Below, one piece after another: positions 1-64,000 of a DNA stretch of 64,000 nt. The notes under the pieces were generated by a model. That model was not told the origin of the DNA, did not search any database, and worked only from the letters and a program-made list of their open reading frames with translations. The stretch spans positions 1 through 64,000 of the forward strand of contig JAKAVQ010000009.1 in assembly GCA_021817245.1 (NCBI GenBank), read 5' to 3'. A program made the position numbers and the translations under genes. The DNA comes from Thermoplasmata archaeon (GTDB lineage Archaea; Thermoplasmatota; Thermoplasmata; Lutacidiplasmatales; UBA184). Position 1 is the first letter of the stretch. Each line of letters starts with the position of its first letter.

Positions 1-2
1 CT

Positions 3-233
3 CCCGAGTGGAACCTCTCGACGGGAGTGCTCGTCGCCCAGCCGGGGTTCTTCCTCACGGTCCCAGGCTCAACGACGTTGCATAACGATACCGCAGTAGT
101 GGGCAACCACCTTGCGGTACTTGCGCAAGAGACTGCGGCGTCGAGTGGGTTCCTCTTCGCCATGGGAGAGGACCTGACCTCAGGTGAAACCGCTGTTGTA
201 GCAATCCCGTTCGAAAGCTTCGACCTGAGATGA
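3..233 (+). CDS. 3' end of an unidentified gene cut by the window edge
   Basis: An open frame enters from the left edge and ends with TGA at 231-233, giving at least 76 residues. The segment is rich in Thr, Ser, Val and Gly (for example FFLTVPGSTT), which fits the beta-rich end of an exported or surface protein, but no family is recognised. A GTG at 27 could serve as a start, yet the frame is already open before it, so a 5'-truncated gene is more likely. It lies 169 bases before the left end of an ISH3-like element, and a second surface-type fragment lies on the other side of that element. Confidence 0.45.
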   Translation, partial: PEWNLSTGVLVAQPGFFLTVPGSTTLHNDTAVVGNHLAVLAQETAASSGFLFAMGEDLTSGETAVVAIPFESFDLR

Positions 234-401
234 GCTGGTCCGAGAGGAGTCCGGCATGTCGCACTCATACCCTCGGCCGATTTGCTGACGGAGAACGGAC
301 CCCTTGGGTGAGCGCGAAGTGCTGAAAAGGGACCCGGCGAACAGATCGCCCCGATCTGCGTGGCCCATCCGATCCCGCCGAGAGTGTAGTTTTGTACAAA
401 A

Positions 402-1823
402 TCAGTAGTTGGTCACGACCCCTCGTAGAACCCGTGGCTTGGCGTGCGCCTGTCTGACGAGCCGGTACCCCCGGCGGCTGTCATCGAATCACCTCGAGCG
501 CGAGTTCGACCCATCGAGGGGGTCGCCCCTTGGCCCTCACCCGATCCACCTCGCCCAGCACGCGTCGAAGTCCCTTGAGCAGCAGCTCAAGGAGATGGTC
601 GAACCGAAGCAGTTCCTCACGTACTACGAACCCGCGCCGACCCTTCCTCCGCTCCGAGACATGGATGAGTTTCAGCACCGTCCATTCGTTCTCGACGAAG
701 AGAGCCACGGCCATGTAGAGCATCCGGATCGTGGCGTTGTGGCTCGTGGTCCGGGGCCTCGCGGCCTCCCCGAGCCGGAACGCGCATTCGATCCCGAAAC
801 GAGACCGGTACATTTCCCGCGTCCGCTCGGGCGAGCGGCGGTGAAAGTTGCCGATGACGTACGGGAGCACCTCCAACCCATGCTCGTCCCGTCGGCCCTT
901 CTTGTAGCGCTTCACCACGTGGATCGGGACGGTGAGCGATCGGCCCTCCGATGCTCGAAGGGTGTGGGTGGTGTAGAACGACTTCCGACCGTGCTCCTTC
1001 GTCCATCGGGCCATCATCGAGCGGCCCGCTCGGACCGGCATGAGGAACGGAATCCCCCGTCGGAGAAGGAACTCGAGGATCTCGAAGCCGTAGTACTCCC
1101 GGTCGAGGAGAAGGCCGCCGACCTCCAACCCCAGCGCCTTCGCATCGCGAAGGTGGAGCTCGAGCAGCCTCACCAAGTGCTTACGATCCCGGACCGGCCG
1201 GAACGAGACGGTGAACCGCCGTCCGTAGCTGGCGAGGTAGAGGGTGGAGTAGCCGTGGAAACGATTGGTCCCTCGCTTCGCCTGGGACTTGAGGAGATGG
1301 CGCTGTCGGTTCCCGAAACTCTGGTGACATCTCTTCCCGAAATTCTGGCGACGGAAGGCGAAGGTGAGGAGGCGCTGAAGCTTTCCGGGGTCGATGGCCG
1401 AGAGGACCCGACGCATCTGACGGTCGGAACGGCCCCGACGACCCGTAGACCGTGCGGAGTGGAGGGAGCCTTGCGTGGCGGTCGCCTTGAGCAGGTAGCG
1501 AACAGTGTCTCGGACCGTCCTCTCGGGGAAGGGATCGCGGAGAGCGGCGAGCAGCAGGGTGATGAGCTTCTCCTCGAGGCGCTGACGGACCTTGGAGGGG
1601 GTGAGAGGTTCCCGAGGTCGGTGAGGGTGGGTCGATGCGTTCTTGAGGGACCTGGGCGTTGGCTTCCCCGCAGCCTCGCGGCTGCCGTCGCGGCGAGCGT
1701 TCATAGCAGTCGCGCGACCGCGACGTTTCCCGCTTCAACCCCGGAGTTCCACTGGCAAGGCCTCCGTCGGACAAACGGAACGGCCCGGCTAGATTTTCAC
1801 GCCGACCGGTGACCAACTACTGA
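402..1823. mobile_element. ISH3-like (IS4 superfamily) insertion sequence
   Basis: The element is bounded by matching 15-base inverted ends: TCAGTAGTTGGTCAC at 402-416 and its reverse complement at 1809-1823. Total length is 1422 bases, normal for ISH3/IS4-type elements, and it holds one transposase gene on the minus strand. No convincing target-site duplication flanks it (left CAAAA, right ATCTA), which points to an old insertion or a rearrangement using the element. A perfect 12-base palindrome, TTTTGTACAAAA, abuts the left end at 390-401. The stretch right of the element reads in frame into a surface-protein fragment that has no start codon. Confidence 0.85.
481..1704 (-). CDS. ISH3-like DDE transposase, probably catalytically defective
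   Basis: The 407-residue protein shows the ISH3-type second catalytic Asp in LLLDREYYG (D201) and the third-residue region YRSRFGIECAFR (E306). RGTNRFHGYSTLY before the second Asp is also typical. The segment that should hold the first Asp, about 20-40 residues before RGTNRF in the family, is replaced by an Arg/Gln-rich stretch around FRRQNFGKRCHQSFGNR. There the DNA carries a short imperfect repeat of CCAGANTTTCGGGAA (about 1310-1355 on the plus strand). I infer a small deletion or rearrangement that removed the first Asp. ATG start at 1704; the inverted ends are intact. Confidence 0.8.
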   Translation of the reverse strand: MNARRDGSREAAGKPTPRSLKNASTHPHRPREPLTPSKVRQRLEEKLITLLLAALRDPFPERTVRDTVRYLLKATATQGSLHSARSTGRRGRSDRQMRRVLSAIDPGKLQRLLTFAFRRQNFGKRCHQSFGNRQRHLLKSQAKRGTNRFHGYSTLYLASYGRRFTVSFRPVRDRKHLVRLLELHLRDAKALGLEVGGLLLDREYYGFEILEFLLRRGIPFLMPVRAGRSMMARWTKEHGRKSFYTTHTLRASEGRSLTVPIHVVKRYKKGRRDEHGLEVLPYVIGNFHRRSPERTREMYRSRFGIECAFRLGEAARPRTTSHNATIRMLYMAVALFVENEWTVLKLIHVSERRKGRRGFVVREELLRFDHLLELLLKGLRRVLGEVDRVRAKGRPPRWVELALEVIR

Positions 1824-2006
1824 ATCTATGATCTCGAACCGATCTCTGCGGGGATCGCGACCACCTCGGGAACGACCGCGACACTCCACTGGCCCGCCGG
1901 GGGGTGGACGTACTTCTTCGTCGTGAGCTGTTCCGCGAGACAGGTCGCCTACCAATCGAACGGCACCCGAGGTAGCGGCTCGTTCGTCTCGAGTGGGGGA
2001 GTGTAG
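1824..2006 (+). pseudogene. 3' remnant of an exported surface-type protein next to the insertion sequence
   Basis: Immediately right of the inverted repeat an open frame of 60 codons runs to TAG at 2004-2006, with no usable start codon because the frame is closed by a stop inside the repeat itself. The translation (GGWTYFFVVSCSARQVAY, then Gly/Ser-rich) has the look of an extracellular beta domain. It is probably the tail of a gene whose 5' part was separated by insertion of the element or by deletion next to it. The left flank does not contain an obvious 5' half in the same reading direction, which favours a deletion. The family is not recognised. Confidence 0.45.
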
Positions 2007-2177
2007 GAGTTCGGTGCTTCCTGCCGGGATCCAGACCCTGCGTTCCGGCCGACGTGGTCGGCACGTACACCGGCCCCCTTCTCCCCCTCTGACCCTCCCG
2101 GTGGACCTCCGCGCAGAGCCATTGGAGGACCGGCGCCTCGAGGCATGCTCAAGGCTCTTCGGCCCATGGACTGAACC

Positions 2178-2603
2178 GTGACCGTCGAACCTTCCGTGGG
2201 GCCTCGCCGACTACGGAATCTCGCGATCCTCTCCCTAGCGTGCGGTGTTCTCGTCGGGATGGCCGTCGTCGGCGGATCCTACCTGACACTCAGTCCTCAG
2301 GGTGTTGTCTACTGGTACGTCGAGGTGAATGTCCCGTCAACCGCGAATTCGTCGAATCCGGAGCTGGTCCATTTCGACGGGGCGTCCTTCCGGCTCTGGT
2401 GGCCGGCTATTCTACCGGGGGCGTACTCGGGAGTGCAGGGGGTCTCGATTCTCGTGACGGAGCCGTCGGGGACGGTCGACGAAACGTCAACCGGCTGTGC
2501 GGCCTGTGGTGGGTCGCACACGTGGTACTCCAGCGACGGCGCGGTCGGGATCTCCTGGACCGACCCATCGGAAGGTAGCGTGACGCTCCTCGTGCGTGCG
2601 TAG
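2178..2603 (+). CDS. Small membrane-anchored extracellular protein, unknown function
   Basis: GTG start; 141 residues. After a short basic N-terminus (RRLRNL) comes one hydrophobic segment at about residues 14-38 (LAILSLACGVLVGMAVVGGS), so the remaining ~100 residues are predicted to lie outside the membrane. That part is rich in Ser/Thr/Gly/Trp and contains a C-A-A-C motif (TGCAACGG). The composition resembles archaeal surface proteins, and the neighbouring fragments left of it are similar in style. No known domain is recognised. It stands alone, with an opposite-strand transporter gene ending 70 bases beyond its stop. Confidence 0.6.
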   Translation: MTVEPSVGPRRLRNLAILSLACGVLVGMAVVGGSYLTLSPQGVVYWYVEVNVPSTANSSNPELVHFDGASFRLWWPAILPGAYSGVQGVSILVTEPSGTVDETSTGCAACGGSHTWYSSDGAVGISWTDPSEGSVTLLVRA

Positions 2604-2672
2604 TGGTGGTTTCCCCACCGCTTGCAGATCCGAGGTCGCCGGGTCCGCCGAAGCGTCCGCGTCACACTTCCG

Positions 2673-3545
2673 TCATCCTATCGAGAGGAGCGCCACCCCA
2701 AGGAAGATCGACGCCACGCCGGCCCACTGCACGCGGGTCAGGCGTTCGCCCAGGAACGCGACGGCCCACGCGACGGTCACCGCGCTGAACAGGCCACTGA
2801 GCGTTCCCAGGACCGCGAGCGAATGAGTGAAGACCAAGCCGTAGTTGTAGAACACGTTCGCGGCGCTGTCGAGCACTGCGACGCTGACCAAGCGGGGCCA
2901 CAGGTTTCGAGGCGGAAGGGGGAACGACCGGGCCACCGCGAGGTACCCCAGCACGCTTACGGCCCCCACTCCACGCGAGATCGCCGCGGTAGTGATCGGC
3001 GGGATCGGGCCGACCACGAACTTGAGGCCGAAGTAGAAGACCGCGAACGCCACGAAGGCCGCCATCGCCGAAAGGAGTCCCAGCCGGGGGTTCTTCGGCC
3101 GGCGGGAAGCGCCTGGGGCGGTCTTCGCTTGGGTGACGAGGACCATCCCGAGGATGGTCAGCACCACCCCGACCCCGGCACCCAAGGTGAGCCGCTCACC
3201 CAGCACGATGAGCGAGAGCAGGACGATCAGGGCGGGGTATCCGCTCGCCAGGGGAGAGACGATCGAGAGCTGGCCGAACTCGAACGACCGGAAGAGGTTG
3301 AACGTGCCGACCACCAGAACGGTCGAAAGGACGAGCAGGAGGACCAGGGGTTCGCCGAGAGCGATCGGCTGCCCTCGCTCGAGGACCCATGCGAGCACCG
3401 CGAGAAATGGGGTGCCGAGCAACTCCAGGTACAGCAGGGTCGGCACGAAGCCGATGCGATCGGTGGCCGTCTTCGCGAGGTAATCCGAGGTGCCGTACGC
3501 CCCCGCCGTCGCAAGGCCAAAGCCGACGTCGGTCGCGGTGCTCAC
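2673..3545 (-). CDS. EamA/DMT-family transporter
   Basis: A protein of about 290 residues with ten predicted membrane helices arranged as two EamA repeats. Each repeat ends in the family signature region (LGERLTLGAGVGVVLTILG in the first, FLGERLTRVQWAGVASIFLG in the second). This superfamily exports or takes up small metabolites or amino acids; the substrate cannot be deduced. The frame is open to 3641, but the extra N-terminal residues are not hydrophobic and the usual family length is about 290-300, so the GTG at 3545 (start VSTATDVGF) is preferred. It follows the DUF202 gene on the same strand, about 125 bases downstream. Confidence 0.85.
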   Translation of the reverse strand: MSTATDVGFGLATAGAYGTSDYLAKTATDRIGFVPTLLYLELLGTPFLAVLAWVLERGQPIALGEPLVLLLVLSTVLVVGTFNLFRSFEFGQLSIVSPLASGYPALIVLLSLIVLGERLTLGAGVGVVLTILGMVLVTQAKTAPGASRRPKNPRLGLLSAMAAFVAFAVFYFGLKFVVGPIPPITTAAISRGVGAVSVLGYLAVARSFPLPPRNLWPRLVSVAVLDSAANVFYNYGLVFTHSLAVLGTLSGLFSAVTVAWAVAFLGERLTRVQWAGVASIFLGVALLSIG

Positions 3546-3669
3546 GGGTTCGGAGAACACGCGAGGCTTGTCAATCCTTGCGACGGAGCGGAGCTCTGCC
3601 GAGCAGGAGAAGCTCGCAGGTCCGACACCTCCCTCGGCCAAGACACCGTCGATCGAAGCGACGGCCGGT

Positions 3670-4026
3670 TCAGCCGGTGAAGAGCAGGTACGCCGCCAGC
3701 CCCACGCCGACGAGGACCATGATGATCGTCAGGACCCACTCGAGACCGGCGCGGGACCGAAACTGACCCTTCTCGAGGTCCGACCGGGTCCCGAGGAATC
3801 GCAGGAACGCGACGATGAGGATCGCCGAGCCCGCGAGCACCAGGAGCACACCGGTCGCCTGGGAGAGCGGGGTCGGTGGCGCGGAGGTGGACGAGCCGGA
3901 GAGCTCGCGGAGGAGCAGGCCGAACCGGGCAACGACGAACCCGAACGCCATGATCGTGACCGAGGTCCGAATCCAGGCCAGGAAGGTGCGCTCGTTCGCC
4001 AGATGGTCGGTGGGATGCGCGTCCAT
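3670..4026 (-). CDS. DUF202 (YidH-type) membrane protein
   Basis: 118 residues, ATG start. The N-terminal motif DHLANERTFLAWIRTSVTIM is the DUF202 hallmark, followed by three predicted membrane helices (about residues 20-40, 58-78 and 95-116). Members of this family are small inner-membrane proteins of unknown biochemical role. Length matches the family. It is on the same strand as, and upstream of, the EamA transporter, and could share its transcript. Confidence 0.9.
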   Translation of the reverse strand: MDAHPTDHLANERTFLAWIRTSVTIMAFGFVVARFGLLLRELSGSSTSAPPTPLSQATGVLLVLAGSAILIVAFLRFLGTRSDLEKGQFRSRAGLEWVLTIIMVLVGVGLAAYLLFTG

Positions 4027-4108
4027 CGCCGAGGACCCCGACGCCCGCGGCGTCCTTCAAGGTGCGCTCCGTTCCCGGGGGCTCACCGGGCCGGTCCAGC
4101 GTACCCGT

Positions 4109-4327
4109 TCAGGTCGGATCTCCGTCCGGCGGGGCCGGACGGAACAGTTCGCACTGCAGCACGGGCTGCCGGGGATACCGCTCGGGGCGCAGCGGACAGA
4201 GGATGTAGACGCTCGTGGAGGTTCGGACGTACTTCGGCGGAGCGGCGCATCGGTGGCAAAGCGATTCGGGAAAGGGCAGGGGGCGGGACCCCGTCATCGG
4301 AACCGCACCACCGACGACCCGCATCAT
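4109..4327 (-). CDS. Small Cys-rich, possibly zinc-binding protein
   Basis: 72 residues, ATG start preceded by a GGAGAG ribosome-binding motif. It carries CHRC in the middle and two further cysteines downstream (YILCPLR and LQCELF), together a plausible four-Cys metal site. The spacing between the two cysteine pairs is short and the segment is rich in Pro, Tyr and Arg. No named family is recognised. It lies between the DUF202 gene (same strand) and the divergent aldolase gene. The clean ribosome-binding site and the spaced Cys pattern argue for a real gene despite its size. Confidence 0.55.
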   Translation of the reverse strand: MMRVVGGAVPMTGSRPLPFPESLCHRCAAPPKYVRTSTSVYILCPLRPERYPRQPVLQCELFRPAPPDGDPT

Positions 4328-4627
4328 CTCTCCCTATCCCCGCGCCTGGCGGGGCACAGGTCCGGGAAAACGAACCCTAGTGAATCTTCGGGTCGCGCTC
4401 GGGCCCGGGCTCCCGGCCTTCTGGCGAGAGACCCCAGAGGCGGGTTGAAGGGACCGCGACGGCAAAATCGCTAGGATCGTCGATCGGCCGGTCCCAAGCC
4501 GCGGGGACAAATCGCGGTCGGCGGCGTGCGGAGCGCCGGGCTCGGTTTCGGCGGGGAACCGGAACGCCGGGGGCGCGGGGCCCAACGTTATCTGAGCGGA
4601 CCGCCCCCGGGCCCTCGGTCGGGGAGC
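4328..4627. promoter_or_regulatory. Divergent intergenic region with TATA box for the aldolase gene
   Basis: This 300-base stretch separates the small Cys-rich gene from the aldolase gene. The only signal I see is a TATA-like CGTTATCT at 4586-4593, 35 bases before the aldolase ATG and preceded by a G/C-rich stretch that could hold a BRE. No coding frame with a plausible product was found on either strand. Confidence 0.4.
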
Positions 4628-5377
4628 ATGCAGAACCCACTCAAGCACCGCCTTCTCGGCTCGAAGGAGCGGGCGTTCGGTACCTGGATCTCGTCCTCGT
4701 CGCCCATCGCGTTGGACGCGCTCAGGGACCTCGGGTTCGAGTGGTTCATGATCGACACCGAGCACGCGCCCGTGAACCCCGAGACGCTGGCGGCGATGGT
4801 CGCGATGCTCCCGGCGGGCGGCCCGGTGCCCTTCGTGCGGGTCGGCAACGTCGATCAGTACCTCATCAAGCAGGCCCTCGACGCCGGGGCGTACGGGATC
4901 CTCGTCCCGCTCGTGAACTCGGTCGAGCCGGCCCGGGCTTCGGTCGCGTACGCGAAGTACCCACCGCAGGGAGTGCGCGGTGCGGCGGCGGCCTCCGCGT
5001 CGCGCTACGGACGGGAGCTCGGAGGGTACCTTAGGAACGCGAACCGGGAGACGCTCGTCGGAGTCCAGATCGAGACGAAAGAGGCGCTCGAGAACGTCGA
5101 CGCGATCGCCGCCGTGGAGGGGGTCGACCTGATCTTTGTGGGACCCCAGGACTTGACGCTGAACCTCGGCTTGCTCGATGAGCGGAGCCACCCCCAGGTC
5201 CGGGACGCGATGCGACGAGTGGTCGAGGCGACCGAGCGCCACGGGAAGATCCCCGGCACGCTCGTCGTGACCGCGGAGGAGAAGCGGGCCGCGATCGACC
5301 TCGGATTCCGGTTCATCTCGCTCGCCTCGGACGTCCGCTTCCTCCTCCAGGGAGCCCACGACTACCTCCACGGCTGA
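4628..5377 (+). CDS. HpcH/HpaI-family class II aldolase
   Basis: 249 residues from the ATG at 4628. The fold and motifs are those of 2-keto-3-deoxy sugar-acid / 4-hydroxy-2-oxoheptanedioate aldolases: FMIDTEHAP near residue 42, VQIETKEALENVDAIAAVEG (metal-binding Glu), then VDLIFVGPQDLTLNLG. These enzymes cleave 2-keto-4-hydroxy acids to pyruvate (or an analogue) and an aldehyde using a divalent metal. Substrate specificity cannot be assigned from the sequence. Upstream in-frame codons to 4526 read through the TATA region and are unlikely to be translated. The gene stands alone, followed by a convergent 2H phosphoesterase gene. Confidence 0.9.
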   Translation: MQNPLKHRLLGSKERAFGTWISSSSPIALDALRDLGFEWFMIDTEHAPVNPETLAAMVAMLPAGGPVPFVRVGNVDQYLIKQALDAGAYGILVPLVNSVEPARASVAYAKYPPQGVRGAAAASASRYGRELGGYLRNANRETLVGVQIETKEALENVDAIAAVEGVDLIFVGPQDLTLNLGLLDERSHPQVRDAMRRVVEATERHGKIPGTLVVTAEEKRAAIDLGFRFISLASDVRFLLQGAHDYLHG

Positions 5378-5430
5378 TCGGACCGCCCCCGTGGGGTTGC
5401 CGCAAGCAACCGAGGTTGCGGGCCCGAGTC

Positions 5431-6012
5431 CTACGCGAGCGGGATCGTCCGCACCGGCCGCTGGACCTCTCCGTCATCGACCACGACCGAGAGGCTGTCG
5501 ATCCGCACGGTCCATTCGAGCGGCTGAGACTCGAACGCGGCCCACAACGCGCGGACCGTTTCCGGGGCCAGCGGGTGGGCGTTCCGCTCTTCTCCGTGGG
5601 CGAGCGTGATGTGGGGGACCCAGTTCTCGGGACGATAGTACTCGGACGAGGCCGTCGGGCTCTCGAGCCCACGAGCGTGGCGCTCGCTGACCTCCCAGAC
5701 CTTCCGGTGGACCTCGGCGAGCACGGGGTCCCGGTCAACGGCCACGTAGAGGACGGGCCCGGCATTGTCAAAGAGAGCGAGGCCCCTGGTGAGCACACTG
5801 AACGGAGCGAGAGATCGCGCAAGGGCCGTGAGTGAGATATCGAGCGCCGGGCGGTCGTAGCCGGCCGCGAGATGGTAGCTGAAGTGCGGGTACGGCATCG
5901 CCTGAACGCCCCGAAGCCCGAACTCCCGCTCGGCGAGAGCCCACAGCGCCCGGACCCGCGCGGAGCTCGACGCGTCGAGCAACGACGCCACACCGTGGAT
6001 CCGGGGCGGCAT
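5431..6012 (-). CDS. 2H phosphoesterase (2'-5' RNA ligase superfamily)
   Basis: 193 residues, ATG start. Two H-x-S/T motifs, PHFSYHL near residue 42 and PHITLAHG near residue 134, are the paired catalytic histidines of the 2H superfamily (LigT, cyclic phosphodiesterases, AKAP-like). These proteins act on 2',3'-cyclic or 2'-5' phosphate bonds in RNA or nucleotides. It differs from the ThpR-type member at 59440 in both motif context and length, so it is probably not the tRNA-processing form. It is divergent from the methyltransferase gene at about 6087. Confidence 0.8.
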   Translation of the reverse strand: MPPRIHGVASLLDASSSARVRALWALAEREFGLRGVQAMPYPHFSYHLAAGYDRPALDISLTALARSLAPFSVLTRGLALFDNAGPVLYVAVDRDPVLAEVHRKVWEVSERHARGLESPTASSEYYRPENWVPHITLAHGEERNAHPLAPETVRALWAAFESQPLEWTVRIDSLSVVVDDGEVQRPVRTIPLA

Positions 6013-6086
6013 CGGTCAGCGGAGAGCGGCCGTGCACCTTGAGGCTTCCCCGGACGAGCGATCGGGTCCTCCGCGGCCCAGGGACG

Positions 6087-6875
6087 GTGGGGCCGGGGCC
6101 GAGCGTTCTTAGAGCGGGCGCTGTCTCAGGGCGGTACATAGGCCCCGAGCTCCGGCATTACTACCGGACGGCCGAGGACTTCCGAAGGTACCGGCCGGAC
6201 CACCCCGAACGGCTCGCGGAGATCGAGCGCTTGTACCTCCGCTACCGTCGGTACTTCGGGCACCGGATCCTCGACCTCGCCTGCGGGGGCGGGGTCCTCG
6301 GCGCCGTCCTTGCCGGAACCGGCGCGGCGTACGTCGGGGTCGATGCGAACCCCGACATGACCCGCTCGGCCCGTCAGTTCGCCCGGTCGAGCGGCCGGTG
6401 CCTCCGATTCGTGAAGAGCGACATCGCGCGCATTCGCCTCACCGGTCGGTTCGACACGCTCACCCTGCTCGGAAACGCCCTCGGCCATCTCGACCTCGGC
6501 CGGCGGGAGGCCGCGCTCGACCGCTGCGAGTCCCACCTGGTGCCGGGGGCTCGGTTTCTCATCGAATATCGGGACGTGGTGGGGATGTTCTGGAACCGCA
6601 CCCGGCGCCGGGGGCCGTACGTCGAGCGTCACAAGCGCGGGCCGGTCGTCCACCGCACCCGGTCCGTGGACCTCGAAGAGGGAGAGATCCGTATCCGGGC
6701 CCGGCCGACCTCGGGCGGCTGGTCGGTCGACTTCACGCACGCGATCTGGTCCCCGTTCATCCTGGCGGCAGCGATGCGTCGTCATCGGTGGGAGCTCCTC
6801 CGTCGGGACCCGGCGTCGCGACCGGCCGTCCGGGGACGCCTCCCCGAGGCTTGGAACGACGTCTATCGGAAGTGA
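6087..6875 (+). CDS. Class I SAM-dependent methyltransferase
   Basis: The core is a Rossmann-type methyltransferase: motif I ILDLACGGGVLG, followed by YVGVDANPDM (acidic residue binding the SAM ribose) and FVKSDIARI (motif III region). The C-terminal half is Arg-rich and ends in LPEAWNDVYRK; the substrate is unknown. The frame opens with a TTG at 6039, but I prefer the GTG at 6087. The first well-conserved residues (YIGPELRHYYRTAEDF) begin only about 16 codons further on, so even a later start is possible. It overlaps nothing and is convergent with the Nudix gene. Confidence 0.8.
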   Translation: MGPGPSVLRAGAVSGRYIGPELRHYYRTAEDFRRYRPDHPERLAEIERLYLRYRRYFGHRILDLACGGGVLGAVLAGTGAAYVGVDANPDMTRSARQFARSSGRCLRFVKSDIARIRLTGRFDTLTLLGNALGHLDLGRREAALDRCESHLVPGARFLIEYRDVVGMFWNRTRRRGPYVERHKRGPVVHRTRSVDLEEGEIRIRARPTSGGWSVDFTHAIWSPFILAAAMRRHRWELLRRDPASRPAVRGRLPEAWNDVYRK

Positions 6876-6943
6876 TCCGGCGAGGAACCTCCCCGCGCGC
6901 GATGGGGCTCGCAGGAGGAGAACCCCTTCGGAAAAGGTCGGCG

Positions 6944-7447
6944 TTAGACCCGGGAAAGGGGGTGGTACGCCTCGACGGCGAGACCGGGAACCTCCCCGCC
7001 CTTCCACGAAGAACGGGGCCATCCCTCGTCCGGCGCCGCAGCGATGCCGATCGCGAGCCGGGAAAGCTCGGAGATCCAGTCCGCCGTGCGAACCTCTGCG
7101 AGGGGCACCTCGCGGACCTCCGCGATCTCGGGAGGGCGGGCCTCGGGCTCGCCGGAGACGCGTTCCACGGCGAACGCGAAGTACACATCGCTCTCCGCCT
7201 CCACGACGACCTTGTGCCGGGCGAGGAGCAGCCGGCCGACCCGCGGGACGATCCCCGTCTCTTCCTCGAACTCGCGCCGGAGGGCCTCCCCAAGGCTTTC
7301 GCCGGCTTCCACGTAGCCGCTCGGGATCGTGAAACGGGACCGATATACCGCTCGGTTGACGAGCGCCCGACCGTCCCGCAGCAGCACCCCGCCGACCCCG
7401 ACCCGAGTGTGGGGCGGCGGAAGCGGGGGGATCGCGGGTGCGCTCAC
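6944..7447 (-). CDS. Nudix hydrolase
   Basis: 167 residues, GTG start. The complete Nudix box is present as GYVEAGESLGEALRREFEEE followed by TGI, matching GX5EX7REUXEEXGU, preceded by the usual GGVLLRDGRALVNRAVYRS strand. Such enzymes hydrolyse nucleoside diphosphates linked to another group, as in ADP-ribose, NADH or (d)NTPs. The long box-to-C-terminus segment resembles ADP-ribose pyrophosphatase-type members, but no specificity residue can be named. Convergent with the methyltransferase gene. Confidence 0.9.
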   Translation of the reverse strand: MSAPAIPPLPPPHTRVGVGGVLLRDGRALVNRAVYRSRFTIPSGYVEAGESLGEALRREFEEETGIVPRVGRLLLARHKVVVEAESDVYFAFAVERVSGEPEARPPEIAEVREVPLAEVRTADWISELSRLAIGIAAAPDEGWPRSSWKGGEVPGLAVEAYHPLSRV

Positions 7448-7610
7448 GGCTGCGAAGAGGTCGTCCTAGGGAGAATCCCGCACTTAGGTTCCGCCGGGCC
7501 GATTGCGAAGGTCTAGCACGCCCGACCGGCCCCTTCCGGGTCCCGGCGGGGATGATCCGGATGACCTCCGGTCGGGAGCGGCGTCGGCTTCCCTTCCCCC
7601 CCCCGCTGCT

Positions 7611-7620
7611 TCAAATAGGT
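7611..7620 (+). promoter_or_regulatory. TATA-like promoter element before a small candidate gene
   Basis: TCAAATAGGT sits about 45 bases upstream of the candidate small gene at 7665. A nearly identical TCAAATAGG occurs at 55894, upstream of a region without protein genes. Confidence 0.35.
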
Positions 7621-7664
7621 CGTCCGGGTCGAAAGGGTGGTTACCATGACCGAGGAGGGAGGAG

Positions 7665-7913
7665 ATGTTGGCCGATCCGATCGGACGAGCCTACCGCGCT
7701 CCGTACTCCCTCTTCGGGGGTTCCGGCGTTAGGGAGTTCGCGGATCGCGAATTTCCGCGCGAGGAACTCGCCTGGGTCGTAGCCCAGACCCGTCGCCCTC
7801 CCCGCCGCCCGGCGCGGAGGACGACGGCCTGGGCACGGATCCGGCGGGCGTTCCGCACCCCCGGAGAGCCGGAGACGGACGCAGAGGCCGCCCCCAGCCC
7901 GGGTTCCGCATGA
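7665..7913 (+). CDS. Hypothetical small basic protein
   Basis: 82 residues from an ATG preceded closely by GGAGGGAGGAG. The N-terminal half (MLADPIGRAYRAPYSLFGGS, then REFADREFPREELAW) looks protein-like; the C-terminal half is Arg/Pro-rich and low in complexity. No domain recognised. Upstream is a TATA-like element at 7611. It could be a real small gene or a chance frame, as high G+C favours long open frames. Confidence 0.3.
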   Translation: MLADPIGRAYRAPYSLFGGSGVREFADREFPREELAWVVAQTRRPPRRPARRTTAWARIRRAFRTPGEPETDAEAAPSPGSA

Positions 7914-8061
7914 GCGGAACCTCACGCCGCCCGGTCGTCGTCTTGAGGCGCCCGGGCCAACCACTTCCAACGCGCTCCCCTGGGGCCCTTCCGGAGGTCC
8001 GGGGCCGCGCGTCCGGTAATGTCGGGCGGCCGCCCCCCCCAATGGTATCTCGGGCGCCCGC

Positions 8062-8465
8062 ATGCGCGCCCCGATACTCGCCATCGCCGAGGTCGAAGCG
8101 AGGCTTCGCGCATCCTCCCACCGTTATCTCAAGTTCCTTCACGCGCCGGCGTTGAGCGCCGGACTCTACGTGCTGCCCGCCGGCAAAGAGGACCCACAGA
8201 CTCCGCACGCCGAGGACGAGGTCGACGACGCCCTCCGGGGCCGGGCACATTTCCGGAAGGGCGCGGACGACGTACCGGTCGTTCCCGGCACGCTCCTCTT
8301 CGTCCCGGCCCGAATCCCCACCGCGTTCACTCGATCGTCGAGGAGCTCGTCCTCCTCGTCGTCGTTGGGCCGGCCGAAGGAGCCCAGGCCCACGGTCGGG
8401 TGGCATCCGACCAGCCCGTCCCGGCGGAGCAGGGCCCCCGGCCCCGCCGGGGCCGGGAGGGCTAG
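8062..8465 (+). pseudogene. Cupin-domain protein interrupted by one frameshift
   Basis: Reading from ATG 8062 gives a typical small cupin (LYVLPAGKEDPQTPHAEDEV, then a glycine turn and VVPGTLLFVPARIP). At about 8316-8319 the sense continues in the next frame as HRVHSIVEELVLLVVVGPAEG and ends at TAG 8463-8465. Restoring one C in the run of Cs at AATCCCCACC would give a continuous protein of about 134 residues. Small cupins of this type bind a metal and act as dioxygenases, isomerases or sensors. One C missing from a homopolymer could be a sequencing error or a recent mutation. The 3' end overlaps that of the convergent aminotransferase. Confidence 0.75.
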
Positions 8466-9850
8466 ACCGACTCTTCGATCTCCCCGGCCTGGGGGACCCC
8501 GGCGAGACGCTCGGCGACCGACCCCAGGATCTCGAGGTGGCGGTCGACGTCGGCGTCGGTGTGCTGGACGGAGATCGTCCACTGCTCGTCCGGTCCCGTG
8601 CCCGAGGGGATCAGCCCGCGGTTCAGACAGAGGTAATAGTAGAGCATCGATCGATCGCCGTCGACCGAGAGGAACTCCCGCCAGTTCCGCACCGGGTGGT
8701 CGGAGAAGAAGACCGTGCCCGACACCCCGTCCGCCGCGACGTGCGCGGTGACCCCGGCGTCCTCGAAGACCTCCGCGTATCCCTTCGCGAGCCGGGAGTT
8801 GAGGCGGCTCGAGCGCTCGAGCGCCTCGTCGGTGAGGACGTGATCGAGCGACGCGAGGCACGCCGCCATCGCGAGCGGGTTCGAGTTGTACGTACCGGCG
8901 TGGGCGACCTTCCGCGGACCGATCTCGTCGAGCAGGCCCGGCCCCGCGGCGATCGCGGAGAGCGGGACGCCGCAGGCGATCGACTTCCCGAGGGTCAACA
9001 GGTCCGGCCGGACCCCGACGCGGCCTGCCCCTCCGTGGGGGTACTTCGCGCCGGTCTTGATCTCGTCGAAGATCAGGAGCGCGCCGAGCTCGTCGGCCAG
9101 CTCCCTCAGCCCAGGGAAGAAGCCCTCCTCGGGGAGGATGAACCCCATGTTCATCGGGATCGGCTCGGCGATGATCGCGGCGAGGTCGTCGCGATGCTCG
9201 AGTGCGATCCGCCGCGTCGCCGCGAGGTCGTTGAACGGGGCGACCAGCGTTCGCTCCGAGACCTCGGAGAGGATCCCGGGCGATGCCGGGGCCGACTTCG
9301 GGTGGTCGTGGGGGCCGGCGACCCCGAGGCGTGGCTTGACGCCGACGAGCAGCGTGTCGTGCGAGCCGTGGTAGGAGCCTTCGAACTTGAGGACGTACCG
9401 CTTCTTCGTATGGGCCCGTGCGAAGCGGACGGCGTGGTGCGTCGCCTCGAGGCCGGTCGTGCTGAACCGCACCTTCGCCATCGAGTAGCGGCGGCAGATC
9501 CGCTCGGCGACCTCGGGGGTTCGCTCCCACTCGTAGCCGTACACGCTCCCGTTCTCGAGCTGCCGGGAGAGCGCCTCGACGAGTTTCGGGTGGGCGTGCC
9601 CGCTCTGCAGCGAGCCAAAGCCCATGTTGAAGTCGAGGTAGTCGTTGCCGTCGGCGTCCCAGAGGGTCACGCCCTTCGCCCGGCTGACGTAGAACGGGTA
9701 GGGATCGAGGAACCGGTAGTTCGAATGTACCCCGAGCGGGCTCCACTTCCGGCCCTCCTCCCAGAGCTGCTTCGACCGGGGGGTCCTCTGACGATACTCC
9801 CCGTACGCGGCCTCGAACCGGGGGTCCATCTGCTCCTCCGAGGGGAGCAT
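8462..9850 (-). CDS. Class III aminotransferase, glutamate-1-semialdehyde aminomutase-like
   Basis: PLP-dependent fold-type I enzyme, 462 residues from the ATG at 9850 (the frame opens with TTG at 9904; the longer N-terminus is Pro/Ser-rich). Landmarks: FSTTGLEATHHAVRFAR (phosphate-binding region), LKFEGSYHGSHD, LLIFDEIKTG and the Schiff-base lysine in LLTLGKSIACG (K289). The GSYHG and GKS contexts place it near glutamate-1-semialdehyde 2,1-aminomutases, but lack of any heme-pathway gene nearby and the presence of three paralogues suggest an omega- or beta-amino acid transaminase or aminomutase. Divergent from the mmsA gene; a TTTTTGTACC element near 9898-9907 may serve as its promoter. Confidence 0.85.
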   Translation of the reverse strand: MLPSEEQMDPRFEAAYGEYRQRTPRSKQLWEEGRKWSPLGVHSNYRFLDPYPFYVSRAKGVTLWDADGNDYLDFNMGFGSLQSGHAHPKLVEALSRQLENGSVYGYEWERTPEVAERICRRYSMAKVRFSTTGLEATHHAVRFARAHTKKRYVLKFEGSYHGSHDTLLVGVKPRLGVAGPHDHPKSAPASPGILSEVSERTLVAPFNDLAATRRIALEHRDDLAAIIAEPIPMNMGFILPEEGFFPGLRELADELGALLIFDEIKTGAKYPHGGAGRVGVRPDLLTLGKSIACGVPLSAIAAGPGLLDEIGPRKVAHAGTYNSNPLAMAACLASLDHVLTDEALERSSRLNSRLAKGYAEVFEDAGVTAHVAADGVSGTVFFSDHPVRNWREFLSVDGDRSMLYYYLCLNRGLIPSGTGPDEQWTISVQHTDADVDRHLEILGSVAERLAGVPQAGEIEESV

Positions 9851-9996
9851 CCTCCCCTCGCCCCCGGGACTCGGAGGCAAGGTTCCGAGCGAGGGGGGGT
9901 ACAAAAAGCCACCCGCAGCGCGGGAAATTCGACAGTTGCCGAACGGCTCCCGCGCACCTCAAGTTCCCGCGCTCTTCCGGGGGCCGAGGGGTCTCT

Positions 9997-11445
9997 GTGA
10001 CCGATATCGTCCCGCTCGAGAACTTCGTCAACGGCGCCTGGGTCCGGTCGACCGGTCCGGACCATCTCGACGTCCCCGACCCTTCGGACGGGAGCGTGAT
10101 CGCGCGCGTTCCCCGCTCCGGCGCCGCGGACGTCGACCTTGCCGTCCGGGCGGCCCGGGCGGCGTTCCGCCGCTGGAAGGAGGTGCCGGTCGCCGAAAGG
10201 GCCCGTCGCGTCCTCGCGCTCCGCAACCTCCTCGAGGCCCACGCCGACGAGCTCGCCCGCACCGTCGTCCGGGAGAACGGGAAGACGCTCGACGAGGCCC
10301 GCGGATCGGTCCGACGGGGGATCGAGGCGACCGAGTTCGCGGCTTCCGCGCCGACGACCCTCCAGGGGTCGTTCCTGGAGGACGTCTCCCCGGGCGTCGA
10401 CTCGACGCTCCTCCGCCAGCCGGTCGGCGTGGTCGCCGGGATCACCCCGTTCAACTTTCCGGTCATGATCCCCCTCTGGATGGCGCCGCTCGCCGTGGTC
10501 TGCGGCAACGCGTTCCTCCTCAAGCCCTCCGAGCGCGTCCCGCTTTCGGCCCGGCTGCTCGCGACCTGGTTCGAGGAAGCCGGATTCCCCCCCGGGGTCT
10601 TCAACCTCCTCCACGGCGACGCGGCGGCGGTCGATGCGATCCTCGCCCATCCGGGCATCGACGCCGTCTCGTTCGTCGGCTCCGCCCCGACGGCGAGGCA
10701 CATCTACACGACCGCGGCGGCGCACGGCAAGCGGGTCCAGGCGCTCGCTGGGGCGAAGAACCACCTGATCGTGATGCCGGACGCCGACCTCGACCGGTCG
10801 GTGCCGGCGATCCTCTCGAGCGCCTTTGGTCAGGCGGGGGAACGCTGCCTGGCCGCGAGCGTGATCGTCGCCGTCGAACCCGGCGGGGATCGGCTGGTCG
10901 AACGGCTCGCCACCGAGGTGTCCCGTCTTCCGACCGGGCCCGCCGGTCGCCCCGATACGGTCGTCGGGCCGGTGATCCGCCCCGACCACCGGGAGCGGGT
11001 ACTCCGCTGGATCCGGGACGGGGAGACGGCGGGCGCGAAGGTCGTCGCCCGGGGACCGGAACCGCCGGCCGGGCCGGGATTCTACGTACCGCCGGTCCTC
11101 TTCGACCACGTGCGCCCCGAGATGCCGATCGCCCAGGAGGAGGTCTTCGGGCCGGTGCTGTCGGTGATCCGGGTCGGCTCGCTCGACGAGGGGCTCGACG
11201 TCGCGAACCGCTCGCGGTTCGGGAATGCAGCGGCGATCTTCACGCGCGACGGACGGGCGGCCCGCGAGTTCGTCCACCGCATCGAGGCCGGCATGGTCGG
11301 GGTCAACATCGGCGTGCCCGCGCCGGCCGCGTACTTCCCGTTCGTCGGCTGGAAGGGGTCCTTTTACGGCGACCTCCACGCGACCGGCCGGGACGCGATC
11401 GAGTTCTACACCCGCAAGAAGGTCGTCACGACCCGCTGGTTCTGA
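9997..11445 (+). CDS. mmsA: Methylmalonate/malonate-semialdehyde dehydrogenase (CoA-acylating)
   Basis: 482 residues, GTG start. The sequence follows the MmsA family closely: NFVNGAWV at the start, GITPFNFPVMIPLWM, LAGAKNHLIVMPDAD, and the catalytic-Cys motif FGQAGERCLA (C284), ending in GSFYGDLHATGRDAIEFYT. MmsA converts methylmalonate or malonate semialdehyde plus CoA and NAD+ to propionyl- or acetyl-CoA, CO2 and NADH, the last step of beta-alanine, valine and pyrimidine breakdown. Its position between two class III aminotransferases fits a route from beta-alanine or 3-aminoisobutyrate. The last 20 bases overlap the convergent MFS gene. Confidence 0.93.
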   Translation: MTDIVPLENFVNGAWVRSTGPDHLDVPDPSDGSVIARVPRSGAADVDLAVRAARAAFRRWKEVPVAERARRVLALRNLLEAHADELARTVVRENGKTLDEARGSVRRGIEATEFAASAPTTLQGSFLEDVSPGVDSTLLRQPVGVVAGITPFNFPVMIPLWMAPLAVVCGNAFLLKPSERVPLSARLLATWFEEAGFPPGVFNLLHGDAAAVDAILAHPGIDAVSFVGSAPTARHIYTTAAAHGKRVQALAGAKNHLIVMPDADLDRSVPAILSSAFGQAGERCLAASVIVAVEPGGDRLVERLATEVSRLPTGPAGRPDTVVGPVIRPDHRERVLRWIRDGETAGAKVVARGPEPPAGPGFYVPPVLFDHVRPEMPIAQEEVFGPVLSVIRVGSLDEGLDVANRSRFGNAAAIFTRDGRAAREFVHRIEAGMVGVNIGVPAPAAYFPFVGWKGSFYGDLHATGRDAIEFYTRKKVVTTRWF

Positions 11446-12694
11446 CCGGCCGGGGATCGCCTCGGGACCGGAGCAGGAACGGCACGAACAGGAGCGCGGC
11501 TCCAAGACTGCTCACCGCCGTGATGAGGAAGACCGTACGGGCCGGCACGGCGGCGGCCAGGAGGAGGCCCGCCGCGACGCCGCCGAGGAGGCCGCCCAGG
11601 TTGAACGCGGCGGTCAAGAGGCCGACCGCCCGACCCCGCTCCGCCGGGGCGCTCGCGGCGGCGGCCTCCCGGACCCCGGCGACGGTGAAGAAGACCGCGA
11701 CCGGCAGGATCCAGACCCCGAACGCGACAGGGTAGGACGGCGTCGCGGCGAGCGCGGCCCAGATCGCCGCGTAGAGCAGGGCGAAGGCGAGCAAGCTTCG
11801 CCGCCGGGTCTCGGGCCGCTCGGCCCAACGACCCGAGAACGGGGCGGCGACGAGGTTGAAGGCCGAGGCGATCGCGACCCAGAGCGCAAGCTGGGCGGTC
11901 GCGTTCAACGGCAACCCGAAGAACCCGCCGGCGGCGAGCGAAGCCGCGAGATACACGGGGATCGCGGCGACCGCGACGTACCGCGCGGTCGCGACGGCGG
12001 TGGTCGCCCCGGCGAGGTAGAAGACGCGTCGGTGGGAAGCGACGCCGAACCGGCTCGGCGTCGGGAGCGGCGCCGGCCGCACGACCTCCCCGCTCCCGGC
12101 GAAGACCGCCGCCGCGGCGACGGTCAGCGCCGCGAGCAGGAGCGAAAGCTCGACGCCATCGGTCGACTGGAGCCGAAAACTGCCTCCGAGCAGGAGTGGG
12201 AAGGAGAGGGCTATCCCCGAGAGCATCCCGGCGCTCTGGGCGAGCTGGAGCCGGCCGAGCAGGAACCCGGTGGACGCGCGGGGGTCCTCGGTCGCCTGCG
12301 TGGTGGCGAGGACGATCGCACCGAAGAGGGCGCTCTGGACCACGCGGGCGGCGAAGAGGCCGCCGGGACCGAGCAGCGGGAAGGCGGCGAAGAGCGGAGC
12401 CTCCAAGAGCGTCGCCCCGACGAGCGGGAGCCGGCGAGCGCCCGTCCGATCGGCGAGCCACCCCCACCCGAACGAGGCGAGGGTCTGGGCGAGGAGCGGT
12501 GCGCCGACCACGAGGGTCGCGAGAAGGGGACCGCCCCCTTCGGAGAGCTCGGCGAGCGGGAGCACGGCGAGCAGGACCCCGTAGCTCGTGTAGGAGAGCC
12601 AGGTCCCGCCGAAGAGACGGCCGAACGAGAGCGGCCGGCGCCCGGCGGTCCGGGGGCCCGGACCTTCCGTTCCTCCGCTAGCCCGCGACGGCAT
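11426..12694 (-). CDS. MFS transporter
   Basis: 422 residues with twelve predicted membrane helices and the loop motif GWGWLADRTGARRLP after helix 2, the typical MFS D-R-x-G-R/x signature. The N-terminus is Arg-rich and the protein ends in a short basic tail. Its start overlaps the end of the upstream aminotransferase gene by 17 bases, so the two are probably co-transcribed and translationally coupled; the transporter may move the substrate or product of that enzyme. Substrate cannot be read from the sequence. Confidence 0.87.
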   Translation of the reverse strand: MPSRASGGTEGPGPRTAGRRPLSFGRLFGGTWLSYTSYGVLLAVLPLAELSEGGGPLLATLVVGAPLLAQTLASFGWGWLADRTGARRLPLVGATLLEAPLFAAFPLLGPGGLFAARVVQSALFGAIVLATTQATEDPRASTGFLLGRLQLAQSAGMLSGIALSFPLLLGGSFRLQSTDGVELSLLLAALTVAAAAVFAGSGEVVRPAPLPTPSRFGVASHRRVFYLAGATTAVATARYVAVAAIPVYLAASLAAGGFFGLPLNATAQLALWVAIASAFNLVAAPFSGRWAERPETRRRSLLAFALLYAAIWAALAATPSYPVAFGVWILPVAVFFTVAGVREAAAASAPAERGRAVGLLTAAFNLGGLLGGVAAGLLLAAAVPARTVFLITAVSSLGAALLFVPFLLRSRGDPRPVRTSGS

Positions 12695-14015
12695 GCTCGT
12701 CCGCGAGGGCGAGCGCGCGGTCGAGCACGTCGACGCCCCGGTCGATCTCCTCGCGGGTGACCACGAGCGGAGGCGCGACGACGAGGTGGGAGACCCAGCC
12801 GATACAGAAGACCCCCTCCTTCATCATCGCCGCCGTGACCCGGTCGACGACGAGCGGCCGCCCCGCGATCTTGTCGTCTTCGGTGTTGAGCGGCTCCTTC
12901 GTCCGCCGGTCCCGTACGAGCTCGACGGCCGCGAACAGCCCCAGTCCACGGACCTCGCCGACGGAGCGGTGGCGGGCGCCGACCTCGCGAAGACGCGCGA
13001 GGAGGTACTCGCCGTCGGTGCGGGACTTCGCGATCAGGTCGAGACGCCGGTACTCCTCGATCGCGGCAACGCCGGGGGCGAGCGTGAGCGGGTGGGCCTC
13101 GTAGGTGTGGCCGTGCGGGAAGTACGCCTCCCGGAACGCGTCGTGGACGGCAGCGGTCGTCGCGGTGAGGCCGAGCGGGATCTGCGCGCCGGTGATCCCC
13201 TTCGCGGTCGTGAGGAGGTCCGGGACGACCCCCCAGCGGTCGACGGCGAACCATTCGCCGACGCGGCCCCAGCCGCTCATCACCTCGTCCGCGATCAGGA
13301 GCACGTCGTGCTTCTTCGTGATCGCCCGGATCCTTGGAAGGTACTCCGGCACCGGCACGATCACCCCGTTCGTGCCCACGACCGGTTCGACGATCATCGC
13401 GGCGACATCCCCCTCCCGGGAGAGCTGGTAGTCGACGTACTCGGCGCAGGCGACCCCGCAGCTCGGGTACGACAGGCCGAACGGGCAGCGGTAGCAGTAG
13501 CAGTCCGGAGCGAAGACCGTCCCCGGGACCTTCTGGAGCGGTTCGATCGCCCGGCGGCGCAATTCGCCCGTCACCGAGATCGCGGCGGCGGTCGCACCGT
13601 GGTAGGAACGGTAGCGCGCCAGGACCTTGGTGCGACGGGTCACGGCCCGGGCGATCTTGAGCGCCGCCTCGTTCGCCTCGGTCCCTGAGGTCGAGAAGAA
13701 GAACCGGGCGAGCCCCTTCGGCAGTACGTCGAGGAGCGCCGCGCTCAGGCGGGCCCGGGCCTCGGTGGCGAAGCCGGGCGCGGCGTAGGCGAGCGTGCGG
13801 GCCTGTTCGGCGATCGCCTCGGCGATCCGGCGGTTCCCGTGACCGAGGTTGGTCGCGATCAGCTGGGAGGAGAAGTCGAGGTACTCGCGGCCGTCAGCGT
13901 CCCAGAACGAGGAGCCCTGCGCCCGAGCGACGACCAGAGGGTCCCATCCACCCTGCCGTCGCCAGGTGACGTAGTTCGTCTCACGGACGATACGGCGGAC
14001 CTCCTCAGCGTCCAT
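12678..14015 (-). CDS. Class III aminotransferase (taurine/beta-alanine:pyruvate type)
   Basis: 445 residues, ATG start. Landmarks: FFFSTSGTEANEAALKIAR, RYRSYHGATAAAISVTG, LLIADEVMSGWGRVGEWFA and the PLP lysine in LLTTAKGITGAQIPLG (K272). The insert with CYCYRCPFG and SCGVACAEYVDY holds five cysteines in about 25 residues, unusual for the family and possibly a metal or disulfide site. The RTK/IAGRPL region near the C-terminus matches omega-amino acid:pyruvate transaminases. Such enzymes turn beta-alanine, taurine or similar amines into semialdehydes, which would feed MmsA. It forms an operon with the MFS gene that overlaps its end. Confidence 0.88.
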   Translation of the reverse strand: MDAEEVRRIVRETNYVTWRRQGGWDPLVVARAQGSSFWDADGREYLDFSSQLIATNLGHGNRRIAEAIAEQARTLAYAAPGFATEARARLSAALLDVLPKGLARFFFSTSGTEANEAALKIARAVTRRTKVLARYRSYHGATAAAISVTGELRRRAIEPLQKVPGTVFAPDCYCYRCPFGLSYPSCGVACAEYVDYQLSREGDVAAMIVEPVVGTNGVIVPVPEYLPRIRAITKKHDVLLIADEVMSGWGRVGEWFAVDRWGVVPDLLTTAKGITGAQIPLGLTATTAAVHDAFREAYFPHGHTYEAHPLTLAPGVAAIEEYRRLDLIAKSRTDGEYLLARLREVGARHRSVGEVRGLGLFAAVELVRDRRTKEPLNTEDDKIAGRPLVVDRVTAAMMKEGVFCIGWVSHLVVAPPLVVTREEIDRGVDVLDRALALADEHAVAG

Positions 14016-14073
14016 CGAACCGCTCCGACGGCCGCGCCGACCGCGTCCGCCCGCGAGGTCGCACCGTCCTCCG

Positions 14074-15111
14074 CTATTTAGCGGACGGTGCCGCTCGGGA
14101 CCGACGGGGGCGGCGGGAGAGCCCGAAGAGCCGGGCGGCGTTCCCTCCGAGGATCGCCGCGCGGTCCTCCTCGGGGAGGTCGAGCCGATCGACGAGCTCC
14201 ACCGCGACCTCTAGCCCCTCGAGCGGCCAATCGGAACCGTAGAGGATCCGGTCGGGTCGGCCGATCGTCACGAGCGTCGCGTAGAGGACCTCGCGGGCCT
14301 GGCGGACCATCCGGTCGAAGTACGGCGTCGACGGGTGGGCGAGCAGGCCGGAGGTGTCGGCGTAGACGTTCTCGTTCTTGTAGACCAGCTCGGCCGCCTC
14401 GTGCACCCACGGGTTCCCGAGGTGGCAGAGGACGAAGCGGACGTCACGGTAGCGACCGGCGACCTCGTCGACCTCGATCGGTCGGGCGTACTTCACGAGC
14501 CCGATCCCGTCGAGCGTGTCCCCCTGGTGCACCAGGATCGGGAGCCCGCGGCGATGGGCGTACTCGTAGACGGGAGCGAGCCGCGGGTCGTGGGGGTAGA
14601 ACGGCTTGTATCCCGGGTAAAGCTTGATGCCGGCGAGCCCGGGCACGGCGTCCCAGAGACGGATCGCCGCGCGCACCTCCTCCTTCCCCCGGGTCGGGTC
14701 GACCGTTGTCACCGTGTGGAGCCGCCCATGGCCAGCTCGCCGCTGGGCCGCGGCCTCCTCGAGGCCCGCCCGGACGCTCGGCGCCTCGAACAGCTGGAGG
14801 AGGAGGCCGTGGTCGATGCCGGCCCGGTCCATCTCGGCGAGGAGACCGGGCACCGTGTACTCGAGTCCGGGGCGGTAGCCGGTGCGGGGAAGGTCCCTCC
14901 ACCAGCGGCTGAGGTGAAGGTGCGCGTCGATCCGGGGCGGCGGGTCCCGCGTCAGGGAAGCCTCCCGGGAGCGAGCGCCGCCATTGCGGTCGGCCGAGAC
15001 CCAGACGGGTCTTCTCCGTTTCCCTGCCCCACCGCCGCACGGACCCGGTCCCCGGTCCCGAGCGCACCCCGATACCGGCCGATGTGGACCGAAACGCCTC
15101 GCGGGCCCCAC
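14074..15111 (-). CDS. Amidohydrolase-2 family metal-dependent hydrolase or decarboxylase
   Basis: The core is a TIM-barrel amidohydrolase: RIDAHLHLS (first metal pair), GIKLYPGYKPF, PILVHQGD, FVLCHLGNPW and YGSDWPLEGL (final Asp). Relatives include aminocarboxymuconate-semialdehyde decarboxylase and related amidohydrolases acting on ring or acyl substrates. The only in-frame ATG is at 15111 and leads through about 50 residues of low-quality Arg/Gly-rich sequence; the conserved part starts near 14940, so the true start is uncertain (non-canonical or within 14950-15111). It is divergent from the next aminotransferase gene, which begins at 15152. Confidence 0.8.
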   Translation of the reverse strand: MGPARRFGPHRPVSGCARDRGPGPCGGGAGKRRRPVWVSADRNGGARSREASLTRDPPPRIDAHLHLSRWWRDLPRTGYRPGLEYTVPGLLAEMDRAGIDHGLLLQLFEAPSVRAGLEEAAAQRRAGHGRLHTVTTVDPTRGKEEVRAAIRLWDAVPGLAGIKLYPGYKPFYPHDPRLAPVYEYAHRRGLPILVHQGDTLDGIGLVKYARPIEVDEVAGRYRDVRFVLCHLGNPWVHEAAELVYKNENVYADTSGLLAHPSTPYFDRMVRQAREVLYATLVTIGRPDRILYGSDWPLEGLEVAVELVDRLDLPEEDRAAILGGNAARLFGLSRRPRRSRAAPSAK

Positions 15112-15120
15112 AGTTCATAT
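15111..15120 (+). promoter_or_regulatory. TATA element before the GABA-type aminotransferase gene
   Basis: CAGTTCATAT lies 31 bases upstream of ATG 15152. An in-frame ATG at 15119 overlaps this element and is therefore less likely to be the start. Confidence 0.4.
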
Positions 15121-15151
15121 GGCGCGGTCCGCTCCCAGGGTCGGTGGCTCC

Positions 15152-16675
15152 ATGACCGACGCGGCCCACTGGCTCAGCTTCCCGGACGCCCCCCGCATTC
15201 TTCACCCTCCGCCGGGACCGCGGTCCCAGGAGCTTTTGGCCGAACAAGCCCGCTGGGAGACCGACGCGGTCGGCTACCCGCACTACTTCCCGATCGCCCC
15301 GAAGGTCGCCCAGGGCGCGACGATCGAGGATGTCGACGGGAACCGGTTCATCGACTGGGTCTCGGGGATCTGCGTCCTCAACCTCGGCCACCGGCACCCG
15401 AGCGTCGTGCGCGCGGTGGAGGAGCAGACCAAGGCGATCTGGCACGCGCTCGAACTGCCCACCGAGGCCCGGGTGCGATTCCTTCGCGAGCTCGAAGAAG
15501 TGCTGCCGGGGTCGCTGCGCCACCATGCCCGCATCTTCTTCAGCATCACCGGCGGCGACGCGGTCGAGACCGCCGTGAACCTCGCCGACCACGTGCAGGG
15601 CAAGCGGGGCACGATCGCCTTCTCGGGAGCGTACCACGGGGTCCACGGGGGCGTCGTGCATCTCACGAGCGGACGCCGCTACCATGCCACGACCTCATTC
15701 CCCTCCGGTGCGGTGATCCGGGTCCCGTACCCGGACCCGTACCGACCGGTCCTCGGCGCGGACCACGGGGCAGCCGGCACGATCGCGTACCTCGAACACT
15801 TGCTGAACGATCCGTACTCGGGCGTCGATTCGGCCTCCTCGGTCCTCGTCGAGCCGATCCTCGGCGAGGGCGGCTATGTGATCCCGCCGGACGACTTTCT
15901 CCCCCAGCTGCGGGAGTTCTGCGACCGGCACGGTCTCCTCCTGATCGCCGACGAGGTCCAGACCGGGCTCGGCCGGACCGGGCGGATGTGGGCGGTCGAG
16001 CACGCCGGAGTAACGCCCGACATCCTGGTGATCGCGAAGACGATCGGGGGAGGGATCCCGCTCGCCGTTGTCGCCTACCGCGACGACCTGGTCCGGGAGC
16101 TGCCCCGCGGCTTCCACCTCGGAACCTACCGGGGGAATCCCCTCGCGCTCGCCGCTGGCGCCGCGACCCTCCGCGTCCTTCGGGAGAGCGACCTCGTCGA
16201 GCGGACCCGGCACCGGGGACCGAAGCTCCTCGACCGGTTCCGGGGCGTGGCGGACCGCCACCCGGCGATCGGCGACGTGCGGGGACGGGGGTTCATGGTC
16301 GGGGTCGAGTTCGTCCGCGACCGGCCGAGCCGCCAGCCGTGGGGAGACCGCGCGAAGGCGATGCGCGCTGCGCTCCTCGCGCGGGGCGTGCTGATGCACA
16401 CCTGCGGCGCCTGGGACCAGACGCTGCGCTTCATGGCGCCGCTCGTTCTCGAGGACGAGCTCCTCGAGCGGGGACTCGCCGCCTTCGAGGACGCTATCGA
16501 TAGCCTCGAGGCCGGGCCCGAGCCGCCCCGGGCCGCGGCGCGGGCTCCCCACCTCTCGGCCGTGGGGGAGCCGCACCGGCCGCCCGAGCACGCCGTCCCG
16601 ACGCCGATCGTCCCGCCGATCCCGCCGCCGCACCTTCCCGAGGGGGAGAGCCCGTCGGCGCTCCCGCGGCGCTAG
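15152..16675 (+). CDS. Class III aminotransferase, 4-aminobutyrate-type
   Basis: 507 residues from ATG 15152. It has the class III pattern: DWVSGICVLNLGHRHP, FFSITGGDAVETAVNLA, FSGAYHGVHGG, LLIADEVQTGLGRTG and PLP lysine in ILVIAKTIGGG (K296). QTGLGRTGRMWAVEH and RGFMVGVEFVRDR are close to 4-aminobutyrate and diaminobutyrate:2-oxoglutarate transaminases. Expected reaction: omega-amino acid plus 2-oxoglutarate to semialdehyde plus glutamate. The last ~55 residues are a Pro/Glu-rich tail (HRPPEHAVPTPIVPP and onward) beyond the normal family end, of unknown purpose. The convergent partner gene is an aldehyde dehydrogenase that would accept the semialdehyde. Confidence 0.9.
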   Translation: MTDAAHWLSFPDAPRILHPPPGPRSQELLAEQARWETDAVGYPHYFPIAPKVAQGATIEDVDGNRFIDWVSGICVLNLGHRHPSVVRAVEEQTKAIWHALELPTEARVRFLRELEEVLPGSLRHHARIFFSITGGDAVETAVNLADHVQGKRGTIAFSGAYHGVHGGVVHLTSGRRYHATTSFPSGAVIRVPYPDPYRPVLGADHGAAGTIAYLEHLLNDPYSGVDSASSVLVEPILGEGGYVIPPDDFLPQLREFCDRHGLLLIADEVQTGLGRTGRMWAVEHAGVTPDILVIAKTIGGGIPLAVVAYRDDLVRELPRGFHLGTYRGNPLALAAGAATLRVLRESDLVERTRHRGPKLLDRFRGVADRHPAIGDVRGRGFMVGVEFVRDRPSRQPWGDRAKAMRAALLARGVLMHTCGAWDQTLRFMAPLVLEDELLERGLAAFEDAIDSLEAGPEPPRAAARAPHLSAVGEPHRPPEHAVPTPIVPPIPPPHLPEGESPSALPRR

Positions 16676-18180
16676 CTTGGCGTGCCGAAGTTCACCGAGA
16701 TCAGCTTGATCTCGGTCATCTCCTGCATGGCGTAGCGCAGCCCCTCACGGCCGAGCCCGCTCTCCTTGACGCCACCGAACGGTAGGGCGTCCCAACGCAG
16801 GTTCGTCGGATCGTTGAGATGGACCCCGCCGGCCCGGATCCGCTTGGCGAGCGCGAACCCCCGGGCGAGATCGCGGGTGTAGACCGCCGCCTGCAGCCCG
16901 TAGGGCGTCGCGTTCGCGATCCGAACGGCGTCCTCGAGCGCACGGAACCGGAGGATCGGCGCGATCGGTCCGAACGGCTCGTCGCGGGCCACCCGGGCGT
17001 CCTCGGGAACGTGGTCGAGCACGGTCGGTGCGTAAAAGCTTCCCCCGGAGGGGCCCGCCGGACGGGCGCCCCCCGCGAGCACCTCGGCGTGCCGGGCGCG
17101 CGCGTCGGCCACAAGCTCCTCCATCCGGTCCACCGCCCCGGCGTCGATCAGCGGTCCGACCTCGGTCGACTCCTCCAGCGCCGGGCCGACCCGGAGCGAC
17201 CGGGCCCGGTCGGCAAGCGCCCGGGCAAACCGGTCGGCGATCGACTCCTCGACGAGGAGCCGTTTCGACGCCGTGCAGACCTGGCCGGAGTAGGAGAAGA
17301 TCCCGCGCGCGGCGGCCGGGACGACGACCTCGAGCGGGGCGTCGGCGAGCACGACGAACGGGTCCATCCCGCCCATCTCGAGGATCACGCGCTTCGCGTT
17401 CCGGCCGGCCCGCTCGGCGATCCCCTTGCCGACCTCCGTCGAGCCGGTGAAGGTGACGAGGCGAGTGCGCGGATGCTCGACCAGCGCGTTCCCGACGGAG
17501 CGGCCCGGACCGACGACGACGTTGAGGACGCCCGCGGGGAGCCCGACCGCATCGAAGTGCTCCGCGAGCCGGGTCGCCGTGAACGGCGCCGCGCTCGTGG
17601 GCTTCGCGACCACCGGGTTCCCGGCGGCGAGCGCGGGCGCGACCTTGTGCGAGAGCAGGTTCAGCGGGAAGTTGAACGGACCGATCGCGACCACGACGCC
17701 GATCGGGTCGCGGACGGTGAAGAGGAACCGCGACTCGTTGCCGGCCGGCCGTTCGTAGGCGTCGGCCGGGAAGCTCTCGCCCCCGAGGTGGCGGATCTCT
17801 TCGGCCGCGAACCGGTAGACCCCCACCGCCCGGTCGACCTCGACGCGGGCGTCGACGATCGGCTTGCCGACCTCCGATGCGATCAGGCGGGCCATCGTCT
17901 CCCGGTCGGCGAGCAGGCGATCGGCGACCGCCCGTAAGAGGCGGGCCCGATCGTGTCCCGGCGTGGCCCCCCAACGCTCCTCGGCCTCCGCCGCCGCGTC
18001 GACCGCCGCGGAGGCCTCGTCCGCGGAGGCGACCGGCGCCTCGCCCAGGGTCTCGCCGGTGGAGGGATCGACGACCCGGACGTACTCTCCGCCCGACGGC
18101 GGCCGCCAGGCGCCCCCGATGTAGAGAGCCCCCTTGCCCCCGGCGGGAATCCCTTCCGTCACGCGCGCTCCCCCGATCAC
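16672..18180 (-). CDS. NAD(P)-dependent aldehyde dehydrogenase
   Basis: 502 residues, GTG start at 18180 (an alternative GTG lies six codons later). Standard ALDH features: VVAIGPFNFPLNLLSHKVAPAL, FTGSTEVGKGIAERAG, ILEMGGMDPFVVLADA and catalytic Cys in SYSGQVCTASKRLL (C302), then HLNDPTNLRWDALPFGGVK. SGQVCT and GGMDPF are typical of lactaldehyde, succinate-semialdehyde and glyceraldehyde-3-phosphate (GAPN-like) dehydrogenases; the exact aldehyde is unknown. Its start overlaps the stop of the upstream dehydrogenase by four bases (GTGA), so the two are one operon. Confidence 0.9.
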   Translation of the reverse strand: MIGGARVTEGIPAGGKGALYIGGAWRPPSGGEYVRVVDPSTGETLGEAPVASADEASAAVDAAAEAEERWGATPGHDRARLLRAVADRLLADRETMARLIASEVGKPIVDARVEVDRAVGVYRFAAEEIRHLGGESFPADAYERPAGNESRFLFTVRDPIGVVVAIGPFNFPLNLLSHKVAPALAAGNPVVAKPTSAAPFTATRLAEHFDAVGLPAGVLNVVVGPGRSVGNALVEHPRTRLVTFTGSTEVGKGIAERAGRNAKRVILEMGGMDPFVVLADAPLEVVVPAAARGIFSYSGQVCTASKRLLVEESIADRFARALADRARSLRVGPALEESTEVGPLIDAGAVDRMEELVADARARHAEVLAGGARPAGPSGGSFYAPTVLDHVPEDARVARDEPFGPIAPILRFRALEDAVRIANATPYGLQAAVYTRDLARGFALAKRIRAGGVHLNDPTNLRWDALPFGGVKESGLGREGLRYAMQEMTEIKLISVNFGTPS

Positions 18181-19670
18181 GCGGGGTCGCCGTACACGGT
18201 GTAATGCCAGCCCTTGCGGGACTGCCCCGTGAGGTCGATGTAGATGTTCTTCACGACGGTGTAGTCGGCCAGGGAGTCGGTCCCGAGGTCCTTTCCGAAC
18301 CCCGACTGCTTGAACCCGCCGTGCGGGGTCTCCGAGCCGAGCGGCAGGTGGTCGTTGACCCAGACATCGCCGAAGCGGAGCGCGTGCGCCGCCTTGACGG
18401 CGGTCCGGACGTCGTTCGTCCAGACGCTCCCGGCGAGACCGTAGTCGACGCCGTTCGCGATCTCGATCGCCTCGTCGAACGTGGAGAACGCGATCACGTC
18501 GAGCACCGGTCCGAAGATCTCCCGCTGGGCGATCGTCATGTCCGGCGTCACGGCGTCGAAGACCGTCGGCACGACGAACGCCCCGTTCGGGAACTGTTCG
18601 TGCGCGTCGGTCCCCCCCGTCCTCAGCTTCGCGCCTTCCTGCGTGCCCTTTTCCACGAAGTCGAGAACGGTCCTTTGCTGCACCGGGCTCACGAGCGGCC
18701 CGAGGTCGGTCGAGCGGGAGAGCGGATCCCCGATGCGGACCGTCCGGATGCGCTCGAGCAGCCGCTCGACGAACCGGGCACGGACGCTCTCGTGGACGAT
18801 GAGACGGGTCGCCGCGGTGCAGTCCTGCCCGCCGTTCACGAACCCGCCGACCAGGGCCCCCTCGACGGCCGCCCCGAGGTCGGCGTCGGCGAATACGACG
18901 AACGGCGCCTTACCGCCCAGCTCGAGCTGAACCCGCTTCACGGTCCGGCTCGCAGCCTCCATGATCTTGCGGCCGGTCGCCGTGTCGCCCGTGAGGGAGA
19001 CCATATCGACCTTCGGGTGACGGGAGAGCTCGTCGCCGACCTCCGCCCCGGGGCCGGTGACGATGTTGAGGGCGCCGGCGGGGAGTCCGGCGTCCTGGAA
19101 GACCCGGCCGAGCTCGAGGCTCGTGAGCGGCGTGTAGCTGGCGGGCTTCAGCACGACCGTGTTCCCGACCACGAGCGCGGGGGCGATCTTCCAGATCGCC
19201 ATCATGATCGGGTAGTTCCACGGAGCGATCGACGCGACGACCCCGACCGGCTCCCGTCGGAAGATCGTCGTGCCGTCCCCGGTGAACTCGGCCGGGCTCC
19301 GGGCCTCGAGGGTGCGCCCGGCCCCGGCGTAGAAGTTCAGGTTGTCGATGCAGAACGGCAGGTCGGCGTCGGCCGCCTGCTTGATCGTCTTCCCTTGGTT
19401 GCGGCTCTCGAGCTCCGCGACCGTGGCGAGCCGCTCCTGGAGCAGCTGGGCCGCCTTCAGGAACACGTCGCTTCGGGCCCGCGGCGGCAGGCGCGGCCAG
19501 GGGCCGTGGTCGAACGCCTCTCGGGCGGCATCGATCGCCCGGCGCACGTCCTCGCGGGTCGATCTCGGGACCGTCCCGAGCAGGGACCGGTCGAACGGGC
19601 TCACGACCGGCATCGTCGCTTCTCCGGCCGCCGCGACCCATTCTCCGTTGATCAGCATCGTGTGGTCCAT
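18177..19670 (-). CDS. Gamma-aminobutyraldehyde/betaine-aldehyde-type dehydrogenase
   Basis: 497 residues from ATG 19670; the open frame continues to 19700 but MDHTMLINGEWV is the family N-terminus. Landmarks: APWNYPIMMAIWKIAPAL, SLTGDTATGRKIMEAAS, QLELGGKAPFVVFADAD and catalytic Cys in NGGQDCTAATR (C284). The C-terminal HLPLGSETPHGGFKQSGFGK and DYTVVKNIYIDL are characteristic of PatD-like 4-aminobutyraldehyde dehydrogenases. Such enzymes oxidise the product of putrescine transamination to GABA. With the GABA-type transaminase at 15152 and the second ALDH it would complete putrescine to succinate (inference). Confidence 0.9.
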   Translation of the reverse strand: MDHTMLINGEWVAAAGEATMPVVSPFDRSLLGTVPRSTREDVRRAIDAAREAFDHGPWPRLPPRARSDVFLKAAQLLQERLATVAELESRNQGKTIKQAADADLPFCIDNLNFYAGAGRTLEARSPAEFTGDGTTIFRREPVGVVASIAPWNYPIMMAIWKIAPALVVGNTVVLKPASYTPLTSLELGRVFQDAGLPAGALNIVTGPGAEVGDELSRHPKVDMVSLTGDTATGRKIMEAASRTVKRVQLELGGKAPFVVFADADLGAAVEGALVGGFVNGGQDCTAATRLIVHESVRARFVERLLERIRTVRIGDPLSRSTDLGPLVSPVQQRTVLDFVEKGTQEGAKLRTGGTDAHEQFPNGAFVVPTVFDAVTPDMTIAQREIFGPVLDVIAFSTFDEAIEIANGVDYGLAGSVWTNDVRTAVKAAHALRFGDVWVNDHLPLGSETPHGGFKQSGFGKDLGTDSLADYTVVKNIYIDLTGQSRKGWHYTVYGDPA

Positions 19671-19756
19671 GGTCAACCCCCCGGGACGGATTCCGGGCAC
19701 GGTTTAGATGTTGTCGCGCCGGGGCCCGCGTCGGGCCTTATTGTCGTTTTCGCGGG

Positions 19757-19764
19757 GTTTATGA
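19757..19764 (+). promoter_or_regulatory. TATA element for the peptide-binding protein gene
   Basis: GTTTATGA about 40 bases before ATG 19804. A GTG at 19780, 16-24 bases after the element, could alternatively be a leaderless start. Confidence 0.4.
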
Positions 19765-19803
19765 ACGAGGAACTCCTGCGTGGGGCCGACGCGGGGCTTT
19801 CTC

Positions 19804-21699
19804 ATGGATCCGAAGATACGAAACGTGATCGTCGTGGTCATCGTGGTCGTGCTCGTCGCCGCGGGCCTCGGGCTCTACCTTACCCGGAACACCGGTACGT
19901 CCACCGCCACGTGCAACACGCCGCTCAAGAGCACCAATCCGCTGCGCATCGATCAGGCGGAGATCCCGGGCCATCTCGACCCGGACACGACCTTTTCGAC
20001 GCCCGGCTGGGCCGCCGTCCAGCAGGTCTACCAGGGCCTCGTCAACTACAACGGCTCGAGCTCCACACAGTTCTCCGGGGTCCTCGCGAGCAACTGGACG
20101 ATCTCCCCGGACGGGATGCACTGGAACTTCACGCTGCGCCACGGCGCCACGTTCTCGAACGGGGACCCGTACAACGCCTACGTCCAGTGGTTCAGCTTCT
20201 ACCGTAGCCTCTTGATGAACCAGGGTCCGCAGTTCATCCTCTCCCAGAACTTCTGGTACCCGGGCCTCTGGTACTACGGGAACTCGACCCAGATCGCGAA
20301 CGAGCAGACGAATCTCTCCGCGTTCCTGAACACGACCAATTTCTTCACACCGAGCGCCTCCGAGATCGCGGTCATGGACGCGACGAACCAGTCGTTCCAG
20401 GTCCTCAACCCGTACCTGATCGAGCTGAACCTCGGCTTCGGATACCTCGACAGCGTTCCCTTCACCGTCCCCTACGCCTACCTCCTCGCGTCGATCTCCG
20501 CACCGAACTCCTACGCGGTCGACCCCGCGGTCGTGCAGACGAACGGGGGCGTCGTCCCCGGCGCGGAGAACGCCTATCTCGACTCGAACACGATGGGCAC
20601 CGGGCCGTACGTGCTCTCGAACTGGAACCCCATCGGTGGCGGAGGGTACACCCTGACCCCCACCACCCACTACTGGGCGGCGTCGGCGGCCTTGGCCGAA
20701 CCCTGGAACAACAACATCCAGCCGGCCAACACCACCATCGACGTCGTCTTCCAGACCTCGGACTCGGTGACGATCAACGACCTCAAGACCGGAGTGGCCG
20801 CGAGCGCCTCGTTCGCCTACACGGGGCCGTCCACCGTGGACCAGATCACCGGCAACCCCTGCATCAAGGTCGACTTCCTCCCGACCATTTACGGGGCCAC
20901 GAGCGGCTCGTGGTGGGTGTTCATGAACCAGTCGGTCTTCCCGTTCAACAACCTGAGCGTGCGGGAGGCCATCGTTCACGCGATCGACTACCAGGCAATC
21001 ATCAACACCGCGTTCGGAGGTTACGGCAGTCAGTGGGTCGGGCCGGTCCCACCGTCCTATCCGTACTACAACCCCCAGAACCTCAACCCCTACCAGTACA
21101 ACCTGACCCTGGCGCAACAGGAGATCGCGAACTCGCCGTGCGCGAACAGCGCCTGCGTGAACCAGGTGATCACCTACGAGTACCAGACTCCCGGCAAGGA
21201 CTGGTCGGACGCGGCGAGCATCATCCAGACCGACCTCAAGGCGATCGGGATCACGATCAACCCGGTCGGTATCGACCTCTCGACGCTGCTCTCGGAACAG
21301 AACCTCAACGCGAACGGGGCGTGCGTCAGCTCGACCAACCTGAACAGCGGACCGTTCTACATGGGGCAGGAGTTCTACACGTCGGACTACATCAGCCCCG
21401 ACGACTGGACCCAGAATGACGCGATCAGCTACGGCAGCGCGAACATGTGCATGTCCGGCTACGCGAACTCCACGATGGACAACCTCGTGATCGAGGCGGC
21501 CAGCACCTCGAACTCGACGCTGCTGACGAAGTACTACTCCGAGATGACCAGCATGATGTACAACAACTACACCAACGCATGGCTGATCGTTCCGACCTCG
21601 GTCGCGGTCTCGAGCGTCTACCTGAACGGGGTGATCCAGAACCCGATGGCGAGCGCGGAGCCGTTCGCGTTCTACTTCAACACGCAGTGGGCGAGCTGA
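19804..21699 (+). CDS. ABC transporter substrate-binding protein, peptide/amine type (family 5)
   Basis: 631 residues. A basic N-terminus is followed by one hydrophobic segment (about residues 7-27, NVIVVVIVVVLVAAGLGLYL), so the protein is membrane-anchored rather than released; no lipobox cysteine is present. The rest has the SBP_bac_5 layout: PGHLDPDTTFSTPGWAAVQQ, YQGLVNYN, NFTLRHGATFSNGDPYNAY, NNLSVREAIVHAIDYQAIIN. It is unusually rich in Asn/Tyr/Thr and in N-x-S/T sequons, as in other archaeal surface proteins. It should capture peptides or similar ligands and hand them to the ABC system encoded immediately beyond on the opposite strand (ends 47 bases apart). Confidence 0.93.
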   Translation: MDPKIRNVIVVVIVVVLVAAGLGLYLTRNTGTSTATCNTPLKSTNPLRIDQAEIPGHLDPDTTFSTPGWAAVQQVYQGLVNYNGSSSTQFSGVLASNWTISPDGMHWNFTLRHGATFSNGDPYNAYVQWFSFYRSLLMNQGPQFILSQNFWYPGLWYYGNSTQIANEQTNLSAFLNTTNFFTPSASEIAVMDATNQSFQVLNPYLIELNLGFGYLDSVPFTVPYAYLLASISAPNSYAVDPAVVQTNGGVVPGAENAYLDSNTMGTGPYVLSNWNPIGGGGYTLTPTTHYWAASAALAEPWNNNIQPANTTIDVVFQTSDSVTINDLKTGVAASASFAYTGPSTVDQITGNPCIKVDFLPTIYGATSGSWWVFMNQSVFPFNNLSVREAIVHAIDYQAIINTAFGGYGSQWVGPVPPSYPYYNPQNLNPYQYNLTLAQQEIANSPCANSACVNQVITYEYQTPGKDWSDAASIIQTDLKAIGITINPVGIDLSTLLSEQNLNANGACVSSTNLNSGPFYMGQEFYTSDYISPDDWTQNDAISYGSANMCMSGYANSTMDNLVIEAASTSNSTLLTKYYSEMTSMMYNNYTNAWLIVPTSVAVSSVYLNGVIQNPMASAEPFAFYFNTQWAS

Positions 21700-21746
21700 A
21701 CCGATCGACCCTCCCCGTCGGGGGCTCCTCGCCCTCGACGCCCGGA

Positions 21747-22829
21747 TCACGCCCGCGGAAGGGGCAGGGTCGTCCCGGCGCCCGGCTCCGGACCGGTGAG
21801 GAGGGTTTCCGCCGGGATCGGGCCGACCTCCTCCGCGCGATGGCAGGCCACCACGCGTCCGGGGTACCCTTCGACCGGGCGCAGGGCCGGGTCCTCGGAC
21901 CGACACCGGTCCTGGACGAACGGACATCGGGGAGCGAACCGGCAGCCCGGCCGGGGATTGATCAGCGTCGGGACCTCGCCCTGAATGCGGTAGCGCGTTC
22001 GCCGCCGGCGGACATCGGGCACCGGGACCGCGGCGAGCAACGCCTTCGAGTACGGGTGCACCGGACGACCGAGGACGTCGCCGACGGAACCCAGCTCGAT
22101 CAGCTGACCGAGATAGAGGACCGCGACGCGGTCCGCGGCGTACCGCACCGCGGCGACGTTGTGGGTGATGAGCAGGTAGGAGAGACCGCGGGTGCGCTGG
22201 AGCTCCACGAGGCGGTTCAGTACCTGCGCCTGTACCGCCACGTCGAGCGCGCTCGTCGGCTCGTCGAGGATGACGAGCTCCGGGTCTACGGTCAACGCCC
22301 GGGCGAGGGCCAGGCGTTGGCGACCGCCCCCCGAGAACTCGTGCGGGTACTGGTCGAGGCAGTCCGGCGGGAGCCCGGTCTGGGGCAGGAGCTCCGCGAC
22401 CCGACGACGGACCTCGACCTTCGAAAGGCTGAACTGGGCCCGCAGGGGCTCGCCGACGATCTGCCAGACCCGCAGCCTCGGGTCGAGGGAGCCGACCGGA
22501 TCCTGGAAGACGATCTGCACCTTCCGACGCCAGTCCCGGAGCGCCGTGCCCGAAAGGTGCGTGATCTCCTGCCCGCGGAACCGCAGGGTGCCGCCCGTCG
22601 GCTCCTGGAGGCGCGCGGCCAGCCAGCCGAACGTCGTCTTTCCCGAGCCGCTCTCCCCGATGAGCGCGAGGGTCTCCCGCTCGTGGACGGTCAGGGAGAC
22701 GCCGTCGACGGCGTGGATCGCCTGCTCCGGCCTGCGGGAGGCCCACTCCCCGATCGACCGCGCGAGCGGGAACCACTTCTTTAGCGACTCCGCCTCCAAG
22801 AGCGCGGCCGGCTCCGACGCGGTCGCCAT
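21747..22829 (-). CDS. Oligopeptide ABC transporter ATPase (OppF-like)
   Basis: 360 residues, ATG start. Walker A GESGSGKTT near residue 58, Q-loop VFQDPVGSLDPRLRV, signature FSGGGRQRLALARAL, Walker B LVILDEPTSALD, H-loop LLITHN. The C-terminal oligopeptide/dipeptide transporter extension with CRFAPRCPFVQDRC (four cysteines) is present; such cysteines hold an iron-sulfur cluster in some relatives. It is the last gene of a four-gene operon and starts two bases after the stop of the OppD-like gene. Confidence 0.94.
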   Translation of the reverse strand: MATASEPAALLEAESLKKWFPLARSIGEWASRRPEQAIHAVDGVSLTVHERETLALIGESGSGKTTFGWLAARLQEPTGGTLRFRGQEITHLSGTALRDWRRKVQIVFQDPVGSLDPRLRVWQIVGEPLRAQFSLSKVEVRRRVAELLPQTGLPPDCLDQYPHEFSGGGRQRLALARALTVDPELVILDEPTSALDVAVQAQVLNRLVELQRTRGLSYLLITHNVAAVRYAADRVAVLYLGQLIELGSVGDVLGRPVHPYSKALLAAVPVPDVRRRRTRYRIQGEVPTLINPRPGCRFAPRCPFVQDRCRSEDPALRPVEGYPGRVVACHRAEEVGPIPAETLLTGPEPGAGTTLPLPRA

Positions 22830-22831
22830 GG

Positions 22832-23968
22832 CTAGGGGATCTCCGCGGCGTACCAGCAGGCACTGCGGTGTCCGAGCGGATCGGCCGGGTCGACCGGCCG
22901 AAGGGAGGGCCCCGGGTTCTCACCGCAGTTCGGCCGAGCGTAGACGCACCGGGGGTGGAAGGCGCACCCCCCGGGAAGCCGGGCGAGGCTCGGGACGGAG
23001 CCCGGGATCGACTCGAGAGGGCCGTCCGCCTTCGAACGATCGGGAGCGGCGCGCAGCAGGGCCCGCGTGTACGGATGGCGCGGGTGCTCGAAGACCGACG
23101 CGACCGGGCCGAACTCGATGACCCGGCCCGCGTACATCACCCCCACATCGTCCGCCATCTCGGCGATGACGCCGAGGTCGTGGCTGATGAACAGGATCGA
23201 GGTGCGGATCTCGTCGATCAGCTCCTTCATCAGGGTGAGCACCTGGGCCTGAATCGTCACGTCGAGCGCGCTCGTCGGCTCGTCCGCGATCAGGAGCGAC
23301 GGGCGTTCGGCGAGCGTCTGCGCGATCATGATCCGCTGGCGCATCCCGCCCGAGAGCTCGTGCGGGTAGAGACGCAGGATCGTCTCGGGGTCGTTGATGC
23401 GGACGAGCCGGAGCGCCTCGAGGACCTCCGTCCGGATCTCGGGGGACCGGACCGGAGGAGAGCGCATCCGCTCCTCCACCGGTCCCCCGGGCAGGAACGG
23501 CCGGCCGATCGTCGAGGTCGGGGTCGTGGCCGGGCCGCGGGAGTAGTCGAACGGGCCGCCGCCCGAACGGGCCCGGACCGCACCCTTCTCCCGAAGGCGC
23601 CGGACCCGGATCGCTTCGGCGACCTGGTCGAAGACTCGGTAGGCCGGGTTCAGCGAGTTGAGCGGTTCCTGGAAGACCATCCCGATCCCGGTGCCGCGGA
23701 CGGTCGGGAGCTTCCACCGGGGCAGCGCCGTCAGGTCCGTGCCCTGGAAGACGACCTTGCCGGACCGGATCCGGGCGGGCGGGGAGGGAAGGAGGCCGGG
23801 GATCGCGTGGGCGAGGGTGCTCTTGCCGCAGCCGGTCTCCCCCACGATCCCGGTCACCCGGCCGGGGAGCATCTCGAACGAGACGTTCGACAGCGCGTGG
23901 AACCGGCCCGCGGCCACCTCATAGTCGACGCTCAGGTCGTCGACGACGAGCACCGGCGCGTCGGTCAT
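22832..23968 (-). CDS. Oligopeptide ABC transporter ATPase (OppD-like)
   Basis: 378 residues from ATG 23968 (the frame is open far upstream, but that part is antisense to the permease gene). Walker A GETGCGKSTLAH, VFQEPLNSLNPAYRV, signature ELSGGMRQRIMIAQTL, Walker B LLIADEPTSALD, LFISHDLG. The C-terminal Cys region HPRCVYARPNCGENPG is kept. An insertion of about 45 residues, Arg/Gly/Pro-rich, separates FDQVAEAIRVRRLREKG from the helical part starting at VRSPEIRTEVLEALRLV and is not a normal part of the family. Start codon overlaps the permease stop by four bases (ATGA). Confidence 0.93.
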   Translation of the reverse strand: MTDAPVLVVDDLSVDYEVAAGRFHALSNVSFEMLPGRVTGIVGETGCGKSTLAHAIPGLLPSPPARIRSGKVVFQGTDLTALPRWKLPTVRGTGIGMVFQEPLNSLNPAYRVFDQVAEAIRVRRLREKGAVRARSGGGPFDYSRGPATTPTSTIGRPFLPGGPVEERMRSPPVRSPEIRTEVLEALRLVRINDPETILRLYPHELSGGMRQRIMIAQTLAERPSLLIADEPTSALDVTIQAQVLTLMKELIDEIRTSILFISHDLGVIAEMADDVGVMYAGRVIEFGPVASVFEHPRHPYTRALLRAAPDRSKADGPLESIPGSVPSLARLPGGCAFHPRCVYARPNCGENPGPSLRPVDPADPLGHRSACWYAAEIP

Positions 23969-25032
23969 GACGACGCCTCGGGTCCTGGAGGACCGGGCGG
24001 CTCTTCGTCGGATCCCGCCACGAAGGCGCCTGCGACCCGGCCCTCCCGGGCGGCCGAACCTACCTGGATCATCGACTGCCGGGTGCGCGGGTCGAGCACG
24101 TCTCGGAGGCCGTCCCCGAGGAGGCTGAAGGCAAGGACGGTGACGAAGATCGCGATGCCGGGGAACAGCACGGTCCAGGGAAGATAGGTGACGTAATCCT
24201 CGTAGTAGGCGACCATCGCGCCCCACTCGACCGGCGGGGTGACGGGGTACTGGATCCCGTGCGTCACGAAGGCGACGGTCGAGAACGTGACGATCACGGT
24301 CCCGACGTCCAGGGTGAAGTAGACCATGAGCGGCTCGAGGATGTTGCGGAGCACGTGCCGCAGGACGATCCGACCCTCGCTGACGCCCGCGGCCCGGGCG
24401 GCCGCGATGTACGGCTGGTTCTTGACGACGAGGACCTCGCCGCGGGCGAGGCGGACGTAGAACGGCCACCAGGTCAAGAAGACGGCGAGCACGATCGGGT
24501 AGAGGCCGCGTCCCAACGCGATCGTGAACGCCAACGCGAGGATGAGCGCCGGGAAGGCGAGGAAGAGGTCGGTCACGCGGAGGATGACCATTGAGGCCAC
24601 CGCGCCCAGGCTCCGGGGACGGTTGTAGTAGCCCGCGACGACGCCGAGGGCCCCGCCGAAGAGCAGGGAACCGCCGGCGATCGTGAACCCGATCGCGAGG
24701 TCGACCGGTAGACCCGCGAGCACGTTCGAGAGGAGGTCCCGCCCGAGCTCGTCGGTGCCGAACGGGTGCGCCCAGCTCGGGGCCAGGTTGGTCGCGTTGA
24801 GATTGATCGAGAGGGCCGGGTAGGGCAGTACGGACGGCACGAGCCAGACCACGAGCCCGGTGGCGCCGAGGAGGACGACCAGGACGAACCCCGCGAACGA
24901 GAGCGGATTGATGCGGAGGGTGCGGTAGAGCAACCGGAGCCCCCGTCCCACCCGGCGCGCGCGCCCGACCGACAAAGGGGCCCGGCCGGCCGAGGGCGGG
25001 GAGGAGGCCGGCGCGGCGGGCGGCACGGTCAT
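23965..25032 (-). CDS. Oligopeptide ABC transporter permease (OppC-like)
   Basis: 355 residues, ATG start at 25032. N-terminal ~35 residues are Ala/Pro-rich, then one helix (FAGFVLVVLLGATGLVVWLV), a periplasm-side loop with PSWAHPFGTDELGRDLLSNVL typical of OppC/DppC, and further helices with the EAA-like loop AAARAAGVSEGRIVLRHVLRN. The tail (GSDEEPPGPPGPEASS) is an acidic/Pro extension. It sits between the OppB-like gene (8-base gap) and the OppD gene (4-base overlap). Confidence 0.94.
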   Translation of the reverse strand: MTVPPAAPASSPPSAGRAPLSVGRARRVGRGLRLLYRTLRINPLSFAGFVLVVLLGATGLVVWLVPSVLPYPALSINLNATNLAPSWAHPFGTDELGRDLLSNVLAGLPVDLAIGFTIAGGSLLFGGALGVVAGYYNRPRSLGAVASMVILRVTDLFLAFPALILALAFTIALGRGLYPIVLAVFLTWWPFYVRLARGEVLVVKNQPYIAAARAAGVSEGRIVLRHVLRNILEPLMVYFTLDVGTVIVTFSTVAFVTHGIQYPVTPPVEWGAMVAYYEDYVTYLPWTVLFPGIAIFVTVLAFSLLGDGLRDVLDPRTRQSMIQVGSAAREGRVAGAFVAGSDEEPPGPPGPEASS

Positions 25033-25040
25033 CCGATCCT

Positions 25041-26063
25041 CTACCTCCACTCGACCTTCGGGTCGAGCACCCCGTACAGGATGTCCGCAAGGAGGTTGGC
25101 CGCGACCGCGCCGATCGTGAAGATGATCGCAGCGCCGACGGTGCCCGGCACGTTGCTGCTCGTGATCGCGTCGTAGGCGAACTGCCCGAGGCCCGGCCAG
25201 GCGAAGACCTCCTCCACGACGACGGTGCCGCTGAGCAGGCCGGCGACCGTGATCCCCAGCACCGTCGTGGTGGAGATGAGCGCGGTCCGGAGCGCGTGCT
25301 TGTACGTGACCAGGAACTCGCTGAGGCCCTTCATCCGCGCCGACTTGACGTAGTCGAGCGGCAGGACGGCGAGCATCGAGCTCCGCGTCATCCGGGTCAC
25401 GATGCCCATGTTGAGGAGCGCGAGCGTGGCCGCTGGGAGTAGCAGATGCAGCAACGCGTTCCCGGCGTAGGGAAGATTGCCCGCCAGGAGCGCGTCGATC
25501 ACCGACAGGTGGGTCGGCTGGGGGAACGGGGGCGGAGAGTGGGAGTACATTCCCGAAGTCGGAAGACCGAGGTAGGGAGCCACGAAGATCACCGCCACGA
25601 TCGCCCCGAGATAGGTCGGGGTCGCCCAGCCGCCGAGGTAGAAGATCCGCACGAGGTGGTCGGGCCAGCGACCGCTCGACTGGGCGGCGATGACCCCGAT
25701 CGGGATCCCGACGAGCACGATGAGGAGCAGGGCGGTGATGACCAGTTCGAGGGTCGCCGGGAAGTACTCGGCGATCGAGGTCGCGACCGGGATCCCGCCC
25801 GGGGAAACCCCCCAGTTGCCCGCGAGGAACTGCTTGAGGTAGATGAAGTACTGAGCGACGATCGGCTGGTTCAGGCCGAACGCCGCCCGGCAGGCCGCGA
25901 TCGCGCTCGACTTCGCGTGCCCGCCGACCCAGATGACGCACGGGTCCGGGAACGCGATGCGGATCAGGATGAACGCGATCGCCGTGACGCCGATGATGAG
26001 CGGGATGAGCAGCAGGAGCCGCTTGCCGATGAACCAGACGAGGTCGGATCGGCTACGACCCAA
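25041..26063 (-). CDS. Oligopeptide ABC transporter permease (OppB-like)
   Basis: 340 residues from a TTG at 26063 (MGRSRSDLVWFIGKRLLLLI). The open frame runs to 26204, but that N-terminus has no hydrophobic character. Typical OppB sequence: IGKRLLLLIPLIIGVTAIAF, FGLNQPIVAQYFIYLKQFLAGNWG, the EAA-like loop KSARMKGLSEFLVTYKHALR, and ETVFAWPG-equivalent EEVFAWPGLGQFAYDA. First gene of the oppBCDF-type operon; a run TTTTTTA near 26142-26148, about 80 bases upstream, is the best TATA candidate. Confidence 0.9.
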   Translation of the reverse strand: MGRSRSDLVWFIGKRLLLLIPLIIGVTAIAFILIRIAFPDPCVIWVGGHAKSSAIAACRAAFGLNQPIVAQYFIYLKQFLAGNWGVSPGGIPVATSIAEYFPATLELVITALLLIVLVGIPIGVIAAQSSGRWPDHLVRIFYLGGWATPTYLGAIVAVIFVAPYLGLPTSGMYSHSPPPFPQPTHLSVIDALLAGNLPYAGNALLHLLLPAATLALLNMGIVTRMTRSSMLAVLPLDYVKSARMKGLSEFLVTYKHALRTALISTTTVLGITVAGLLSGTVVVEEVFAWPGLGQFAYDAITSSNVPGTVGAAIIFTIGAVAANLLADILYGVLDPKVEWR

Positions 26064-26228
26064 GGTCGAATCGACCCCCCTCGTCGGCGCGGAACGCCCG
26101 TAGCGGGGACCGCATCGGAACGCCGGGAGTCGTCCACCGTAAAAAAGACTCAGGCCGTACCCGGGGGGGCCGGAAGGTTGACCCCCCCGGGACCGGAGGA
26201 GCATCCGAAGAGGTCGTCCCCCGCGCGA
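26064..26228. promoter_or_regulatory. Intergenic region upstream of the peptide ABC operon
   Basis: The stretch separates the OppB gene from the end of the next minus-strand gene. It contains the A/T run at 26142-26148 that, read on the minus strand, is the only TATA-like signal for the operon. It also contains GGGGGG/CCCCCC-rich segments around 26160-26190. No gene seen. Confidence 0.35.
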
Positions 26229-27872
26229 TCAGGGAAGGTAGTCTCGGGGAAGCGATCTCAACTCCTTCAGCGTCTCGCTCGCGACCGCGACGAACCTCTC
26301 CACGTCCTTGTCGGTGTGCGCGCTCGAGAACGTGATCCGCTCGTAGTTGTCGGGGTGAATGTAGATCCCCTTGTCCAGCAGGAGCTGGTGGTGCCGAAGG
26401 TAGAGGTTCCAGTCGATCTGGAGCGACTCGCGGTAGTTCACCACCTTCTTCCTCCGGGTGAAGAAGAACTGGAGCATCCCGTTGACCCGCTGGACGAGCG
26501 TGGGGATCTTCGCGTCCAGCGCCGCCTCCTCGAGGCCCTTCGCGAGCTTCTCGGTCAGCCGGCCGAAGCGGGCGTAGAGCTCCTCACCGCCGCGGTGCAG
26601 CATCTTCAAATTCGCGAGCGTCCCGGCCATGGAGAGGTTGTTCGCGAAGTAGGTCCCCCCGAAGGAGATCCGCCCCGGAGCGATGAGGTCCATGTACTCG
26701 GCCTTCCCCGAAACGGCCGAGACCGGGACCCCGCCCCCGAGGGCCTTCGCCCAGCAGGAGAGATCGGGCTCGACGTGGTAGAGCTGCTGGGCGCCGCCCG
26801 GTGCCACGCGGAAGCCCGTGAAGACCTCGTCGAAGATCACGAGCATCTCGTTCTCGTGCGCGATCTCGACCAGACGCTTCAGGTAGTCCGGCTCGGGAGG
26901 GATCACCCCGGCGTTCGCCATCACCGGTTCGAGGATCACGGCCGCGAGCCGGTTCCGGTACCGGCGCACCATCCGCTCGAACGCGGTGATCGAGTTGTAC
27001 GGCGCGACCATGACGTAGTCGGTGACCCCGGGCGGGATCCCGGCCGAGTTCGGCAGCGGGCGGGGGTACTCGTCGAGGCCCGCGACGATCGGGGGGGCCT
27101 CGGCGCTGATGAGCGCGAGGTCGTGCTGGCCGTGGTAGTGCCCCTCGAACTTCAGGATCGCGTCCTTGCCCGTGACCGCGCGCGCGATGCGGATCGCGTT
27201 CATGGTGGCGTCCGACCCGTTCGAGCAGAACGCGACGCGCTCGGCGTTCGGGACCAGCTTCTGGAAGAGCTTCGCGACCTCGATCTCGAGCGCGGTCGGG
27301 GAGGCGAAGTGGAGACCGAACTGGGCCGCTTCCTGGACGGCCCGCACCTGCTCGGAGGGGGCGTGCCCGTTGATCAGGACCCCGTAGGCCAGATTGAAGT
27401 CCAGGTACTCGTTGCTGTCCTCATCCCAGATGCGCGAGCCCTTCGCCCGCGCGATGAACGGGGGGACCGGATCGTAGGAGGCGACCCGGATGAGCGAGCT
27501 CGAAGAGTTCGGGATCCGCTTCTTCCCTTCCTCAAAGAGCTTCGCGCTCCGCTTCAGCTTCGGGACGAGCCGGGCGACGGTGATCGGGAGCGACGCACCC
27601 TCGGCCTCGCTCGGGGCGACCGCCGCGACCTCCTTCGGAGACTCCTTGGGGGCCTCTTTCGGGGTCTCCTTGCGGACCTCTTTCGGCTCCTTCGACTCCT
27701 TCGGAGCCTCGTCCCGGGTCACGGGGGCCGGGGGAGGAACGGCCGGGGTCGGGACCGCCGCATCCTCGGCGTTCAGCACGCCGGTAAGCCGTTCGGCCCG
27801 GGCGACCGGTGGACGTGCATCGGGTTCCCGATCCGGGAACGACGACGTCGGGGCGGGTTCCATCTCCGCCAT
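26229..27872 (-). CDS. Class III aminotransferase with charged N-terminal extension
   Basis: 547 residues, ATG start. The catalytic domain starts near residue 95: RIPNSSSSLIRVASYDPVPPF, FCSNGSDATMNAIRIAR, KFEGHYHGQHDL, LVIFDEVFTGFRVAPGGAQ, PLP lysine in CWAKALGGG (K376). The GSDAT and GHYHG motifs ally it with glutamate-1-semialdehyde aminomutase-like enzymes. The first ~95 residues are disordered-looking, ending in alternating Lys-Glu-Pro repeats (PKESKEPKEVRKETPKEAP and so on), not part of the family. A strong TATA box (27913-27920) precedes it, suggesting high expression. First gene transcribed away from the nitrogen cluster on its left. Confidence 0.88.
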   Translation of the reverse strand: MAEMEPAPTSSFPDREPDARPPVARAERLTGVLNAEDAAVPTPAVPPPAPVTRDEAPKESKEPKEVRKETPKEAPKESPKEVAAVAPSEAEGASLPITVARLVPKLKRSAKLFEEGKKRIPNSSSSLIRVASYDPVPPFIARAKGSRIWDEDSNEYLDFNLAYGVLINGHAPSEQVRAVQEAAQFGLHFASPTALEIEVAKLFQKLVPNAERVAFCSNGSDATMNAIRIARAVTGKDAILKFEGHYHGQHDLALISAEAPPIVAGLDEYPRPLPNSAGIPPGVTDYVMVAPYNSITAFERMVRRYRNRLAAVILEPVMANAGVIPPEPDYLKRLVEIAHENEMLVIFDEVFTGFRVAPGGAQQLYHVEPDLSCWAKALGGGVPVSAVSGKAEYMDLIAPGRISFGGTYFANNLSMAGTLANLKMLHRGGEELYARFGRLTEKLAKGLEEAALDAKIPTLVQRVNGMLQFFFTRRKKVVNYRESLQIDWNLYLRHHQLLLDKGIYIHPDNYERITFSSAHTDKDVERFVAVASETLKELRSLPRDYLP

Positions 27873-27912
27873 ATCGAACGCATCTCGGGCGAGGCGAGGA
27901 GCCCGAGCAGCC

Positions 27913-27920
27913 TATATATA
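27913..27920 (-). promoter_or_regulatory. Strong TATA box for the extended aminotransferase gene
   Basis: Plus-strand TATATATA at 27913-27920 within CCTATATATAATT, about 40 bases before the minus-strand ATG at 27872. It is the most canonical TATA box in the window and stands in a local A/T-rich island, in contrast to the surrounding G+C-rich sequence. Confidence 0.6.
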
Positions 27921-27964
27921 ATTGGCTAACCACGAGAATGAAATACATCGATGGCGAAGACGTA

Positions 27965-27987
27965 GATGGATGCGTTGAACATCCATC
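27965..27987. terminator. Hairpin between two minus-strand genes
   Basis: GATGGATG at 27965-27972 pairs perfectly with CATCCATC at 27980-27987 around a 7-base loop. It lies about 90 bases downstream (minus-strand sense) of the saccharopine-dehydrogenase-like gene and upstream of the TATA box for the next gene, so it may be a terminator or a binding site. Confidence 0.4.
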
Positions 27988-28076
27988 GAATCGTGGGTCT
28001 AATCTAGGAAAACGGGGCTGTATTGCCCCAAAAACGTGTCTTGAACCTCTTGCTTTCCCTGTCCGGCCCTCGCGGC

Positions 28077-29267
28077 TCACCGCTTCGGGAACTCGGCAAG
28101 CCCCGGCTCGGGCGGAGCGATCGTCGTCTCGATGCCGCGGGTCCGGAGCGCCGCCCGGAAGGCTTCGGCCGGGATGCATCGCTCGGGAGGGAGCACTCCG
28201 GGGCCGTCGACCTTTCCCTCGACGATGAGCTCGGCCCCGATCGCGCCCGCGACCCCGACGGCGTACTCCGTGGCCGTGAGGTGCCAGTCGGGCCGGGGGG
28301 GGAAGCGTGCGATCGCGTGGCGGGTCACCGGTTGACCTCCCTTCGTTCCGTGAAGCTCGAGGTCGCAGACCTCCCAATCGTCGACGACGACCCCCTCCGG
28401 CGCTCCGAGCAGCTTCTCGCGCTTGAGCAGGGCGAGCGTGAACTCGCGGGGCGTGACCGAGGCTCCGCGGACGGACAGCGGGGTGTCCGAGGCAAGGCCC
28501 AGGAGCGACATCGTCCGCAGGACTTCGATGCCGGGCCCGCCCTCCTTCCACTCGCAGTGCCGTAGGCCCTTCGACCGAAGGCTTTCCGGCAGCGTCGCCG
28601 GTTCCGAGTGCAGGGTCCGATAGACCCGAGTACGTCCGACCGGCGGCGCGAAGTCGAACTCTTCCGCGCCGCTCATGGGGGGATATTCGCGGTAGTTCCC
28701 CTCTTCGAAGACCATGGCCGGCAGCACCATCTCGTCGAGGAACGTGCTCGGCGACCAGGTGAAGGAGATCTCGGGGGCCCCCACGGTGAGGTCCCGCCAC
28801 CCGTCGCGGATGACGATCGATTCGACGGTGTCGAGGTCGCGGGCGGCTTCCATCGCGAGCACGTTCGAGATACCGGGCACCTGGCCCAGCCCCGGGATCG
28901 CGACCCGCCCCGCCGCCCGGAACGCCCCGTCGAGCGCGAGCTGGCGGCGGGTCATGTGGAAGAGGCCGCCGAAGTCGAGGTACGGGACCTTGGCGTCGAG
29001 CGCCGCCTCCATCACGGCGAGATTGAACGTGTACTGGACGGCGTTCACCACGACGTCGGCCCCCACGAGGAGACGGGCTACGGCCGACCGGTCGCGCACG
29101 TCGATCGTCGCGGCGCTCGCCCGGGGTCCCGCGGACCGAGCGGAATCCTCTGCGAGACGTGCATCGAGGTCGGCCGCGACGACGGCATCGAACCGGCCTC
29201 CGCTTGCGAGGTCGCGCACCGTGCACCGGCCCGTCAACCCGCCCCCGCCCAGCACGACCGCTTTCAT
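28077..29267 (-). CDS. Saccharopine dehydrogenase-like NAD(P)-binding protein
   Basis: 396 residues, ATG start. N-terminal Rossmann fold with VVLGGGGLTGR, VAADLD and DVVVNAVQYTFN, followed by PYLDFGGLFHMTRRQLALDG, IPGLGQVPGISNVLAMEAA and the C-terminal sheet domain (FTWSPSTFLDEMVLPAMVFE, DWEVCDLELHGTKGGQP). This superfamily includes saccharopine dehydrogenase (lysine catabolism or synthesis) and carboxynorspermidine synthase. Neither substrate pocket can be assigned by eye. Context with aminotransferases and an aldehyde-dehydrogenase set makes amino-acid or polyamine metabolism likely (inference). Confidence 0.85.
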   Translation of the reverse strand: MKAVVLGGGGLTGRCTVRDLASGGRFDAVVAADLDARLAEDSARSAGPRASAATIDVRDRSAVARLLVGADVVVNAVQYTFNLAVMEAALDAKVPYLDFGGLFHMTRRQLALDGAFRAAGRVAIPGLGQVPGISNVLAMEAARDLDTVESIVIRDGWRDLTVGAPEISFTWSPSTFLDEMVLPAMVFEEGNYREYPPMSGAEEFDFAPPVGRTRVYRTLHSEPATLPESLRSKGLRHCEWKEGGPGIEVLRTMSLLGLASDTPLSVRGASVTPREFTLALLKREKLLGAPEGVVVDDWEVCDLELHGTKGGQPVTRHAIARFPPRPDWHLTATEYAVGVAGAIGAELIVEGKVDGPGVLPPERCIPAEAFRAALRTRGIETTIAPPEPGLAEFPKR

Positions 29268-29340
29268 CGTCCCGCCTGCTCCTGCGTCCGCGAGCGGGAG
29301 GACCTAAAGTAGGCTTCGGCGGCCGGTCCCCGTCGGCCCG

Positions 29341-29925
29341 TCAGGGGCCCCGTCGGGGGCGGGCTGGCGGCTCCTTCTCGGCCGCCCGACCGGCGCCGGC
29401 CGGTGCCGGTGTCGGAGTCCCCGACGCGGCGGCGGAGGTCCGCCGGTAGAGGTCCCGGAAGGTCTCGAAATGGCGGAGGAACGGGTCCGCCCGGCGACGG
29501 TCCTCGATCTCTCCGAGCGCGATCTCGAGCAGCGCCTTCGCCCGGGCCTCTCCCGCCTCCGCGTGGGCGAGGTAGACGCAGAGAACCTGGTAGTGGGGCA
29601 GCACGAAGGCATCCGTCCGTGGGGTGCTCATGTCGCCCTTGCGCGGCCGGTAGATGCGCTCGATCGGGACCGCGAGCGCGACGGCCTTCCGATGGGAGAA
29701 GCCGAAGTAGCGTCCCGGTCCGAGGATCCGCGTCACCTCCCGGATGTTCCCGTTCAGGTTGTTCGTCAGGCGATCGCACTCGTGCCAGCACCAGAGCCCA
29801 AAGCCGTAGTCGCCCTCGCGGTACGCCTCCCAGGCCTGCTCGTAGAGGGCACGTTCCCGCTCCTCCTGGGGGAGTTCGGGCACGAGCGCCGCCCTCCAGT
29901 CGGAGACCAGCACATCGACGCGCAT
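29341..29925 (-). CDS. Conserved-looking protein of unknown function
   Basis: 194 residues from the ATG at 29925 (a GTG at 29973 would add 16). The sequence is clearly protein-like and mainly helical: RVDVLVSDWRAALVPELPQE, YEQAWEAYREGDYGFGLWCWHE, then NNLNGNIREVTRILGPGRYFG and a helical region to about residue 160. The last ~30 residues are a Pro/Ala/Glu-rich tail. The aromatic FGLWCWHECDRL cluster with a Cys and His would repay comparison with metal-binding helical bundles. It follows the YtcJ-like amidohydrolase by about 70 bases on the same strand; no family recognised. Confidence 0.6.
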   Translation of the reverse strand: MRVDVLVSDWRAALVPELPQEERERALYEQAWEAYREGDYGFGLWCWHECDRLTNNLNGNIREVTRILGPGRYFGFSHRKAVALAVPIERIYRPRKGDMSTPRTDAFVLPHYQVLCVYLAHAEAGEARAKALLEIALGEIEDRRRADPFLRHFETFRDLYRRTSAAASGTPTPAPAGAGRAAEKEPPARPRRGP

Positions 29926-29996
29926 CGTCGGGGAGAACTCCCGGAGCGACGGGGGCCCGATCGCGGCGGACACAAACGCGACAAATCGCCCGGGGG

Positions 29997-31577
29997 TTAG
30001 ACGTTGCCGGGCCCCTCGGCCGAGGTCGGGGAGACACGGATCGCCCCGACCCAGGTCTCGCGTACCCGGTCCGATCCGGCCGCGACCGCCTCCGCGAGGT
30101 CCCTCGAGTCCAGGACGACCAGGTCGGCCCGTGCTCCCGGCTCGAGCGAGCCGAGCTCGGGCTCCCCCAGAACGAGCCCCCCGTGTCCGGTGTAGAGCGC
30201 GAGGGCCTCCTCCACCGGGATCGCCTCGAGGGGCGACGGGCTCGCCGATCGACCCAGCGGGTCGGCCCGCTCGACGCACGCCCGAACTCCCCGCCACGGA
30301 TCGAGCGAGTCGTACGGGGCATCGCTCGAGCCGGCGAGCAACAGCCCCCGATCGAGCAGGCTGCGGAAGGCGTACGCCCACCGGGTCCGTGCCGACCCGA
30401 GGCGTTGGAGGAGCCAGGCATCGCTCCACAGGAAACCGGGCTGCACGACCAGGGCGGGGCGCACCCGCTCGAGCTCCCTCAGCACATCGGGCGGCGTGAG
30501 CGCCGCGTGCTCGACCCGGGCGGGCCGGGAAAGGCGCCCGACCCAGGGCTCGAGGAGGTGGGCGGCCCGCAGGACGGCCCGGTCCCCGATGGCGTGGAGG
30601 GCCGGGGTGAGCCCCCGTCCGGCGGCCTGGGCGACCGCCTCGGCAAGTTCCTCTTCCGAACTCACGGGGAGCCCCGACTCCTGGGAGCGGTCCGAGTAGG
30701 GGGCCGAGAGCCACGCGGTGCGGGGACCGAACGCGCCGTCCGTGAATCCCTTGACTCCCACCACGGCGAAGCTTCCCTCCGGTCCGGCGGGTCGGAGCTC
30801 GGCGTCCGTACGCTGCGCGGCGCATGCCAGGTTCAGGTAGACCCGCAGCCGGGGCCGAAGCGGAACCTCATCGGCGAGGCTCCGGAGCGTACGGAGCTCC
30901 TCGGGACCGACGTTCATCGTCGCGGCCGACGTGATGCCGAGCGATGCCATTTCCCGCAGGGTCTCGGCCAACGCCGGAACGCTGGGAGGGTACGCCGCGT
31001 GGAGGACGGTCCCGATGGACCGCAGGGCCCCCTCGTACAGGCGGCCGTCCGGCGTTCCGTCGACCGCCCGGCCGAGCCGACCGTGAGGGGGGTCGGGAGA
31101 AGAACGCTCCCATCCGGCGGCGTCCAGCGCGGCGCGGTTCACGACGGCGGCATGACCGCTCGTGTGGTAGAGGATCACCGGTCGGTCGGCGACTGCGCGA
31201 TCGAGCACGGAGCGGTCCGGGTCCCGGGCCTCACGGAACTGCTCCGCCTCCCAGCCGTGTCCGACGATCACCTTGTCCGGACATCGGAGGGCGAACTCCC
31301 GCAGACGCTCGACCAGCTCCTCGAACGAGGGAACTCCGCGCACGTCGAGCGACGTCCGCGCACGGGTGATCTCGGGAAGGTGGAGATGGGCATCGATGAG
31401 GCCGGGAATCACGAGCCGGCCCTCGAGCCGGGCCACCTCCGCACCGGTCGGCACTTCGCGGGCGACGGACGCGGTCGTACCCGCGGCGACGACCCGCCCC
31501 GCCTCGATCGCGAGCGATTCCACGTAGCGACGGCCCGTGAAGATTCGGCCGTCACGGAACCACCGCGCGTCGCCCAT
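29997..31577 (-). CDS. Amidohydrolase-3 (YtcJ/LAF3-like) metal-dependent hydrolase
   Basis: 526 residues from ATG 31577. First metal pair in LVIPGLIDAHLHLPE, then DKVIVGHGWEAEQF, YHTSGHAAVVNRAALDAAGW, VGVKGFTDGAFGPRTAWL, LHAIGDRAV, RVEHAAL and the final Asp in LLAGSSDAPYDSLDPWRGVRA. This combination defines the YtcJ/AepA-like group of amidohydrolases, which hydrolyse amide or ester bonds of small molecules; physiological substrates are mostly unknown. The N- and C-terminal composite beta domain is intact. It follows glnA by 68 bases on the same strand and is probably co-transcribed with it. Confidence 0.9.
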   Translation of the reverse strand: MGDARWFRDGRIFTGRRYVESLAIEAGRVVAAGTTASVAREVPTGAEVARLEGRLVIPGLIDAHLHLPEITRARTSLDVRGVPSFEELVERLREFALRCPDKVIVGHGWEAEQFREARDPDRSVLDRAVADRPVILYHTSGHAAVVNRAALDAAGWERSSPDPPHGRLGRAVDGTPDGRLYEGALRSIGTVLHAAYPPSVPALAETLREMASLGITSAATMNVGPEELRTLRSLADEVPLRPRLRVYLNLACAAQRTDAELRPAGPEGSFAVVGVKGFTDGAFGPRTAWLSAPYSDRSQESGLPVSSEEELAEAVAQAAGRGLTPALHAIGDRAVLRAAHLLEPWVGRLSRPARVEHAALTPPDVLRELERVRPALVVQPGFLWSDAWLLQRLGSARTRWAYAFRSLLDRGLLLAGSSDAPYDSLDPWRGVRACVERADPLGRSASPSPLEAIPVEEALALYTGHGGLVLGEPELGSLEPGARADLVVLDSRDLAEAVAAGSDRVRETWVGAIRVSPTSAEGPGNV

Positions 31578-31645
31578 GTCCCGGCACCCGCCCGAAACCT
31601 CCCGCAGCTCGGGAGGGTTGAAAGGGTTCGCGCGGCTCCGTTCGT

Positions 31646-33109
31646 TCAGACGTCGAGGTACCGGTAGAACTCGTACGGGTGAGGACGGAGGTTCAGCTCG
31701 AGCTGTTCCTGCCGTTTGAGCTCCACGTAGGTGTCGAGCAGCGACTGGTCGAACGCCGGTTTCAGGAAGTCGTGGTCGGACTCGAGGCAGTCGAGGGCCT
31801 CCCCGAGCGAACCCGGAAGCTCCCGGATGCCGAGCTCCTTTCGCCGGGAGGGCGAGAGCTTGTAGATGTCCTCGTCGACCGGCGGAGGGGGCTCGATCTT
31901 GCGCCGGATCCCCTCGAGCCCTGCGAGGGCAAGGGCCGCTTCGGTGAGGTAGATGTTCGCGGCCGTGTCCGGCGTACGGTACTCGATCCGCTTCGCGCCG
32001 GGCTGCCGGCGGTGATAGAACGGGATGCGGACGTTGGCGGAGCGGTTCGCCTTGCTCCACGCGATGAAGACGGGCGCCTCGTACCCGGGCACGAGACGGC
32101 GGTAGGAGTTCGTGATCGGGTTCGTGATGGCGCAGAGGGCCCGGGCGTGCTCGAGCAACCCTCCGATGTAATACCGGCAGGTCTGGCTGACCTCCGCGTA
32201 CTTGTCCGAGGCGTCGTAGAACCGGTTCTGGCCCTTCGACCAGAGCGACTGGTTCGTGTGCATTCCGATCCCGTTGTCGCCGTAGACGGGCTTCGGCATC
32301 AGGCAGCCGATCTTGCCGTGGCGGGCCGCCACGTTGCGGATGACGTATCGGACGTCCTGGATGTGGTCGGCCATCGGCACGAGATCGTCGTACCGGACGT
32401 TGATCTCCGACTGGCTCGCGGTGGCGACCTCGTGGTGGTGGGCGTCCATCGTGAGGTGGAAGTCGTCGATCAGGATGTTGCACATCTCGTCGCGCAGGGC
32501 CATCAGCGAGTCGTGGGGCGGAGTGCGGTGGTACCCCTCCTTGAACCGCACCGGCGACTGCACACTCCCGCCCTGCCAGGGCGCCTCGGCGTGGTTCAAG
32601 AGGTAGCCGGCGCCGGCCCACGCGTCGCGGACCCCGGCGGCCGACGGGAGCAGCTCGACCGAGTCGAAGACGAAGAACTCGATCTCGGGCCCCCAGTAGG
32701 AGTGGTCGAACCCCGCGCTCGCGAGGACCTCCTCGGTCTTGCGGGCGACCCCGCGGGGGTCGTGGCCGTACGGCCCTTCCTGGCCGCCGATCCGGACGTC
32801 GCAGATGAAGCGGGCCGTTCCCCCGGACTCCGGGTTCCACGGGATGGTCGCGAGCGAGCGGGGGTCCGGGACCAGGACCATGTCGGAGTCCGAGATCTCC
32901 CGGAAGCCGCGGACCGACGAACCGTCGAGCTTGGGGACCCCGGCCTCGAACATCTCCGGCTCGAGCCCCGTGCGCGGGACCGAGACGAGGTTGAACCCGC
33001 CGAAGAGGTCGGTGTAGAACAACTGCACCCACCGCACCTTGTCGCGCTCCAGCTTCGCGAGGATCGCCGCACCGTCCGTTGCCGCCTTCCCGCGCTTCTG
33101 ACTGGCCAC
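31646..33109 (-). CDS. glnA: Glutamine synthetase, type I
   Basis: 487 residues, GTG start preceded by a G-rich ribosome-binding region. Family motifs in order: KLDGSSVRGF, YWGPEIEFFVFD (metal-binding Glu), HHHEVATASQSEINVRYD, NGIGMHTNQSLW, NPITNSYRRLVPGYEAPVFIAW, RSANVRIPF and RIEYRTPDTAANIYL. It ligates ammonia to glutamate using ATP. The usual GMHxHQSL is GMHTNQSL here: the second His is Asn, a variation worth noting. The gene is divergent from an Lrp/AsnC regulator, 120 bases away, which may respond to glutamine or other amino acids. Confidence 0.95.
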   Translation of the reverse strand: MASQKRGKAATDGAAILAKLERDKVRWVQLFYTDLFGGFNLVSVPRTGLEPEMFEAGVPKLDGSSVRGFREISDSDMVLVPDPRSLATIPWNPESGGTARFICDVRIGGQEGPYGHDPRGVARKTEEVLASAGFDHSYWGPEIEFFVFDSVELLPSAAGVRDAWAGAGYLLNHAEAPWQGGSVQSPVRFKEGYHRTPPHDSLMALRDEMCNILIDDFHLTMDAHHHEVATASQSEINVRYDDLVPMADHIQDVRYVIRNVAARHGKIGCLMPKPVYGDNGIGMHTNQSLWSKGQNRFYDASDKYAEVSQTCRYYIGGLLEHARALCAITNPITNSYRRLVPGYEAPVFIAWSKANRSANVRIPFYHRRQPGAKRIEYRTPDTAANIYLTEAALALAGLEGIRRKIEPPPPVDEDIYKLSPSRRKELGIRELPGSLGEALDCLESDHDFLKPAFDQSLLDTYVELKRQEQLELNLRPHPYEFYRYLDV

Positions 33110-33229
33110 CCCTCCCCCACCTCCCGGCGAAGAACGAGCGCGGCTACATCAAGGCTCGTCCGGCATTTCTGGCGATATGTCCAACTCTGTCAGCGTCAGG
33201 TTTAACTTCGACCGCCCTATTCAAGGAGC
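33110..33229. promoter_or_regulatory. Divergent promoter region, glnA and Lrp-type regulator
   Basis: 120 bases between the two divergent genes. TTTAACTT at 33201-33208 lies about 22 bases before the regulator ATG (33230), giving an almost leaderless start. GGCGATATGTCC around 33171-33182 offers a minus-strand TATA-like ATATCG for glnA. Autoregulation and glnA control by the Lrp protein from this interval is a reasonable inference. Confidence 0.45.
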
Positions 33230-33721
33230 ATGCGCCGTACGTCCACTCTGGACGATCTCGACCGTTCGATCCTGGAAGAGCTGAACGTCGACGCTCGCCG
33301 GAGCCACCGGGAGATCGCGCACCGGCTCAAGGTCTCCCCGACCACGGTGAGCACGCGCATCGCCCGGCTCGAAGCGCAGGGGGTGATCCGCGGCTACATT
33401 CCCGTGCTCGACGACGAGCAGCTCGGCTGGGACCTCTGGGCCGCGATGGGGATCCGGATCTCGAAGGGACGGCTGCGGGAGGTCGAGGAGCGGCTCGCCC
33501 GGGACCCACGGGCGTACGCGATCTACGATGTCACCGGGGAGAACGACGCGCTGCTGATCGGACGGTTCCGCGACCGTCGCGACCTCGATCGGTTCGTCAA
33601 GCACGCGCTGTTGGACCCGCACGTGGAACGGACCAACACGCAGTTCGTGCTGAATCGCGTGAAGGAGGATCGACGCGTGCCGGTCTCCCGCCGACCGGTC
33701 GAGCCCGAGCGACCGGCGTAG
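33230..33721 (+). CDS. Lrp/AsnC-family transcriptional regulator
   Basis: 163 residues, ATG start. N-terminal helix-turn-helix: LDDLDRSILEELNVDARRSHREIAHRLKVSPTTVSTRIARLEAQGVIRGY; C-terminal RAM domain: AIYDVTGENDALLIGRFRDRRDLDRFVKHALLDPHVERTNTQFVL. Such proteins sense amino acids through the RAM domain. Placement opposite glnA and beside a large amino-compound catabolic region suggests control of nitrogen assimilation (inference). The C-terminal ~20 residues (RVPVSRRPVEPERPA) are an extension. Confidence 0.93.
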   Translation: MRRTSTLDDLDRSILEELNVDARRSHREIAHRLKVSPTTVSTRIARLEAQGVIRGYIPVLDDEQLGWDLWAAMGIRISKGRLREVEERLARDPRAYAIYDVTGENDALLIGRFRDRRDLDRFVKHALLDPHVERTNTQFVLNRVKEDRRVPVSRRPVEPERPA

Positions 33722-33794
33722 GCTCGGCCCCGAGCCGGGTCGGTCGGAAACCGCTATGAGGGCGCGGACCCCCTGACCGGCTCGAGGCGTCGGC

Positions 33795-34616
33795 ATGGAC
33801 TGGGGACTCGCGAACCGGATGCACCGGATGTTATTGCCCGCGAGCGGCAACACGGTGATGCTGGCCGTCGACCACGGCTACTTCATGGGGCCGACCCATC
33901 GGCTCGAGGACGCTCGGGCGACGATCACGCCGCTCCTGCCCCACGCGGACGCCCTCGCGCTCACGCGCGGGATCCTCCGCCACTCCGTCGACCCGACCAC
34001 GTCGACCCCCATCGTGCTGCGCGTTTCGGGAGGGGCCACGGTGCTCCAGGACGACCTCTCGCACGAGGCGCTCACGACGTCGATGCGCGACGCGGTGCGC
34101 CTGAACGTGAGCGCGGTCGCGATGAGCGTTTTTGTCGGGTCGCCGCACGAGCATGACTCGCTCGTCCACCTCGCGGACCTGGTCGACCAGGGCGAGGAGC
34201 ACAGCATCCCCGTGATGGCGATCACCGCCGTCGGCAAGGAGCTCGAAAAGCGCGACGCCCGCTATCTCGCGCTCGCGTGCCGCGTTTCCGCGGAGCTCGG
34301 CGCCCACCTCGTCAAGACGTACTACTGCGACGGCTTTTCGAAGGTTGTCGAGGGCTGCCCGGTTCCGCTCGTCGTGGCGGGCGGACCGAAGCTCGACAGC
34401 GCCCGGGCCGCGATCGAGCTCGCTCGGCACGCGATCGACGAAGGGGCCCACGGCATCGACATGGGGCGCAACATCTGGCAGTCCGACCACCCGGTCGCGA
34501 TGCTGAAGGCGCTCCGATCGATCGTCCACGAGAAGGCGACCGTGCGCGAGGCGCTCGACGTCCTGGAGACGGAGAGGGCCCACCCTACGGCCCGCCCCCC
34601 CGTGGCGACCGCTTAA
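33795..34616 (+). CDS. LsrF-like class I aldolase/thiolase
   Basis: 273 residues, ATG start. The sequence follows 3-hydroxy-5-phosphonooxypentane-2,4-dione thiolase (LsrF) and related archaeal class I aldolases: MDWGLANRMHRML, VMLAVDHGYFMGPTH, ADALALTRGILRHSV, VVAGGPKLDS and GIDMGRNIWQSDHPVAMLKAL. The Schiff-base lysine is in HLVKTYYCDGF (K174). In archaea members of this fold serve sugar-phosphate cleavage, including AroA'-like steps of aromatic amino acid synthesis; the name LsrF reflects similarity only. It lies directly before tRNA-Leu, 60 bases away. Confidence 0.9.
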   Translation: MDWGLANRMHRMLLPASGNTVMLAVDHGYFMGPTHRLEDARATITPLLPHADALALTRGILRHSVDPTTSTPIVLRVSGGATVLQDDLSHEALTTSMRDAVRLNVSAVAMSVFVGSPHEHDSLVHLADLVDQGEEHSIPVMAITAVGKELEKRDARYLALACRVSAELGAHLVKTYYCDGFSKVVEGCPVPLVVAGGPKLDSARAAIELARHAIDEGAHGIDMGRNIWQSDHPVAMLKALRSIVHEKATVREALDVLETERAHPTARPPVATA

Positions 34617-34640
34617 CGTGCCTCGCTTCGCGGGCGCGGA

Positions 34641-34650
34641 ACCATCTTAA
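34641..34650 (+). promoter_or_regulatory. TATA-like element of the tRNA-Leu gene
   Basis: ACCATCTTAA lies 26-35 bases upstream of the tRNA start at 34676, the distance expected for an archaeal promoter. Confidence 0.45.
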
Positions 34651-34675
34651 GGGCGACCTCGTTCGGCCCCCCCGC

Positions 34676-34760
34676 GCGGGGATTGCCAAGCTTGGCCAAA
34701 GGCGCCAGATTCAGGGTCTGGTCCCGTAGGGGTTCGTGGGTTCAAATCCCTCTCCCCGCA
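34676..34760 (+). tRNA. tRNA-Leu (anticodon CAG)
   Basis: 85 bases. Acceptor GCGGGGA pairs with TCCCCGC; the anticodon stem is CCAGA/TCTGG with loop TTCAGGG, anticodon CAG at 34712-34714, so leucine. A long variable arm (TCCCGTAGGGGTTCGTGG region) fits a class II tRNA, and the T loop is TTCAAAT. The 3' CCA is not encoded (the acceptor is followed by ACCC), as usual in archaea. No intron. A short minus-strand frame through the tRNA reading GEGFEPTNPYGTRP is a known annotation artefact and was not kept. Confidence 0.97.
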
Positions 34761-35224
34761 CCCACGCCCATTTGCCACAAGCCCCTTCTCCTCCTTCCCG
34801 ACCGGTCTGAGAATCCAGCAGCGCGTCCAGGAGTGGTTGGCGCTTCAGGGTCTGCGGGGCCAGCACGCCGATGGAACGGTCACATTCACCTCCAACGGTC
34901 GGACTCTTTCCGGCGGACCGCGACCGCTGGGGGGGGAGCGTTCCCGGGTACACGAGTGCCTACAGAGTGCTCCGGTCGATCGGCGGGGCGCGGTCGACCT
35001 TCTCGACCGCGCTCGACGTCGGACTCGCGTTGAGCGATGCTCCCGGGAGGAGCCCCTCCCCGCGTCGGGGCAGCGGACCGGCCGGCGCCTCGACCTGACG
35101 CCAAGTGATAGCGTCCCAGATCTCCCGCCGCTCGAGGATCCAGGGATCCGCGTCCCATCGAACCCGGTCTCATCCGAGCGTCGCTGAGGCCGATCGATCG
35201 ACGGAAGGTGTGCGCGGCCCCGCG
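34761..35224. other. Gap after tRNA-Leu with no supported gene
   Basis: 464 bases between the tRNA and the M1 peptidase stop. One plus-strand frame (from about 34837) reads LALQGLRGQHADGTVTFTS and then turns Arg-rich; another (34871-35098) contains VPGYTSAYRVLRSIGGARST. Neither resembles a known family, and both have weak codon structure, so they may be remnants of a decayed gene. No copy of the tRNA 3' end was seen that would mark an integration site. Confidence 0.4.
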
Positions 35225-37648
35225 TCAGCGAGCGCTCGCCGAGGGCCCCTCTCGGACCGCCTGACGGAGCCGCGCCGCGAGGCGCAACGACTCGAGGCCC
35301 TGCCGCGTCGCCTGTACCGCGTCGGCCGGCGGGTGGGCCACGAAGTACCGCTCGACCTCTCCGGGGGCATCGATCCCCAGGTCGGCGAGACCCGTCCTCA
35401 GGAAGATGCTCTGGAGCGGAGTACCGGCCCACAGCCGGGTGAGCTCCTCCGCATGGTCGCGGTACCATGCGAGGAGACCGGGTCGCGCGGTCGGGTTCCC
35501 GGTCATCGTGAGGAGGAGGTTCATGGCTTTGGAGGGATTGATCTCGGGACTGGGCACCATCGCGAGGACGTTCCGTGCGGTCGCGGGATCCGGCACGCTC
35601 GCGAGGGCGAGGACCATCTGGAGCCGCTCGGTGTCGTTCGTGGTCGCGCGGAGCCGGGCCACGAGCGGCTCGAACGCCTTGCCGCCCTCCCTCAGCGCGA
35701 AGGCGACCGCCACCGGACCCCGAAGCTCCGGGGAGAGGGCATCGAAGTTCGCGAAGCGGTCGGCGAGCGTGCGGGCGAACCCCGGATCGGCCCGCGCAAG
35801 CTCGAACGCGACGGTCTCCCGGAGCAACCGTGCACCCTCGGCCTCGTCCGGGCGCGGCTCGAGCCCGAGGCGGTCCCGCTGTGCGGCGAGGAACCTCCGA
35901 GCTGCGGCAAGGAAGTCGGGCACATCGTAGAGGGGACCCCGGAGGTCGCTGAGGCAGGCCACCAGGGTGCGGACGGGCAGGTCGGCCGCGAGCGGTGCGG
36001 AGATCTCGACCAGTTGCAGGAACTGTTCGAGGGACCGGAGGCCCGCGTACACCAGGGCGTGGGTGTCGACGATCACGCCCCACTGGTCGATCGGGTCGAG
36101 CGAACGGTATTCGTCGAGGAGGGCGCCGAAGAGCGGCGCGTCGAGATGGGTCCGGACAAACGCGGTCCGTCCGGGATTGATGCAGAGGCCCCGGGGGGAG
36201 GAGAGCGGCCGGACGAGCTCGGCCGACTCGAACAGCGTCGTGAAGCTCTCCCCGCCGGCCCGGACGGCCAGCGGGATCGGCCAGACGCCCGGCGATGGGG
36301 TCCCGTCGGCCCGGAACCGCTCCTGGCGCAACGTGAGGCGGCCGTCGGCCCAGCTCGCGTGGAGCACCGGATACCCTGGCCGCGTGATCCACTCGGAGAG
36401 GACGTGGGATACCGGGAGGTCGGAGACCCCGCTGAGAGCGTCCCACAGGTCCGCCGCGGTCGCGTTACCGTAGCGGTGGCGCTCGAGATACCGGGAGACC
36501 CCCTTGCGGAACGTCTCCTCGCCGAGATAGGCCTCGGTCATCCGGAGAACCGCGGCCCCCTTTCCGTATGTGATCTGGTCCGAGATCTCTCCGAGCGCTT
36601 CGACGGTATCGACCGGGACGTGGATCGGGTGCGTCGTGGTCAGCGCGTCCGCTTCCAGGGCGAGCCGAACGCGTCCGTTGAGGAAGGGGGTCCAGGAGTC
36701 CTCCTCCGGATACCGACGGGCGACGATCCGATGGCCGACGAACGTCGCAAAGCTCTCGTTGAGCCAGAAATCGTCCCACCCGACGGGCGTCACCAGGTTC
36801 CCGAACCACTGGTGCGCGATCTCGTGCGCCAAGGTCTGGAGGATGTTTCGGCGGGCAAGGGCGCTCGTCGTCGGGTCCACCAGAACGGCCGACTCCCGGA
36901 ACGCGATCGCTCCCCAATTCTCCATCGCCCCCGCCCAGAAGTCCTCGAGCGCCACGAGGTCGAGCTTCGGCAGAGGGTACGGCGCGCCGTAGTACTCCTC
37001 GTAGGCGGCGAGGAGCTCCGTCGCCCGCTCCGCACAGTACCGCCCCGCCACCGCGCGGCCCGGAGAGGCGGCAACGGTGACGGACCACCGGTCCCCCGGC
37101 ACGGTGAGCATGTCGAACGGCCCGACCCCGAGATACAGCAGATAGGCCGACATCGGGGGAGTCGGCTCGAAGACGATCTCCCGTCGACCGTCGATCGCGC
37201 GCTCCGAGCGGGCGGGCGTGTTGAAGATCGCCGCCAGGCCGGCTTCGACGGTGAGCGTAAGGTGGTAGACGGTTTTCACCGAAGGCCGCTCGAAGGCCGG
37301 TAGGAGGCGACCGGCCCCGGTCGGGAACAGCATCGTCGTGAGGACGTACCGCTCTCCCGCGGGCGAAGCGTAGAGCCCGACGAGCGACGACGGCGCGACC
37401 TCGCCGTGGTACACGATCGCGAGCCGGTGGGACCCGGGCGGGACCTCGGAGAACTCGATCGTACCGTGCGTCGGATCCTCGCGAAAGGAAACCGTCGCTC
37501 CGTCCAGCCTCGCGGAGTCGATGCCCAGTCCGCGCGCATCGATCGTGAGGGGGGCGGCCGAGTCCTCGATAGAGATCGAGACCTCCCCCGCGAACGCTTT
37601 CGCGGGGTACCGTACGTCCAGTCTCCAGTCCACACGGGTCACCTGCAT
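35225..37648 (-). CDS. M1-family zinc aminopeptidase (tricorn-factor-like)
   Basis: 807 residues from ATG 37648; upstream frame to 37948 is Ser/Gly/Arg-rich and unlikely coding. N-terminal beta saddle (TRVDWRLDVRYPAKAFAGEV), exopeptidase motif GAMENWG, zinc site HEIAHQWFGN (H275, H279) with NESFA Glu 19 residues on, and the helical C-terminal domain. It matches tricorn interacting factors F2/F3 in size and layout. It removes N-terminal amino acids from peptides in the cytoplasm, probably completing protein or peptide breakdown; imported peptides from the Opp-type system would be natural substrates. No partner gene adjacent. Confidence 0.95.
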   Translation of the reverse strand: MQVTRVDWRLDVRYPAKAFAGEVSISIEDSAAPLTIDARGLGIDSARLDGATVSFREDPTHGTIEFSEVPPGSHRLAIVYHGEVAPSSLVGLYASPAGERYVLTTMLFPTGAGRLLPAFERPSVKTVYHLTLTVEAGLAAIFNTPARSERAIDGRREIVFEPTPPMSAYLLYLGVGPFDMLTVPGDRWSVTVAASPGRAVAGRYCAERATELLAAYEEYYGAPYPLPKLDLVALEDFWAGAMENWGAIAFRESAVLVDPTTSALARRNILQTLAHEIAHQWFGNLVTPVGWDDFWLNESFATFVGHRIVARRYPEEDSWTPFLNGRVRLALEADALTTTHPIHVPVDTVEALGEISDQITYGKGAAVLRMTEAYLGEETFRKGVSRYLERHRYGNATAADLWDALSGVSDLPVSHVLSEWITRPGYPVLHASWADGRLTLRQERFRADGTPSPGVWPIPLAVRAGGESFTTLFESAELVRPLSSPRGLCINPGRTAFVRTHLDAPLFGALLDEYRSLDPIDQWGVIVDTHALVYAGLRSLEQFLQLVEISAPLAADLPVRTLVACLSDLRGPLYDVPDFLAAARRFLAAQRDRLGLEPRPDEAEGARLLRETVAFELARADPGFARTLADRFANFDALSPELRGPVAVAFALREGGKAFEPLVARLRATTNDTERLQMVLALASVPDPATARNVLAMVPSPEINPSKAMNLLLTMTGNPTARPGLLAWYRDHAEELTRLWAGTPLQSIFLRTGLADLGIDAPGEVERYFVAHPPADAVQATRQGLESLRLAARLRQAVREGPSASAR

Positions 37649-38307
37649 GCGGATCACCACTCCCGCCGGGGAGATAGCGACAGGGACCCGGCCGCTTCCC
37701 GGCTGCCTCGGCCCCCTCAGCAGGGCGCTGGGCCCCACCCCCCTCGGCTTCGCTTCGACCCGGGGGCGTACGTCCACGACCGAAGGAAGAACTCCCCCGG
37801 CGGATCCGAGGATACCTTGCGCCCCTCCACCGGAACTCGGCTCGCTCACCCCGATCCGAGCCTTCCATCGGAAGCGCGTCGAGGACGCGCAGGAGACGGT
37901 CGCCGAACTCGGGATGCCGTCGGCGTCCTCGCCGCGGAGACGGCGCACGGCTCGGTCCCCGACGCTTCTCGTTCGTGCGGACGATCCGAAGACCGCGAGC
38001 CGGAACTTCTCTACGACATCGGAATCGCGGTTATCCGGAACCGGCCTCCGGTCGTGCAGATCTCACAAGTAACCGCGGGCGCTATCGAACGCCGGGTCCG
38101 AATGCACTTCGCCGAGGAGACCAGGATTTCCGACCCGCCGCCCGTGGGCACCCCCGAGACCATCGGGAACGATCCCGTTCGTCACCGTTCGCTCGACCGA
38201 AGGGTAGGGCGCCGTGAGGAGGTTCGTCTTCGCTTCGCAACGCACGGCCGGCCCACGTGCAGCCATCGAGGATTCTCCGCGACCCGGCAATCCGTAGCGC
38301 GAGGTCG
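37649..38307. other. 659-base gap without a supported gene
   Basis: Several long open frames exist on both strands, but all are Arg/Pro/Ser-rich without a recognisable domain or good start signal. An in-frame extension of the peptidase (to 37948) is the longest. No convincing TATA box, RNA gene or hairpin cluster was identified; the G+C-rich sequence simply lacks stops. Confidence 0.45.
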
Positions 38308-39255
38308 ATGAGGACGGGGGCGAGCCCGAGCTCCCCGCGCCGTCGGAGCGCCGAGCTCCCCTCCCCTCGCCCGGCCGAGCGGGCGCGGCCCTCTCGCGAC
38401 CCCCGGTTCCTCCGGGCGCTCCGGGACGTTGACCCGGAACTCTCCCGGCTACTGAAGAAGGTCCCCCTCGACGCGCGTCCGCCCCTCGCGCCGGAATGGA
38501 TGCGCTGCGAGATGCTCGAGCGGCACCGGCTGCTCGAGGAGGCGAGGATCCTCCCGGGAACGACCGTGCTCGAGGTCGGGGCCGGCCCCCACGCCCTCAC
38601 CACGGTGCCTCTCGCGTTCGCCGTAGGGCCGGGAGGGCGAGCGATCGTGACCGAGCGAGCGCGCTGGGGACGGTTCCGGGAGATCATCGATGCGAGCGGC
38701 CTCGGAGACCGCCTCCGTCCGATCACCTGCGACGCGCGTCGGCTTCCGCTACGACCCGATTCGGTCGACCTCACGGTCTGTGTCCACGCGGTCCGCTCCC
38801 TTGTGGACGAAGCGGGAATGCGCCGTGTCTTCCGGGAAATGCTCCGCGTGGCACCCCGGCTCTTCGTCGCGGAAACGCTGCCGATCGCGCGCTCGGACGC
38901 GCAGCGCGCTCATCTCGCGATGTACGACCTACGGGAACCGGTCTTCGAGGCGACGACCGGCCGCAAGGACGACCTCCACTACCTACCGCTCGAACGACTC
39001 GAACGACTGATCGAGGGGGCGGGGGGCACGATCGAACGGAGAGGGGTCCTGGAGCCTGACCTTCCGCACGCCCTGGCCTACTTCCCACTGACGTTGGTGG
39101 AGGCGATTCCGGTGGCCCGGACCCGCTCCGCCCTGCGCGCCCGCTGGCGCTCGGCCCGCCGCTCGGCCGCACGGTTCGGGACGGACCACCCTCCGGTAGG
39201 ATTCCTCAGCGCCCTCCGACGGCCCCCCTTGCACATCCGTCGCGCCGGTAGGTGA
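38308..39255 (+). CDS. SAM-dependent methyltransferase-like protein
   Basis: 315 residues from ATG 38308. After a ~60-residue basic N-terminus, motif I TTVLEVGAGPHALTTVPLAF is followed by AIVTERARWG, ITCDARRLPLRPDSVDLTVC (motif II/III) and MRRVFREMLRVAPRLFVAETLP. This is the typical class I methyltransferase fold. Motif I departs a little (GAGPHA rather than GxGxGxh). The final 60 residues are basic, suggesting nucleic acid or anionic binding. Substrate unknown. Confidence 0.75.
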   Translation: MRTGASPSSPRRRSAELPSPRPAERARPSRDPRFLRALRDVDPELSRLLKKVPLDARPPLAPEWMRCEMLERHRLLEEARILPGTTVLEVGAGPHALTTVPLAFAVGPGGRAIVTERARWGRFREIIDASGLGDRLRPITCDARRLPLRPDSVDLTVCVHAVRSLVDEAGMRRVFREMLRVAPRLFVAETLPIARSDAQRAHLAMYDLREPVFEATTGRKDDLHYLPLERLERLIEGAGGTIERRGVLEPDLPHALAYFPLTLVEAIPVARTRSALRARWRSARRSAARFGTDHPPVGFLSALRRPPLHIRRAGR

Positions 39256-39391
39256 AGGAGCCCTTGTCGCGAACGCGGCGCAGTCGCGTTCCCCCGGACA
39301 GTTGCAGCTCCCCGGTGCGGGAGCGAGCGCGCAAGCCCGTCGGGAGCGCGGAAGGAGTCGGAACACCGCCGGGGGGGAGGCGCCAGTGCCT

Positions 39392-40090
39392 CTATGCGAC
39401 GGCGGCTCGGAGAAGTCCGGCCACGAGCGGATGGGGACGCTCGAAACTCGAGCTTACCTGCGGCACGAACAGAGTTCCCAGGAAGAACGGATGCCGCTCG
39501 ATCTCCATGATCCGCACCTCGCCGTTCCGATCGATCCCCGAGACGCGGAACCCACCCTGCTCGATCTCCCGCCGTCGCGCGGGATTCAATCCAAAATTGC
39601 AGAAGAAGCGCTCCTCGGACCGCGCGGCCTCGAAGATCGCCCGGGCGCGCGTCCCCGGCAGGATCTCCACGGTTTCCTGACGGCCGACCAGCGAGCAGGA
39701 GAGCCGGGTGACGAAGAGGTTGGGCCCCTCCGGGTGCTCCTCTTCGTGCTCCGCGTCGTAGATGCCGAGGACATTCCGGGCATACTCGACGATCATATGC
39801 TGGAAACCCCCGCAGGTGCCCAGGATCGGAACACGGTTCTCGCGGGCCCAGCGGATCGCCCCGAGCGCACCGGCCGCCGAGTGATACGGGCTCCCGGGAG
39901 CGATCACGAGCGCGCGGTACTCTCCGAGGAGGGCCCCGTCCTCCGCGAGCCGCTCGGTAGGGAGCCAGTCGACCTCGATCGAGAGGCCGTCTCCACGCTC
40001 GAGCTCCCGGAATGCGCTCTCGGTGGCGAGGTGTTCCTGATTCTCAGGGTCGCGGTCGCCGACGACCCCCAGGGACACCGACCGCGGCAT
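39392..40090 (-). CDS. CTP synthase C-terminal-domain-like glutamine amidotransferase homologue
   Basis: 232 residues, ATG start. Class I amidotransferase fold resembling the glutaminase half of CTP synthase: VIAPGSPYHSAAGALGAIRWARE, nucleophile region GTCGGFQHMIVEYARNVLGI (C93), HPFFLGTLFVPQVSSSFERPHPL near the end. In true CTP synthase the last motif is QFHPEF; here the position of the catalytic His-Glu reads LFVPQ, so two of three triad residues are missing. It matches a known group of stand-alone CTP-synthase-C-terminus-related proteins with uncertain activity. No synthetase domain is attached. Confidence 0.8.
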   Translation of the reverse strand: MPRSVSLGVVGDRDPENQEHLATESAFRELERGDGLSIEVDWLPTERLAEDGALLGEYRALVIAPGSPYHSAAGALGAIRWARENRVPILGTCGGFQHMIVEYARNVLGIYDAEHEEEHPEGPNLFVTRLSCSLVGRQETVEILPGTRARAIFEAARSEERFFCNFGLNPARRREIEQGGFRVSGIDRNGEVRIMEIERHPFFLGTLFVPQVSSSFERPHPLVAGLLRAAVA

Positions 40091-40190
40091 GGGGCGGTAT
40101 TTGCCCGAAGGAAATAAGCGCGGTGAGGTCCGTCGCTCACGGCCCGACCGGACCGACCGCCACGCCGTGGAGATCTACCCCCCTCGGTCG

Positions 40191-40200
40191 CAGGTATATC
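40191..40200 (+). promoter_or_regulatory. TATA element for the DUF393 gene
   Basis: CAGGTATATC, 34-43 bases upstream of ATG 40234. Confidence 0.45.
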
Positions 40201-40233
40201 GTACCGCGGCCCTCCCGATATGGGTCGCACACG

Positions 40234-40617
40234 ATGTCCCCGGAAGCCGCCCGGCTCTTCTACGACCCCCGCTGTGGACCGTGCGCGCTCTTCGCGCGGG
40301 TCAGCGCGCGGCTCGGGGGATCACGACTGCGCTCCCTCCCCTACGACGAAGCCGAGGCCACCCGGGACCTGGGGGACCTCGACGAGGAGACCCGGTTCGC
40401 CTACGCGCATCTGGTCGACGATCGCGGTCGAAGTTCGGGCTCCGCCATCATGCCCCCCCTGGTGAAGGTCTGCCTGGGCGAGACCGCCGGCCGACTCGTC
40501 CTGCAGGTCGCCCCGCTCGACCGGGCCCTTCGTTGGACGTACGACCGGTTCTGGAACTACCGCCGGACGCACGGCTGTGCCGCGACCTCCGCCGTGCCGG
40601 ACGGGTTCGCGCCCTAG
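40234..40617 (+). CDS. DUF393/DCC-like thiol-disulfide oxidoreductase family protein
   Basis: 127 residues, ATG start. Near the N-terminus LFYDPRCGPCALFARVSARLGG carries the D-x-x-C-x-x-C signature of DUF393 proteins, followed by LRSLPYDEAEA and the aromatic C-terminal RWTYDRFWNYRRTHGCAA. Family members are small cytoplasmic proteins with a thioredoxin-like fold and unknown partners. A TATA element at 40191 precedes the gene. Its 3' end overlaps the tail of the convergent VOC-family gene. Confidence 0.75.
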   Translation: MSPEAARLFYDPRCGPCALFARVSARLGGSRLRSLPYDEAEATRDLGDLDEETRFAYAHLVDDRGRSSGSAIMPPLVKVCLGETAGRLVLQVAPLDRALRWTYDRFWNYRRTHGCAATSAVPDGFAP

Positions 40618-41104
40618 CGCCGACCTTCGGTGCCGCGTCGGGTCGCGCTCGCCCGTTCCGAGCCGTGGTTGGGCCGGTCCGGACCCCGGGGATCCCGCGG
40701 CCGGTGAACATCGTTCGGCGCTCGACCAGGCAGAGCTTGTTGCCGAACGGGTCCTGAAGGTAGAACGATCGCTCTCCCCACGGCCGGACCGCGATCGGAT
40801 CGAGGATCGTCGCCCCCGCGTCGAGGGCCCGCGACCACGCCGGCGATAGATCGTCCACCGCGAGGTAGAGATGATCGGGATTCGGGCCGAGGTCGAAGGG
40901 GTCGGTGTCGGCCCGCGGGTCGAAGCAGGCGAGGATCGTGCCTCCGCAGTCGAAGTAGTGGCGACCGCTCGAGACCCTCGTGCCCGCGAGCCCGAGAAGA
41001 CACGAGTAGAACCGCTCGGCCTTCTCGATGTCGGTCACCGGGACGACCACCCGGAAGAGGGTCGGGACGTCCGGGCGACCCCCGTGAGGCCGAGGCGCGG
41101 TCAC
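40448..41104 (-). CDS. VOC (glyoxalase/bleomycin resistance/dioxygenase) family protein
   Basis: 218 residues, GTG start. The first ~130 residues form one VOC domain: FRVVVPVTDIEKAERFYSCLLGL at the start, HLYLAVDDLSPAWSRALDAGA and ERSFYLQDPFGNKLCLVE. The remaining ~85 residues are Arg/Pro/Gly-rich, antisense to the DUF393 gene for 170 bases, and probably not a folded domain; a lost stop or frameshift beyond CLVERRTMF is possible. VOC proteins bind a divalent metal and act as isomerases, dioxygenases or antibiotic-binding proteins; activity not deducible. Confidence 0.75.
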   Translation of the reverse strand: MTAPRPHGGRPDVPTLFRVVVPVTDIEKAERFYSCLLGLAGTRVSSGRHYFDCGGTILACFDPRADTDPFDLGPNPDHLYLAVDDLSPAWSRALDAGATILDPIAVRPWGERSFYLQDPFGNKLCLVERRTMFTGRGIPGVRTGPTTARNGRARPDAAPKVGARARTRPARRRSRHSRASGGSSRTGRTSNEGPGRAGRPAGRVGRRSRPGRPSPGGA

Positions 41105-41319
41105 GGGCCCCGGGAGTCCTTCGAGGGGAAAGAGCCCGCCCTCGTTCGATCGGGGGCGCGTGGCCGGTCCTGCCGCTCCTGCGCGAATAGGCCGCGACCG
41201 ACGTCGTCCCCCCTGCGGGGCGTCCCCCTCCCGCAGGATCCCGGCTCGGGACCGCCGGCACGCCTCCGCAGGAGGAGACTGCCGCCAGGGTTTCCACCTA
41301 CCTAATTTTTAGTGTATAC

Positions 41320-41338
41320 CTTATATCGGAGGTCCTCC
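41320..41338 (+). promoter_or_regulatory. TATA box and palindrome before the DtxR-type gene
   Basis: CTTATAT-like element at 41320-41326 lies 24-30 bases before the GTG at 41350, a leaderless arrangement. Directly after it, GGAGGTCCTCC at 41328-41338 is a perfect 5-1-5 inverted repeat between TATA box and start, well placed for a repressor. GTATAC at 41314-41319 is a second palindrome on the upstream side. Confidence 0.5.
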
Positions 41339-41349
41339 CTAGGGGATCC

Positions 41350-41778
41350 GTGGAGGATCTCCAGCGGTTGACCCGCCGACAGCTCGACGCCCTCCGGTCG
41401 ATCCGCCTCGGAGAGACCGAGGCCCAGGGCGTGTCGCTCAACGAGATTGCGGAGGTCCTCCGCGTGCGTCCTCCGTCCGCGCTCGAGCACGTCACGGCGC
41501 TCGAACGCCTCGGTCTGGTCGACCGCTACCGGGGGAAGTCCCGTCTCACCCCGCGGGGTCGGAAGTGCGAGGCCGAGTATCAGCGGCATCACCGGGTGGC
41601 GGAGCACATGTTCGCCCGGCTGGGCTTCCCGACCACCGAGCTCTGCGCGGCCGCACGCGAGGTCGATCTGGCCCTCGACCACCGGACGGTGGAGCGGCTC
41701 TGCCGCGTCGGCGGACACCCGGCGGTGTGCCCGCACGGCGAGCCGATCCCCCCGTGTCCGGAGCGCCGCACGCGGTGA
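41350..41778 (+). CDS. DtxR-family metal-dependent transcriptional regulator
   Basis: 142 residues, GTG start. Winged helix (LTRRQLDALRSIRLGETEAQG, SLNEIAEVLRVRPPSALEHV, LERLGLVDRYRGKSRLTPRG) followed by the metal-binding/dimerisation part with HHRVAEHMF, LCAAAREVDLALD and the signature GGHPAVCPHGEPIP. The C-terminal SH3-like domain is absent, as in MntR-type members. It should repress in the presence of Fe2+, Mn2+ or another divalent metal. Starts 13 bases before the permease gene end-to-end, so the two form an operon. Confidence 0.9.
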   Translation: MEDLQRLTRRQLDALRSIRLGETEAQGVSLNEIAEVLRVRPPSALEHVTALERLGLVDRYRGKSRLTPRGRKCEAEYQRHHRVAEHMFARLGFPTTELCAAAREVDLALDHRTVERLCRVGGHPAVCPHGEPIPPCPERRTR

Positions 41779-41790
41779 GGGGGCCGAGAG

Positions 41791-42786
41791 ATGGTCGACC
41801 TCTCGTTCCTGTTCAACCCACCGGTCGGGCTCTCGATCCCGATCGTGCTCGGGATCGCGGTCGTCCTCGGGCTGCTGCACGGGGCGACGCCGGACGAGCA
41901 TACCTGGCCGATCACGTTCAGCTACTCGATCGGGAGCTACAGCAGCCGGGGCGGCATGAAGGCCGGGCTCGTCTTCTCGAGCGGGTTCACGCTGCAGCGA
42001 TCGATCCTGACCACCCTCGGCTACCTTGGCCTGGCCGAGTTCTACACCGTGTACAACCTCGACGGCCCGATCTACATCGTGGTGGGGATCGTGATGTTCG
42101 CGGCCGGCTGGTACCTCCTTCGTGGATCCGACATCCATCTGCCCTTCGACCACCTCATGGAACGTGCGTTCGGCCGGTTCTTCCCGGATCACACGCACCA
42201 CCGGACGGCCGCGGAGCGCCCGGACGGTCTCGACGAGGAGCTTCGTCCCGTCCCGCTCCGGATGGCGGCGATCCACGGGTTCGTCGCGGGCTGGGGCTTT
42301 GGAGCGTACGCCACGATCATCGTCTTCCTGCTGGCCCCCCACATGCCCAACGCCGGCTGGGCCGCGCTTGTCGGGGCGATGTTCGGTATCGGCACCATGC
42401 TCATGCAGATGATCATGGGGGCGGTGTTCGCCCGGCTCGCGCGACTGAAGAAGCTCACCCACCGGCAGGTTCAACGCGTGGGACGATCCACCGCGGCCCG
42501 CACGCTCTACGTCGGAGGGCTCGCGTTCGCGGCGATCGGCGCGCTCATCGTGGCCGCACCGGCGCTCGACTCGATGGCGATCTCCACGGGCAGCCCGATC
42601 CCGAACCTCGATTCCCTCGGCGTCGCGTTCGTGCTCATCGTGACCGTGGTCGGGTTCATTGGGGGCTACAACCTCTGGACGGCGTACCGCGAGGTCCGAG
42701 GCCCTCCCGCTTCCGATCCACCGACCTCGGCGACGGATCCCGCCGGCGACCCGGACGGGGACGGACGACCGGCGTTGCGCTCGTGA
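41791..42786 (+). CDS. Metal permease of the NiCoT/UreH-like superfamily
   Basis: 331 residues, ATG start, 13 bases after the DtxR-type gene. Six or more membrane helices with GLLHGATPDEHTWP near residue 27-40, comparable to the HxxxxD/H signatures by which nickel/cobalt and related permeases bind metal. A His-rich loop HTHHRTAAERP lies around residue 133. The pairing with a metal-sensing repressor supports a role in divalent metal uptake or efflux. The C-terminal ~30 residues are an acidic, disordered tail. Confidence 0.75.
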   Translation: MVDLSFLFNPPVGLSIPIVLGIAVVLGLLHGATPDEHTWPITFSYSIGSYSSRGGMKAGLVFSSGFTLQRSILTTLGYLGLAEFYTVYNLDGPIYIVVGIVMFAAGWYLLRGSDIHLPFDHLMERAFGRFFPDHTHHRTAAERPDGLDEELRPVPLRMAAIHGFVAGWGFGAYATIIVFLLAPHMPNAGWAALVGAMFGIGTMLMQMIMGAVFARLARLKKLTHRQVQRVGRSTAARTLYVGGLAFAAIGALIVAAPALDSMAISTGSPIPNLDSLGVAFVLIVTVVGFIGGYNLWTAYREVRGPPASDPPTSATDPAGDPDGDGRPALRS

Positions 42787-42864
42787 TCGGTCGGTTGCGC
42801 CCTTCGCCCGTATCGAGTTGAGCGGCCGCGCCACGGCATCCCGCGCTCCGCTTCGATCGAAGCC

Positions 42865-44268
42865 CTAGCGGTCCCGGTCGATCGGCCCCTTCGGGAGCGG
42901 CGGGGGTAACCGTCCGCCCGGGGGAGCCGAGGGCGCCGGAACGGACGAGGGCCCCTCCTCGAACGCCGATTCGTTCGCGAGGGGACCCTCCTCCTCTGTG
43001 AGCGCGATGAATTCGGTCGCGGCCTCCGCCCAGCGATGTTCCGCCTCGAAGCGCCGCGGCTCGCGCTGCGGGGGCTCTACGAAGAGCCAGATGGTCATCG
43101 CGAGGTTCGTCCCGACGATCAGGAGCACCGCGGGGAAGAGGACCCGCGTGACCTCGGGAACGGTCTCGAGGGCCACGAAGAGCAGGACGGCCGAGGTGAG
43201 CCCGCGACCGGAGAACGCGGCGACGGCGTTCGCCCACGCTCGCGGAACCTTCGACGGACGGGTGACGGCCGGGAAGACCGCTCTCCGCAGCCCGAGCAGG
43301 ACGACGATCAGCACCACGATCGCGACCCCGGGCACGAGGCCCGGATTGGCGAGCGACGCGATCACCCCGATCAGGAACAGGAAGAACGACCGCAGCACGA
43401 ACGCGATCTCGACCTCGACCTTTCGCAGGTCGCGCGAGATCTCGAACGGACGGGTCCTCCGGAGGAAGCGGCGGACGAACCGCTCGTTCCCCAGCACCAC
43501 TCCGAAGACCAGCGCCGCAAGGATGCCGGAGCCTCCGGCGACTTCCGCACCCGCGTACACGACGAACAGGAAGCCGAGGGTCGCCAGCGCGGTGAACGGC
43601 CGGTCCTGCCAACCGTAGAGGAAGAGAAGCCAGAGGAGTCCGGCGGCGAACCCGAAGACGATGCCGACCGGGAGGGGCAGGATCAGCGACGAGGTGAGGT
43701 TCAACGCCAGCGACGGAGAGGAAGGAGAGAGCAGCGCGAGGACCGTCGTCACGCTCACGACCGCCAGCGCGTCCTCGACGGCGCTGTCGAGGTGGAGGAA
43801 GCTGCGCAGTCCCGTCGCGAGTCCGAACCGGTTCGCGAGGGGAATGATCACCGCGCCCGAAGTGCAGCCGAGCGCGGTTCCGAACAGGAGCGCGAGGGTC
43901 GTCTCGTGCGGGAACAGGACGAGGTCCCCGACCACGAAGAGCACGAAGGAGCTCCCGATGTAGGTTGCGAGCGCGAACAAGAGCGCCGAACCGGCGAACG
44001 GTCGGACCAGCCGGACCTTGAGGTCGATGCCGGCATCGAAAAGGATCAGGGCCAGCGTCGCGGCGCCCAGCAGCGGCGCGATGGGGAGGAACGAGGCGGG
44101 CAGCACGAGGTGGAAGACGGGACCCGCCGCAATGCCGAGGCCGATCAGCCACAGCACGTCCGGTACCCGGAAACGGCGGGCGAGCCAGTCGGCCCCGAAG
44201 CCGACGAGGAGGGTGACGCCAATCAGGAAGACCAGCAGACTGGTTCCGGTGAGTCCTAGGATCGTCAC
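42865..44268 (-). CDS. Cation:proton antiporter (CPA superfamily)
   Basis: 467 residues, GTG start. Twelve or so membrane helices with LILFDAGIDLKVRLVRPF, GTALGCTSGAVIIPLANRFG and HLDSAVEDALAVVSVTTVLA, the latter holding the acidic pair of the transport site, and AFSGRGLTSAVLLF near helix 10-11. It exchanges Na+ or K+ for protons across the membrane. The C-terminal ~70 residues are cytoplasmic, acidic and Pro-rich. It is convergent with the metal permease gene. Confidence 0.9.
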   Translation of the reverse strand: MTILGLTGTSLLVFLIGVTLLVGFGADWLARRFRVPDVLWLIGLGIAAGPVFHLVLPASFLPIAPLLGAATLALILFDAGIDLKVRLVRPFAGSALLFALATYIGSSFVLFVVGDLVLFPHETTLALLFGTALGCTSGAVIIPLANRFGLATGLRSFLHLDSAVEDALAVVSVTTVLALLSPSSPSLALNLTSSLILPLPVGIVFGFAAGLLWLLFLYGWQDRPFTALATLGFLFVVYAGAEVAGGSGILAALVFGVVLGNERFVRRFLRRTRPFEISRDLRKVEVEIAFVLRSFFLFLIGVIASLANPGLVPGVAIVVLIVVLLGLRRAVFPAVTRPSKVPRAWANAVAAFSGRGLTSAVLLFVALETVPEVTRVLFPAVLLIVGTNLAMTIWLFVEPPQREPRRFEAEHRWAEAATEFIALTEEEGPLANESAFEEGPSSVPAPSAPPGGRLPPPLPKGPIDRDR

Positions 44269-44355
44269 CCCTTTCTCCTCCCTCGGGACCGGGGGTCGGC
44301 GCCCTGGCGCGTTCCGCTCCTGTCCCGCTCCAGGCTCCGTCAGCCGAGGAAGGGT

Positions 44356-45120
44356 TTAGCCTGTCCCGATTCGGACCGTTCGCCGGCCGAGAGTACTCGG
44401 ACGGGCGGGCGCCTCCCGGCGGCCACGACCGCGGGCCCGGGTCGGCTCCGGCTCTTCACGGAGAAACGAATCCGGGAGGCGATCGTCAAGGAGCTCTCGC
44501 TCCGTTTCACGTTCCGCGTCCGGGGCGGCGTCGTCGTCGATATCGCGATGCCGGCCCGGGGGCCCAGACCGGCTCGCGGCGGGAGTGCGAACGCCTTCGG
44601 TCGAGGCATTGCGAACTGACGGAAGGACGCGGGGCCGTTCGAACCACGCGACGTCCCAGTACCGACCCAGCTTACGCCCTACCCGGGTGAAGACCCCGAC
44701 GGGTCGGAAGCCAAAGCTGCGATGCAGGCCGATCGAGGCCGGGTTGGGCAGGGTCACTGCGGCCACGATACGCTCGATGTCCTCGTCCCGGATCGCGTGG
44801 AAGAGGGCGGAATAGAGGGCGGTACCCAGCCCCCGGTGGAGGGAGTCGGTACGGCAGTAGACGGACGATTCTACGGTCGTGGCGTAGGCCGCCCGGGGCC
44901 GGAACGGGCTCGTCGTCGCCCAGCCGAGGATCCGGCCCCGGTCGTCGGCGGCGACCCAGAGCTGGTGCCGCCCGCCCTGGGCGTGCGCCTCGAACCAGTC
45001 GCGCCGGTCCTCGACGCCCACGGCCAGTACCTCGAAGCTTGCGGGCGAACGGCGCACGTAGTGGTTGTAGATCACCACGATGCCGGGGAGGTCGCGCTCC
45101 CGTCCCGGACGCACGTGCAC
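44356..45120 (-). CDS. GNAT acetyltransferase, phosphinothricin-acetyltransferase-like
   Basis: 254 residues from GTG 45120. The N-terminal ~175 residues match the Bar/Pat group: VRPGRERDLPGIVVIYNHYV, FEAHAQGGRHQLWVAADD, VYCRTDSLHRGLGTALYSALFHAI (acetyl-CoA loop is a little degenerate) and NPASIGLHRSFGFRPVGVF. These transfer acetyl groups to amino acid analogues or methionine derivatives. About 80 charged residues follow the domain without similarity. A T-rich stretch (minus strand, near 45150-45160) may be its promoter, making it leaderless. Confidence 0.75.
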   Translation of the reverse strand: MHVRPGRERDLPGIVVIYNHYVRRSPASFEVLAVGVEDRRDWFEAHAQGGRHQLWVAADDRGRILGWATTSPFRPRAAYATTVESSVYCRTDSLHRGLGTALYSALFHAIRDEDIERIVAAVTLPNPASIGLHRSFGFRPVGVFTRVGRKLGRYWDVAWFERPRVLPSVRNASTEGVRTPAASRSGPPGRHRDIDDDAAPDAERETERELLDDRLPDSFLREEPEPTRARGRGRREAPARPSTLGRRTVRIGTG

Positions 45121-45502
45121 GGACCCGTCGGCGACCGAGGCGGTGGAGGAAGAAAAGAAGCATTCTCTCCTGAACGCGCGTTTGGTCTGCCCGGAGCGAT
45201 TGCCCCGACGATTCGACCGGTTCAGCTTCACCAAAACTGACCGAGCGTCCACTTCCGGAGGGAAAGAACGCGAGCCGGACGAGCTCGTCGGGCACTCGCG
45301 ATCCCTCCGGCGGGGCCACGACCCGGCGACGACGCCCGCGCGCGAAGGGGATTTGCGGACGGGACGCCGACGGGCCGGCGCGGAACGTCCCTGCCGCACC
45401 GCCCCTGCGCGCCGGTGACCTCCCCGCGACGCGGAACCCGGCGAGCGCGGCCGGCCCTCGGGCCGACCTTACTTAATACTGGTTTCGGAGTGCACCGCCA
45501 GC
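45121..45502. other. Divergent gap with promoters only
   Basis: Between the GNAT and Fur-like genes. Apart from the GNAT promoter region near 45150 and TATA-like ACTTAATACT at 45471-45480 before the Fur-like gene, nothing recognisable was found; open frames here are Arg-rich without motifs. Confidence 0.4.
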
Positions 45503-45805
45503 ATGCCCCGTTCTCCCCGCCGGTCCCGCCGCCCGGGACGGGCCCCCCCTCGCGCCGCCGCCGTACGGGTGAAGGTCTCGCCGCCCGGCGGAATCCCGCG
45601 ACGCACGGTCGAACTCCTCGAGGATCCCCATGCGCACATCGTCTGCCGGGTCTGCGGACGCATCCAGCGGCTGACGCTCAACGAGCTCGACGCTCACCTC
45701 CTTACGGAGCTCGCGGTGCAACACCCGGCCGGATGGACGGTCGACGGGATCTCCTTCTCGCTGACCGGCGCCTGCCGCCGCTGCCGCGAGGGTTCGGGGG
45801 CGTAG
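45503..45805 (+). CDS. Fur-family protein lacking its DNA-binding domain
   Basis: 100 residues, ATG start, TATA element at 45471. Residues ~43-100 match the C-terminal metal/dimerisation half of Fur proteins: DPHAHIVCRVCGRIQRL (H-x-H-x2-C-x2-C), GWTVDGISFSLTGACRRCREG (second CxxC). The winged-helix half (~80 residues in normal Fur) is absent, replaced by a ~40-residue basic Pro/Arg-rich stretch. It could be a dominant interactor of a full-length Fur, a zinc-binding protein with another role, or a truncated gene. Position 22 bases before the Fe-ADH-like gene suggests a shared transcript. Confidence 0.75.
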   Translation: MPRSPRRSRRPGRAPPRAAAVRVKVSPPGGIPRRTVELLEDPHAHIVCRVCGRIQRLTLNELDAHLLTELAVQHPAGWTVDGISFSLTGACRRCREGSGA

Positions 45806-45826
45806 GCGGACCGTCCGCGGGCGGGG

Positions 45827-46984
45827 ATGACCGGATTCTTCACCACCCCGCGCATCGCCTGGGGGGTCGGAGCGATCCAGCAGCTGAGCGGCCTCTCCGC
45901 GCATTCGGCGCTCGTCGTGGTCGATCCCGCGGTCGCCGAACTCGGCCCGACGCGTCGGGCGAGCGAAGAGCTCGCGAAGTCGGAAACCACAGTCGAGGTC
46001 GTGGTCGCCCCCGAGAACCCGGAGCGCGTCGACCGCGTCGAAGAGCTGGCGGACCGCCTCCGCCGGACATCGCCCGACTGGGTCGTCGTGATCGGCGGCG
46101 GCCGGACGATCGACGGGGTGAAGGCGGCCCGATCCCGCGCCGAGCGGCCGGACCTTCGGTTGGAACCCTCGGCCGCACCGCCGCTCGACCTCGACAGCCC
46201 GCCCCGTTCCCGGCTCGTGGCGGTCCCGACCACCGCCGGCAGCGGCAGCGAAGCAAGCTCGACCGTCGACCTGCTCTCGGTCGACGGTCGTCCGTTCGAA
46301 CTCGCGCACCGCGCCTTCGCACCGGAATGGACGCTCCTCGACCCCACGTTCGTGACCGGGCTCCCGCGCGACCTCCTGCTCGACGGCGCGCTGGAGACGG
46401 CGGCCCAAGCGATCGAGGCGTACCTCTCCGCGTGGGCGAACCCGTTCTCCGACGCGCTCGCGATCGATGCCCTGGCGACCGTGCTCGATCGACTGCCGCA
46501 CGCGCTCCGCTGGAGCGACGACCCGGAGGCCCGTTCCGCCCTCTTCTACGCGTCGACCGCCGCGGGGTTGGCGACCTCGAACGCGCAGCGGGGCGTGGCG
46601 CACGCGCTCGCCCGCGCCCTCGGCCCCCCCACCGGGCTCTCCTACGGGCGCCTTCTTACCGTCATCCTGCCCTCCGTCCTCGAGTTCGACCGGCCCTCGG
46701 CCCGTGATCGCTGGGAGCTGCTCTCCGTAGCGGCCGTCCGGACCGAGAACGCGCCGCGGCTGCCGCTCCCGACCCGGCTCGAACGGCTTTACGAGACGTT
46801 CCGGCTGCCCTCGTCGCTCGCGACCGCGGGGATCGACGCGGCCCTTCTCGCCCCGCACCGGGCGACGATCGTCGGTGACGCCCTCCGTTCCCCCACGACG
46901 CTCGCCAACCCGCGCGTCCCGTCGGAGGAGGAGCTGAGCCGCCTCCTCGAACGCCTGACCGGCGGTGGACCGGCCGCCCGGTAA
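45827..46984 (+). CDS. Iron-containing alcohol dehydrogenase-fold protein with altered metal ligands
   Basis: 385 residues, ATG start. The Fe-ADH fold is clear: TTPRIAWGVGAIQQL, VVVIGGGRTIDGVKAA (NAD-binding loop), VAVPTTAGSGSEASSTV. The metal site is not normal. Where relatives such as FucO have Asp, His, His and His, this protein has Glu (LETAAQAIE), Gln in the same motif, His in GVAHALARALG, and Tyr in GLSYGRLL in place of PHG. Three of four ligands are changed, so iron-dependent catalysis is doubtful. It may use another metal, bind without catalysis, or have a new role. It follows the truncated Fur gene by 21 bases. Confidence 0.85.
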   Translation: MTGFFTTPRIAWGVGAIQQLSGLSAHSALVVVDPAVAELGPTRRASEELAKSETTVEVVVAPENPERVDRVEELADRLRRTSPDWVVVIGGGRTIDGVKAARSRAERPDLRLEPSAAPPLDLDSPPRSRLVAVPTTAGSGSEASSTVDLLSVDGRPFELAHRAFAPEWTLLDPTFVTGLPRDLLLDGALETAAQAIEAYLSAWANPFSDALAIDALATVLDRLPHALRWSDDPEARSALFYASTAAGLATSNAQRGVAHALARALGPPTGLSYGRLLTVILPSVLEFDRPSARDRWELLSVAAVRTENAPRLPLPTRLERLYETFRLPSSLATAGIDAALLAPHRATIVGDALRSPTTLANPRVPSEEELSRLLERLTGGGPAAR

Positions 46985-47033
46985 CCCCGGCGGGCCGGAC
47001 CCGCGATGGGCCTGCGGGGACGTTACGTTCATT

Positions 47034-49136
47034 ATGGATGGCCCGGTCCGCGCCCACGTGGCGCCGGCCCCTCCTGCCCGTGCCGAGGACCGGCCGGGGC
47101 TGCCGTCGGAGAGCCGACGGATCCTGGCTGCCCTCGATACCGCCCGGGTCCAGCGATTCCACCTCCGCACGATCGTGGTCGCGGGGATGGGGTTCTTCAC
47201 GGACGCCTACGACCTCTTCGTGATCTCGCTCGTCATTCCGATCCTCGTTGCGCTCGCCCCCGGAGGCGCGGTCGGGAAGCTCGAGATCGGCCTCCTCGGA
47301 TCGACCGCGCTCATGGGTGCGGCGGTCGGGCAGGTCTTCTTCGGCTGGCTCGGCGACCGGCTCGGACGGCGGAAGGTCTACGGCGTGACGCTCGGCCTGA
47401 TGGCGGTCGGGGCGGTAGGCAGTGCCCTCAGCGGCCCGTTCGCAGGCCTCTCGACGATCTCGGTCCTGATCCTCTGGCGCTTCCTCCTCGGGATCGGCGT
47501 CGGCGGGGACTACCCGCTCAGCGCGACCATCATGAGCGAGTACTCGAACGTCCAGAGCCGGGGTCGCCTGGTCGCGACCGTCTTCGCGATGCAGGGGTTT
47601 GGCCTCCTCGCCGGAGCCGGTGCCAGCCTCGCGGTCGTCTACACGATCCCGAACCTCGACATCGCCTGGCGCCTCATCCTCGGTCTCGGCGCGCTGCCGG
47701 CGCTCGTGACCGTCTACTTCCGGATCCGCATGCCCGAGACGCCCCGGTTCGACCTCGCCCGGGGACGCGTCGGCGACGCGGCACGGACCGTCGGTTCGAT
47801 CACGGGCACCTCGGTGGCGGCGGCGGGGGGTTCGCGGGGTCTCGGCGTCCCGATGCGCCAACTGTTCCGGTCCTACGGTCTCCTCGTGTTCGGGACGGCG
47901 GCGACGTGGTTCCTGCTCGACATCGCGTTCTACTCCACCAGCATCTTCAACCCGCTGATCCTGAAGCAGATCGGGTTCGCGAGCGCGACGTCGTACCCGG
48001 CGCTCCAACAGGTCCGGCTCCTGGCCGCGGGCAACGTCCTCATCGCGCTCCTCGCGAGCGTCCCCGGCTACTGGGCGGCGGTGGCGCTGATCGACCGGGT
48101 CGGCCGTCGACCGCTCCAGTACATCGGCTTCGGGGTCATGGCCGCGGCGTTCCTCTTCCTCTCGCTCGGCTGGAACGAGCTCACCGGTGTCCTCCCGGCG
48201 TTCCTCGCGGTCTACGGTCTCACGTTCTTCTTTGCGAACTTCGGACCGAACACGACGACGTTCGTCTACCCCAGCGAGGTCTTTCCCACGTCGTTCCGCA
48301 CGACCGGCCACGGGATCGCCGCCGCTTCGGGAAAGATCGGGGCCGTGATCGCGGTCTTCGTCTTCGCCGGTCTCACTGCGACGTACGGTCTCCCCTGGTT
48401 CTTCGGACTGCTCGCCGCGGTGTCGCTGGTCGGATGCCTCCTCACGCTCGCGCTCCTTCCCGAGACGAGCCAGCGCTCGCTCGAGGACGTCTCGGGTGAG
48501 GACGAGCTTGCGGTCCTCGTCCGTCGGTTCTCCACGTACCTTCGCTCGCTCTCGCTCACGGCCCAGCGGGCCGCGCTGGCCCTGAAGGAGCTCCTCGCCG
48601 ACCCCTCCGTGGACCGGGAGGGCAAGGTCAACCGGATCCGCGCGATCGAGCACGAGGCCGACGAGGAAGTGCACCGGGTCTTCGTCGAGCTCAACAACCG
48701 GCGCCTCGCTCCCGAGGTGCGGGCGGAGGTCGGCCGTCTCGCCAGCGCGCTCGACGACATCATCGACGGGATCGAATCCGTCGCGGCGAGAGTGCGGACC
48801 TATCGCCTCGAGCACACCCGTCCCGAGGTCGTGCGCTTTGCCGAGATCGTCGTCGAGTCGGTCGACCGGGTCAGCGACGGGATCCTCGGCCTCGACGAGC
48901 TCTACCGCGGCGCCCCGGCGAACCTGCAGCGCGCGATCGTGGAGGTGAACCGTCTCGAGAACGAGGCGGACGACCTCCTGAGGGACCTCCTCGAGAAGCT
49001 GTTCAGCGAGAAGGACCCGATCGAGATCCTGAAGTGGAAGGACTTCTACGAGCGGCTCGAGCTCATCACCGACCGGTGCGAGGACGTGACCGACGTCTTC
49101 CAGGACCTCGAGGTCCGTTACGCGCCGGGCGCCTGA
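47034..49136 (+). CDS. Phosphate-type MFS permease fused to a DUF47/PhoU-like domain
   Basis: 700 residues, ATG start. Residues ~40-480 are a PHS/PHO84-like MFS permease: RTIVVAGMGFFTDAYDLFVI, GWLGDRLGRRKVYG, GIGVGGDYPLSATIMSEYS, SEVFPTSFRTTGHGIAAASG. After LPETSQRSLEDV comes a helical DUF47 domain (~490-700) with IRAIEHEADEEVHRVF and VNRLENEADDLLRDL (E-x3-D metal motifs) and DPIEILKWKDFYERLELITD. DUF47 proteins are normally separate partners of Pit-type phosphate transporters. Here a permease and a PhoU-like regulator are one chain. The neighbour, an AbrB-PhoU protein, is convergent with a 19-base overlap. Confidence 0.92.
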   Translation: MDGPVRAHVAPAPPARAEDRPGLPSESRRILAALDTARVQRFHLRTIVVAGMGFFTDAYDLFVISLVIPILVALAPGGAVGKLEIGLLGSTALMGAAVGQVFFGWLGDRLGRRKVYGVTLGLMAVGAVGSALSGPFAGLSTISVLILWRFLLGIGVGGDYPLSATIMSEYSNVQSRGRLVATVFAMQGFGLLAGAGASLAVVYTIPNLDIAWRLILGLGALPALVTVYFRIRMPETPRFDLARGRVGDAARTVGSITGTSVAAAGGSRGLGVPMRQLFRSYGLLVFGTAATWFLLDIAFYSTSIFNPLILKQIGFASATSYPALQQVRLLAAGNVLIALLASVPGYWAAVALIDRVGRRPLQYIGFGVMAAAFLFLSLGWNELTGVLPAFLAVYGLTFFFANFGPNTTTFVYPSEVFPTSFRTTGHGIAAASGKIGAVIAVFVFAGLTATYGLPWFFGLLAAVSLVGCLLTLALLPETSQRSLEDVSGEDELAVLVRRFSTYLRSLSLTAQRAALALKELLADPSVDREGKVNRIRAIEHEADEEVHRVFVELNNRRLAPEVRAEVGRLASALDDIIDGIESVAARVRTYRLEHTRPEVVRFAEIVVESVDRVSDGILGLDELYRGAPANLQRAIVEVNRLENEADDLLRDLLEKLFSEKDPIEILKWKDFYERLELITDRCEDVTDVFQDLEVRYAPGA

Positions 49137-50197
49137 GCGAGGGGCCGCTCGCCCCCCTCCGCCTCGGTCCTGCCCACGGGCGACTCGACGGCGCGGTTGA
49201 TCGCGATCTCGGCGAGGTCGCTCGCGTAGAACGCGCTCCGCTCGAGGCTCTCGAGCACGTAGGCGAGGCAGATCGCGAGCCGACCGCGCTTCGACGCGAT
49301 CTCCCGCAGCACGTGGTCGCGCTCGCGGGCGAGCCGGTGGGCGGCATCGATGACGGCGTTCGCCTTGTCGATGTCCCGGTGGTCGAGGCTGTCGAGCGCG
49401 TCGGCGAGCGCCGCAGCGGCCGCGTCCGCCATCCGCTCGAGCTCTGCGACGACCCGCTCGGGGGTCCGCTCCCGGTCGAGCAGGGCCACCGACTCCGCGA
49501 TCCGGACGGCGTGGTCGGCGATCCGCTCGAGCACCCGCGACGCGAGCAGGTAGGTGGAGCATTCCGGGAGCGTGAGGTCGAGCGTCGCGAGGATGCGCGC
49601 GTCGCGCAGCGCGCTCGTCACCTGCTTTTCGAGGAACCAGTGGAGCCGGTCGACCTCCCAGTCGCGTTCGACCACGTCCTTCGCGATCGACTCGTCCCGG
49701 GAGCGGAACGCCGCCATCGCGTCCGCCTGCATCGAGCGGACCATCTGGTGCTCCCGGCGGATGATCGACGGGATCGGCAGCGGGTTCGCCCCGACGACGT
49801 CCTGGAGGACGACCGACTCCGCCGTCTCCTCGAGGATCTCGGGCCCGATCATCCGCTGGGCGAAATTCCGGATCACCTCGCGCGTGCGCGCGCTCATCCG
49901 CCCCGAGGTCCGAATCTCGAGGAGGGGATAGCCCGCGATGTACTCGGCGATCAACCGACGGAAGAGGTGCTCCTCGTCATCGGTATTGCCGACGACGACC
50001 ACGCGCCGCTCGGCGACCGGGGGCCCCTTCGACTCCGCAAAGACCGTGAGGGACCCGTCGGCCCGAGGGGTGAACAGGAGCGTGTCGCCCGGCCGGAGGC
50101 CCCGCGCCGTCACCCAGTTCTTCGGCAGCGAGATGATGTAGGTGGACCCGCCGGTCTTCTGGATCCGGCGACCGTGGAACCCGCCACTGCTACGCAT
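49118..50197 (-). CDS. Archaeal PhoU-family regulator with N-terminal AbrB domain
   Basis: 359 residues from ATG 50197 (frame opens at 50275, but the TATA box lies in between). N-terminal SpoVT/AbrB swapped-hairpin domain: RRIQKTGGSTYIISLPKNWV, GDTLLFTPRADGSLTV. The rest is PhoU-like: repeated helical segments with RDWEVDRLHWFLEKQV, CSTYLLASRVLERIADHAVRIAE, YVLESLERSAFYASDLAEIA. Proteins of this architecture are archaeal phosphate-responsive regulators, combining DNA binding and metal-coordinating PhoU helices. Convergent with the permease-DUF47 fusion, suggesting a phosphate-homeostasis pair. Confidence 0.9.
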   Translation of the reverse strand: MRSSGGFHGRRIQKTGGSTYIISLPKNWVTARGLRPGDTLLFTPRADGSLTVFAESKGPPVAERRVVVVGNTDDEEHLFRRLIAEYIAGYPLLEIRTSGRMSARTREVIRNFAQRMIGPEILEETAESVVLQDVVGANPLPIPSIIRREHQMVRSMQADAMAAFRSRDESIAKDVVERDWEVDRLHWFLEKQVTSALRDARILATLDLTLPECSTYLLASRVLERIADHAVRIAESVALLDRERTPERVVAELERMADAAAAALADALDSLDHRDIDKANAVIDAAHRLARERDHVLREIASKRGRLAICLAYVLESLERSAFYASDLAEIAINRAVESPVGRTEAEGGERPLAQAPGA

Positions 50198-50226
50198 TGA
50201 GTGTAGGGGGTCCGACCTACTATTGT

Positions 50227-50234
50227 CTATATAG
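50227..50234 (-). promoter_or_regulatory. TATA box of the AbrB-PhoU gene
   Basis: CTATATAG, a perfect palindrome, 30-37 bases before the minus-strand start at 50197. It decides the start codon, since upstream in-frame codons cover the TATA box. Confidence 0.55.
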
Positions 50235-50319
50235 TCTTCCGCCCGCGCCGGGGCGTCCGCCCTGATCGGGCGCACCGGGAGGGGGTCCGGAGCGGATCGG
50301 GCGCCGCCGGGGCGTCCGA

Positions 50320-50329
50320 CCTAAATACT
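50320..50329 (+). promoter_or_regulatory. TATA box of the FAD oxidoreductase gene
   Basis: CCTAAATACT, 26-35 bases before ATG 50355, which leaves a leader of only a few bases. Confidence 0.5.
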
Positions 50330-50354
50330 CGGCGCCCGGGTGAGGACGGTCGCC

Positions 50355-52016
50355 ATGGGGGAGGAGCCGGCCCGCCGCGTACGCTACCGCGGACGCGTCT
50401 ATGCGGCGCGGCCCTCGGAGCCGCTCCTCGCCGCGATCTCCGCCCGCGGGATCCCGACCCTCGAGCGGTCCGTACGGTATCACCGGCCCCGGGCCCCGTT
50501 CTGCGGGACCGGACAGTGCACCGGCTGCCTTGTCCGCGTGAACGGCCGTCCCCTCGTCCGCTCGTGCCGGTACCGGCCGCACGACGGAGACGTGGTCGTC
50601 AGCGACGGCGGCTGGCCCTCGGCCCGTCTCGACCTGCTCGGGCTGCTCGACGTCCTCTTTCCCGGAGGACTCGACCCGTTCCGCGGGTTCCGGCGCCCCG
50701 CGTTCGCGGCGCCGGTCTATCAGTGGTTCGTGCGCCGGCTGGCCGGCTACGGCACCCTCCCGCCACCGGGCTCTCCCGCGCCTCCCGCGCCGGCGGTGGC
50801 TCGGCGGGCCGACGTCGTCGTGGTCGGCGGCGGTGCGAGCGGGCGTGCGGTCCTGGACCGGCTCGCGACCCTCGGACATCGGTCCCTCCTTATCGACCGG
50901 GACCCGCTCGCAAGCGCGCCCGCCGGGACCGATCTCCTTCCCGGCGTCTCGGTGACCCTTCTCACCCCGCCCGACCCGTCGCGCGAACGCCCGTTCACCC
51001 TCGTGGGGTTCATGGACGACGGTCCCGGGGTCGCGGTCGAGGCGAGGACGGTCGTCGTCGCGACCGGGGGGTACGACGCTTCGCTATCGTTCCCCGGGAA
51101 CGACCGACCCGGCGTGCTCACGGCGGACGCCGCGCTCGGCCTCGCGCCTTCCCAGGAACGGACGTGGTTCCGCCATGCCGCGCTCATCGGAGGGGACCGG
51201 CGCGCGGTCGAGGTCCTCGCCGCTCACGGAGCACGGATCGGCTCCGTGGTCGCGACCGGCGAGGTCCGGCCCGACGTCGTCCGCGCCGCCTCCGATCTCG
51301 GGATCCCGATCTACCCGCGCTCCCTCATCGTCGGCGTGCGGGGCTGCCGCCGCGTACGGGCGCTTCGGCTGCAGGGCCGGGGCCGCGGCCCCCCCTTCTC
51401 GCTGCGGTGCGACGCGGTCCTCCTCGCCCACCGGCGTCTTCCGAACGTCCAGCTGGCCTACCTTGCGGGGGCTCGGATGCGCTGGTGCGCCGGGCCCGGC
51501 GCGTATCTTCCCGAGGTCGACGAGCGCGGACGCACGAGCGTTCCCGGCCTCTTCGCCGTCGGGGAGGCGGCGGGCGTCCTCCCGGTCGACGCGGCCGCGA
51601 GCGGAGAGCGCGTCGCGGAGGCGATCGCGGGCGGAGGGTGGGAGGGCGCTCCCGCGCTGGCGGGGGTCCGAGAGGACGGGGCCGGCGATCTCGAAGGGTA
51701 CTATCGGGAGCTCCTCGCCGTTCCGCGGCGCGGGCGGTGGGTCGCCTGCCGCTGTGAGGACGTACTGCTCGAAGACCTCGCGCGGGCCCACGCGGCCGGC
51801 TACCGAGGGATCGAGGTCATCAAGCGGTACACGAGCCTCGGGACCGGTCTCTGCCAGGGCCGGTACTGCGTGCCGGACGCCCTCCTCCTCCTCGCCGTCC
51901 TCGAGAACCGACCCCCCCACGAGGTCGGCTTCGTACGGAGCCGTCCACCGGTTTTCCCGACCCCGCTCGGCGCCCTTGCGTCGCTCGACGGCCCCGCTCG
52001 GACGGAGGTGCCATGA
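50355..52016 (+). CDS. FAD oxidoreductase fused to two [2Fe-2S] domains (sarcosine-oxidase-alpha/opine-DH-like)
   Basis: About 553 residues from ATG 50355 (GTG 50340 would add five). N-terminal Fer2_4 domain with PFCGTGQCTGCLVRVNG and a fourth Cys in RSCRY; central FAD/NAD Rossmann region (ADVVVVGGGASGRAVLDRLA, VVVATGGYD, GLFAVGEAAGVLPVD); C-terminal BFD-like cluster with CRCEDV and GTGLCQGRYC. The set is found in subunits of heteromeric sarcosine oxidases, hydrogen-cyanide synthase and dye-linked L-proline/opine dehydrogenases, where it carries electrons from the DAO-type partner. That partner is the next gene, overlapping by four bases. Confidence 0.88.
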   Translation: MGEEPARRVRYRGRVYAARPSEPLLAAISARGIPTLERSVRYHRPRAPFCGTGQCTGCLVRVNGRPLVRSCRYRPHDGDVVVSDGGWPSARLDLLGLLDVLFPGGLDPFRGFRRPAFAAPVYQWFVRRLAGYGTLPPPGSPAPPAPAVARRADVVVVGGGASGRAVLDRLATLGHRSLLIDRDPLASAPAGTDLLPGVSVTLLTPPDPSRERPFTLVGFMDDGPGVAVEARTVVVATGGYDASLSFPGNDRPGVLTADAALGLAPSQERTWFRHAALIGGDRRAVEVLAAHGARIGSVVATGEVRPDVVRAASDLGIPIYPRSLIVGVRGCRRVRALRLQGRGRGPPFSLRCDAVLLAHRRLPNVQLAYLAGARMRWCAGPGAYLPEVDERGRTSVPGLFAVGEAAGVLPVDAAASGERVAEAIAGGGWEGAPALAGVREDGAGDLEGYYRELLAVPRRGRWVACRCEDVLLEDLARAHAAGYRGIEVIKRYTSLGTGLCQGRYCVPDALLLLAVLENRPPHEVGFVRSRPPVFPTPLGALASLDGPARTEVP

Positions 52017-53175
52017 CCCTTCCGCGCCGGGAGTACCGGGTCGTCGTGGTCGGCGCCGGCATCCTCGGGCTCTTCTCCGCCTACCATCTGGCTCGCGCCG
52101 GCGCCGGTCCGATTCTCGTCGTCGACCGGGGGTTCCTCTCGAGCGGTGCATCGGGCCGGAACGGCGGAGGGGTCCGGCAGCAGTGGGAGACCCGAGCGAC
52201 CGTACGGCTCGCTCGGGAGGCGGTCGCCGCATATCGGCGGTTCGGGCGCGAGTTCGGTTACAACCCCTGGTTCCGTCAGTCCGGCTACCTCTTCCTCGCC
52301 GAGAACGGGCCCGAGCTCGACCGCCTCCGGAGGGTCCACGATTTGGTCCGATCCGAGGGGCTGGCCTCCGAGGTGCTGGACGCCGGGGCCGTCGCCCGGC
52401 TCGTGCCCGGGATCGCTTCGGACGCGGTGGTCGGAGGGACGTACCTCCGGTCCGACGGAGTGCTCTACCCGTTCCCCGCCGTCTGGGGAGTCTACGAGGG
52501 GGTCCGCCGGCTCGGCGTCGACGTGGCGCTCGGGTGGAGGTCACGGGCGTCGAAACGGCCGGCGACCGGGTCACCGGTGTGAGGACCTCGGAGGGTCCGG
52601 TCGCGAGCCCGATCCTCGTGAACGCGGCGGGAGGCTGGTCCGGCGACGTCTCCCGGCTGGCGGGCCTCACCGTACCGAACGTCGCGACGCGCCACGAGAT
52701 CTTGGCGACCGAGCCGCTGAAACCCTTCCTCGACCCGATGGTCGTCCGCACGTCGGACGGCCTCTACTTCAGCCAGACGGTCCACGGCGGGCTCGTCGGC
52801 GGGCTCACAGTCGCGCATCCCCCCGGGACCGCCGCCGGGGTCCCGAGCTCCCCCCGGTTCCTCACCTCGATGGCCCGGGCGCTCGTCACCCTCCTTCCGC
52901 GGCTCGCGCCGATCGGCGTGCTCCGGGCCTGGTCCGGCTTCTACGACGACACGCCGGACGGCCTCCCCGTCGTCGGGGAGGACCCCCGGCTCCGGGGGTT
53001 CGTCCACGCGAACGGCTTCGGCGGTCACGGGTTCATGCTCGCGCCGGCGGCGACGCGACGCGTCGCGGCCACCGTCCTGGGGGAGCCGTCGGACCTGCCC
53101 GCCGAGCAGTTCGGGCCGGGACGGTTCCTCGGCGCCGCGACCCCGTCGACGACCGAGCGGCTGCAGCTCGGCTAG
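52013..53175 (+). pseudogene. DAO-type FAD oxidoreductase (sarcosine-oxidase-beta-like) with one frameshift
   Basis: Reading starts at ATG 52013, overlapping the previous stop, with VVVVGAGILGLFSAYHLARAG (FAD-binding) and SGASGRNGGGVRQQWE, and continues for about 175 residues. At 52531-52535 the sense moves to the next frame: VEVTGVETAGDRVTGVRTSE, ATRHEILATEPLKPFLDP, DDTPDGLPVVGEDPRLRGF, NGFGGHGFMLAPAATR, ending at 53175. Adding one G in CTCGGGTGGAG restores a protein of ~387 residues. Normal function: oxidation of a secondary amine or imino acid (sarcosine, proline, opine). Given otherwise perfect conservation, a sequencing indel or very recent loss is likely. Confidence 0.85.
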
Positions 53176-53216
53176 CCTCCGCTAGGCTATTGTCCCGGAT
53201 TTCCGGTCGCGCGGAC

Positions 53217-54563
53217 GTGATCGGTGCGTTCCCGTGGGACCCGTTCCCGCCCGGTGAACCGGAGCCCCGGGGACCCGACCCGCTCCAGGGCCTCGCCTAC
53301 CGGTCCGCGGTGACCGCGACGGACGCCTACCGGTCGGTTCGGCTCGCGCTGCGGCGCGAGAACGGCACGCTGCGCGTCGGGAATCGCTTCGTGCCGGACG
53401 GTCGCTATCGCGAGATCGCCTTCCTCGCGTTCGGGAACGCCGCGAACGCGATGGCCCTCGCCGCGCTGCACGCGGTCGGCGACCGGCTGACGCAGGGATT
53501 CCTCGCGGGCCCCGAGCCGCCGCTCCCCGAGCTCCCGTTCCGAAGCGAGGTGATGCCGCCGGGCTGGGGCGGAGCGCCGAAAGCGGCCGCGGCCGTCGCG
53601 GCGGCGCAGGAGCTCGGGACGGGCCTCACCGAGCAGGACCTGTTGCTGCTCCTCCTCTCACCGGGCGCGCTGCGGGCCCTCTGCCTCCCTCCGCCGGGAG
53701 TGACGGTCGAGGAGTTCGCCCGCTTCCTCGAGTCGGCCGGAGCGGCCGGCGCGGGTGGCCGGGAGGTCGGCCGGATCGCGCGCGTGCTCGGTACGGGCGC
53801 GGTCGGCGGTCGTCTCGCCGGATTCGCACCTCGCGCGCGCATCGCGACGTTCCTCCTCGACCGCGGCGACGGGGCCGGGGTCGTCGGGGGCGGACCGACG
53901 CGGCCGGTCTCTCCGGAGGAACGAACCGAGGTCCGCGCCTTCCTCGAGCGGACGCGGCTGTCGGAGCAGCTCTCTCCCGTCGCCCGCGATGCCCTCGTCC
54001 CCGGCGGCCGGCTCTCCCCCGCACCGACCCTTTCCCGGCCGGTCCTGGTCGCAAGCCCTACGGATGCGCTGCGGGCCGCCGCGGACACCCTGTTCGACAA
54101 AGGCTGGACGAGCCGTCTCGCCTTCCTGGAGCTCCGCGAGGGCCCGGAGGCGGCGGCCGACGCGTTCCTCGCCCGCACCGACGAGCTCGTTCGCGCGGAA
54201 GGTCTCACGGCCGAGAGCCGAACGAAGGGAGTGGCGACGTTCGCGATGACGACCCTCAAGCTCCCCGAAGGGCTCGACGAGGGTCCGGCGCTGGGCCGCT
54301 TCCTCACCCGGGCCCGGGACGGGCTCCGACGCCGGGAGATGAGCGTCGGGCTCTTCCGGACCTCGGGAGCCGTGGGGGCTGCCGAGTATCCGGCGGGAGC
54401 GGTCGTCGGTGCACCGACCGACAGGGATGCCTCCGTGCGGCCCGGTCATGCCCGGGCGGTGCCGATGCGGCCGGGCATCACGGACGTCGGGCTCGTCGCG
54501 GTGGCGCTGGTGCCGATCCCCGCGAGCGGAACGGAGCGGTCCACGGAACGGGTCGGTCGCTAG
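53217..54563 (+). CDS. Divergent glycerate-kinase-like (DUF4147/MOFRL) protein
   Basis: 448 residues, GTG start. Its order resembles the GckA/TtuD glycerate kinases: IAFLAFGNAANAMALAALHAVGDRL, FRSEVMPPG, TEQDLLLLLLSPGALRALCLPPPG, GRIARVLGTGAVGGRLAGFAPRARIATFLL, GGGPTRPVSPEERTEVRAFL. The catalytic SGGGSALL loop of active enzymes reads SPGALRALCLP here, and the MOFRL domain (~residue 350 on) lacks the usual Asn/Gln-rich motif. It may have lost kinase activity or changed substrate. It follows the FAD pair by 41 bases, same strand. Confidence 0.6.
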   Translation: MIGAFPWDPFPPGEPEPRGPDPLQGLAYRSAVTATDAYRSVRLALRRENGTLRVGNRFVPDGRYREIAFLAFGNAANAMALAALHAVGDRLTQGFLAGPEPPLPELPFRSEVMPPGWGGAPKAAAAVAAAQELGTGLTEQDLLLLLLSPGALRALCLPPPGVTVEEFARFLESAGAAGAGGREVGRIARVLGTGAVGGRLAGFAPRARIATFLLDRGDGAGVVGGGPTRPVSPEERTEVRAFLERTRLSEQLSPVARDALVPGGRLSPAPTLSRPVLVASPTDALRAAADTLFDKGWTSRLAFLELREGPEAAADAFLARTDELVRAEGLTAESRTKGVATFAMTTLKLPEGLDEGPALGRFLTRARDGLRRREMSVGLFRTSGAVGAAEYPAGAVVGAPTDRDASVRPGHARAVPMRPGITDVGLVAVALVPIPASGTERSTERVGR

Positions 54564-55210
54564 CCCGAGGGGCCGTCGCCCTTCGCGGTCCCGCCCTTTT
54601 CCGCCGACTCGAAATGCCGCTTGAGCGCCATGTACTCGGAGAAGCTGATCTGACGCCGGGCCCGCACCGCGCCGGCCTGACGGAGCGAGGCGATCTGGTA
54701 GGTCCGCAGGAGCTCCTCGACGGGCCGCGGAGCCTCGCCAGGAGCCCCGGTCGCGGGCATCGGCCGGGAGGGCGGTGCCGCGCCGGGCCGCTCGATCGGA
54801 ACGGTCGCAAGGAGCCGCTCGGGCTCGGTCGGGGTCGACGGCGCCACTCCGGGGGCGGTCGCCGCGCCGGCGAGGTACTCGAGGAGGCGCGCGTGTTCGC
54901 CGGCGGTGAGGGCGCCTTCCTCGCGCAGGAGGTCGACGAGCTCTCGCTGGCGCGGTCGGTAAGCGTCGACGAGCTCAGCGAGGTCGCGGTCCGGTCGACC
55001 GATCGGGAGTCCGGCAAGACCGGGGCCAAGGAGCGCGTGGAGCTCCGCGGTCAGCGACTCGAGCTCGCGCGCGAGCTCGTTGGCCGACGGGCGCTCTTCC
55101 TCGGGGCCGAGCTCGAAGCGGACGCTCCAGCGAACCGTACCGCCGCCGCCGGACTCCACACCGAGCGGCCGCTCGACCGAGAGCTCGAACTCGCGGCGTC
55201 GGGCCGGCAC
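54560..55210 (-). CDS. Hypothetical protein, helical with flexible middle
   Basis: 216 residues from GTG 55210 (a TTG at 55219 is the other possible start). N-terminal strand region (REFELSVERPLGVES, RWSVRFELGPEEER), then a helical stretch (ANELARELESLTAELHALLG, RQRELVDLLREEGALTAGEHARLLEYL), a Pro-rich middle and a C-terminal helix pair with RRQISFSEYMALKRHFES. The last part recalls SHOCT-like short helical segments (tentative). A TATA-like TTTTCTGATA on the minus strand (55230-55241) would give a leaderless start. Convergent with the glycerate-kinase-like gene (4-base overlap) and divergent from the HxlR regulator. Confidence 0.55.
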   Translation of the reverse strand: MPARRREFELSVERPLGVESGGGGTVRWSVRFELGPEEERPSANELARELESLTAELHALLGPGLAGLPIGRPDRDLAELVDAYRPRQRELVDLLREEGALTAGEHARLLEYLAGAATAPGVAPSTPTEPERLLATVPIERPGAAPPSRPMPATGAPGEAPRPVEELLRTYQIASLRQAGAVRARRQISFSEYMALKRHFESAEKGGTAKGDGPSG

Positions 55211-55310
55211 GCTCCGCAACGGCCGACCTATCAGAAAACGTGAGCGCCTCTTGCGGCACCACCGGAGGGTGGCCCGATGCGCTTACAACTGTTCATCAAG
55301 TGGCATCCCG

Positions 55311-55320
55311 TAACTATAAG
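55311..55320 (+). promoter_or_regulatory. TATA element for the HxlR-type regulator
   Basis: TAACTATAAG, 37-46 bases before ATG 55357, preceded by the A/T-rich stretch CTTACAACTGTTCATCAAG that could hold an operator. Confidence 0.4.
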
Positions 55321-55356
55321 AAGGGCCGCGTCCCTTCGTGCGTCGAGGACGAATCG

Positions 55357-55842
55357 ATGGAGACCGACCGATCCCGCCGGCCGGCGAGCGCTCCCGCCGG
55401 GGAGGCGGACGCCTGCGATGCGAACGAGGGCCGAGAGCTCTGTCCGGTGCTCGCCGCGGTCGGGGTCATCGGCACGGAGTGGCGGCTGGCGATCGTCCAC
55501 CGGCTCCTCGAGGGGCCTCAGCGGTTCAGCGAGATCCTGAAGTCGAACCACCGGCTCAACGCGAAGACCCTCAGCGCGACCCTGAAGTTCCTCGAGGGCC
55601 AGGGCGTCGTCCAGCGCACCGTGGTGAGCACGCGCCCCTTCTCGGTCGTCTACTCTCTGACCGAGATGGGCCTCGGCCTCGCCCCCGCGGCGCGCGAGCT
55701 GCGCGCGTGGGGGGAGCGCTGGCTGCTCCCCCACCACCCGCGGTCGAACCGGGCCGCGAACCTTCCCGCTCGTCGCCCGACGATCGAAGGCGAGCTGCCA
55801 CGGATCGTCCTCGCGGAGTCCGAAGGGCACCGGGGGCGCTGA
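55357..55842 (+). CDS. HxlR-family winged-helix regulator
   Basis: 161 residues from ATG 55357 (longer open frame upstream passes through the promoter). N-terminal ~30 residues are disordered; then CPVLAAVGVIGTEWRLAIVHRLLEGPQRFSEILKSNHRLNAKTLSATLKFLEGQGVVQR and FSVVYSLTEMGLGLAPAARELRAWGERW, the full HxlR domain. Such repressors respond to small electrophiles or redox. A short basic tail follows. The gene is divergent from the unknown gene at 54560 and followed by a hairpin at 55861. Confidence 0.9.
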   Translation: METDRSRRPASAPAGEADACDANEGRELCPVLAAVGVIGTEWRLAIVHRLLEGPQRFSEILKSNHRLNAKTLSATLKFLEGQGVVQRTVVSTRPFSVVYSLTEMGLGLAPAARELRAWGERWLLPHHPRSNRAANLPARRPTIEGELPRIVLAESEGHRGR

Positions 55843-55860
55843 CCGGCGGAACGCCGGTTC

Positions 55861-55883
55861 GGAGGGGCGTTTCGCGCCCTCCC
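55861..55883 (+). terminator. Hairpin downstream of the HxlR gene
   Basis: GGAGGGGCG at 55861-55869 pairs with CGCCCTCC around the loop TTTCG, one base bulged, 19 bases after the HxlR stop. A terminator is the simplest reading; it separates the HxlR gene from a new TATA box at 55894. Confidence 0.45.
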
Positions 55884-55893
55884 CGTCCACGCC

Positions 55894-55902
55894 TCAAATA
55901 GG
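55894..55902 (+). promoter_or_regulatory. TATA element preceding a non-coding structured region
   Basis: TCAAATAGG, with a possible BRE-like G/C run before it. It is 22-30 bases before the start of a nested inverted-repeat structure and no protein gene starts nearby. Confidence 0.45.
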
Positions 55903-55923
55903 CCGGGCCCGCTCGTTCCCTCT

Positions 55924-56017
55924 GCACCCACCCCAAGAAAGGTCCTTCCACATCGCCGTAAGGGGACAGCACCGTGTCCCGGGCGTGCGAGGGACCTTTC
56001 CCCCTTTTCGTGGGCGC
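55924..56017 (+). ncRNA. Candidate structured RNA of unknown class
   Basis: A promoter-linked stretch without a credible protein folds as three nested stems. GCACCCA at 55924-55930 pairs with TGGGCGC at 56011-56017 (one mismatch), GAAAGGTCC at 55937-55945 pairs with GGACCTTTC at 55992-56000, and GGGACA at 55963-55968 pairs with TGTCCC at 55975-55980 around a 6-base loop. The TATA element at 55894 is the right distance upstream. It does not match SRP, RNase P, tRNA, 5S or the usual box motifs that I can recall by eye. Alternatives: attenuator, binding site or chance. Confidence 0.35.
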
Positions 56018-56547
56018 TCCATCGTTCACCGCCCGCTGCTCGCTTACAAACCCGCGGGCCGGTCGGCGGTCGTACCCATGGACGGCCGACCGACCTCCCT
56101 CTCCCGCGCTCCGGCGGTGAGCCTCTCCGGCCCCCGACGGACCCCGGGAACTTTCGGTGGGAATGGCCGTCACGACCCCCGGGTCGGCCGCTCTCCGCCC
56201 CTCGCCGGACCGCGAGTCCGCGCGCCGGGCCGGACGATCCGCTCGACCCGAACCGTCTAGTTCGCGGCGTCGCCCCGAGCTCGTAGGGAAGTTCGGAGGC
56301 CGCCTCCCCGCGGGCGGACGCCCGGCCGGAGCCGCCGGGATTCCCCCGCGCGGGATCGCGCACGCGCGAACCGGACCGCTTCCCCGGCCGAACGGCCGGA
56401 ACCCCGCTCGCTCGGGGCCCGTGGCGGTCCGGCCGCGGGCGTGGGCCCTCGAGCGACGGTGACGGGACCCCATCGGGTCCCGCGGCGACGCACACCGCCT
56501 CTTCGCTGCCGGCCCGCCGGTGGGGAGGAGGGATCTGTGAACCTACC
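56018..56547. other. Gap without a supported gene, with one strong hairpin
   Basis: Long open frames exist on both strands, but are Arg/Gly/Pro-rich and lack motifs. GGGACCC at 56464-56470 and GGGTCCC at 56475-56481 form a perfect 7-bp stem with a 4-base loop. No TATA box close to the next gene is convincing; TACCGTGAAGTACG near 56543 may include its promoter. Confidence 0.4.
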
Positions 56548-56868
56548 GTGAAGTACGAACGCCGAGCGAACGCTCTTCGCCAACCCGTTCCCCGAATGTG
56601 CCTCCGCCTCCGGGAGACCGACGCCGTCCGCTGGATCGGCGCCGTGCGTCTCCCCCTCGCGCTCACCGTGCGACCGTGGGCCGACCTCTACACCGGACCC
56701 GAACGGAGCCTCTTCTGGACCGTTCGGCTCTGGGCGGAAGGACGCGCCGAGCCTCGGGTCCTTTCGACCGACGCCCTGAGGTGCTTCGCCCGAGCGAACC
56801 GGCTCGACCGACTGCGCCGCGAGATCGACGTGCTCGTCGCCCGGGCGGGGGCCGAGGAGAGACGGTGA
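56548..56868 (+). CDS. Small protein coupled to a HerA-type ATPase gene
   Basis: 106 residues from the ATG at 56548; an internal ATG at 56596 (MCLRLRETDAVRWIGAVR) would give 90 residues. Mixed alpha/beta, with VRLPLALTVRPWADLYTGPE and FARANRLDRLRREIDVLVARAGAEERR. Its stop (TGA) overlaps the GTG start of the ATPase gene by three bases, so the two are translationally coupled and probably work together. No family recognised. Confidence 0.6.
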   Translation: MKYERRANALRQPVPRMCLRLRETDAVRWIGAVRLPLALTVRPWADLYTGPERSLFWTVRLWAEGRAEPRVLSTDALRCFARANRLDRLRREIDVLVARAGAEERR

Positions 56869-59414
56869 TCGCGCGCGGCGAGACCGTCCGCCCGATCGGA
56901 CCGCCGGCCCTGCGGGCCCGCTGGTACCGGTCGCTCGCCTACGCCCTCCATGCCACCGCGCCCCCCGGGGGAATCCTCTTCGAGTCGACGCTCGGCGACC
57001 CGGTGCCCTGGGTCACCGTCCGACCGGCGTCGCTCGTGGAGACCGTCCGGGCGAGCCCGACCCTTCGCGCGCTCGAGCTTCGCCGGCGGACCGGTCCCCC
57101 GCACCTCGACCCTCCCGCCGGGAGCCGCGGAGAGGTCCGCGTGCTAATCGCGGCTCGCGCGGGGACCGGCGCGAGCCGGGCCTCGGCCGCCGGCCGAGAG
57201 GCCCCGGAGGTCGGCGCCCTGGCCGGTTCCGGAGGGTGGGTCGGAGTCCAGACCGTCTGGCTCCGGGACGAGCGGGGCGGCGTCGCGGTCGCCCGTCGGT
57301 ACCGGTTCGGCCACCCCGACCCGGCCGAGTTCTCACGCCGGGCGCCCCGGGTCGCGGTCGCCATCGCCGAGGCTTGGGCCGACGCGACGGGCGCCGACGT
57401 CGTCGCCCGCCGCGCTCGCCGGCCGGCGGTGCGCGACTGGCGCCGCGGGACGTTCGGAGCCCTCCCGCGCGACGCCTGGCTCGGCCGGCCGGCGGACGGG
57501 CTCGAGCGGACCGCCGAAGCGCTCGACCCGGTCCCGCTGGCCGACGGGGGACCGGAGGGGCACCGCATCGTCTTCGGCGCTTCGGGGGCCGGCAAGACGA
57601 CCTACCTCGCCCGGCTCGCCGCGGACCGGGCCGCGGGCCCGGGCGGCGTGCTCGTGATCGACCTCCACGGTGACCTCGCGCCCGCGGTCGTGGCGCGGCT
57701 CGACCCGGGCGCCCTCCCCCGGGTCGTGGCGATCGACGCGGCGGACGCGCCGGTGCCGGGGATCGCTGCGCTCCGACCGGCCGATCCCGGGGACGACCGC
57801 GCCGCCGCGCACCTGGTCGCGGCGCTCAAGCGCCTGAGCCCGGACGGCTCCGAGATCCACTGGGGGTTCCGGCTCGAGCGGATCTTCGACTCGTTCGTCC
57901 GCCTTGTGCTCGAGCAGGGAGGTTCGCTCGTCGATCTCTACGGGCTCCTCACCGACCCGGATCGACGCGACGCCGCACGGCTCGCGACGCGGCGCCCGGA
58001 TCTCGCGCGGTTCCTGGAGGAGCTCGGGCCGGTGATGAAGCGGCAGCCGGACTTTCTGTGGTCGGCCGCGACCCGGCTCGCGAAGGTCGTCCTCTCCCGA
58101 CCGCTCACCGAGCTCCTCGCGCCCGCGGACGGCGGCCTCCCCGTCGAGGAGCTGCTCCGCTCCGGACGCTCGGTCCTCGTCCGTCTCCCGTTCGCGACCC
58201 TCGGACCCGAAGCGTCCGCCTTCGCCGCCACGCTCGTCGTCGCCCGGACGTACCTCGGGCTCGCGGCGCTCGGCCCCGACCGGAAGCCGTCCGTGGGGGT
58301 CCTGGTCGTCCTCGATGAGGCGCACGCGTTCTCGCCCCGGCTCCTCACCGAGCTCCTGACGGAGAGCCGCAAGTTCGGGCTCCGCGTCCTGCTCGCCACC
58401 CAGTACCCCGAGCGCTTCGCCCCCGAGCTGGCGCACGCCGTCGCGGGCGCCCTCACCGACGTCGTCACGTTCCGGGTCCCGCGGCGGTCGGCGCGCCACG
58501 TCGGGGAGTGGGTGGGGCTGCCGGCCGAGGACGGCGAGCGATGGCTGCCGAGGCTCCCTCCGGGGCACGGCGTCGCCCTCGACAGCGCGACCGGGGAGCC
58601 CCGTGCGGTGGCGCCCGCCCTAGCGCTGCCCGCTACCGGTTCCCCGCGGTGGAAGACGGCGGTCCTCGCGACCCGTGCGGAGTTCGGCACCCATTCCGGG
58701 GCCGACGCGGTGGGGGAAGGGGACCGGGCGACGGAACGCCTCCTGCTCGCCCTGCTCGCGGCGGAGGAGGAGGGGCGGACGCCCCCGGACGTCGAGGGAC
58801 TCCGAGCCGCGGCCGACCGCCTGCCCGGCGTCCCGGCCGGGCCCGAAGAGAGCCGCGAGGCGTGGGCGATCGCGCAGCGTACCGGGCTCGTCGCCGAGGA
58901 TCGCAACGGGGTGCGTCTCACGTTCGCCGGGGCACGGCGGCTCGGAGTGAGCGCCCCGACCGGCGCGGCGCGGGAGTCCGATGAGCACCGTCGGCTCCTC
59001 GTGGCCGCGTTCCGGCTGTTCGCCCGCCGGGGCTACCGCATCGAGATCCTCCGGCAGGGCCGCTTCGACACGACGCTTCCCGACGCCCGCTTCCACCAGC
59101 TCCCCCTGCCGGCGTCGGCCCCCCCGCATCTGCTCGGAGAGGCGATCGACCGGGCCCGGTCGGGATGGGCCTGGCGCTGCTTCGGAGGCCGGGACGTGCA
59201 TATCGAAGCCGAGGTCTCGGGGGCGCTAAGGCCCGAGCGGATCCGCCACGGCCTACGGAAGGCGACGGCCCGGGACGCCTTCGCACTGTTCGTCGTCGGC
59301 AACGCCGATCGCGCCGCCCGGGTGCGTCGGGTGTTGCGGGCCGTCGGCCTCCGACCGGACCGTGCGCAGGTGTGGACCCTCGGACCCGGTGGTCCGGCCG
59401 GGCCGCAGAGGTAA
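56865..59414 (+). CDS. HerA/TraG-type FtsK-HerA superfamily ATPase with C-terminal wHTH-like extension
   Basis: 849 residues, GTG start. After a ~230-residue N-terminal region comes Walker A in RIVFGASGAGKTTYLARL (238-246), VLVIDLHGDLAP and Walker B in GVLVVLDEAHAFSPRLLTELL (D484, E485), the sensor region GLRVLLATQYPERF, then a C-terminal part with HRRLLVAAFRLFARRGYRIEIL that looks like a helical DNA-contacting extension. The layout is that of VirB4/TraG/HerA-like pumps in archaeal chromosomes, plasmids and viruses. No NurA partner is next to it, unlike classic HerA. With the coupled small protein it may be part of a DNA translocation or mobile-element-derived system. Confidence 0.82.
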   Translation: MIARGETVRPIGPPALRARWYRSLAYALHATAPPGGILFESTLGDPVPWVTVRPASLVETVRASPTLRALELRRRTGPPHLDPPAGSRGEVRVLIAARAGTGASRASAAGREAPEVGALAGSGGWVGVQTVWLRDERGGVAVARRYRFGHPDPAEFSRRAPRVAVAIAEAWADATGADVVARRARRPAVRDWRRGTFGALPRDAWLGRPADGLERTAEALDPVPLADGGPEGHRIVFGASGAGKTTYLARLAADRAAGPGGVLVIDLHGDLAPAVVARLDPGALPRVVAIDAADAPVPGIAALRPADPGDDRAAAHLVAALKRLSPDGSEIHWGFRLERIFDSFVRLVLEQGGSLVDLYGLLTDPDRRDAARLATRRPDLARFLEELGPVMKRQPDFLWSAATRLAKVVLSRPLTELLAPADGGLPVEELLRSGRSVLVRLPFATLGPEASAFAATLVVARTYLGLAALGPDRKPSVGVLVVLDEAHAFSPRLLTELLTESRKFGLRVLLATQYPERFAPELAHAVAGALTDVVTFRVPRRSARHVGEWVGLPAEDGERWLPRLPPGHGVALDSATGEPRAVAPALALPATGSPRWKTAVLATRAEFGTHSGADAVGEGDRATERLLLALLAAEEEGRTPPDVEGLRAAADRLPGVPAGPEESREAWAIAQRTGLVAEDRNGVRLTFAGARRLGVSAPTGAARESDEHRRLLVAAFRLFARRGYRIEILRQGRFDTTLPDARFHQLPLPASAPPHLLGEAIDRARSGWAWRCFGGRDVHIEAEVSGALRPERIRHGLRKATARDAFALFVVGNADRAARVRRVLRAVGLRPDRAQVWTLGPGGPAGPQR

Positions 59415-59439
59415 GTGCGCCGGCCCCTCTCCGCCTTCC

Positions 59440-59967
59440 GTGCGTCTCTTCATCGCGATCGACGTTGGCCCTCCGATCCCCGAAGCAGTTCCGTCGGCCC
59501 CTCCGCATCTGACGCTGCGCTTCCTCGGCGAGATCGCCGAGGAACGCGCGACCGGTCTGGTCGCGGCGCTCACCGAGACCGCCCGCGCGACGCAACCGTT
59601 CGACCTCACGCTGGAAGGGGTCGGAGCGTTCCCCTCCGCGGCGCGTCCGCGAGTGGTCTGGCTCGGCACCACGATCGGCGCGGACCGGGTGGTCGACCTC
59701 GCCCGGCGGCTCGCGACGGCGCTCGAGCGGGTCGGGTTTCCACCGGACCGGGAAGATTTCGTGCCCCACGTGACCCTCTTTCGAGTACGTTCGCCCGAAG
59801 GGCGCCGCCGGGCTCGGGAGCTCCTCGACGGGACGGTCGCGCCTCCCTCCGTGCGCACCGTGCACGTGCGGGAGCTCGTGCTGAAGGAGAGCACGCTCGC
59901 CCCGGAGGGGGCGGTCCATCACACCCTAAGGGAGTTCCCGTTCGGAAGATCCCGCGTCGAGGACTAA
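59440..59967 (+). CDS. thpR: RNA 2',3'-cyclic phosphodiesterase (ThpR)
   Basis: 175 residues, GTG start (VRLFIAIDV). Paired motifs HLTLRFLGE near residue 25 and HVTLFRVRS near residue 110 are the catalytic histidines of the ThpR 2H enzymes. They act on cyclic phosphate or 2'-5' linkages in RNA, and are common in archaea. The segment between the first strand and first motif is shorter than in typical members (PPIPEAVPSAPP), a small deletion that leaves the motif intact. Convergent with the AlkA gene, four-base overlap. Confidence 0.88.
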   Translation: MRLFIAIDVGPPIPEAVPSAPPHLTLRFLGEIAEERATGLVAALTETARATQPFDLTLEGVGAFPSAARPRVVWLGTTIGADRVVDLARRLATALERVGFPPDREDFVPHVTLFRVRSPEGRRRARELLDGTVAPPSVRTVHVRELVLKESTLAPEGAVHHTLREFPFGRSRVED

Positions 59968-60872
59968 CCCCCGGCCGCCGCCGCTCGATCGACCACGAGC
60001 TTGCGCCAGAGGTAGAGGGTGGCGTAGCTTCCCCAGCCCGGGTAATGACGGTCGGACCAGGCGCGGGCCGCGACCTCGGGGGCGGAGCGGGGCACCGCGC
60101 CGTAGGCGTCGAGCGCCACCCGGATCCCGAGGTCCCCGCCGACGAAGACGTCGGTCCGCCCGATCCCCCGCAGGAGCGCGTTCTCCGCGGTCCAGCGCCC
60201 GACCCCGGGGAGATCGGTCAGCGCCGTGATCGCCGGTTCGAGGGGGGCCGTGGGTACGGTCACCGCGGCGGAAGGGGTCCGACGGGCCCAGTCGGCGAGC
60301 GCGAGGAGCGAGCGGGACTTGGCCCGGCTCAGGCCGACCGACCGGAGCCCGTCCTCCCCGAGCGCGCGCAGTCGCGCGGGCGGCGGGACGCACGGGACCT
60401 CCACGCCGTCCGCCGGGAGGCTCGCGGGACAGCGCGCAAAAAGCCGCTGCTTCAGCGTGTTCGCGGCCCGGACCGACAGTTGCTGGCCGACGATCGAGTG
60501 CAGGAGAGCCTCGTACAGGTTCGCGTCGCGAGGCAGCCGGAGGCCCCGGAACCGTCGCTCGGTCCCCCGAAGTATCGGCTCGCGACGGACCTGCCGGTAG
60601 AACGCTTCGAGCGGATGATCGAGCGAGAAGAGCGCCCGGGCGGCTTCGCGGGCCGTGGGAGGGTCCGCCCCCCAGGCCCGGACCTTCCAGCGGCCCCCGT
60701 CCGGCTCGACCGAGAGCGCCCAGGGGCGCGCGGGGGGGCCCCACGCCCTCAGGCGACGCCGACCGTCGGCGACGAAGACGAGCGAGCGGCTCGAATACTC
60801 GAGCTGGTCCCACTCCGCCGGGAGCGAGGCCAGCCGCGGCGGATCGATCCAGGTCTCGGTGGGTGCCCTCAC
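59964..60872 (-). CDS. alkA: DNA-3-methyladenine glycosylase II
   Basis: 302 residues from the in-frame start at 60872. The N-terminal AlkA domain is followed by the helix-hairpin-helix glycosylase core: ANLYEALLHSIVGQQLSVRAANTLKQRLF, LTDLPGVGRWTAENALLRGIG and the catalytic Asp in TDVFVGGDLGIRVAL (D247), then WSDRHYPGWGSYATLYLWRKLV. It excises alkylated purines from DNA. The gene stands alone between ThpR and a surface protein. Confidence 0.88.
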   Translation of the reverse strand: MRAPTETWIDPPRLASLPAEWDQLEYSSRSLVFVADGRRRLRAWGPPARPWALSVEPDGGRWKVRAWGADPPTAREAARALFSLDHPLEAFYRQVRREPILRGTERRFRGLRLPRDANLYEALLHSIVGQQLSVRAANTLKQRLFARCPASLPADGVEVPCVPPPARLRALGEDGLRSVGLSRAKSRSLLALADWARRTPSAAVTVPTAPLEPAITALTDLPGVGRWTAENALLRGIGRTDVFVGGDLGIRVALDAYGAVPRSAPEVAARAWSDRHYPGWGSYATLYLWRKLVVDRAAAAGG

Positions 60873-61013
60873 GGTCTACCGGAGCCGGAGCCCACTATGA
60901 GGCCGTCGGGGACCTCATCGTTCGTCCGGTTCCCCCCTTGCCGATACGGTTAAGGCAGACCGCCCCGCTCCCGGCCTGCCTTCGCCGCTCCCGGGCGAGG
61001 GCTCGGGGTCCGG

Positions 61014-63809
61014 GTGCACGCCTCCCGTCTCCAGGCACGCGCCGCGCTCGTGGCCGTCGTCGGCGTGCTGCTGCTCCTCGTCACCCCGGCGCTCGCGGTG
61101 GGAGCGCCCGTCCGTCCGGGCCCGACCGCGACCGCGATCGGCCTCGCGACGAGCGGGCCCTGCGCGGGGAGCTCGGCGCCGGCGTCCGTCCGGGGCCGTC
61201 TGACCGTGGACGGCGGACCCCTTCCTCCGTCCGCCGCCGCTTCGGTCCTCCTCAACGTGACGTTCTACACCGTCGAACAGTCCGAGTACTTCCCGAACCA
61301 GACCCTGCTGCCGTCCGTCTGCGGCCTCCTCGACCAGACGGTCGGGACGAACGCGACCGGGAATTTCTCGACCGGGCTCGTCGTGCCGACCGGCCAGTGC
61401 GAACCGACCCCGCCGTCCGGCGAGATCTGCACCTCCTACAGCGGGATGTACGCCCCCGTCTCGGTAGTGCCGGTCGCCTCACCGGCAGGTTATGCCCTCT
61501 CCGCCCACGAGAACGGGTCCGAGTTCACCCTCGCCTGGGTCGCGGAGCTCGCTTCGCTGGACCTGGTTCCGCCCGGGCCGGTGCTCTCCTCGCCTCCGGG
61601 AGCGAGCGTGCGGATCGTCGCGCAGCCGTTGAGCGCGAACGGCTCCGAGAGCCTTCTCGCACCGACGTACGACTGGAACCTATCGGGCGCCGGCTGGAGC
61701 TGGGTCGGTCCGCCGTCGGGCAGCTCGGCGACGCTGGTCGCGGCGGCGGGCTCGGCCAACGGCTCGCTGACCGTCTCCGCCACCGCGACCGCGGGGAACC
61801 TCACGTTCACCGCGCCGCCGGAGTCGCTCCGTCTTGTGGAGGTGGCGACGACGATCGGCAACGCCTCCCTCGACCGTGCGTCGGTCGACGCCAACCAATC
61901 GCTCGGGCTCACGGTCCGGGCGTTCGGGGCTCTCGGGTTCCCGTATCGCGCGACAGTGGAGGCCGGGCTCGGCGCGGCGATCACGTCGGTCAACTGCACC
62001 GCCGCACCGGCGTCGACGAGCGCGGCGGCCGTCGACTGCGCGCCGTCCGTTCGCTTCCCGGAGAGCGGCGAGAGCCGCGTGCGGGTGACGGTCTCGAACG
62101 GCTACTCCTCGGCGAGCTGGCTCTCACCGAACGTCACGGTCGCCCCCGACGCCGAGCTCGCGGTGGCCCCGAGCGCCCCGGAGGGCTATCCCGGCACGGG
62201 GCTCACGGTCGTCCTCGCGGCCGCGAACGGCTCCGGGATCCGGCCGTTCGGTACCGCCTGCTTCGCTCCGGGGACCGGGACGGCGGACTGCCAGGGGACC
62301 CCCGGACCGAGCTGGACGTTCCGGGCCACGTACGCCGCGGCCGGCGACTACGCGGGACTCGCCTGGGTCGTGGACGCGAGCGGAACGAACCGTTCGATCG
62401 ACGTGCCGGTCCACGTCGTCGACCGCCCGGCGGTCGGGGCGATCTCCCCAGCGAACGCCACCTGCTCGGCCGGGCAGCCGCTGCACCTTGTCGCCTCCCT
62501 CGCGGGGGGCGCCCTCCCGGCGCGGGCCTGGTGGAACGTCTCGGGGAGCGGGGGGACGTTTGCGGCCGGGTGGCTCGTTGCGGACGGTCCGTTCTCCGCC
62601 GAGTTCGTCGCCCCGGGCGAAGGGTCGTTCCTCCTGACGCTCACCGTACGAGATGCCCTCGGCTCCGAGAGCGTCACGAACCTCACGCTGGTCGCCGGCC
62701 CGGGGCCGGCGGTCGCGGCCACGGCCGCCCCCGCCGCGTCGAACCTCTCGGTCGAGGTCGGCCACGCCGTGACCCTCCTCTGGCAGGCCGTCGACGCCCT
62801 CGGCGAGCCCGTACCCTCCTTCACCGCGGCGGTCGACCTCACGGTCACGACCGCGGGCGGCCGGGCCGCGCCCGCGTGGGCGAACCTCTCGGCCCTCGGT
62901 GCGCTCTCGCCGGAGCCGGCCGCGTCGTTCGCCGTGCCCGCGACGGCGTGGGACAACGGCACCCTTCGCCTCGAGCTCACCCCGGCGGCGGCGGGTCCCC
63001 TCCTCGTCCGGCTCGAGACCCCGGCGCTGGTCCACGGGGCGAGCGCGGTGGGTCTTGCGGTCTCCCCCGACCTCGGCCGGTTGATGCTCTTCGACCCGAC
63101 CGTCGCGCTCGCCGGGCTCGCGACCAACCGTACCTTCTGGCACGTCAGCGACCGTTTCGGTGACCCGGTGCCGGGCGCGATCTTGACCCTCCAGTACTCC
63201 GCGCCGGGGACGGTCCGCGACACCCTCCTTCCGGTCGACGCCGCCGGCACCGGCGCGTGGGTCAACTACTCCTTCCCGGCGGTCGCGGGCGCCTCGGTCC
63301 GGCTCCTCGACGCCGCGGGGGACGTACTTGCCGGGCCGACCCCGCTCCTTTCCCCGAGCGCCGGCCCGGAGGGCCCCGGTTTGGGCTCCCTTCTGCTCGG
63401 TCTCTCGATCGGCGGGGCGCTCGCCGTCGGGGCGGTGGTCGCGCTCGACCGGCGGCGCCGATCCCGTGCGACCCGCCGCGCGCCGAGCGAGGAGGAGGCG
63501 GCCCGGGAGCTCGCCGAGGGACGGGCCCAGACCGTCGAGATCCTGCGCGTCGCCCCCCTCGCGGATCGGGAGGAGGTGGCGGCCGCGTGGCGTCCACCGC
63601 CCGCCCCGGTGGACCTCGACGAGTGGCTCGCGTCGCTCCTGGCGGACGGCACGATCACGTCCGAGCGACGACCCGACGGGGCCGTCGGGTACCTCCTCGC
63701 GCCCCTCCCTCCGGCCGGACCCCGCATCGTCGTGGACGAGGGAGCGCTCGCGAGGGCCGTCGCGGCCCGGGACGCGGAGCTCGGCGACGAACCGGAGCCC
63801 GGGACCTAG
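61014..63809 (+). CDS. Large surface protein with C-terminal membrane anchor and cytoplasmic wHTH-like domain
   Basis: 931 residues, GTG start. Signal peptide (ALVAVVGVLLLLVTPALAVGA), then ~750 residues of Ser/Thr/Gly/Val-rich Ig- or PKD-like repeats with many N-x-S/T sequons (YDWNLSGAG, FVAPGEGSFLLTLTVRDALGS and similar). A single helix at ~790-812 (SLLLGLSIGGALAVGAVVAL) is followed by RRRRSR and a cytoplasmic part. That part contains VEILRVAPLADREEVAAAW and LDEWLASLLADGTITSERRP, which reads like a winged-helix or short regulatory domain. An extracellular sensor linked to an inner regulatory domain is possible. Function unknown. Confidence 0.75.
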   Translation: MHASRLQARAALVAVVGVLLLLVTPALAVGAPVRPGPTATAIGLATSGPCAGSSAPASVRGRLTVDGGPLPPSAAASVLLNVTFYTVEQSEYFPNQTLLPSVCGLLDQTVGTNATGNFSTGLVVPTGQCEPTPPSGEICTSYSGMYAPVSVVPVASPAGYALSAHENGSEFTLAWVAELASLDLVPPGPVLSSPPGASVRIVAQPLSANGSESLLAPTYDWNLSGAGWSWVGPPSGSSATLVAAAGSANGSLTVSATATAGNLTFTAPPESLRLVEVATTIGNASLDRASVDANQSLGLTVRAFGALGFPYRATVEAGLGAAITSVNCTAAPASTSAAAVDCAPSVRFPESGESRVRVTVSNGYSSASWLSPNVTVAPDAELAVAPSAPEGYPGTGLTVVLAAANGSGIRPFGTACFAPGTGTADCQGTPGPSWTFRATYAAAGDYAGLAWVVDASGTNRSIDVPVHVVDRPAVGAISPANATCSAGQPLHLVASLAGGALPARAWWNVSGSGGTFAAGWLVADGPFSAEFVAPGEGSFLLTLTVRDALGSESVTNLTLVAGPGPAVAATAAPAASNLSVEVGHAVTLLWQAVDALGEPVPSFTAAVDLTVTTAGGRAAPAWANLSALGALSPEPAASFAVPATAWDNGTLRLELTPAAAGPLLVRLETPALVHGASAVGLAVSPDLGRLMLFDPTVALAGLATNRTFWHVSDRFGDPVPGAILTLQYSAPGTVRDTLLPVDAAGTGAWVNYSFPAVAGASVRLLDAAGDVLAGPTPLLSPSAGPEGPGLGSLLLGLSIGGALAVGAVVALDRRRRSRATRRAPSEEEAARELAEGRAQTVEILRVAPLADREEVAAAWRPPPAPVDLDEWLASLLADGTITSERRPDGAVGYLLAPLPPAGPRIVVDEGALARAVAARDAELGDEPEPGT

Positions 63810-64000
63810 GGCGGCGGGTGCCCGACGAGGTCGTAGTATCGGTAGGCGGCCTCGCCCGCCCCGAAGCAGTACTGCAGGCGGGTGAACCCGCTCTTGAGGT
63901 CGGCCGCGGCCGCCCGCACTTCGTCGATGGGCCGCTGGCGATGCAACAGGAGGTCGAACAGTTCGGCGATCCGCTCCATCTCCTTCGGCCCCATCCCGAC
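63806..64000 (-). CDS. glyA: Serine hydroxymethyltransferase, C-terminal fragment
   Basis: The frame is open to the right edge and ends at TAG (minus strand, 63806-63808), overlapping the stop of the surface protein. VGMGPKEMERIAELFDLLL, then KSGFTRLQYCFG resembles the C-terminus of archaeal-type GlyA, which interconverts serine and glycine with a tetrahydropterin. Only ~64 residues are visible, so the assignment is tentative. Confidence 0.5.
   Translation of the reverse strand, partial: VGMGPKEMERIAELFDLLLHRQRPIDEVRAAAADLKSGFTRLQYCFGAGEAAYRYYDLVGHPPP

Follow-up and report, generated by a model that had tools for sequence, protein, structure and literature searches.

The window analysed here is a 64,000-nucleotide stretch of a Thermoplasmata archaeon contig (JAKAVQ010000009.1). 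It carries a gene that joins a PHS-type MFS carrier to a C-terminal DUF47 domain, and an AbrB-PhoU gene lies tail-to-tail with it. The features of the locus are as follows.

47034..49136, + strand: fusion gene encoding a 700-aa protein, PHS-type MFS carrier followed by DUF47 (stop codon included; 40 distinct two-domain homologues)
47121..48503, + strand: MFS/PHS carrier domain, residues 30-490 (Pfam, TIGR00887, PDB 9kmq, Foldseek, PiPT residues)
48456..48500, + strand: junction/linker, residues 475-489 (helix boundaries in the model, 40-protein junction alignment)
48525..49103, + strand: DUF47 / PhoU_div / PitR-like domain, residues 498-690 (PF01865, AlphaFold model, Foldseek)
48648..48662, + strand: metal-type motif 1, E539xxxD543 (invariant in 40 fused proteins; 98-100% in 49 standalone DUF47 proteins)
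48753..48767, + strand: metal-type motif 2, D574xxxD578 (no exceptions among 40 fused proteins; kept in 98% of standalone DUF47 proteins)
48957..48971, + strand: metal-type motif 3, E642xxxD646 (no exceptions among 40 fused proteins or 49 standalone DUF47 proteins)
49059..49073, + strand: metal-type motif 4, E676xxxD680 (no exceptions among 40 fused proteins; kept in 51% and 76% of standalone DUF47 proteins)
49118..50197, - strand: AbrB/MazE-PhoU protein, putative DNA-binding phosphate regulator (Pfam; adjoins the fusion at 20/40 distinct loci)

The 700-codon frame at 47034-49136 (+) runs from an ATG at 47034 through a stop ending at 49136 with no internal stop. The ATG at 47034 was chosen as the start, although the open frame extends upstream as far as a GTG at 46965; the full-length AlphaFold model shows disorder across residues 1-24. 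The open frame and the Pfam matches to both domains within the same protein confirmed the original prediction of a single unbroken frame, and Pfam and NCBIfam together bore out its description of a PHS/PHO84-like carrier covalently linked to DUF47. The DPIEILKWKDFYERLE segment to which it had drawn attention was also found in the protein. The other immediate neighbors of the fusion, an Fe-ADH gene (45827-46984) and a 2Fe-2S/FAD oxidoreductase gene (50340-52016), suggest no link to phosphate.

In the carrier half, Pfam identified Sugar_tr at residues 49-486 (5e-50) and MFS_1 (3e-34), and the best of 23 NCBIfam matches was the phosphate:H+ symporter family TIGR00887 (residues 33-489, 8e-127, 424 bits). 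Because this score lies below the equivalog cut-off of 610.3 that defines curated membership, the family rule by itself would leave the substrate unsettled. The closest solved structures by sequence were OsPHT1-11 (PDB 9kmq, 1e-104) and PiPT, and a Foldseek search with the carrier returned only PHT1-11 and PiPT structures at ranks 1-12 (TMt 0.84-0.87). The PiPT phosphate pocket comprises Y150, F174, Q177, W320, D324, Y328, N431, and K459, and its proton residues include D45, D48, R139, and D149 (PMC6761603). These 12 positions of the published list were compared, E108 being left out, and all 12 were identical in the window protein, with D57, D60, R149, and D159 matching the proton residues and Y160, F184, Q187, W292, D296, Y300, N406, and K434 matching the phosphate residues. 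Nearly all 12 were also conserved in the alignment of the 40 fused proteins. On the basis of these similarities, the carrier is very probably a Pi:H+ symporter. Some variation was seen within the fused set: the position of PiPT D149 is a glutamate in seven proteins from families other than f27 and f31, and all seven proteins of f27 and f31 (L172-L178) have a shorter junction and show Q177 to W and K459 to R replacements in the phosphate pocket, which possibly indicate a different substrate or affinity.

The C-terminal tail matched PF01865 (PhoU_div/DUF47) at residues 498-690 with 6.5e-24 and 84.9 bits, against a gathering cut-off of 24.4. Structure modeling, which the original prediction had proposed as a check, gave a PiPT/PHT1 fold followed by a PhoU-like bundle. 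The DUF47 domain was modeled with a pLDDT of 93, and its best Foldseek match was BT4638 (3l39, TM 0.89), followed by Shewanella PhoU-like proteins and classical PhoU structures. The predicted E-x3-D motifs of DUF47 are present, but they number four (E/D)xxxD motifs rather than two, and the tail is likely to bind metal. DUF47 comes directly after the PHS C-terminus. In the full-length model (mean pLDDT 88), a stretch of approximately 15 residues, partly unstructured, separates the last TM helix (residues 453-474) from the long helix that opens the tail (residues 489-522). In the canonical MFS topology the N- and C-termini are both inside, and the DUF47 tail is therefore expected on the cytosolic face.

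In order to determine how common this domain order is, archaeal genomes were searched as the original prediction had suggested, and the arrangement proved recurrent. Scans that covered bacterial and archaeal genomes as well as relatives recovered the same protein from independent assemblies at approximately 40-85% identity. After loci of other families were added, a PHS and a DUF47 profile each matched in 48 frames, of which 40 are distinct, and several Thermoplasmata families contain two-domain homologs. A frame was counted as a fusion only when both profiles matched, because frame length alone misled once: a 683-aa frame (L170) was rejected because it contains a standalone DUF47 gene whose apparent upstream extension is a spurious reading of GC-rich sequence. 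A survey of 300 genomes in the class yielded DUF47 frames of two sizes, approximately 210-300 and 650-870 codons, and every length listed for the window's own family (f1), a list that leaves aside two weaker matches, belongs to the long class. Outside the class, near-full-length matches in one frame were found in 16 of 245 genomes of the phylum Micrarchaeota and in one of 300 genomes of the phylum of a MAG labeled TACK. This MAG is small (0.6 Mb) and its TACK label may be wrong. Two close sister carriers, L048 (KMA_Bin27) and L073 (UBA168), come from genomes below 1 Mb, one of them a MAG labeled TACK. No full fusion was present in 201 genomes of Chloroflexota, the phylum of Dictyobacter, where matches stop near residue 490-515, and the best matches of a plasmid search with the tail as query were standalone bacterial DUF47 proteins only, at approximately 30% identity.

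The junction shared by many independent assemblies rules out an assembly chimera, the case that the original prediction had named as capable of overturning it. Both halves showed similar dN/dS values (0.15-0.34 for the MFS half and 0.19-0.41 for the DUF47 half); the tail is therefore maintained under purifying selection like the carrier. The fusion is a widespread family and not a singularity. No clear case of a split ancestor was found among these loci; the apparent two-gene split at L073 was discarded, an NN assembly gap sitting at the break. A further locus examined for a decayed tail (L058) has no DUF47-like sequence past its stop.

Phylogenetic trees gave different pictures for the two halves. 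The fused tails group together on one side of a branch in the DUF47 tree (support 89/75; 90% of bootstrap trees) and join mostly Pit-adjacent DUF47 proteins at a support of 97/97. The fused carriers do not form a single clade in the MFS tree: unfused carriers, some from the same genomes (G013, G026), lie between them, and a forced single clade was rejected (AU p 1.6e-30). Trees built from fused proteins only recovered the same major groups for both domains with the deep order unresolved. Taken together, the two trees make it probable that the tail was acquired once from a Pit-associated DUF47, followed by tail loss or carrier exchange; several fusions with related tails are the less probable course. 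The two members of a tandem DUF47 gene pair (L206:6016-7306, - strand) fell at separate places in the DUF47 tree.

The convergent neighbor that had been noted at 49118-50197 (-) was verified as an AbrB-PhoU gene (PhoU 2.4e-25, MazE/AbrB 1e-7, Pfam), and its tail overlaps that of the fusion gene by 19 nt (49118-49136). Of the 40 distinct fused loci, 20 have AbrB-PhoU within 3 kb of the fusion, some of the others being cut by contig ends, compared with three of 62 loci of unfused PHS genes, two of these three from Nitrososphaeria (Fisher p 1e-7, with kinship ignored). In the window's genus the two genes converge, often with overlapping tails; in f11 and some members of f1, AbrB-PhoU is located upstream and points away from the fusion. 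The suggestion of a new phosphate-control pair held only in part: the neighborhood is recurrent, but AbrB-PhoU seems to accompany archaeal phosphate-transport loci in general and not to be a partner specific to the fusion, because it also adjoins Pit-DUF47 operons and fusion-less PHS genes. In family f9, it is located downstream of Pit-DUF47, and the clustering of Pit, DUF47, and AbrB-PhoU in the same direction (L124, L128-L133) suggests a conserved archaeal phosphate module.

That DUF47 is normally a separate accessory of Pit, as originally stated, and encoded beside it was seen in Thermoplasmata loci and is described for bacteria (PMC13170248). Further DUF47 loci lack Pit (L191-L194, L199-L201, L203-L206), and at L190:6067-11227 (-) of genome G040 (f16) a standalone DUF47 is arranged head-to-tail with two TOBE-type ABC ATPases and a BPD_transp_1 permease, again without Pit; this is a further DUF47-transporter pairing. 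Within 3 kb of the fused genes, Pit was absent at every fused locus. The window's genome encodes a Pst ABC system and PhoU elsewhere. This assembly is 93% complete and gene absences are provisional; in it we detected no Pit (PHO4, PF01384), no second DUF47 besides the fused copy, and no PhoB-type winged-helix regulator (Trans_reg_C), and only one response-regulator domain scored over the cut-off. The idea that the fusion substitutes for Pit was unsupported, PHO4 being present in 2/6 fused versus 11/19 other genomes of the genus (p 0.38).

We propose, with a probability of roughly 0.6, that the protein is a Pi:H+ importer with its own PitR-type regulator, whose action would include gating, and that AbrB-PhoU is the transcriptional arm. 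A 12-TM carrier of the PHS (PHO84/PHT1) branch of the MFS would bring in Pi with protons, and the helical DUF47 bundle, suspended from the last TM helix by the linker of approximately 15 residues, would probably hold divalent metals on the cytosolic face via its four acidic motifs. The tail may sense cytosolic Pi, metal-phosphate, or the transport state and dampen import when Pi is sufficient, and AbrB-PhoU would probably act on transcription in a genome with no detected PhoB-type regulator. We infer both this gating and sensing by the tail and the functional link to AbrB-PhoU; counting against this reading, unfused PHS carriers without a tail occur in the same genomes (G013, G026). In S. aureus, NptA without its PhoU domain still imports, and growth of the strain worsens with rising Pi (PMC13170248). 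Gating is not the sole option, because this deletion altered signaling as well as growth (PMC13170248), and gating and signaling are indistinguishable from sequence.

The tail might instead make the protein a transceptor, reporting transport or phosphate status to AbrB-PhoU or another regulator with no gating, which we consider unlikely. E. coli PhoU reports for Pst-PhoR in this manner. Likewise, the NptA PhoU domain reports to PhoPR in S. aureus, where PitR and PhoU-domain mutants chiefly alter PhoPR output (PMC13170248), and the PHS relative Pho84 of yeast acts as a transceptor (PMC5159500). The placement of AbrB-PhoU beside the fusion in two orientations is consistent with such signaling, but half of the fused loci lack it within 3 kb, and the genome offers no detected PhoB-type partner and a single response-regulator domain over the cut-off.

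Far less probable is a tail that binds the metal accompanying imported phosphate and, instead of regulating, chaperones or buffers it. Pit carries neutral metal-phosphate, and a Pit-associated kind of tail with four invariant acidic motifs would suit such a role. However, the carrier retains the residues of proton-coupled Pi transport, and the PitR phenotype is regulatory (PMC13170248). Transport of a different oxyanion or organophosphate under control of the tail would accommodate the TIGR00887 score below the equivalog cut-off and the altered pockets of f27 and f31, but the identity of the window protein at all tested PiPT positions and its nearest structures, which are phosphate transporters, leave this as the least probable reading.

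The MFS-DUF47 fusion is real, and the mode of regulating phosphate uptake that it would provide is apparently undescribed. Searches of an open-access library turned up no account of a PHS/MFS-DUF47 protein; the architecture is probably already recorded in automated domain databases. Extending the regulated-importer reading, we tentatively suggest, at somewhat less than even likelihood, a fourth prokaryotic class of phosphate import with a dedicated accessory regulator. Here, a PitR-clade domain would have left Pit for an MFS symporter and become covalently attached to it. The joined form would have persisted while it diversified and moved between Thermoplasmata and Micrarchaeota, possibly through more than one fusion event or repeated swaps of the carrier, and the domain would form a phosphate circuit with AbrB-PhoU that stands in for PhoR-PhoB.

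Compared with known systems, the carrier half resembles PHS symporters (TC 2.A.1.9; PiPT, Pho84, PHT1) in fold and in every Pi/H+ residue tested, with 39% identity to OsPHT1-11 and approximately 31% to PiPT by structural alignment, and differs in its 200-residue C-terminal DUF47, which is absent from the matched solved PHS chains. The tail shares domain family, fold, and acidic motifs with PitR/Pap (DUF47, PF01865), which works with Pit; in the fusion, however, it is covalent and placed on an MFS carrier, whereas S. aureus PitR is a single-domain protein. Each accessory clade has been tied to one importer family, PhoU to Pst, PitR to Pit, and the PhoU domain to NptA, in a survey that sampled only single-domain PF01865 proteins for PitR (PMC13170248), and the fusion joins the PitR clade, within a single chain, to a fourth importer that is unrelated to these three. 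The layout has precedents. NptA (PF02690 with PF01895) likewise combines an importer and a C-terminal PhoU-superfamily regulator in one chain, but with an unrelated carrier fold and ion and another PhoU clade, and neither Pfam family matched the fusion protein. The neighboring gene is of the same kind as other archaeal AbrB-PhoU proteins and remains separate from the fusion. For the question of how PhoU and PitR act on their transporters, a natural 1:1 fusion with a confident model permits a direct test of gating versus signaling. Finally, plant SPX-MFS proteins (PHT5/VPT) also join an MFS phosphate carrier to a helical phosphate-status domain, but SPX, for which Pfam gave no match in the fusion protein, is N-terminal, unrelated to PhoU, and senses inositol (pyro)phosphates on a vacuolar carrier (PMC13153306). 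The layout of the fusion thus represents an archaeal counterpart of plant SPX-MFS, assembled from unrelated parts.
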